NCBI GenBank assembly: GCA_034717985.1
Contig: JAYEMH010000004.1
Coordinates: 1 to 19,974, forward strand
DNA: 19,974 bases
Direction of reading: 5' to 3'
DNA from: JAYEMH01 sp034717985 [NCBI: Candidatus Ratteibacteria bacterium]
GTDB lineage: Bacteria; CAZDME01; JAYEMH01
Shown: piece by piece, positions 1 through 19,974 of the stretch
Numbering within the stretch: the first letter of the stretch is position 1
Layout of the letters: each line of letters opens with the position of its first letter
Translations under genes and position numbers: made by a program
Notes under the pieces: generated by a model
Database searches by the model: none
Seen by the model: the letters and a program-made list of their open reading frames with translations, nothing else
What the model was told of the DNA's origin: nothing

Positions 1-2
1 AG

Positions 3-131
3 CGGGCATCCGAGACGGAGATAAAGGAAAAAGTGACTGAAAAAGAGATGGTTCCTCTCCGTGAGTCTGGTTTACGAAGGGTGGTCGATGGGACCACCAG
101 TTTAGAAGAGATTCTCAGGGTAACTGCTTAA
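3..131 (+). CDS. pilB: Type IV pilus assembly ATPase PilB/GspE, C-terminal end (partial)
   Basis: The reading frame is open from the left edge and ends at TAA 129-131, giving the last 42 residues. The tail MVPLRESGLRRVVDGTTSLE followed by EILRVTA matches the conserved C-terminus of GspE/PilB ATPases (LREDGL-K-V--G-TTLEEVLRVT). These hexameric cytoplasmic ATPases power pilus or pseudopilus assembly. The ATP-binding Walker boxes and the zinc motif lie outside the window. pilC starts 19 bp downstream, the usual pilB-pilC order. The tail alone cannot separate PilB from GspE; the pilMNOPQ genes downstream favour PilB. An internal ATG at 48 is part of the conserved tail and not a start. Confidence 0.85.
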   Translation, partial: RASETEIKEKVTEKEMVPLRESGLRRVVDGTTSLEEILRVTA

Positions 132-150
132 AAATAAGGGAGAAAAAGGA

Positions 151-1398
151 ATGCCTCTTTACCGTTATACTGTTATTGATGAAAGTGGACACCGTTTTGA
201 AAATCAACGGGAAGCCGAAAATGAAGAAGTCTTAACAAAAACCTTGCGTAGTAAGGGTTATATTGTGGTTTCCTGCCGGCCGGCGGGGAAGGGTATTTCC
301 CTGCCTTTTGGGGACAAGAAGGAGAAGGGGAAGACGTCAGGCGGCCTGCTCAGGGGTAAGACGAGGGTAAAATTAGACAGCCTGGTAATGTTCACCCGTC
401 AGCTGGCGACCATGGTCAATGCCGGACTGCCTTTAGTTCAGGCTTTATTTATTTTACAGAAACAGGTTGAAGATAAAACTTTAGCCGGTGTGATTGCCCG
501 GGTTAAAGAAGATGTTGAAAGAGGTTTAAGTTTATCTGAAGCCCTGGCTAATCATCCCCGGGTTTTTTCTGTTTTCTTTGTCAGTATGGTTCAAGCCGGA
601 GAGGTTAGCGGGATGCTGGATGTTATTATGAATGAGGTGGCGAACTATTTAGAATCTATGAGCGCTACCAGAAGAAAGGTGCGCATGGCTTTGGTTTATC
701 CGGCGGTAGTGACGTTCATGGCGATACTTGTAACCCTGGTGTTCCTTCTCAAAGTGGTGCCTGTTTTTAAAACTATTTTTGTCGGATTGGAGGCAATGCT
801 GCCCCGTCCGACGCAGGTACTTATTGCCCTAAGTGAGTTTATGCAGCACAATTTTTTATACGCGGTAATTGGCCTGGTTTTAGCGATTATTATCGCTATC
901 CGAATAATCCATACCGAAAAAGGCCGATTAAAATTTGATACTTTAAAATTACATCTGCCGGTTTTTGGGATACTGTTGGAAAAATTAGCGATGGCTAGAT
1001 TTAGCGGCACTTTGAGCACCCTGATTAAGGGCGGGGTCCCTATTTTGCTTGCTCTGGAAATTGTTGCCCGAACAGCGGGTAATAAAGTAGTAGAGAAAGA
1101 TATTGAGTATGCCCGGCTGAGTATTAGAGAGGGAGAAAGTATTGCCGTCCCCTTGAGAGAGAGTAAAGTTTTCCCCCCCATGGTGGTAGAGATGATTGCC
1201 GTGGGTGAGGAAACCGGGGCGCTGGAATCAATGCTGGCTAAAGTGGCTGAGTTCTATAATTCTCAGGTGGAGGATGCAATTTCCGGACTTACTTCTTTGA
1301 TTGAGCCGATTCTAATTGCCTTCTTAGGCCTTGTGGTGGGTTCTATGGCCATTGCCATGTTCCTTCCCATATTCAAAATGGTTCAGCTGGTTGGATAG
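151..1398 (+). CDS. pilC: Type IV pilus inner-membrane platform protein PilC
   Basis: 415 residues, the normal family length. PilC is the inner-membrane platform on which the PilB ATPase acts to extract and polymerise pilins. Two T2SSF domains are visible: the first at about residues 77-200 (FTRQLATMVNAGLPL), the second at about 281-405 (RFSGTLSTLIKGGVPILLAL). Three hydrophobic segments lie near 181-203, 236-252 and 386-408, the standard topology, and the protein ends LPIFKMVQLVG as family members do. The ATG at 151 follows a purine-rich AAGGGAGAAAAAGGA stretch and the N-terminus MPLYRYTVIDESG is typical. It sits directly behind the pilB end and ahead of the pilin array, consistent with one assembly operon. 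GspF of a type II secretion system is the only real alternative. Confidence 0.95.
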   Translation: MPLYRYTVIDESGHRFENQREAENEEVLTKTLRSKGYIVVSCRPAGKGISLPFGDKKEKGKTSGGLLRGKTRVKLDSLVMFTRQLATMVNAGLPLVQALFILQKQVEDKTLAGVIARVKEDVERGLSLSEALANHPRVFSVFFVSMVQAGEVSGMLDVIMNEVANYLESMSATRRKVRMALVYPAVVTFMAILVTLVFLLKVVPVFKTIFVGLEAMLPRPTQVLIALSEFMQHNFLYAVIGLVLAIIIAIRIIHTEKGRLKFDTLKLHLPVFGILLEKLAMARFSGTLSTLIKGGVPILLALEIVARTAGNKVVEKDIEYARLSIREGESIAVPLRESKVFPPMVVEMIAVGEETGALESMLAKVAEFYNSQVEDAISGLTSLIEPILIAFLGLVVGSMAIAMFLPIFKMVQLVG

Positions 1399-1414
1399 GC
1401 GGAGTAAAAGAGAT

Positions 1415-1444
1415 TTGTTTCCGGCCTTAGTAATATGGTATAAT
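1415..1444 (+). promoter_or_regulatory. Candidate extended -10 promoter for the pilin array
   Basis: A TGGTATAAT box (1436-1444) is a perfect -10 hexamer with an extended-TG element. It stands 18 bp downstream of a weak -35 TTGTTT (1415-1420). It lies in the 63-bp gap between pilC and the first pilin, 17 bp before that gene's GTG. Such a promoter would let pilins be made in excess of the assembly machinery. This is sequence matching only. Confidence 0.5.
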
Positions 1445-1461
1445 ATATATAGAGGTGAAAG

Positions 1462-1800
1462 GTGAAGACCACTAAAGGGTTAACCCTGATAGAGATAATA
1501 ATTATCTTGATGATAATCGGGATATTGGCTTTATTTATTTTCCCGAATATTTCTGAAATGCGCCGGAAAACCGAGGTAAAAAGCTGTATCGGCAACCTCT
1601 GGTTAATTCAAATGGCTAAAAACCAATGGGCCCTGGATGAAGGTAAGGTTACTACCTCAACTATTGAGTGGAGTGATATTATTCCGGATTACCTTGACCA
1701 ATACCTGGTTTGCCCGACGACAAATTCCAGCGATTCTTACACGCTGAACATTGTCGGGGAAAATGCCACTTGCACTCAAGATGGACATGTGATAGAATAA
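1462..1800 (+). CDS. Prepilin 1, short-leader type IV pilin-like protein
   Basis: 112 residues. The N-terminus MKTTKG^LTLIEIIIILMIIG is a classical class III signal: a short basic leader, Gly at -1, Glu at +5, then a hydrophobic helix. Prepilin peptidase should cut after residue 6. The mature part shares the array pattern KSCIGNL--IQMAKNQWALDEG, then a Cys-Pro and a late Cys-containing tail (ATCTQDGHVIE), as in pilins 4-6. The start is GTG with AGAGGTG 5 bp upstream. It is the only pilin with a tight leader and no repeat upstream, so it may represent the ancestral arrangement. It could be a major or a minor subunit. Confidence 0.88.
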   Translation: MKTTKGLTLIEIIIILMIIGILALFIFPNISEMRRKTEVKSCIGNLWLIQMAKNQWALDEGKVTTSTIEWSDIIPDYLDQYLVCPTTNSSDSYTLNIVGENATCTQDGHVIE

Positions 1801-1824
1801 AAGGTGAGAACCACAGAGGTCACA

Positions 1825-1844
1825 CCTGCCTGCCGGCAGGCAGG
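1825..1844. repeat. Perfect 20-bp GC-rich palindrome
   Basis: cctgcctgccggcaggcagg is its own reverse complement over all 20 bases. It is embedded in an AT-rich dispersed repeat between pilin genes 1 and 2. A close relative (CCTGCCTGCCGGCGAGGCAGG) sits inside the coding sequences of pilins 4 and 5. There is no T-run after it, so it is not an obvious terminator. Confidence 0.85.
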
Positions 1845-1853
1845 GAGAAAAAG

Positions 1854-1967
1854 AAATTAAAAAATAAAGAAAAAAGAATTTCTGACGGGATTTACAGGAT
1901 TAAAAGGGAAGTGAAGAAGATGGGATTTAAGTCAGGGAAAATTAAAAAACTGTGGACTGTGGACTGT
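1854..1967 (+). repeat. 114-bp direct repeat, copy A (upstream region and leader of pilin 2)
   Basis: Bases 1854-1967 are identical at every position to 2522-2635. The unit contains an AT-rich stretch, an arm of the GACRGGATTTACAGGATT family, the Shine-Dalgarno region (AAAAGGGAAGTG), the ATG and the first 16 codons of the prepilin leader, including the start of the heptanucleotide repeat. Confidence 0.95.
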
Positions 1968-2480
1968 GGACTGTGGACTAAAAGAGGCTTTACCCTAATT
2001 GAACTTATGATAGCGGTAGGAATTATCGGCCTTCTCCTTACCATGGCTATTCCCAACTATTATAATTCGATCAAAAAGGGAAGGGATGCTCAGAGAAAAC
2101 AGGATATCCATAATATTCAGACCATACTGGCGCTGTATTATGCCGATAAGGGCGAATATCCATTATCTGGAGGAGCAAGTTCTCCTGGTGGCGGTTGGAG
2201 TAATAGCTCAGATAGCAGCTGGGATACCTTGCAGACAACACTAGCCGAATATGGGACACTTCCTAAAGATCCCTTGAACGAGACCGGAGGCTGGGCTGGA
2301 AATGGAAAGTGTAATTATTCTTTTTATTCGCAATTGGGTGGGTGTTCCCAACAATGGTATATGCTCGTTTATAAACTAGAGGCTCCCGGCAATGAGGTAA
2401 GTCCCGGGGTTACCGCCTGCAATGGCGATTATTACAATTATGGCGGAACCGGAACAATGACTGTCGGAATGTCTGGGTAG
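1920..2480 (+). CDS. Prepilin 2, GspG-like pilin with repeat-encoded long leader
   Basis: 186 residues from ATG 1920, preceded by GGGAAGTG. Longer upstream starts would run back through pilin 1 and are rejected. The prepilin-peptidase site is TKRG^FTLIELMIAVGIIG, so the leader is 23 residues (MGFKSGKIKK then LWTVDCGLWTKRG), several times the usual 5-10. The LWTVDCGLWT part is encoded by the heptanucleotide repeat (ACTGTGG)4. The mature protein is GspG-like: after the helix come YYNSIKKGRDAQRKQDIHNI, ALYYADKGEYP and then LPKDPLN. This family has a calcium-binding loop in characterised members. The leader should be removed on processing, so repeat residues would not reach the fibre. It may be a pseudopilin-like minor subunit. 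Confidence 0.88.
   Translation: MGFKSGKIKKLWTVDCGLWTKRGFTLIELMIAVGIIGLLLTMAIPNYYNSIKKGRDAQRKQDIHNIQTILALYYADKGEYPLSGGASSPGGGWSNSSDSSWDTLQTTLAEYGTLPKDPLNETGGWAGNGKCNYSFYSQLGGCSQQWYMLVYKLEAPGNEVSPGVTACNGDYYNYGGTGTMTVGMSG
1949..1979 (+). repeat. Heptanucleotide tandem repeat (ACTGTGG)4 in prepilin 2 leader
   Basis: Four perfect copies of ACTGTGG (1949-1976) followed by ACT. Because 7 is not a multiple of 3, every forward frame reads the same cyclic peptide TVDCGLW with no stop. Gain or loss of one unit would shift the frame of everything downstream. Confidence 0.95.
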
Positions 2481-2521
2481 TCAGGAAAAGAATTTAACCA
2501 CAGAGCACACAGAGAAAAAGA

Positions 2522-2635
2522 AAATTAAAAAATAAAGAAAAAAGAATTTCTGACGGGATTTACAGGATTAAAAGGGAAGTGAAGAAGATGGGATTTAAGT
2601 CAGGGAAAATTAAAAAACTGTGGACTGTGGACTGT
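2522..2635 (+). repeat. 114-bp direct repeat, copy B (upstream region and leader of pilin 3)
   Basis: Identical to 1854-1967, 668 bp apart. Identity ends inside the heptanucleotide run, where copy B instead enters a 66-bp insertion (2636-2701). Upstream, the similarity continues through AACCACAGAG but is interrupted in copy A by the 20-bp palindrome at 1825-1844. Confidence 0.95.
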
Positions 2636-3214
2636 CTGTTCCGAGTGCAGTCAAGGGATGGACTGCTTGTGCCCGCTTGTGCCCGTAAGGGTGTTAGGGT
2701 ATGGACTAAAAGAGGTTTTACCCTGATTGAACTTATGATAGTGGTGGGAGTTATTGGTTTTATTCTGGCGCTGGGTATTCCTAATTATATGAAAGCAACA
2801 AAGAAAGCCAGAGATGCCAAAAGAATCAATGACTTACAGCAGATTCAGCTTGCTTTGGAGATGTATTATGACGACAATCATCATTATCCCGTGAACACGG
2901 ATAACGATTGCTATGGATGGGATGCTGGATACGATAATAGCGATCCGTTTATACAACCCCTTGAAGATGGAGGATATATGACAAAGGTTCCCACGGATCC
3001 AATTTCTAAACCCGGGAACTCATGCTGGGGATATCGCTATCATCGCTATGGGGCGGGTAGCGATGGTTGTGATTCTGATCGGGGGGCTTTTTACGTTTTA
3101 GGTGTAAACTTGGAGGCCAGCGATGGACCTCATCCGGCCAGCCCGGGTTGGAGTTGTCCAGACAGGGATTGGCAGGATGAACGTGAATGGGTTACCGGGG
3201 CATTTGAACACTAA
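2588..3214 (+). CDS. Prepilin 3, GspG-like pilin with very long interrupted leader
   Basis: 208 residues from ATG 2588; a GTG at 2579 is in frame but has no room for a ribosome site. The peptidase site is TKRG^FTLIELMIVVGVIGF, giving a leader of about 43 residues, extraordinary for a prepilin. The first 16 codons are identical in DNA to pilin 2. A 66-bp block (2636-2701) then replaces part of the heptanucleotide run, without breaking the frame. The mature part is GspG-like (KKARDAKRINDLQQIQLALE, then YYDDNHHYP and KVPTDPI) but otherwise differs from pilin 2, with an acidic, Trp/Cys/Gly-rich C-terminus. Such a long leader may impair export, or initiation may occur at one of the in-frame GTGs inside it (V or V-W codons); the sequence does not decide this. 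Confidence 0.82.
   Translation: MGFKSGKIKKLWTVDCLFRVQSRDGLLVPACARKGVRVWTKRGFTLIELMIVVGVIGFILALGIPNYMKATKKARDAKRINDLQQIQLALEMYYDDNHHYPVNTDNDCYGWDAGYDNSDPFIQPLEDGGYMTKVPTDPISKPGNSCWGYRYHRYGAGSDGCDSDRGAFYVLGVNLEASDGPHPASPGWSCPDRDWQDEREWVTGAFEH
2636..2701 (+). repeat. 66-bp in-frame insertion within prepilin 3 leader
   Basis: Compared with pilin 2, this block replaces 6 bp of the heptanucleotide array, a net +60 bp or 20 codons. It contains an inverted repeat GCAGTC (2647-2652) / GACTGC (2661-2666) around AAGGGATG and two tandem copies of CTTGTGCCCG (2666-2685). It looks like a small palindromic element that landed in the repeat. Confidence 0.7.
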
Positions 3215-3239
3215 TAAAAGGAAAAGGGAGGTGGAGAAG

Positions 3240-3659
3240 ATGAGAAAGAGTAGCAAAAAACTATGCCTGCCTGCCGGCGAGGCAGGGACTATGGACTGTG
3301 GACTGTGGACTAAAAGAGGATTCACCCTGGTGGAAATTATGGTGGTAGTGGGAATCATTGGTCTTATTCTTTCAATGGCAATTCCTAATTTCATTAATGC
3401 GCGAAAGAAAACCCGGGCTAAGGTTTGTGTAAATAACCTGCATCAGATTCATGGGGCGAAACAGCAGTGGGCTTTGGATACTGATGCCGCCGAGACGGCA
3501 ACACCCACTCCTACTTCAGTATTATCGGTTTATCTGGAAGAGTGGCCGGTTACCTGTCCGGCCGGCGGAACTTACGGCGTGAATGCAATAGGCACAGTGC
3601 CAACCTGCAGCGAAGGAACGGCAACTACCGCTGTAACATGGGATGACCATGTTTTTTAA
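3240..3659 (+). CDS. Prepilin 4, PilA/ComGC-like pilin with repeat-encoded leader
   Basis: 139 residues from ATG 3240, preceded by the strong site GGGAGGTG; an upstream in-frame extension overlaps pilin 3 and is rejected. The leader is 28 residues: MRKSSKKLCLPAGEAGTMDC then GLWTKRG, cut before FTLVEIMVVVGIIG. LCLPAGEAG comes from a GC-rich palindrome and TMDCGLWT from three heptanucleotides (the first degenerate). The mature protein has the array signature KVCVNNLHQIHGAKQQWALD, then CPAGGTYGVNAIGTVPTCSE and WDDHVF. The paired cysteines of CPAGG and PTC probably form the pilin disulfide loop (inference). Pilins 1, 5 and 6 belong to the same family. Confidence 0.88.
   Translation: MRKSSKKLCLPAGEAGTMDCGLWTKRGFTLVEIMVVVGIIGLILSMAIPNFINARKKTRAKVCVNNLHQIHGAKQQWALDTDAAETATPTPTSVLSVYLEEWPVTCPAGGTYGVNAIGTVPTCSEGTATTAVTWDDHVF
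3255..3290 (+). repeat. 36-bp direct repeat with near-palindrome, copy in prepilin 4 leader
   Basis: Identical to 3738-3773. It runs from an A6 tract through CTATG and CCTGCCTGCCGGCGAGGCAGG to GGACT, encoding KLCLPAGEAGT in both genes. The core differs from the perfect palindrome at 1825-1844 by a small insertion in the right arm. Confidence 0.92.
3288..3311 (+). repeat. Heptanucleotide repeat in prepilin 4 leader
   Basis: ACTATGG, then two perfect ACTGTGG units (3295-3308) and ACT, immediately before the AAAAGAGG that encodes the KRG of the processing site. Confidence 0.88.
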
Positions 3660-3674
3660 AATTTGGGGATAGGA

Positions 3675-4142
3675 ATGGGGGTAGGGGTGCCATTAGGAAA
3701 GTTAATAGTCAATAGTCGACGGTCCATAGAAAAGCGTAAAAAACTATGCCTGCCTGCCGGCGAGGCAGGGACTCTGAACTGTGGACGGTGGACTGGTTTC
3801 ACCCTGGTAGAAATAATGATTGTGGTGACAATCTTGGGAATTTTAGCCGCCATTGTCGCTCCTTATTATGTCCGGGCCCGGGAAGAAGCTAAAGCTAAAG
3901 CCTGTATTTGCAATCTTAAAGAAATTGAAGGAGCCAAGGAAAGATGGGCCATTTCTATGGATGTTGACCGCTGGGCGGTGCCGGAGTGGACTGAACTCGT
4001 GCCGGATTTTTTAAAAACCGAACCCCACTGTCCGGCCGGAGGTACTTACGCGATCGGTGATTCACATACTATTCCGACCTGTGATATTGGAAGCAATGAG
4101 ACGGCAGAAAAGTATGACGACCATATTCTTTATAACCAGTGA
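3675..4142 (+). CDS. Prepilin 5, PilA/ComGC-like pilin, unusual leader without basic residues at the cut
   Basis: 155 residues if translation starts at ATG 3675; a TTG at 3663 and a GTG at 3687 are in frame, and no start has a convincing ribosome site. The leader would be 42 residues. It crosses a short AGTNNAT-type heptad run (3700-3727), the 36-bp palindromic repeat (LCLPAGEAGT) and degenerate ACTGTGG units, ending GRWTG^FTLVEIMIVVTILG. Unlike its neighbours it lacks the Lys-Arg before the -1 Gly. The mature part is a normal family member: KACICNLKEIEGAKERWAIS, CPAGGTY, IPTCDIG, YDDHILYNQ. Mature similarity to pilin 6 is strong (NLK-EGAKERWA), suggesting duplication. It may be expressed poorly or by coupling to pilin 4, whose stop is only 15 bp upstream. 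Confidence 0.78.
   Translation: MGVGVPLGKLIVNSRRSIEKRKKLCLPAGEAGTLNCGRWTGFTLVEIMIVVTILGILAAIVAPYYVRAREEAKAKACICNLKEIEGAKERWAISMDVDRWAVPEWTELVPDFLKTEPHCPAGGTYAIGDSHTIPTCDIGSNETAEKYDDHILYNQ
3700..3729 (+). repeat. Degenerate AGTNNAT heptanucleotide run in prepilin 5 leader
   Basis: Units AGTTAAT, AGTCAAT, AGTCGAC, GGTCCAT, AG follow each other at 7-bp period (3700-3729). The same heptad type reappears expanded in the pyrD-pyrF gap at 18391. Confidence 0.65.
3738..3773 (+). repeat. 36-bp direct repeat with near-palindrome, copy in prepilin 5 leader
   Basis: Identical to 3255-3290 and read in the same frame (KLCLPAGEAGT). The mature coding regions downstream of the two copies are much less alike, so the identity is a property of the repeat and not simply of gene duplication. 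Confidence 0.92.
3771..3794 (+). repeat. Degenerate heptanucleotide repeat in prepilin 5 leader
   Basis: ACTCTGA, ACTGTGG, ACGGTGG, ACT at 7-bp spacing, running directly into GGTTTC (Gly-Phe of the cleavage site). The AAAAGAG found in pilins 2-4 at this junction is missing. Confidence 0.75.
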
Positions 4143-4186
4143 GAAACAGAAAATAACCACTAAAATGAACTACAGGAAAAGAAATT

Positions 4187-4440
4187 AACCACAGTGCATA
4201 GAGAAGAAAAAGAAAATGCAAAAATAAAGACAGAAAGTTTCTGACAGGATTTACAGGATTTAAAAAGGATTAAAGAATAAAAAAAGTAACAAAAAAATGT
4301 GTAGGGACAGGTCGTGACCTGTCCGTTATGGACAAAAAGATAAAAAAGATAAAGAATTTTAGACACGATAGGCAGGATGAAATTAGACAGAATTGACAAA
4401 ATCAAAGATTTAAAATCCTGTTAATCCTGTCAAAAGAAAA
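4187..4440. repeat. Pilin 5-6 intergenic repeat block with MITE-like inverted ends
   Basis: This 317-bp gap holds no credible gene. It begins with AACCACAGTGCATAGAGA and an A-rich stretch, a diverged copy of the sequence upstream of pilins 2 and 3. A TGACAGGATTTACAGGATTT arm at 4242 has an inverted partner at 4409-4432 (22 of 24 positions pair, allowing one indel). Between them, 4305-4324 is a hairpin with 9-bp perfect arms (GGACAGGTC / GACCTGTCC). This resembles a small non-autonomous element, or two dispersed repeats in opposite orientation. No T-run follows the inner hairpin. Confidence 0.7.
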
Positions 4441-4459
4441 AGAAAGGGGGTGAGAGAAA

Positions 4460-4846
4460 ATGATAAAGCTGAAAGCGAAGCGGGGCTTTACTCTCGTTGA
4501 AATTATGATCGTGGTCGCGATTATTGGATTACTTGTTGCTATTGCCATTCCTAACTTTTTACGCGCCCGAGAAGAAGCGAGAGCAAATAGCTGTGTTGCT
4601 AACTTGAAGCAGCTGGAAGGGGCTAAGGAGCGTTGGGCGATGAGTATGAATGAAAATGCGGCTGCTGTGGCCACTACAGGAGATTTGGTGCCGGACTTTT
4701 TAAAGATAGAACCTACGTGTCCGTCAGGCGGCAGTTATGAGATCAATGCCGTTAATTCAGTGCCGACCTGCAGTGAGGGCAGCGGTACGGATGATACTGT
4801 AGGCACTTATGATGACCATGCGTTGCCTTACACTTCCTACAATTAG
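4460..4846 (+). CDS. Prepilin 6, canonical PilA/ComGC-like pilin (candidate major pilin)
   Basis: 128 residues from ATG 4460 with a good site (GGGGGTGAGAG). The short basic leader MIKLKAKRG^FTLVEIMIVVAIIG is standard: Gly -1, Phe +1, Glu +5, hydrophobic helix, IPNFLRAREEAR. The body carries NSCVANLKQLEGAKERWAMS, then CPSGGSYEINA, PTCSEGSG and YDDHALPYTSYN, the same layout as pilins 4 and 5. The clean leader, strong ribosome site and position directly before an efficient terminator make it the best candidate for the abundant subunit (inference). Alternatively pilin 1 may fill that role. Confidence 0.92.
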   Translation: MIKLKAKRGFTLVEIMIVVAIIGLLVAIAIPNFLRAREEARANSCVANLKQLEGAKERWAMSMNENAAAVATTGDLVPDFLKIEPTCPSGGSYEINAVNSVPTCSEGSGTDDTVGTYDDHALPYTSYN

Positions 4847-4870
4847 CAATTCAGCTTAGCAATGCTTTAA

Positions 4871-4913
4871 AAGAAAAGGGGACGGTCCTTTGGGCTGTCC
4901 CTTTTTCTTTTTT
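4871..4913 (+). terminator. Intrinsic terminator of the pilin array
   Basis: The arms 4871-4888 and 4892-4909 pair over 18 positions (three G-U) around a TTT loop, with a GGGGACGGTCC / GGGCTGTCCC core and an A/T base. A T-rich tract (4902-4913 and beyond) follows. It separates the pilins from pilMNOPQ. Confidence 0.85.
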
Positions 4914-4929
4914 CCCTTTTTCTTTTTTC

Positions 4930-4959
4930 TTGACAGAGGATAAAAATCTATGTTAAACT
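4930..4959 (+). promoter_or_regulatory. Candidate promoter for pilMNOPQ
   Basis: A perfect TTGACA (4930-4935) is followed after 18 bp by TAAACT (4954-4959), with TG two bases upstream (extended -10). It stands just after the terminator. If used, transcription would begin near 4966, which requires pilM to start at ATG 4983 or 5001 and not 4950. Confidence 0.55.
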
Positions 4960-6059
4960 TTGTAGAGAGGTTAAGATTAAAAATGATAAAACTGCCGTTT
5001 ATGAAATCTGCCGGTTCCCGGTCTATTGCCGGGATTAACATTGGTACTAATAGCATAAAGATAGTTGCTATATCCAATGCCGGGAAAGGTTTCTCTTTAG
5101 ATAACGTTGTCGTTGAACAAATCTCCGGAGAATCTGCTGAAGGCGGAAAGCCAAAGGATAGCCTTGGTGAAGCCTTAAGGCGGGCTGTCGATAAGGCAAA
5201 ATTGGTTAGCAATAGGGTGATAACCGGAATATCCGGGCCGGCGGTAGTAGTGCGTTATATAAACCTCCCTCAAATGTCAAAAAACGATTTAGAAAGCGCG
5301 GTGAAATTCGAAGCCAAGCCCCATATTCCTTTTGATTTAAATGATGTGATTTTAGATTTCCAGGTTTTGGATCAGGGTAAGCCCGTAGAAGGAAAAAAAA
5401 TGAAGGTTTTGCTGGTTGCCGCCCAGCGCAATTTCATCCACAAACATATCGCGCTTTTGGAAAAGCAGGGTTTGGTGCCGGTTATTATCGATATTGATTC
5501 CTTTGCCCTGGTTAACGCTTTTCTTCATGCCAATTCCGAAGAAGCCAAACAACAGGAGGCGACGGCTTTAGTTAATCTGGGCGCCAGTCTTTCAAACGTC
5601 AGTATTTTAAATAAAGGGGTGCCTCTTTTTACCCGCGATATCCCCATGGGCGGAAACAACTTGAGTGAAACTATTTCCAAAAAATTAAATGTGGATTTTG
5701 CCCAAGCCGAGAGACTAAAGGCAGAGATAGAGGGAGAATCCTCGGAGCCTTTTGGAATTATTGCTCCGGTATTAGAAAGTCTGGCTAATGAAATTCGGCG
5801 TTCCTTTGATTATTATGAAAGCCAGACTACGGCGGCAGAAAAAGTGTCTTTCAAAGTTTACTTAAGCGGCGGCACGGCGAAACTCAAAGGTATTGAAAAT
5901 TTCCTGGGTAGAATTCTGGATTTGCCCGTTTCTCTCTGGGATCCTTTTAAAAACTTTCAAGTTGATAAAAACCGTTTCCCTAAAGATAAATTGGAAGAAA
6001 ACCTGCCTCACTTATGCGTGGGGGTGGGTTTGGCTGTCAGGGCTCAAGAGTCGATATGA
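4950..6059 (+). CDS. pilM: Type IV pilus actin-like ATPase PilM
   Basis: 369 residues. PilM is a cytoplasmic actin-fold protein that binds the N-terminal tail of PilN and links the alignment complex to the motor. The phosphate-1 loop IAGINIGTNSIKIVAIS (about 27-43), ALVNLGASLSNVSIL near 206 and the late SGGTAKLKGIENFL are the family's nucleotide-binding signatures. The start is uncertain. ATG 4950 has AGAGGA 9 bp upstream but overlaps the predicted promoter; ATG 4983 has GAGAGG 12 bp upstream; ATG 5001 is also possible. Residues before SIAGI are poorly conserved in the family. The TGA overlaps the ATG of pilN (ATGA), indicating translational coupling. Confidence 0.93.
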   Translation: MLNFVERLRLKMIKLPFMKSAGSRSIAGINIGTNSIKIVAISNAGKGFSLDNVVVEQISGESAEGGKPKDSLGEALRRAVDKAKLVSNRVITGISGPAVVVRYINLPQMSKNDLESAVKFEAKPHIPFDLNDVILDFQVLDQGKPVEGKKMKVLLVAAQRNFIHKHIALLEKQGLVPVIIDIDSFALVNAFLHANSEEAKQQEATALVNLGASLSNVSILNKGVPLFTRDIPMGGNNLSETISKKLNVDFAQAERLKAEIEGESSEPFGIIAPVLESLANEIRRSFDYYESQTTAAEKVSFKVYLSGGTAKLKGIENFLGRILDLPVSLWDPFKNFQVDKNRFPKDKLEENLPHLCVGVGLAVRAQESI

Positions 6060-6715
6060 TAAAGATAAATCTTCTCCCGGAAGAATTAAAAAGGAAACGC
6101 GAGTTTAACACCTATATTCTGATACTTCTTGGAATCAGTGTCGGTATTCTGCTTGTTGTTTTTGTTGTTTCTCTGGTTTTGGGCCTCCAGGTAAAAGTCC
6201 AGGCGGCCAGATATAATCGGTTGGGAGAAGAATGGAAAATAATCAAGGAAGAGGAAAAGGAAGTTTTGGGATTAGAGAGTCTTAAGGGTGAATTAGATAC
6301 TAAGAGGAAAGCGATTATGGACTTGGCTCAAAGCCGGCTTCTTTGGTCCAGAAAGCTGTATCAACTGAGCAGGCAGGTTTTGCCTTCTATTTGGCTGGGT
6401 GAGCTTAGTATCAGCACCCGAACCGAAAAAGTCAAGGTGCCGGTTAAACCCGCCCCCCGGAAGCGGGGAAAAAAGAAAACAGCCCAGACGGTCGCCTGGA
6501 TAAGAAAAAAATTCCGGACGATGATTCTTAAAGGAGTAGTTATCTCTCTGGCCGGAGAAGAAATGATTGATTCAACCGGAAAATTCATGACCAGCCTTCA
6601 AGACGACAAAGATTTTTTTGAAGATTTCCTCGATATTGAGTTAATATTTACCCAGAGAAAAATTATTCATGGTCAAGAAGCGATGGCTTTCGAGTTAGCC
6701 TGCCGCTTCAAATAG
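6056..6715 (+). CDS. pilN: Type IV pilus inner-membrane alignment protein PilN
   Basis: 219 residues. The N-terminus MIKINLLPEE is the PilM-binding motif of PilN, so ATG 6056 is chosen over the longer upstream frame; it overlaps the pilM stop by four bases. One transmembrane helix (about 20-43) is followed by a coiled-coil-like periplasmic stretch (about 50-105) and a C-terminal ferredoxin-like domain. An odd, strongly basic Pro/Lys/Arg segment (KVPVKPAPRKRGKKK, about 126-142) interrupts the periplasmic region and is longer than I would expect. It may be a lineage-specific loop. PilN pairs with PilO in the inner membrane and contacts PilP. Confidence 0.92.
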   Translation: MIKINLLPEELKRKREFNTYILILLGISVGILLVVFVVSLVLGLQVKVQAARYNRLGEEWKIIKEEEKEVLGLESLKGELDTKRKAIMDLAQSRLLWSRKLYQLSRQVLPSIWLGELSISTRTEKVKVPVKPAPRKRGKKKTAQTVAWIRKKFRTMILKGVVISLAGEEMIDSTGKFMTSLQDDKDFFEDFLDIELIFTQRKIIHGQEAMAFELACRFK

Positions 6716-6716
6716 G

Positions 6717-7337
6717 GTGCAGAGCGATCAAATGCTTAAGATAAGAATTCCCGAATTAGACAAGGCACAGCTTAATAAACTTCTGATTATTGCCGGTTTC
6801 ATTTTACTTCTTATTTTTGGCAGTTTTTTTCTCATATTTAAACCCCAAATGAAGAGTATTCGTGATTATCGTTCTCGAAGCGACTCGGTTGAGAAGAAAA
6901 TTCTTAAGGCCAAAGAAAAGATTGTCCGCAAACCCCAGCTTCTGGCGGAAATTGACGAGATAAAAGAATCGTTGAGTCAATATGAGAAAAAATTACCGAG
7001 AGAGAAAGATATTCCCGTCCTTCTGGAAGAACTGACTGAAATTGTGGAGTTAGCCGAAATAGAATTTGTTTCTATCCGCCCCCAGCGAACCAGTTCAATC
7101 GAAGAATTAGCCGGTAAGGGAGGTGAAGGCGCCTATTTGCGCCTGCCGATAGAGATTCAAATGCGATGTGGTTTCCACGATTTGGAGAGGTTTTTGTTCC
7201 GCCTGGAAAAAACCAAAAGGTTTGTCAAAGTGGTTAAACTTAAAATTAAGGGGGGGGGCTCCAAAGAAAATTTGAAGCATGCCGTCAAACTGATTATTGA
7301 GGTTTATATGTATCAGGAAACTGTTCCTTTGACCTAA
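6717..7337 (+). CDS. pilO: Type IV pilus alignment protein PilO
   Basis: 206 residues from GTG 6717; ATG 6732 (MLKIRIPELDK) is an equally plausible start, as neither has a strong ribosome site. It has one transmembrane helix (about 22-41), a heptad-rich coiled coil (about 45-95, ending KKLPREKDIPVLLEEL) and a C-terminal alpha/beta domain. The LP---DIP-LL--L motif and the position after pilN identify PilO. In the periplasm it dimerises with PilN and helps to gate pilus assembly. It abuts the next gene with no gap. Confidence 0.9.
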   Translation: MQSDQMLKIRIPELDKAQLNKLLIIAGFILLLIFGSFFLIFKPQMKSIRDYRSRSDSVEKKILKAKEKIVRKPQLLAEIDEIKESLSQYEKKLPREKDIPVLLEELTEIVELAEIEFVSIRPQRTSSIEELAGKGGEGAYLRLPIEIQMRCGFHDLERFLFRLEKTKRFVKVVKLKIKGGGSKENLKHAVKLIIEVYMYQETVPLT

Positions 7338-7745
7338 GTGGTGAGAAGATTGAAGAAGAGATATATCTATCCGGTTGTATTCTTTCTTTTGAGTTTTAGC
7401 GCGCCGGCAGGCGAAGCCATCCCTTCAGGGGCAGGCGGTGAAGAAACAAGTGAAAGCGCCGGGGGTTTTGATGAAAACTATCAAGACTACATTCTTGAGA
7501 TTGAAAAATATAGAGACCCGTTTGTTCCCTTGCTCGGCGGGAAAAGTTACGATGAGGTGTCCATTAAACAGAAAATGAAATTAGAGGGCATACTTTGGAG
7601 TCCCATTAACCCTCTGGTGGTGATAAATGGAGAAACTTTGGAGTTAGGAGATGAAATCGACGGGGCCATTATTGAGAGAATTGACAAAGACAGGGTGGTT
7701 TTACGGTACAACAAAAAAACTTTCTCCCTGGTGTTTTGGGAGTAG
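7338..7745 (+). CDS. PilP-like pilus alignment protein
   Basis: 135 residues starting at GTG 7338, or the adjacent GTG 7341. The order pilM-N-O-this-Q and the C-terminal beta-rich segment, with the motifs YRDPFVPLL, LEGILW, PLVVINGE and GAIIERIDKDRVVLRYNKK, match PilP-type proteins, which bridge PilN/O to the secretin. The N-terminus has a basic, hydrophobic signal (KKRYIYPVVFFLLSFSA) but no lipobox cysteine, unlike classical PilP lipoproteins. The following linker, PAGEAIPSGAGG, is encoded by a palindromic GC-rich repeat (about 7402-7438), related in sequence and frame to PAGEA in prepilins 4 and 5. Identification rests mainly on context and the RDPF motif. Confidence 0.78.
   Translation: MVRRLKKRYIYPVVFFLLSFSAPAGEAIPSGAGGEETSESAGGFDENYQDYILEIEKYRDPFVPLLGGKSYDEVSIKQKMKLEGILWSPINPLVVINGETLELGDEIDGAIIERIDKDRVVLRYNKKTFSLVFWE
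7402..7438. repeat. GC-rich dispersed element within the pilP-like gene
   Basis: 7411-7431 (gcgaagccatcccttcagggg) matches the reverse complement of 19818-19838 at 19 of 21 positions, and the flanking GCCGGCAGGCG resembles the palindromes in the pilin array. It encodes the linker after the signal peptide. A chance match of this length across the window cannot be excluded without a genome-wide count. Confidence 0.5.
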
Positions 7746-7758
7746 GAGGGACTAAGAG

Positions 7759-9603
7759 GTGACAAAAAACAAAAGAGGATTACGGCTGTTAGGGGTGGTG
7801 GTCTTTCTAATTTTAGGGATGATTTCTATCTGCTGTTTTGCTCGGGAAAACGGAGAAAAATTAGAAAGCAGTCCGACCGATGTTCAAGGGGAAAAGGTAG
7901 AGGAATCCGTCGCGGCTGAATCGGCTGAAAGAGAAGATAATGTGAGCCTCGAGGAAGAGCAGCCTTTAGGGATTGAAGAAGAACCTTTAGAATTCAGTGT
8001 CGAAGAATTAGAGTTTGAGATTCCTGAAGATGAGGCGCTGGAATTTATTGAAACGGAGGAAATGCCGGCCGGGGACGAGGCGGAAATTGAAACACGAATG
8101 GTGAATTTGATTTTTAAAGAAGCAAATGTTACCGATATCTTAAACGCCCTGGCGCAGCAGACAGGAATGAACATCATCTGGGGCGATGAGGTAACCGGTG
8201 TAGTGACTTTAAGATTAGAGAATGTTCCCTGGGAAGAGGCTCTTGATATGATTTTAAAAGCTAATAAACTTACCTACGAAAGAAAAGAAAATCTTATCCG
8301 GGTTACCACCATCGCCCGTTTGAACGAAGAAAAAGAAGCTCTGCTTAAACTTGCCGAAGCTGAAAAAGACAAAGAACCATTAGTAACAGAAGTGATCGTC
8401 TTAAATTTCAGCAATGCCAGTGAGGTTAAAGCGTCCCTGAACAAGGTGCTCTCCAAAAGGGGATGTATCGTCGTCGATGATAGAACTAATTCTTTGGTGG
8501 TTACTGAAATTGCCTCAAATTTCCCGGAGGTGGAAAGGGTGGCGATGGCAATTGATACCCAGACTCCCCAGGTTATGATTGAAGCCCGGATTGTGGAAAC
8601 TTCATCAGGCTTGGTTCAGGATTTAGGTATTGACTGGTCAATCAAGAACACCAAATTAGTTCCCACGCATTATAAAGGAGCGGCGCTTGATCCGATTCTG
8701 GAGAAATTATTGGGTCCTGATGCCACCGAAGAAGCAAAGAGAGAGAAGCGTTTGGAAATCGAACATAAAGCAGGTAGATTTGACAGCCGCTTTCCGACGG
8801 ATGGCGCTTATGATGGCACGGCCGGCTACGGAGGGCTTTTTAAATTGGGCATTTTAGAGGCCTACGATTTTGAAATTGCCTGGCAGTTATTACAAAGTAA
8901 CGCTGACACTAAAATCCTTTCTAATCCCCGGGTAGCAACTTTACACAGTAGAGAGGCATACATTGTAGTCGGTGAAAAAGTTCCTATTCAAAAGTCTACA
9001 GTTACGACGACCGGGACTGAATATACCATTACCTACGAAGATATCGGGACGAAATTAACGGTTACAGCGAACATCAACAGCGATGATATGGTTACTTTAA
9101 AGATTCAACCTGAGGTGAGCGAAATTGGAAAATGGGTGCAGCTAGCCACAGGGCTGTACCCCGTCATTAAAACTAAAGAAGCTGATGTCGAGGTTTTAGT
9201 GCAAAGCGGCGATACGGTGGTCATCGGCGGCTTAATCTACGAAAAGGAAACCAAATCAGTAGCTAAGATTCCGTTTCTCGGCGATATTCCGGTTATCGGC
9301 TGGGCCTTCAAAAAACAGAAGACTGAAATAGATTCGCAGGAAATTCTTGTTTTTGTTACTCCCACTGTTTTTGGCCAAAAAGAGAAAGAAGAAATGGCCA
9401 AAGAATTAATTAGTTTTGAGGAAGACGAAGGGGTGGAGTTGATTGAGAAAGAAGAAAGAACGGCCGAAGAAGAGAAGGCTTTTGAAGAAATAGAAAAGGA
9501 GCTTGAGAATTTAGAGAAAGAAGGAGAACTTGAGGAAGCGCAGGAAGAAACTGAAGAGACAGAGCCGCCCGCAGCTCAGATTGAACCTCCACCCGAGGAA
9601 TAG
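7759..9603 (+). CDS. pilQ: Type IV pilus secretin PilQ
   Basis: 614 residues from GTG 7759, with GGAGGG 8 bp upstream. PilQ forms the outer-membrane pore for the pilus. In order: signal peptide (about 1-28), a Glu-rich low-complexity region (30-110), an STN-type domain (112-185, NLIFKEANVTDILNALAQQT), a secretin N domain (about 208-270), and the secretin core (about 285-540) with VMIEARIVETS, TKILSNPRVAT, VGEKVPI, DIGTKLTV, VVIGGLI and IPFLGDIPVIGWAFK. After EILVFVTPTVF the protein continues with about 74 residues of Glu/Lys/Pro-rich tail. No AMIN domains are seen, so the periplasmic part is short for a PilQ, and GspD/T3SS-like alternatives cannot be fully excluded. The pilMNOP context settles the name. 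Confidence 0.93.
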   Translation: MTKNKRGLRLLGVVVFLILGMISICCFARENGEKLESSPTDVQGEKVEESVAAESAEREDNVSLEEEQPLGIEEEPLEFSVEELEFEIPEDEALEFIETEEMPAGDEAEIETRMVNLIFKEANVTDILNALAQQTGMNIIWGDEVTGVVTLRLENVPWEEALDMILKANKLTYERKENLIRVTTIARLNEEKEALLKLAEAEKDKEPLVTEVIVLNFSNASEVKASLNKVLSKRGCIVVDDRTNSLVVTEIASNFPEVERVAMAIDTQTPQVMIEARIVETSSGLVQDLGIDWSIKNTKLVPTHYKGAALDPILEKLLGPDATEEAKREKRLEIEHKAGRFDSRFPTDGAYDGTAGYGGLFKLGILEAYDFEIAWQLLQSNADTKILSNPRVATLHSREAYIVVGEKVPIQKSTVTTTGTEYTITYEDIGTKLTVTANINSDDMVTLKIQPEVSEIGKWVQLATGLYPVIKTKEADVEVLVQSGDTVVIGGLIYEKETKSVAKIPFLGDIPVIGWAFKKQKTEIDSQEILVFVTPTVFGQKEKEEMAKELISFEEDEGVELIEKEERTAEEEKAFEEIEKELENLEKEGELEEAQEETEETEPPAAQIEPPPEE

Positions 9604-9633
9604 CATCAATTTTTAAGAAAAGCCCCATTAGAA

Positions 9634-9697
9634 TTCCCCGTTAGAGGCGATATCCAGCCCTTTCGGGGAAAGAGTTGAGTTGCTTCTACCGGGGTAA
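9634..9697. repeat. Hairpin-forming intergenic element upstream of the RNase E/G gene
   Basis: TTCCCCG (9634-9640) pairs perfectly with CGGGGAA (9664-9670), and CCCCGTTAGAGGC can alternatively pair with the later GCTTCTACCGGGG (9682-9694). A CCCCRTTAGA motif occurs twice (9624, 9636). It has no T-run directly after the stem. It could be a dispersed palindrome or an mRNA structure in the leader of the RNase gene. Confidence 0.4.
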
Positions 9698-9734
9698 AAA
9701 GAAAAGCGGGTGGATTTTTTTTAGGAGTCAGGTT

Positions 9735-11237
9735 GTGGAAAAAACGATAGTAATAAGTTATGAAAATAAAGAAACACTGGTTGCCGTACTTGAAAATAAA
9801 GTTTTAGAGGGGCTCTACCTGGAAAGAGAAAAAGAAAGAGGCGTGGTGGGAAATATTTATAAAGGCCGGGTGGAAAGCATCCGTCCGGGAATTGAAGCGG
9901 CTTTCATTGATATTGGTCTTAGCCGAAGCGGTTTTCTTCATCGCTCTGATTTATTGGCTGGCGCTGATGAAGAGACTTTTCAAAAGATACTCCAGGGTGA
10001 AAAAGTAGGCAGCTTCAGAAAAAGAAAGTGGTCCACTTCTCTGGGTAAAGAGCTGAAAGCAAATGATGAAATTCTGGTTCAAGCGATAAAGGAATCTTAC
10101 CGCCAGAAGGGGGTAAGGCTTTCTACCTACATTTCTATCCCGGGTCGTTTCCTGGTTCTTATGCCGGGGTTAGAAGGAATAGGCGTATCCAGGAAAATTG
10201 GAGATGCTAAAGAAAGAAAGAGGCTTAAAGATATAATTGAAAATATTATTCCTAAAAATTTCGGTTTTATTGTTAGAACCGAAGGAGAAAACAAAACCCC
10301 CAGGGATTTCAAGGGTGATGTGAAATATCTCCTTCATGTCTGGAAGAAAATTCAGCGGAATTTCAAAAGAGCTCCTTCCTTCAATCTTTTACATCAAGAG
10401 CTGGATTTGGCTTCTAAAGCGGTTAGAGATTTATTGGTTGAAGATGTGGATAAATTAATAGTTAATTCAAGCTCTGAGTATCGGCGCTTGAAGAAAAGCA
10501 TTAATATATTGGCGCCGCGTTTTAAATCCAGGCTTGAACTTTACCGCGGAAGGAAACCGCTGCTTACGGCTTATAATTTAGATAAAGAAATCGACAAAAT
10601 ATTTGAAACAAAAATCTGGCTTAAATCAGGCGGGTACATTACTATTGAGCACACCGAGGGCCTCATTGCTATTGATGTCAACAGCGGGCGGTTTACCGGC
10701 AGGAAGAATTTAGAAGATACGGCTCTCAAAATTAATTTGGAAGCCGCCGGGGAAATTGCCCGCCAATTGCGTCTTCGTGATATCGGCGGAATTATCGTTA
10801 TTGATTTCATAGATATGAGTTTTTCTAAAAACCGGCAAAAAGTATATCAGGGTTTAAAAGATTGTCTGAAAAAAGACCGGGCAAAAACCAAGGTTTTAAA
10901 TATCAGCCAGTTTGGAATTGTAGAAATGACCCGGCAAAGGATTAGGGAAAGTTTATGCGAAGTTGTTGAAGAGCCGTGTCCTTACTGCCGGGGAAAAGGG
11001 AGAATTAAAACCGTAATCAGCACCGGTATACTGGCACTGCGAAAGCTTAAGGAATATGCCGCTTCCACCAAGGAGAAAAACATTCATATCGAAGTGCATC
11101 CCCAGGTAGCTAAGCATCTAAATACGGAGAAGCAGGAGCAGCTCAGGGAAATATCGCGCTGGTTCCGCAAGAAAATACTCGTTCAGGGTAATGAAGAACT
11201 CCACCGCGAAGTTATTAATTTTATTCCCGCTTCTTAA
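9735..11237 (+). CDS. rng: Ribonuclease E/G (Rng-type)
   Basis: 500 residues from GTG 9735, chosen because AGGAG lies 7 bp upstream and VEKTIVISYENKETLVAVLE aligns with RNase G N-termini; a TTG at 9675 is unlikely. It is an endoribonuclease for rRNA maturation and mRNA decay. The S1 domain spans about 36-125 (VVGNIYKGRVESIRPGIEAA). The catalytic metal ligands are Asp314 (AIDVNSGR) and Asp357 (IVIDFIDM), 43 residues apart as in E. coli RNase E. The RNA 5'-sensor region precedes them. EMTRQRIRESL and the zinc-link CPYCRGKG (Cys415, Cys418) follow. There is no long disordered C-terminal scaffold, so it is RNase G-sized. It lies 131 bp after pilQ and shows no functional link to pili. Confidence 0.95.
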   Translation: MEKTIVISYENKETLVAVLENKVLEGLYLEREKERGVVGNIYKGRVESIRPGIEAAFIDIGLSRSGFLHRSDLLAGADEETFQKILQGEKVGSFRKRKWSTSLGKELKANDEILVQAIKESYRQKGVRLSTYISIPGRFLVLMPGLEGIGVSRKIGDAKERKRLKDIIENIIPKNFGFIVRTEGENKTPRDFKGDVKYLLHVWKKIQRNFKRAPSFNLLHQELDLASKAVRDLLVEDVDKLIVNSSSEYRRLKKSINILAPRFKSRLELYRGRKPLLTAYNLDKEIDKIFETKIWLKSGGYITIEHTEGLIAIDVNSGRFTGRKNLEDTALKINLEAAGEIARQLRLRDIGGIIVIDFIDMSFSKNRQKVYQGLKDCLKKDRAKTKVLNISQFGIVEMTRQRIRESLCEVVEEPCPYCRGKGRIKTVISTGILALRKLKEYAASTKEKNIHIEVHPQVAKHLNTEKQEQLREISRWFRKKILVQGNEELHREVINFIPAS

Positions 11238-11277
11238 ATTTTACTATGTTGCTCTGTCAAATAAATAAGGTTGCATA

Positions 11278-11390
11278 GTTCACAGATGGGCACAGATGAG
11301 AAGAAACAGATGATCACAGATATTTCCGACGACATCTGTGCTAATCTTGCATTTTTTTAATCTGTGTTAATCTGCGCTTTAATCATACCT
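11278..11390. repeat. CACAGAT / AATCTGTG dispersed repeat region
   Basis: CACAGATG (11281, 11291) and ACAGATGATCACAGAT lie upstream of inverted copies CATCTGTG (11333-11340) and AATCTGTGTTAATCTGCG (11359-11376), a long imperfect inverted repeat. The same AATCTGTGTAATC motif recurs at 13287-13318 and, inverted, at 16374-16411. The apparent earlier GTG start of the next gene (11364) lies inside it. Confidence 0.7.
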
Positions 11391-11411
11391 TTATTTTGTT
11401 TACAAGGCACT

Positions 11412-13163
11412 ATGCCGGATAGTAAAGTTTTAGAGGTCTATCGAAAAATCATTTTCTGGGGCCTGCTTGTTATCATAGCGGTTTTACCCTGTCTTTATAC
11501 CACAAAAACTTTTCATCTGGTTTTAATTAAAACTGTCTTCCTTCAGCTGGCATTGAGTTTTCTTTTCTTTGTCTGGTTTTTGAAACTGGGGGAGGGTGAA
11601 TTTATAAAGCTTCCTCAAAATCCCGTCATTATCCCCTTTGCTTTATTCGTATTATACGCTTTTCTCTCCGCTTCATTTTCGCTGTATAAATATAATAGTT
11701 TCCGGTCTTTTTTTTCTTATCTCGGTTATTTTTTGCTTTTTATTTTCGTAATTGAAAATGTTAAAAAAAGATGGCAAATCCGTCTCGTTTCGCAGATTAT
11801 TTTAATAACGGCCGGATTTATCTGCCTTTACAGCCTTTATAAGAATATCAGCTTTTTAAAGTTTAATTTTTGGAAGGCTCCCGTTTACTTTAATTTTTTC
11901 GGCAACCCTAATTTTTTCGCCTCTTACCTGCTTGCTGTTCTCCCGTTAAGCTTCTCTCTTTTTATCTATTCGCATTTCAAGTTTGAGAAGATTGTTCTAT
12001 TTATCCTTTCTCTTTTAATCAGTCTGAGTTTGCTTTTGACTTACAGCCAGGGATGCTGGATTATTTTCTTTTTCTATTTTATGCTTTTTTACATTGGTCT
12101 AATTATCAATTATTGGCGCAAAAAACAACTCTTGAAGAGTTTTCTCTTCGGCGCATTCCCTTTTTTAATCTTTGTTGTTTTATATGGTGTGCTTTTTTAT
12201 TCTCAGGGACCGGTAGAGAAATATTTGTTTCCGATAAACGCCTCCTTAGCTGTTCGAAAGGATCTCTGGGGAAGTGCCTGGCAGATGATTAAGATTTTTC
12301 CGGTTATGGGCTGGGGGACAGGCAATTTCCATATTTATTTCCCTTTATACCGAACGCTTGAATCTTTACTGATAATTGAATCGCCCATTGTTTTTCATGC
12401 CCACAGTGAGTTTTTAGAGCTCGCTGCCGAGATGGGATTTCTGGGTTTAACCTTATTTCTCTGGATGATTTTATCTTTTTTAATATATACCCTGAAAGTT
12501 TGGCTGAAAGCTCCGCTTGCCTGGAAAAAATATCCGTTAGCCTTTTTTTTGGGGGGTTTAGGAATTCTAATGCATAATCTGATTTCTCCTTCTTTGCGCT
12601 GGACGGCGATTGCCGCCTTTTTCTGGCTAATGGCAGCTTTGGCGGTATCGGTGAAGAGGGTAATTTCAGAGGAAGAAAGAGACGCTGTCTTTATTACTTT
12701 GAAGAACCGGCTTTTCCCGCTTTTAAGACCGGTGAGGAAAGGACTGCTTTACGCTTTAGCCATAGTCCTATTCATACCCCTGTCTTTAGAGATAATAAAG
12801 CCATATCGGGCAGAAACCGCGTTAAAAGAGGGAATAAAAGCCTGGGATAAAGAGAATTTTTTCCAGGCTATCGTAAAATTCGAGCAAGCAAAAAGGATTA
12901 ATCCCTACTGTTTATCGGCCTATTATCGATTGGGTTACAGTTACCGAATGACCGGTAACTATCAAAAGGCTTTGGAAAACTATCAGGCATTAGAGAAGAT
13001 TTGTCCAAACTACGCCCGGCTTCATTACAATTTAGGCAGTCTTTATCAGGATTTAGGGCAGTTTCGGCAGGCGATCGGAGAGTTTAAGACTGCTTTACAA
13101 CGGGAAGACAGAGTTTTTTCCCATGACCGGTTAAGGGAAATTTATTTTGAATTGGAAAAATGA
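11412..13163 (+). CDS. O-antigen ligase/polymerase-like membrane protein with C-terminal TPRs
   Basis: 583 residues from ATG 11412 (AAGG 5 bp upstream). An in-frame GTG at 11364 lies in a repeat and would add repeat-encoded residues. About ten or more hydrophobic segments precede a Wzy_C-type region: GNPNFFASYLL (about 164), a GWGTGNFHIYFPLYR motif (about 300-314) and AHSEFLELAAEMGFLGL (about 329-346). These are the periplasmic-loop signatures of O-antigen ligases, polymerases and pilin oligosaccharyltransferases. A soluble tail (about 467-560) has two to three TPRs (SAYYRLGYSYRMTGNYQKAL, then HYNLGSLYQDLGQF). It likely transfers or polymerises undecaprenyl-linked glycans. The substrate is unknown: lipopolysaccharide, or pilin given the neighbours. 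Confidence 0.8.
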   Translation: MPDSKVLEVYRKIIFWGLLVIIAVLPCLYTTKTFHLVLIKTVFLQLALSFLFFVWFLKLGEGEFIKLPQNPVIIPFALFVLYAFLSASFSLYKYNSFRSFFSYLGYFLLFIFVIENVKKRWQIRLVSQIILITAGFICLYSLYKNISFLKFNFWKAPVYFNFFGNPNFFASYLLAVLPLSFSLFIYSHFKFEKIVLFILSLLISLSLLLTYSQGCWIIFFFYFMLFYIGLIINYWRKKQLLKSFLFGAFPFLIFVVLYGVLFYSQGPVEKYLFPINASLAVRKDLWGSAWQMIKIFPVMGWGTGNFHIYFPLYRTLESLLIIESPIVFHAHSEFLELAAEMGFLGLTLFLWMILSFLIYTLKVWLKAPLAWKKYPLAFFLGGLGILMHNLISPSLRWTAIAAFFWLMAALAVSVKRVISEEERDAVFITLKNRLFPLLRPVRKGLLYALAIVLFIPLSLEIIKPYRAETALKEGIKAWDKENFFQAIVKFEQAKRINPYCLSAYYRLGYSYRMTGNYQKALENYQALEKICPNYARLHYNLGSLYQDLGQFRQAIGEFKTALQREDRVFSHDRLREIYFELEK

Positions 13164-13189
13164 GATTTCTGGAAAAGTCCAGAAATCTC
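13162..13189. terminator. Perfect 12-bp hairpin after the O-antigen-ligase-like gene
   Basis: GAGATTTCTGGA (13162-13173) pairs with TCCAGAAATCTC (13178-13189) around AAAG, starting within the stop codon. On the + strand no T-run follows. On the minus strand the stem is followed by ATTTTT, so it looks like a better terminator in that direction. It may be a factor-assisted or 3'-protecting structure for this gene. Confidence 0.45.
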
Positions 13190-13286
13190 CGATTAGACCC
13201 TTCCTTAAGAAGGAATTAGGACGGCCTATCCTTGTAGGATTAAAAGATTAAGACCAGATTACATCGATTAACTTCTCGTCGGAAGA

Positions 13287-13318
13287 AATCTGCGTAATCT
13301 TAACTAATCTGTGTAATC
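13287..13318. repeat. Two AATCTGYGTAATC repeat units in the 13.2-kb intergenic region
   Basis: AATCTGCGTAATC (13287-13299) and AATCTGTGTAATC (13306-13318) are the reverse complement of the GATTACRCAGATT units at the end of pyrC (16374, 16395). The wider stretch 13190-13286 also has short inverted repeats (TTCCTT/AAGGAA) and no credible gene. Confidence 0.75.
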
Positions 13319-13320
13319 AA

Positions 13321-13347
13321 GGTTGCTGAAGCGTTTTTTCAGCAACC
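13321..13347. other. 10-bp hairpin upstream of the pyr promoter
   Basis: GGTTGCTGAA (13321-13330) pairs perfectly with TTCAGCAACC (13338-13347) around a 7-base loop. It stands 14 bp before the -35 box. It could end transcription arriving from upstream, though no T-run follows it, or be another dispersed palindrome. Confidence 0.5.
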
Positions 13348-13360
13348 GCTAAAATAATTC

Positions 13361-13389
13361 TTGACAGAACTTAAATTTGATGGTACAGT
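13361..13389 (+). promoter_or_regulatory. Sigma70-type promoter of the pyr operon
   Basis: A perfect TTGACA (13361-13366), 17-bp spacer, then TACAGT (13384-13389), which matches four of the six TATAAT positions and is preceded by TGG, an extended -10. The predicted transcript starts near 13396, just before the PyrR-binding hairpin, as expected for an attenuated leader of about 180 nt before pyrR. Confidence 0.8.
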
Positions 13390-13405
13390 TTTAACACGTA
13401 GATAA

Positions 13406-13438
13406 CCTTTTAAGTTAGTTCAGCGAAGCTAACAAAGG
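13406..13438 (+). promoter_or_regulatory. PyrR-binding RNA hairpin (pyr leader)
   Basis: The lower stem is CCTTT (13406-13410) / AAAGG (13434-13438), with a 5'-side bulge TAA (13411-13413). The upper stem is GTTAGTT (13414-13420) / AGCTAAC (13427-13433; one G-U), and the hexaloop is CAGCGA (13421-13426). Known PyrR sites have the same architecture: two stems, an asymmetric 5' bulge and a hexaloop of consensus CNGNGA. It lies upstream of a gene encoding PyrR itself. UMP/UTP-bound PyrR should stabilise it. Its 3' strand AAAGG is also the ribosome site of the leader peptide just downstream. Confidence 0.85.
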
Positions 13439-13445
13439 AAATAAA

Positions 13446-13502
13446 ATGAGAGAACCAGTTTCTTGCCAAAAAATCTTAGCCTATCTGGAATCAATCGGGT
13501 AG
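13446..13502 (+). CDS. 18-residue pyr leader peptide
   Basis: ATG 13446 to TAG 13500-13502 encodes MREPVSCQKILAYLESIG. The ribosome site AAAGGA (13434-13439) is optimally spaced, 6 bp from the ATG. The stop codon lies inside the 3' arm of the terminator hairpin (13495-13505). A ribosome reaching the stop would cover that arm and block terminator formation. The peptide sequence itself shows no obvious function. I infer that translation of it, rather than the product, matters. The ORF is short, so chance occurrence is possible, but the placement of both the ribosome site and the stop is hard to explain otherwise. Confidence 0.65.
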   Translation: MREPVSCQKILAYLESIG

Positions 13503-13510
13503 GTTTTTTT
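13478..13510 (+). terminator. Intrinsic terminator/attenuator upstream of pyrR
   Basis: AGCCTATCTGG (13478-13488) pairs with TCGGGTAGGTT (13495-13505), including several G-U pairs, around AATCAA, followed by T7 (13504-13510). It lies between the PyrR-binding hairpin and pyrR. Stem stability is moderate, suiting a regulated terminator. Confidence 0.75.
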
Positions 13511-13574
13511 ATATGGATAATTTTAAATTGCTAATTGTTAATTTTGAATTTTGCAATTAAAAAGGGATAAAGAT

Positions 13575-14123
13575 ATGATACAGAAAGAACAAGCTATAAT
13601 AATGGATTCTACTGCCTTGAGCCGCACCTTGACCAGAATTACGCATGAAATCTTAGAGAAAAACAAAGGCAGTAAAAAGCTGGCAATTGTCGGCATAAGA
13701 AATCGCGGCGCATATCTTGCCGAACGGTTGGTTAAAAAAATTATGGAAATTGATAAGGGGAAGGCCCCTTTAGGTATTCTGGATATTACCCTTTATCGGG
13801 ATGATTTAACCGCTATCGCTTCCCAGCCTATCGTCCGCAAAACCGAAATTCCTTTTGATATCAACGGCAAAAAAGTTGTTTTGGTAGATGATGTGCTTTA
13901 TACCGGCCGCACCATTCGGGCCGCTTTGGATGCTTTAATTGATTTTGGCCGTCCAGAGGAGATTCAGTTAGCCATCCTCATTGATCGCGGGCATAGAGAA
14001 CTACCTATTCGGGCTGATTTTGTGGGGAAGAATATTCCTACTTCCCCCAGGGAAATTGTTGAGGTGAGGCTTAAAGAAGTCGATGGTGAGGATGCGGTGG
14101 TAATTATGGAAAAAGAGGGATAA
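13575..14123 (+). CDS. pyrR: Pyrimidine operon regulator / uracil phosphoribosyltransferase PyrR
   Basis: 182 residues from ATG 13575 (AAAGGG 8 bp upstream). PyrR senses UMP/UTP and binds pyr leader RNA; many members also have weak uracil phosphoribosyltransferase activity. Motifs: [18 protein letters not shown] near 14-31, [23 protein letters not shown], the PRPP loop [13 protein letters not shown] (about 101-113), [20 protein letters not shown] and FVGKNIPTS. All are standard and the length is normal (about 180). It is the first gene of the cluster and follows its own candidate binding site, which indicates autoregulation. pyrB begins 5 bp after its stop. Confidence 0.97.
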
Positions 14124-14128
14124 TAAAG

Positions 14129-15052
14129 ATGATCTGGCAAAAGAAAAATCTTCTGGGGCTGGAAGAATTGACCGCTGAAGAAATAAATTTTGTTTTAGAT
14201 TCAGCCGATTCTTTTAAAGAAATTTCCACCCGGGCAATAAAAAAAGTTCCGGCTTTAAGAGGTAAAACCGTAGCCAATTTATTTTTTGAACCAAGCACCC
14301 GGACGAGAATGTCGTTTGAACTGGCGGCTAAACGACTTAGCGCCGACTTAGTAAATCTTTCTCCCTCTTCCAGTTCTCTGGTCAAAGGAGAAACTTTAAT
14401 TGACACCGTTAAAAATATTGAGGCCTTTAAGGTAGATATAATGGTGGTTCGTCATTCTGTTTCCGGATTTCCCTATTGCCTCTCGGAATTCACGGATGCT
14501 CCGATTATCAATGCCGGCGACGGAGCCCACGAGCATCCTACCCAGGCTCTTCTGGATCTCTATACAATTAGGGAGAAAAAGGGAAAAATTTCCGGACTGA
14601 AAGTTGCCATAATTGGAGATATCCTGCACAGCCGGGTAGCCCGTTCCAACATCTGGGGATTAACTAAATTGGGCGCCGAGGTTATTCTTTGCGGTCCCCT
14701 GACTTTATTACCCCGGGAAGTGGATAAATTACCGGTAAAGATAAGTTTTAATTTTGAAGAGGCGGTAAAAGAAGCAGATATTGTTTATCTCTTAAGAGTT
14801 CAAAAAGAGAGGGAGAAAAGGAATCTTTTTCCCAGCCTGCGTGAATATGCCAATCTCTTCGGCCTCAATAAATATAGACTGAAATTACTCAAGAAAGAAT
14901 GCCTGATTATGCATCCGGGGCCGGTTAACCGGGGAGTGGAATTGGATCCTGAGGTGGCTGACGGGCCGCGGGCGGTTATTCTGGAACAGGTAACTAACGG
15001 CTTAGCCATTCGGATGGCTGTCCTTTATATACTCTCGGGAGTGCCGCGTTAA
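14129..15052 (+). CDS. pyrB: Aspartate carbamoyltransferase catalytic subunit PyrB
   Basis: 307 residues. It joins carbamoyl phosphate and L-aspartate to give carbamoyl aspartate, the first committed step. The carbamoyl-phosphate site [12 protein letters not shown] (STRTR 55-59), [12 protein letters not shown] (about 135), [14 protein letters not shown] and the aspartate-loop [13 protein letters not shown] are all intact. No pyrI regulatory subunit follows; instead pyrC does, as in PyrR-type clusters. GAGGGA upstream of the ATG overlaps the end of pyrR, so translation is probably coupled. Confidence 0.97.
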
Positions 15053-15060
15053 AGAAAAGT

Positions 15061-15092
15061 AGACGGGAGACGGTAAATGGGAGACGGGAGAT
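15061..15092 (+). repeat. AGACGGG heptanucleotide repeat supplying the pyrC ribosome site
   Basis: AGACGGG, AGACGGT, AAATGGG, AGACGGG, AGATGG follow at 7-bp period in the 38-bp pyrB-pyrC gap. The GGGAG at 15079-15083 lies 7 bp before the pyrC ATG, and the ATG itself belongs to the last partial unit. The initiation region is therefore built from the repeat. Confidence 0.75.
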
Positions 15093-16395
15093 GGATCTAC
15101 TAATTAAATCCGGACGGGTCATTGATCCGGAAACAAATTTGGATGAAATCCTTGATATTTTAATTGAAAAGGGAAAAATTACAAAAATCGGAAAAGTTAT
15201 AAAAGCCGCCGGTGATGTGAAAATTCTCCCGGCCAAAGATAAACTGGTTTTTCCGGGATTAATCGATTTACACACCCATCTTCGGGAGCCGGGGGGAGAA
15301 GATGCGGAAACGATTGAAAGCGGAACAAAAGCCGCCGCCCGAGGCGGCTACACCTCGGTTGTCTGCATGCCTAACACCCGGCCTCCGATTGATAATCGCT
15401 CGGTAGCGGAGTTTATATACACCCATGCTAAACGAAAAAGTCCGGTTAATGTTTACGTGGCGGGAACGATAACCAATCAGCGGCAAGGAGACCGATTAAG
15501 TGAAATTGGTGAGTTAAAAGAAGCCGGGGTAGTGGCTTTATCTGATGACGGTTCTCCGGTACTGAATTCAGAAGTTATGCGTCGGGCTTTGGAATATTGC
15601 CGAATGTTTAATCTGCCGATTATCAGTCACGCCGAAGATATTTATCTTTCCAATGGGGGGGTAATGCATGAAGGTTTTATTTCCGCCCGCCTGGGCCTGC
15701 AGGGAATTCCGTCTGTTGCCGAAGAACTTGCCGTGGCTCGGGATATAATACTGGCCGAATATACCGGGGGGCGTCTTCATTTAGCCCACCTGAGCACTGA
15801 GGGCAGCGTAGAATTATTACGCCAGGCTAAAAAGAGAAAAATTAAAGTAACCGGAGAGACCTGTCCTCATTATTTTAGTTTAACGGATAAGGCCGTAGAA
15901 ACTTTTAAAACCTCCACCAAGATTAATCCGCCTCTGAGAACCGAGCGTGACCGGCAAGCTGTTATCAGGGGATTAAAGGATGGAACAATTGATGTTATTG
16001 CCACCGACCACGCTCCCCATACCCTGGCGGCCAAGGAGCTGGATTATATTTCCGCTCCATTTGGCATCGTGGGATTGGAAACAGCTTTACCGGTAGCTAT
16101 TACCAAATTGATAAAAGAGGCAAAATTTAGTTTTTCTGCCCTGGCGGCTAAAATGAGCCTGAATCCGGCAAAAATTCTGGGTCTTAGTGATAAGGGCAGA
16201 ATTCAAGTCGGCAAAGCGGCAGACATAACCCTTGTTGCCCCGGATAAAGAGTATCTGGTTGAGGTGGAAAATTTTGCCTCAAAAGGGAGGAGTTCTCCTT
16301 TTCAAGGATGGCGGCTCCAGGGTAAAGTAGAGGCCACGATAGTTGGCGGGAAAGCAGTCTATATACCGCCCTTGATTACGCAGATTAAAATTTAG
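15091..16395 (+). CDS. pyrC: Dihydroorotase PyrC (type I)
   Basis: 434 residues. It cyclises carbamoyl aspartate to dihydroorotate using zinc. The amidohydrolase ligands are present: His61 and His63 in GLIDLHTHLREPG, the Asp pair of SDDGSPV (152-153), His180 (ISHAED), His233 (LAHLSTEG) and the catalytic Asp306 (ATDHAPHT). The length and HLR motif make it an active class I enzyme and not a pseudo-DHOase partner of PyrB. The C-terminus is odd: the last residues LITQIKI and the TAG come from the first unit of a GATTACRCAGATT repeat, so the natural end may have been replaced by the repeat. Confidence 0.97.
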   Translation: MDLLIKSGRVIDPETNLDEILDILIEKGKITKIGKVIKAAGDVKILPAKDKLVFPGLIDLHTHLREPGGEDAETIESGTKAAARGGYTSVVCMPNTRPPIDNRSVAEFIYTHAKRKSPVNVYVAGTITNQRQGDRLSEIGELKEAGVVALSDDGSPVLNSEVMRRALEYCRMFNLPIISHAEDIYLSNGGVMHEGFISARLGLQGIPSVAEELAVARDIILAEYTGGRLHLAHLSTEGSVELLRQAKKRKIKVTGETCPHYFSLTDKAVETFKTSTKINPPLRTERDRQAVIRGLKDGTIDVIATDHAPHTLAAKELDYISAPFGIVGLETALPVAITKLIKEAKFSFSALAAKMSLNPAKILGLSDKGRIQVGKAADITLVAPDKEYLVEVENFASKGRSSPFQGWRLQGKVEATIVGGKAVYIPPLITQIKI

Positions 16396-16411
16396 ATTAC
16401 ACAGATTAAAA
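16374..16411 (+). repeat. GATTACRCAGATTAAAA direct repeat across the pyrC stop codon
   Basis: 17-bp units at 16374-16390 and 16395-16411 differ at one position (GATTACG versus GATTACA). The first is coding, and the TAG overlaps the second. The motif is found inverted at 13287-13318 and in variant form at 11359. Confidence 0.85.
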
Positions 16412-16494
16412 ACATCGTCGAGAGTATTTGTGGTCCAAAAAGACAGCCAAAAAATTGAAAAGCAAATTGAAAATTTAGGTAAGGATATTAATTA

Positions 16495-17325
16495 ATGCCG
16501 TCCTCTCCTGATAATATAATTCAAATAAAGGCTAAGATTCTATCGCATAAAAAAATAGCCCCGGGTTATTTTCTCCTGAAGTTAGATGCCCCGGCGATTG
16601 CCAAACTTAGCCTGCCCGGACAATTTGTCCATCTGCGAGTTTTAGATTCGGATATTCCCCTGCTTCGCCGGCCATTCAGTCTCCACCGGATTAATCCTGA
16701 CTCAATTGAGCTCTTATACCAGCTCAAAGGTGAGGGGACCCGTATTTTAAGCGAGAGAAAAAAGGATGAAATGGTGGATTTAATCGGCCCTCTGGGGAAC
16801 GGGTTTGATTTAACCGATATTCCTGAAGGGAAGAACATTGTTTTGATTGGCGGCGGAATCGGGACTGCCCCGCTGGTAACTCTGACTGAGGGGTTACTCA
16901 AGCGGTATGACAGAGCAAAATTAACTTTTTTCCTTGGCGCCCGCTCTCAAGAGTTAATTCTGGGGGAGGGAGAAATTCGGCATTCAGGAATAGATTGTCT
17001 CATTTCTACCGACGACGGTAGTTATGGGGAGAAAGGTCCGGTTACCCGCCTCTTTGAAAAGAAACTGACCGATTGGAAGGGAAAACCGGGAATGGTTTTT
17101 ACCTGTGGTCCTAAAGGCATGTTAAAGGTTATGGGTAGTTTAAGCCGAAGATTTAAATTTCCCTGTCAGGTTTCGCTGGAAGAAAATATGGGCTGCGGGA
17201 TTGGCGTTTGTTTAGGCTGTGCGGTGCGAATAAGGACTAACCAGGGAAGAGATGAATCTTTTGAGTATAAAAGGGTTTGTAAAGACGGGCCGGTTTTTTG
17301 GGCTTCAGAGGTTATTTTTGATTAA
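16495..17325 (+). CDS. pyrK: Dihydroorotate dehydrogenase electron-transfer subunit PyrK
   Basis: 276 residues. PyrK pairs with class 1B PyrD, carrying electrons from dihydroorotate to NAD+ through FAD and a [2Fe-2S] cluster. An FAD-binding beta-barrel (about 1-105) has the motif LLRRPFSLH, followed by the NAD-binding domain with IGGGIGTAPLV and FTCGPKGMLKVM. The cluster ligands are Cys234, Cys239, Cys242 and Cys262 (CGIGVCLGC...VCKDGPVF). The ATG 16495 has GGAT about 10 bp upstream. A 99-bp repeat-containing gap separates it from pyrC. The following pyrD is of the matching class. Confidence 0.96.
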   Translation: MPSSPDNIIQIKAKILSHKKIAPGYFLLKLDAPAIAKLSLPGQFVHLRVLDSDIPLLRRPFSLHRINPDSIELLYQLKGEGTRILSERKKDEMVDLIGPLGNGFDLTDIPEGKNIVLIGGGIGTAPLVTLTEGLLKRYDRAKLTFFLGARSQELILGEGEIRHSGIDCLISTDDGSYGEKGPVTRLFEKKLTDWKGKPGMVFTCGPKGMLKVMGSLSRRFKFPCQVSLEENMGCGIGVCLGCAVRIRTNQGRDESFEYKRVCKDGPVFWASEVIFD

Positions 17326-17332
17326 GAAAATG

Positions 17333-17417
17333 AACCACAGAGAACACAGAAACAAAATCAAAAGAGAAAGAATTTAACCACGAATAACATTAATTTAAAC
17401 AAAAATGTGTAGGGAAA
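17333..17417. repeat. Degenerate AACCACAGAG repeat between pyrK and pyrD
   Basis: AACCACAGAGAACACAGAAAC (17333) followed by an A-rich stretch, AATTTAACCACGAAT and AATGTGTAGGG resembles the blocks upstream of pilins 2, 3 and 6 (AACCACAGAG at 2497, AATGTGTAGGG at 4297) in the same order. No gene is visible in this 151-bp gap. Confidence 0.65.
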
Positions 17418-17476
17418 GAAAAAATAGGGAACAATCGGTTTAATCATTAATAGAAAAATAAAAGGAAATAAACCAG

Positions 17477-18406
17477 GTGGAAATTAAATCAAGATTAGAG
17501 ATTGATTTTGCCGGAATAAAACTTAAAAATCCTATTTTAGTTTCTTCCGGAACCTTTGGCTGCGGCCGGGAATATGCTGAATTAATAGATTTAAATCGTC
17601 TGGGGGGGATTATTACTAAATCCATTACCGAGAAGCCTCATAAAGGGAATCCACCGCCCCGGCTGGCGGAGGTTTCCGGGGGTTTGCTTAATGCTATCGG
17701 TCTGGAGAATGAAGGGATTGATAATTTTCTCCGGGAAAAACTGCCGTTTTTGAGGCAGTTTAAAACATCTATCATCGTCAATATTGCCGGGTTTACCGAA
17801 GATGAGTATGTGCGTTTAACCGCTCGTTTGAATCAGGCAGAAGGTATTGCCGCCCTTGAGGTCAATCTTTCCTGTCCTAATGTCAAAAAAGGCGGCATTA
17901 ACTTCGGCTCCGAACCGGAGATTTTGAAACGCTTAGTAAAGAGAATTCGCGCATCCACTAAATTGCCTCTTTTAATTAAACTTTCGCCTAATGTCGGTGA
18001 TATTGTTAAATTTGCCGGAATTGCCGCCGAAGCCGGCGCGGATGGACTTTCCTTGATTAATACGGTTTTAGGCCTCTCTATAGATGTTAATTCTTTTAAA
18101 CCTAAATTAGCCAATGTTACCGGCGGACTTTCCGGTCCGGCCATCCGTCCGATTGCCTTGAGGATGATTTGGGATGTTTACAAGCGTATTAAACTTCCCA
18201 TTTTAGGCAGTGGGGGAATTATGAGAACAGAAGACGCTCTGGAATTCTTTATTGCCGGTGCCCGGGCAGTAGCCATCGGGACGGCCAATTTCGTTAATCC
18301 CCGGGCTTCTTTAGAAATTATTCAGGGAATTAAAAAATATCTGGATAAGCATGAGTTTAAGAGTATTAAAGAGATTATTGGAAAGTTAAAAGTGAATAGT
18401 CGATAG
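17477..18406 (+). CDS. pyrD: Dihydroorotate dehydrogenase catalytic subunit PyrD (class 1B)
   Basis: 309 residues from GTG 17477, with AAGGAAA 9 bp upstream. It oxidises dihydroorotate to orotate using FMN. NPILVSSGTFGCGREY, TKSITEKPHKGNPPPR, NAIGLENEGID and EVNLSCPNVKKGG carry the substrate and FMN contacts; Cys133 is the class 1 catalytic base. GSGGIMRTEDALEFFIAGA and AVAIGTANF form the FMN phosphate site. Together with pyrK this makes the NAD-linked heterotetramer. The last residues (KVNSR) and the stop are encoded by the beginning of the AGTGAAT repeat array. Confidence 0.97.
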   Translation: MEIKSRLEIDFAGIKLKNPILVSSGTFGCGREYAELIDLNRLGGIITKSITEKPHKGNPPPRLAEVSGGLLNAIGLENEGIDNFLREKLPFLRQFKTSIIVNIAGFTEDEYVRLTARLNQAEGIAALEVNLSCPNVKKGGINFGSEPEILKRLVKRIRASTKLPLLIKLSPNVGDIVKFAGIAAEAGADGLSLINTVLGLSIDVNSFKPKLANVTGGLSGPAIRPIALRMIWDVYKRIKLPILGSGGIMRTEDALEFFIAGARAVAIGTANFVNPRASLEIIQGIKKYLDKHEFKSIKEIIGKLKVNSR

Positions 18407-18524
18407 TAAATAGTGAATGGTGAATAGTGAATAGTGAATAGTGAATAGTGAATAGTGAATAGTCGTTAACTAGCGACTACTAAATACTAACGACTAAATA
18501 CTATCGACTAACGACTAAATACTA
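18391..18524. repeat. AGTGAAT heptanucleotide array with inverted arm between pyrD and pyrF
   Basis: Eleven 7-bp units run from 18391 to 18467. Seven are exactly AGTGAAT, five of them consecutive (18426-18460); the others are AGTCGAT, AGTAAAT, GGTGAAT and AGTCGTT. The right half (18472-18522) is built of ACTAAAT/ACGACTA-type units in the opposite sense. TAGTCGATAGTA (18397-18408) is the exact reverse complement of 18499-18510. The whole gap could fold into a long imperfect hairpin. Confidence 0.9.
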
Positions 18525-19262
18525 ATGAGAATGAAGATTGTTCCTCAGGATAAATTGATTGTTGCCCTGGATACGGGAAATTTGATTTCGGCCCAAAAGT
18601 TAGTAGGAAAATTGGGAAAACTGGTTTCTATCTATAAAGTGGGCATTGAACTTTTTACCGCCGTCGGCCCGGAAATTCTAAAATGGTTAAAGAAGAAAGA
18701 GAAAAAGATTTTTCTGGATTTAAAATTTCACGATATTCCCAGGAGTGTTTCCTCAGCTATTCTCTCAGCGGCCGGAAACGATATCTTTATGGTCAACATT
18801 CATCTTTCAGGCGGGGCGGCGATGGCCAGGGAAGCAGTGATAAAGGTTAAAGAAATTTCCAAAAAAGAAGGGAAGGAGCCTCCTCTTATTATCGGGGTAA
18901 CGGTTTTAACCAGCCTGCTTGGCGATGATTTGAAAAGAATGGGGATTAATAAGGATTTGGAAACGCTGGTGCGTGATTTTGCCATTATGGCTGAACAAAA
19001 CGGCTTGGACGGCGTGGTGGCTTCCGCCCGGGAGGCCAGGATGATAAAAGAAAATTCAGGCCGGGAATTTTTAATTGTTACCCCGGGTATTCGCCTGAAA
19101 GAGGATTCCCCGGGTGATCAAAAGAGGGTAACTACTCCGAAAGAGGCGATTGCGGCCGGGGCGGATTTCTTAGTGGTTGGCCGGCCGATAACCGAAGCGC
19201 CGAATCCCTGCCGGATAGCTCAAAGAATACTATCAGAAATTAAAGAAGGACAAAATTGCTGA
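18525..19262 (+). CDS. pyrF: Orotidine 5'-phosphate decarboxylase PyrF
   Basis: 245 residues. It decarboxylates OMP to UMP, the last step. The catalytic tetrad region is clear: Asp16 (VALDTGN), Lys38 (YKVG), and Asp65-Lys67-Asp70 (FLDLKFHDIP). VTPGIRL and FLVVGRPITEAPNP bind the phosphate. The ATG at 18525 or 18531 directly follows the heptanucleotide hairpin and has no recognisable ribosome site, so expression may depend on coupling or on an unusual initiation context. It overlaps pyrE by 7 bp. Confidence 0.96.
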   Translation: MRMKIVPQDKLIVALDTGNLISAQKLVGKLGKLVSIYKVGIELFTAVGPEILKWLKKKEKKIFLDLKFHDIPRSVSSAILSAAGNDIFMVNIHLSGGAAMAREAVIKVKEISKKEGKEPPLIIGVTVLTSLLGDDLKRMGINKDLETLVRDFAIMAEQNGLDGVVASAREARMIKENSGREFLIVTPGIRLKEDSPGDQKRVTTPKEAIAAGADFLVVGRPITEAPNPCRIAQRILSEIKEGQNC

Positions 19263-19858
19263 CTGAAAAAGAAATCTGGAAAATATTGAAAGAAACCGGG
19301 GCGATTCTTAAAGGTCATTTTCTCCTTTCCTCCGGCCGCCACAGCGACACCTATTTTGAGAAATTCAGGATTTTAGAACATCCCGATATAACCCATAGAT
19401 TTTGCCGGCACTTAAAAGAAAAATTTAAAGATAAATCTATTGAGTTAGTCTTAGGGCTGGCTACCGGAGGGATTATTCTGGGTTATGAGCTGGCTGGCCT
19501 CTTTGGGACCAGAGCGATTTTTACCGAAAGGTTTCAGGGAAAAATGGCTTTGCGAAGAGGGTTTCGGATTAGAAAAGGAGAAAAAGTATTAGTGGCCGAG
19601 GATGTGATTACTACCGGAGGGTCGGTTAAGGAGACAATTGGCATTGCCGAAGAACTGGGGGCGGATATAGTCGGAATTGCCTCCCTGGTGGACAGAACCG
19701 GGGCAAAAATAGATTTGGGATATCCCCTGAAGGCTTTGGTGTCTTTAGAGGTTAAAAGTTTTCCCGCCGGCGAGTGCCCGCTTTGCAAGAGTCAACTGCC
19801 TCTGGTTCAGCCAGGTACCCCTAAAGGGATGGTTTCGCCTAGTCGAGCTGTTAGCTAA
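19256..19858 (+). CDS. pyrE: Orotate phosphoribosyltransferase PyrE
   Basis: 200 residues from TTG 19256 (AAGGA 5 bp upstream), overlapping the end of pyrF. It converts orotate and PRPP to OMP. FLLSSGRHSDTYFEKF, LGLATGGIILGYELA, ERFQGKMALRRGFRI and the PRPP loop VLVAEDVITTGGSV (about 111-124) are intact. ECPLCKSQLPLVQPGT is the usual C-terminal end of this subfamily. The further 12 residues (PKGMVSPSRAVS) are an extension encoded by a dispersed element (19818-19838), related to one in the pilP-like gene. Confidence 0.97.
   Translation: MLTEKEIWKILKETGAILKGHFLLSSGRHSDTYFEKFRILEHPDITHRFCRHLKEKFKDKSIELVLGLATGGIILGYELAGLFGTRAIFTERFQGKMALRRGFRIRKGEKVLVAEDVITTGGSVKETIGIAEELGADIVGIASLVDRTGAKIDLGYPLKALVSLEVKSFPAGECPLCKSQLPLVQPGTPKGMVSPSRAVS
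19818..19838. repeat. Dispersed element at the 3' end of pyrE
   Basis: CCCCTAAAGGGATGGTTTCGC matches the reverse complement of 7411-7431 at 19 of 21 positions, and AAGGGATGG also occurs in the insertion inside prepilin 3 (2653). It encodes the extra tail of PyrE. Confidence 0.5.
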
Positions 19859-19861
19859 ATT

Positions 19862-19896
19862 TTAAAAGTGCACAGTTTAAGAATTAAAAGTGCACA
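19862..19896. repeat. 13-bp direct repeat at a probable insertion-sequence end
   Basis: TTAAAAGTGCACA occurs at 19862-19874 and 19884-19896. The second copy contains the stop codon of the minus-strand coding tail. Repeated transposase-binding motifs near the end of an insertion sequence would look like this. Confidence 0.6.
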
Positions 19897-19973
19897 AGCT
19901 TTAAGTCCTTAGTTTTAGCTCTTTGGATACCCGTAAGTTTATTGTTGTGCCATATCCTTATCTCAGATAATCC
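19884..19973 (-). CDS. Probable transposase/integrase-core C-terminal end (partial)
   Basis: Read on the minus strand, a frame open from the right edge encodes GLSEIRIWHNNKLTGIQRA then KTKDLKLVHF and a TAA at 19886-19884. A short basic beta-strand tail ending in D-L---VHF resembles, from memory, the end of DDE integrase-core (IS481-like) transposases. It converges on pyrE, with only 25 bp between the two stops and a direct repeat of the kind found at element ends in that gap. Only 29 residues are visible, with no catalytic residues, so family assignment is tentative. Confidence 0.45.
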   Translation of the reverse strand, partial: GLSEIRIWHNNKLTGIQRAKTKDLKLVHF

Positions 19974-19974
19974 G

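What the first reader, a model, noticed from the sequence alone, without database searches (positions are those of the whole stretch)
13361..13510. PyrR site, leader-peptide ribosome site and terminator are interlocked: a PyrR-gated leader-peptide attenuator
Seen: the PyrR hairpin (hexaloop CAGCGA, 13406-13438) contains AAAGG, the Shine-Dalgarno of an 18-codon ORF (13446-13502) whose stop codon lies in the 3' arm of a terminator (13478-13510). I found no convincing classical antiterminator: only 4-5 bp pairings to the terminator's 5' arm (AGATA 13400 with TATCT 13482; CCAG with CTGG). Inference: with high UMP, PyrR locks the hairpin and hides the ribosome site. The leader is then untranslated and the terminator forms. 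With low UMP, a ribosome reaches the stop and masks the terminator. This merges the Bacillus PyrR and E. coli pyrBI logics. I recall a similar coupled model proposed for a Thermus pyr cluster, so the novelty may be the lineage and not the principle.
Basis: partly seen in the sequence, partly recalled or inferred. Interest (0 to 1): 0.82.

Follow-up and report, generated by a model that had tools for sequence, protein, structure and literature searches.

The report
Ribosome-gated PyrR switch before pyrimidine genes
In an uncultured Omnitrophota bacterium the switch before the pyrimidine-making genes appears to work by letting the PyrR protein decide whether a ribosome may load on a tiny leader gene that runs onto a stop signal for transcription; the arrangement recurs in most of the relatives examined and in several other phyla, while the textbook Bacillus version of the switch is built differently.

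Summary
Confirmed. The window is very probably an Omnitrophota pyr operon. Its leader has a promoter, a PyrR-type hairpin, a Shine-Dalgarno sequence (SD) inside that hairpin, an 18-codon ORF ending in an intrinsic terminator, and no competitive antiterminator. Of 147 Omnitrophota pyrR loci, 138 gave a hairpin by model; all 138 have a start codon 4-12 nt after the SD and a terminator. The ORF's frame holds 5 stops in 1057 codons before the terminator, the other frames 113/1010 and 112/971. A held-out set of 82 sites repeats this (7/659 against 55/635 and 57/615). Terminator arms match their own PyrR hairpin no better than a stranger's; in Bacillota they do. What is kept is that translation reaches the terminator. 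The principle (PyrR-gated translating ribosome instead of an antiterminator) was, as I recall, proposed in 1997 for Thermus; I could not read that paper. So this is a new lineage, with broad comparative evidence, for a known principle. Nothing was tested at the bench.

The parts
13361..13389 (+). sigma-70 type promoter TTGACA-17-TACAGT with extended -10; transcript should start near 13396 (inferred)
   Evidence: in relatives 135 of 137 leaders score 9 or more of 12 against 24 of 137 after shuffling, and in those the -10 ends 7-26 nt before the hairpin
13406..13438 (+). PyrR binding hairpin (hexaloop CAGCGA, 3-nt 5' bulge)
   Evidence: (RF00515, 50.9 bits), fold, pair counts in relatives
13434..13438 (+). 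Shine-Dalgarno AAAGG inside the hairpin's 3' strand
   Evidence: sequence; AGG present in 138 of 138 Omnitrophota leaders with a model hairpin
13446..13502 (+). leader ORF, 18 codons plus TAG (MREPVSCQKILAYLESIG)
   Evidence: frame-specific lack of stops in relatives
13478..13510 (+). intrinsic terminator, stem 13478-13505 and T tract 13504-13510; holds the leader stop in its 3' arm
13575..14123 (+). pyrR (regulator/uracil phosphoribosyltransferase), first gene of the operon, with its own SD at 13562-13567
   Evidence: NF003549, 258.6 bits, cut-off 138; PDB PyrR proteins
14129..19858 (+). pyrB, pyrC, pyrK-like electron-transfer subunit (below the curated cut-offs), pyrD, pyrF, pyrE

Best explanation
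It is a PyrR-gated, translation-dependent transcription attenuator. By default the terminator at 13478-13510 forms. When UMP is low, PyrR is off the RNA, the hairpin opens enough for a ribosome to load on AAAGG, and the ribosome translates the 18-codon leader behind RNA polymerase. It covers the terminator's 5' arm, so polymerase goes on into pyrR-pyrBCKDFE. When UMP is high, PyrR-UMP clamps the hairpin and hides the ribosome site; the leader stays untranslated and the terminator ends transcription. Shown by sequence and comparison: the parts, their order, the conserved start codon, the frame kept open to the terminator, the missing antiterminator. Inferred: that PyrR binds here in response to UMP (from homology), and that the ribosome is what blocks the terminator.
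For: Hairpin matches the PyrR site and stands before pyrR. In 138 of 138 Omnitrophota leaders with a model hairpin: SD, start codon 4-12 nt on (132 ATG, 6 GTG), terminator. ATG seen 132 times against 48.3 (sd 5.6) in shuffles; Bacillota 9 of 30 against 9.1. Stops between ATG and terminator: 5/1057 in frame, 113/1010 and 112/971 out of frame (132 ATG leaders; Fisher 9e-37); one leader per cluster, 4/838, 83/797, 89/770. Held-out 82 sites: 77 ATG, 5 GTG/TTG, 78 terminators; stops 7/659, 55/635, 57/615. Antiterminator: own minus swapped hairpin-terminator duplex is 0.03 kcal/mol in Omnitrophota (138), -2.17 in Bacillota (78); alternative fold at least as stable as the hairpin in 6 of 135 Omnitrophota, 11 of 29 Bacillota. 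A second site in one genome, before a carB-like gene, has the same order of parts with different leader and terminator letters (L436).
Against: No expression or binding data. The hairpin alone already pairs the SD (AGG unpaired with probability 0.02 or less in the window), so PyrR must act on an already weak site. Four held-out sites have an ORF, as picked, that stops more than 12 nt before the terminator (L401, L402, L476, L482); L402 has another start codon that stays open (by eye), the other three are unexplained. In the first set four leaders have in-frame stops before the stem, three ending within 12 nt of it (L139, L178, L192) and L194 further off. Three Omnitrophota sites use the hairpin's SD for pyrR itself and show no terminator (L444, L448, L469). 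One Omnitrophota pyrR has no hairpin that I could see (L236). The frame test is weak in Deinococcota, the group of the Thermus model (2/175, 2/168, 12/165).
Confidence: 0.86

Rival explanations
1. Textbook Bacillus mechanism: the PyrR hairpin is an anti-antiterminator that competes with an antiterminator, and the ORF is incidental.
For: Same hairpin family, same gene position, terminator present; in Bacillota the antiterminator signal is seen by the same methods. 6 of 135 Omnitrophota have an alternative fold as stable as the hairpin, 22 of 135 within 2 kcal/mol.
Against: No co-evolution of hairpin and terminator in Omnitrophota; window alternative 4.7 kcal/mol worse; does not explain the frame-specific lack of stops.
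Confidence: 0.05
2. Control is at translation: PyrR gates the leader ORF, which is translationally coupled to pyrR; the terminator only sets a basal level.
For: The leader stop is at or past the pyrR start in about 50 of 138, and forms ATGA or TAATG with a start codon in 38 of 138. Some relatives use the SD for pyrR itself.
Against: In the window the leader stops about 75 nt before pyrR, which has its own SD. A terminator is found in 138 of 138 leaders, and ORFs that end early mostly end at or in it.
Confidence: 0.06
3. pyrBI-like attenuation: UTP level sets polymerase pausing in the leader and so the ribosome's distance; PyrR is secondary.
For: Leader ORF overlaps the terminator, as in E. coli pyrBI (recalled).
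Against: No U-rich tract is common: interval 49% A and 25% T, a TTTT run in 14 of 138. A PyrR hairpin stands in 138 of 147 leaders by model and in most of the rest by eye.
Confidence: 0.02
4. The short ORF is a chance reading frame downstream of a purine-rich hairpin.
For: The PyrR hairpin ends in AGG in Bacillota as well, so an SD comes for free.
Against: Start-codon position and open frame far above shuffles and other frames; Bacillota show no such excess.
Confidence: 0.01

Closest known systems
Thermus strain ZO5 pyr leader (Van de Casteele and others, J Bacteriol 1997; recalled, not held)
   Same: As I recall the abstract: PyrR-dependent attenuation without an antiterminator, in which a translating ribosome prevents the terminator. 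Deinococcota leaders here, Thermus L080 among them, show the same parts.
   Different: Different phylum; in the window the leader stops inside the terminator, in Thermus L080 it runs on past the pyrR start.
Bacillus subtilis pyr attenuators (PyrR anti-antiterminator; PMC7430163 and PMC4347634, passages seen)
   Same: PyrR, its hairpin, intrinsic terminator, UMP logic.
   Different: No antiterminator; a translated leader ORF takes its place.
E. coli pyrBI leader-peptide attenuator (recalled)
   Same: A ribosome on a leader ORF overlapping the terminator lets polymerase through.
   Different: Here the gate is PyrR on the ribosome site, not UTP-dependent pausing; no common U-rich tract.
Translational repression by PyrR at the gene's own SD (Mycobacterium, recalled; here Acidobacteria L043 and L063, Trueperaceae L055, Omnitrophota L444, L448, L469)
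   Same: The SD inside the PyrR hairpin is what PyrR would hide.
   Different: There the hidden site belongs to pyrR itself and no terminator is found.

Membership tests
PyrR binding site (Rfam RF00515) | Match at the curated score | tested here: not met
   50.9 bits against 54, E 3.1e-6. Of 20 genomes of relatives, 20 match at E 1 or less but 3 exceed the cut-off, so the cut-off is strict for this group.
PyrR binding site (Rfam RF00515) | CNGNGA hexaloop (recalled), upper stem, 5' bulge, lower stem | tested here: met
   Window fits. In 27 distinct hairpins 95.4% of pair cells are standard and 59 cells change on both sides, but these hairpins had been picked by a stem-and-loop pattern, which favours that result. 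Loop and bulge agree with the passage.
PyrR-gated coupled attenuator (Thermus model) | SD of a leader ORF inside the PyrR hairpin, start codon at proper spacing | tested here: met
PyrR-gated coupled attenuator (Thermus model) | ORF translated into the terminator | tested here: met
   By selection on the frame only. Translation itself was not measured.
PyrR-gated coupled attenuator (Thermus model) | No antiterminator | tested here: met
PyrR-gated coupled attenuator (Thermus model) | Uracil lowers readthrough through PyrR | not testable with these tools
   needs an experiment
Bacillus PyrR anti-antiterminator attenuator | Antiterminator competing with the PyrR hairpin | tested here: not met
   Window alternative 4.7 kcal/mol worse; Omnitrophota own-minus-swapped difference 0.03 kcal/mol
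E. coli pyrBI attenuator | U-rich UTP-sensing pause tract in the leader | tested here: not met
   by composition only
PyrR translational repression | Hidden SD belongs to the regulated gene | tested here: not met
   In the window pyrR has its own SD at 13562-13567; met in L444, L448, L469

The most novel reading that the evidence does not exclude
The ribosome-gated version is the common and perhaps the ancestral form of PyrR attenuation in bacteria, and the textbook antiterminator version is a Bacillota specialty. Because a PyrR hairpin ends in a ready-made SD, the same hairpin has been used in three ways: left aside in favour of an antiterminator, used for a leader ORF over a terminator, or used for pyrR itself; the last two occur side by side within Omnitrophota.
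Probability: 0.45. Interest if true: 0.7.

Novelty: new member of a known kind. Interest (0 to 1): 0.52.

Why it matters
It gives strong comparative support (frame-specific lack of stops, held-out replication, hairpin-terminator swaps) to a mechanism that, as far as I recall, rested on one Thermus leader. It suggests that transcription-translation coupling carries pyrimidine control in an uncultured phylum; the frame test points the same way in Nitrospirota, Zixibacteria and Desulfobacterota, and Deinococcota share the parts. It predicts that pyr expression there falls whenever leader translation is blocked, whatever the pyrimidine level, which a reporter can test.

Tried and rejected
Antiterminator: tested by longest complement, duplex energy against shuffles, own-versus-swapped pairs and constrained folding. 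The shuffle z-score alone separated poorly (below -2 in 5 of 30 Bacillota, 5 of 138 Omnitrophota, 2 of 13 others), so I rely on swaps and folding. In one search the terminator arm of the sites was taken as the stem's first half, an approximation; one search left out leaders whose terminator starts more than 90 nt after the SD (3 Omnitrophota, 1 Bacillota). My first terminator finder missed stems followed by an A before the T tract and was replaced. The loop pattern missed hairpins with an extra loop base (seen); a covariance model replaced it. Amino-acid sensing by the leader peptide: rejected, no common codon run (sample of peptides and overall composition); an NPW run in 13 of 138 comes from reading the common CCCTTGG stem, 22 of 32 times in one frame. 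Weak second RF00515 matches (L100-L110): none carries the hairpin by model. Literature searches for PyrR with leader peptide, Thermus, Omnitrophota, attenuation and translating ribosome gave nothing on this system (listings; passages only of PMC3766115, PMC2965389, PMC7430163, PMC4347634); most subscription papers are not in that library.

Full report
What is in the window. The window carries a type IV pilus secretin and pilin-like genes, a ribonuclease E/G, a membrane protein with weak ligase-type and TPR matches, then pyrR-pyrB-pyrC-pyrK-like-pyrD-pyrF-pyrE. The six best PyrR relatives in named genomes are Candidatus Omnitrophota, so the window is very probably from that phylum; no whole genome is held for it. 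The leader before pyrR has TTGACA-17-TACAGT with an extended -10, a hairpin at 13406-13438, AAAGG at 13434-13438, an 18-codon ORF at 13446-13502 and a terminator at 13478-13510. Rfam's PyrR model matches at 50.9 bits, just under its cut-off of 54. The minimum-energy fold holds hairpin and terminator at the same time. PyrR aligns along nearly its whole length to PDB PyrR proteins, the best natural one being 1ufr, named pyr mRNA-binding attenuation protein.

How relatives were chosen. 341 of 384 Omnitrophota genomes have PyrR at E 1e-40. I examined 147 distinct Omnitrophota pyrR loci: the window, 17 of the 80 loci, 30 loci less one duplicate genome (L136), and 100 regions fetched by place. These are the better PyrR matches, so the set leans towards the window's kin. 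A 32-position covariance model of the hairpin alone, knowing nothing of ORF or terminator, was built from 28 hairpins of mixed phyla. It found a hairpin within 600 nt upstream in 138 of the 147. Of the other nine, six show by eye the same arrangement (L118 with a TTG start, L127 with other coding sequence before pyrR, L137 cut by the contig end, L153, L208 with an imperfect SD, L218), L144 has its hairpin 600 nt upstream outside the fetched piece, L132 has 34 nt of upstream DNA, and L236 has none that I could see.

The leader ORF is real. In all 138 leaders the hairpin ends in AGG, a start codon follows 4-12 nt later (132 ATG, 6 GTG, most at 7-9; looked for at 3-14), and a terminator follows. 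Shuffled intervals give 48.3 (sd 5.6) ATG instead of 132, and 32.7 (sd 4.8) instead of 132 with the frame open to within 12 nt of the terminator; Bacillota, 9 of 30 against 9.1, show no excess. The strongest test needs no shuffling: between ATG and terminator the ORF's own frame has 5 stops in 1057 codons, the other two 113 in 1010 and 112 in 971 (132 ATG leaders; Fisher 9e-37, which treats codons as independent). Taking one leader from each of 114 clusters gives 4/838, 83/797 and 89/770 (108 with ATG). The stop position varies: 41 within the terminator, 43 past it, 50 at or after the approximate pyrR start, 3 just before it, 1 more than 12 nt before it (L194, where a TTG downstream would fit, by eye). 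In 38 of 138 the stop forms ATGA or TAATG with a start codon. The peptides sampled have no common sequence apart from an NPW run where the common CCCTTGG stem is read (13 of 138; the stem is read in one frame in 22 of 32). So the act of translation, not the product, seems to matter.

Held-out test. A second search, by hairpin, found 255 of 384 genomes with a site at E 0.05. From the listed matches I took 82 sites not used before: 22 of the loci given and 60 fetched regions. Of these, 77 have ATG and 5 GTG or TTG, and 78 have a terminator; stops are 7/659 in frame, 55/635 and 57/615 out of frame; 73 of 82 pass all conditions. The nine that fail: L407 (sequence masked), L429 (by eye its stop lies in a terminator hairpin that my finder missed), L444, L448 and L469 (the SD serves pyrR itself), and L401, L402, L476, L482 (ORF as picked ends early; L402 has an alternative start). 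One site, L436, is a second PyrR site in a genome of the first set. It lies before a gene for carbamoyl phosphate synthase large subunit and has the same order of parts. It is the only genome of the 255 with two matches; in 37 genomes searched with laxer filters, 33 had one site and 4 none.

No antiterminator. In Bacillota the terminator's 5' arm fits the genome's own PyrR hairpin better than other genomes' hairpins (n 78, mean difference -2.17 kcal/mol, 0 of 2000 sign flips as low). In Omnitrophota the difference is 0.03 (n 138), and it is not negative in Nitrospirota (25), Deinococcota (27), Zixibacteria (16) or Desulfobacterota (18). With the hairpin's own pairs forbidden, the alternative is at least as stable in 11 of 29 Bacillota, 6 of 135 Omnitrophota and 1 of 13 others. 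So the Bacillota signal is partial in single leaders but clear as a group. The promoter lies so close that the transcript should begin about ten bases before the hairpin, leaving little room for a partner upstream.

Other phyla. The hairpin model matched 78 of 111 genomes around Thermus (Deinococcota), 64 of 148 around a Nitrospirae locus, 57 of 98 around a Zixibacteria locus, 88 of 119 around Desulfotruncus (Bacillota) and 19 of 99 around a Syntrophaceae locus (here called Desulfobacterota) at E 0.01; phylum names are mine, from the titles of the centre loci. Only the best loci (up to 30 a group) were read. Non-redundant sites with ATG, a short ORF and a terminator reached: Nitrospirota 22 of 29 (stops 0/228, 14/218, 14/214; 4 sites open a frame of 100 codons or more); Deinococcota 17 of 29, nine others with GTG or TTG (2/175, 2/168, 12/165, so little contrast; many Thermus closely related); Zixibacteria 11 of 29 (0/108, 9/105, 7/102; 13 of 29 without a terminator, 3 with a long frame); Desulfobacterota 12 of 20 (0/112, 7/105, 8/102); Bacillota 6 of 51, where 30 of 51 show complementarity of 8 or more between hairpin and terminator arm, against 1 to 3 sites in each of the other four groups. 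AGG closes the hairpin in 51 of 51, 29 of 29 three times, and 19 of 20, so the SD belongs to the PyrR site whether or not an ORF uses it.

Mechanism. In the window the SD-bearing lower stem is worth about 3.5 kcal/mol and pairs the AGG almost completely without protein, while the anti-SD pairing is about -5.6. A ribosome can therefore compete, and PyrR, by clamping bulge and stem, can prevent it (inference). The median distance from ATG to terminator stem is 28 nt. A merely initiating ribosome should not reach the stem, so a few codons must be translated (inference from recalled footprint sizes). The default state is off; translation of the leader is the on signal.

Known or new. The Bacillus mechanism is described in PMC7430163 and PMC4347634 (passages). 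The Thermus proposal of 1997 is recalled and not held. The finding is therefore a new lineage for a known principle, with comparative evidence that I did not find in the library (searches named in Tried and rejected).

Noticed in passing
L436 1-422 (genome G151, contig C3): A second PyrR site with the same leader-ORF/terminator arrangement, before a carB-like gene; the only genome of 255 with two matches.
   Followed up: yes
L444, L448, L469: Omnitrophota in which the PyrR hairpin's SD belongs to pyrR itself and no terminator is found: a translational variant inside the same phylum.
   Followed up: partly
L042, L185, L187, L189, L206, L212, L219, between leader terminator and pyrR: Several Omnitrophota carry alike palindromic repeats (of the kind GAGGCCACAACTTACGG...CGTAAGTTGT...GGCC) just after the leader terminator.
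   Followed up: no
window 1814-4277: A row of pilin-like genes separated by long near-identical repeats (120 nt at 98%, 57 nt at 95%) that overlap the mechanical ORFs.
   Followed up: no
window 13162-13189 and 13321-13347: Two dyads between the upstream gene and the pyr promoter; the first is terminator-like on the minus strand, the second was seen by eye.
   Followed up: no
L127 680-1520: The PyrR leader stands about 780 nt before pyrR, with other coding sequence, not identified, between them.
   Followed up: no
L053 2363-2500: An Acidobacteria pyrR with the hairpin about 106 nt upstream but no terminator found: fits none of the three classes.
   Followed up: no
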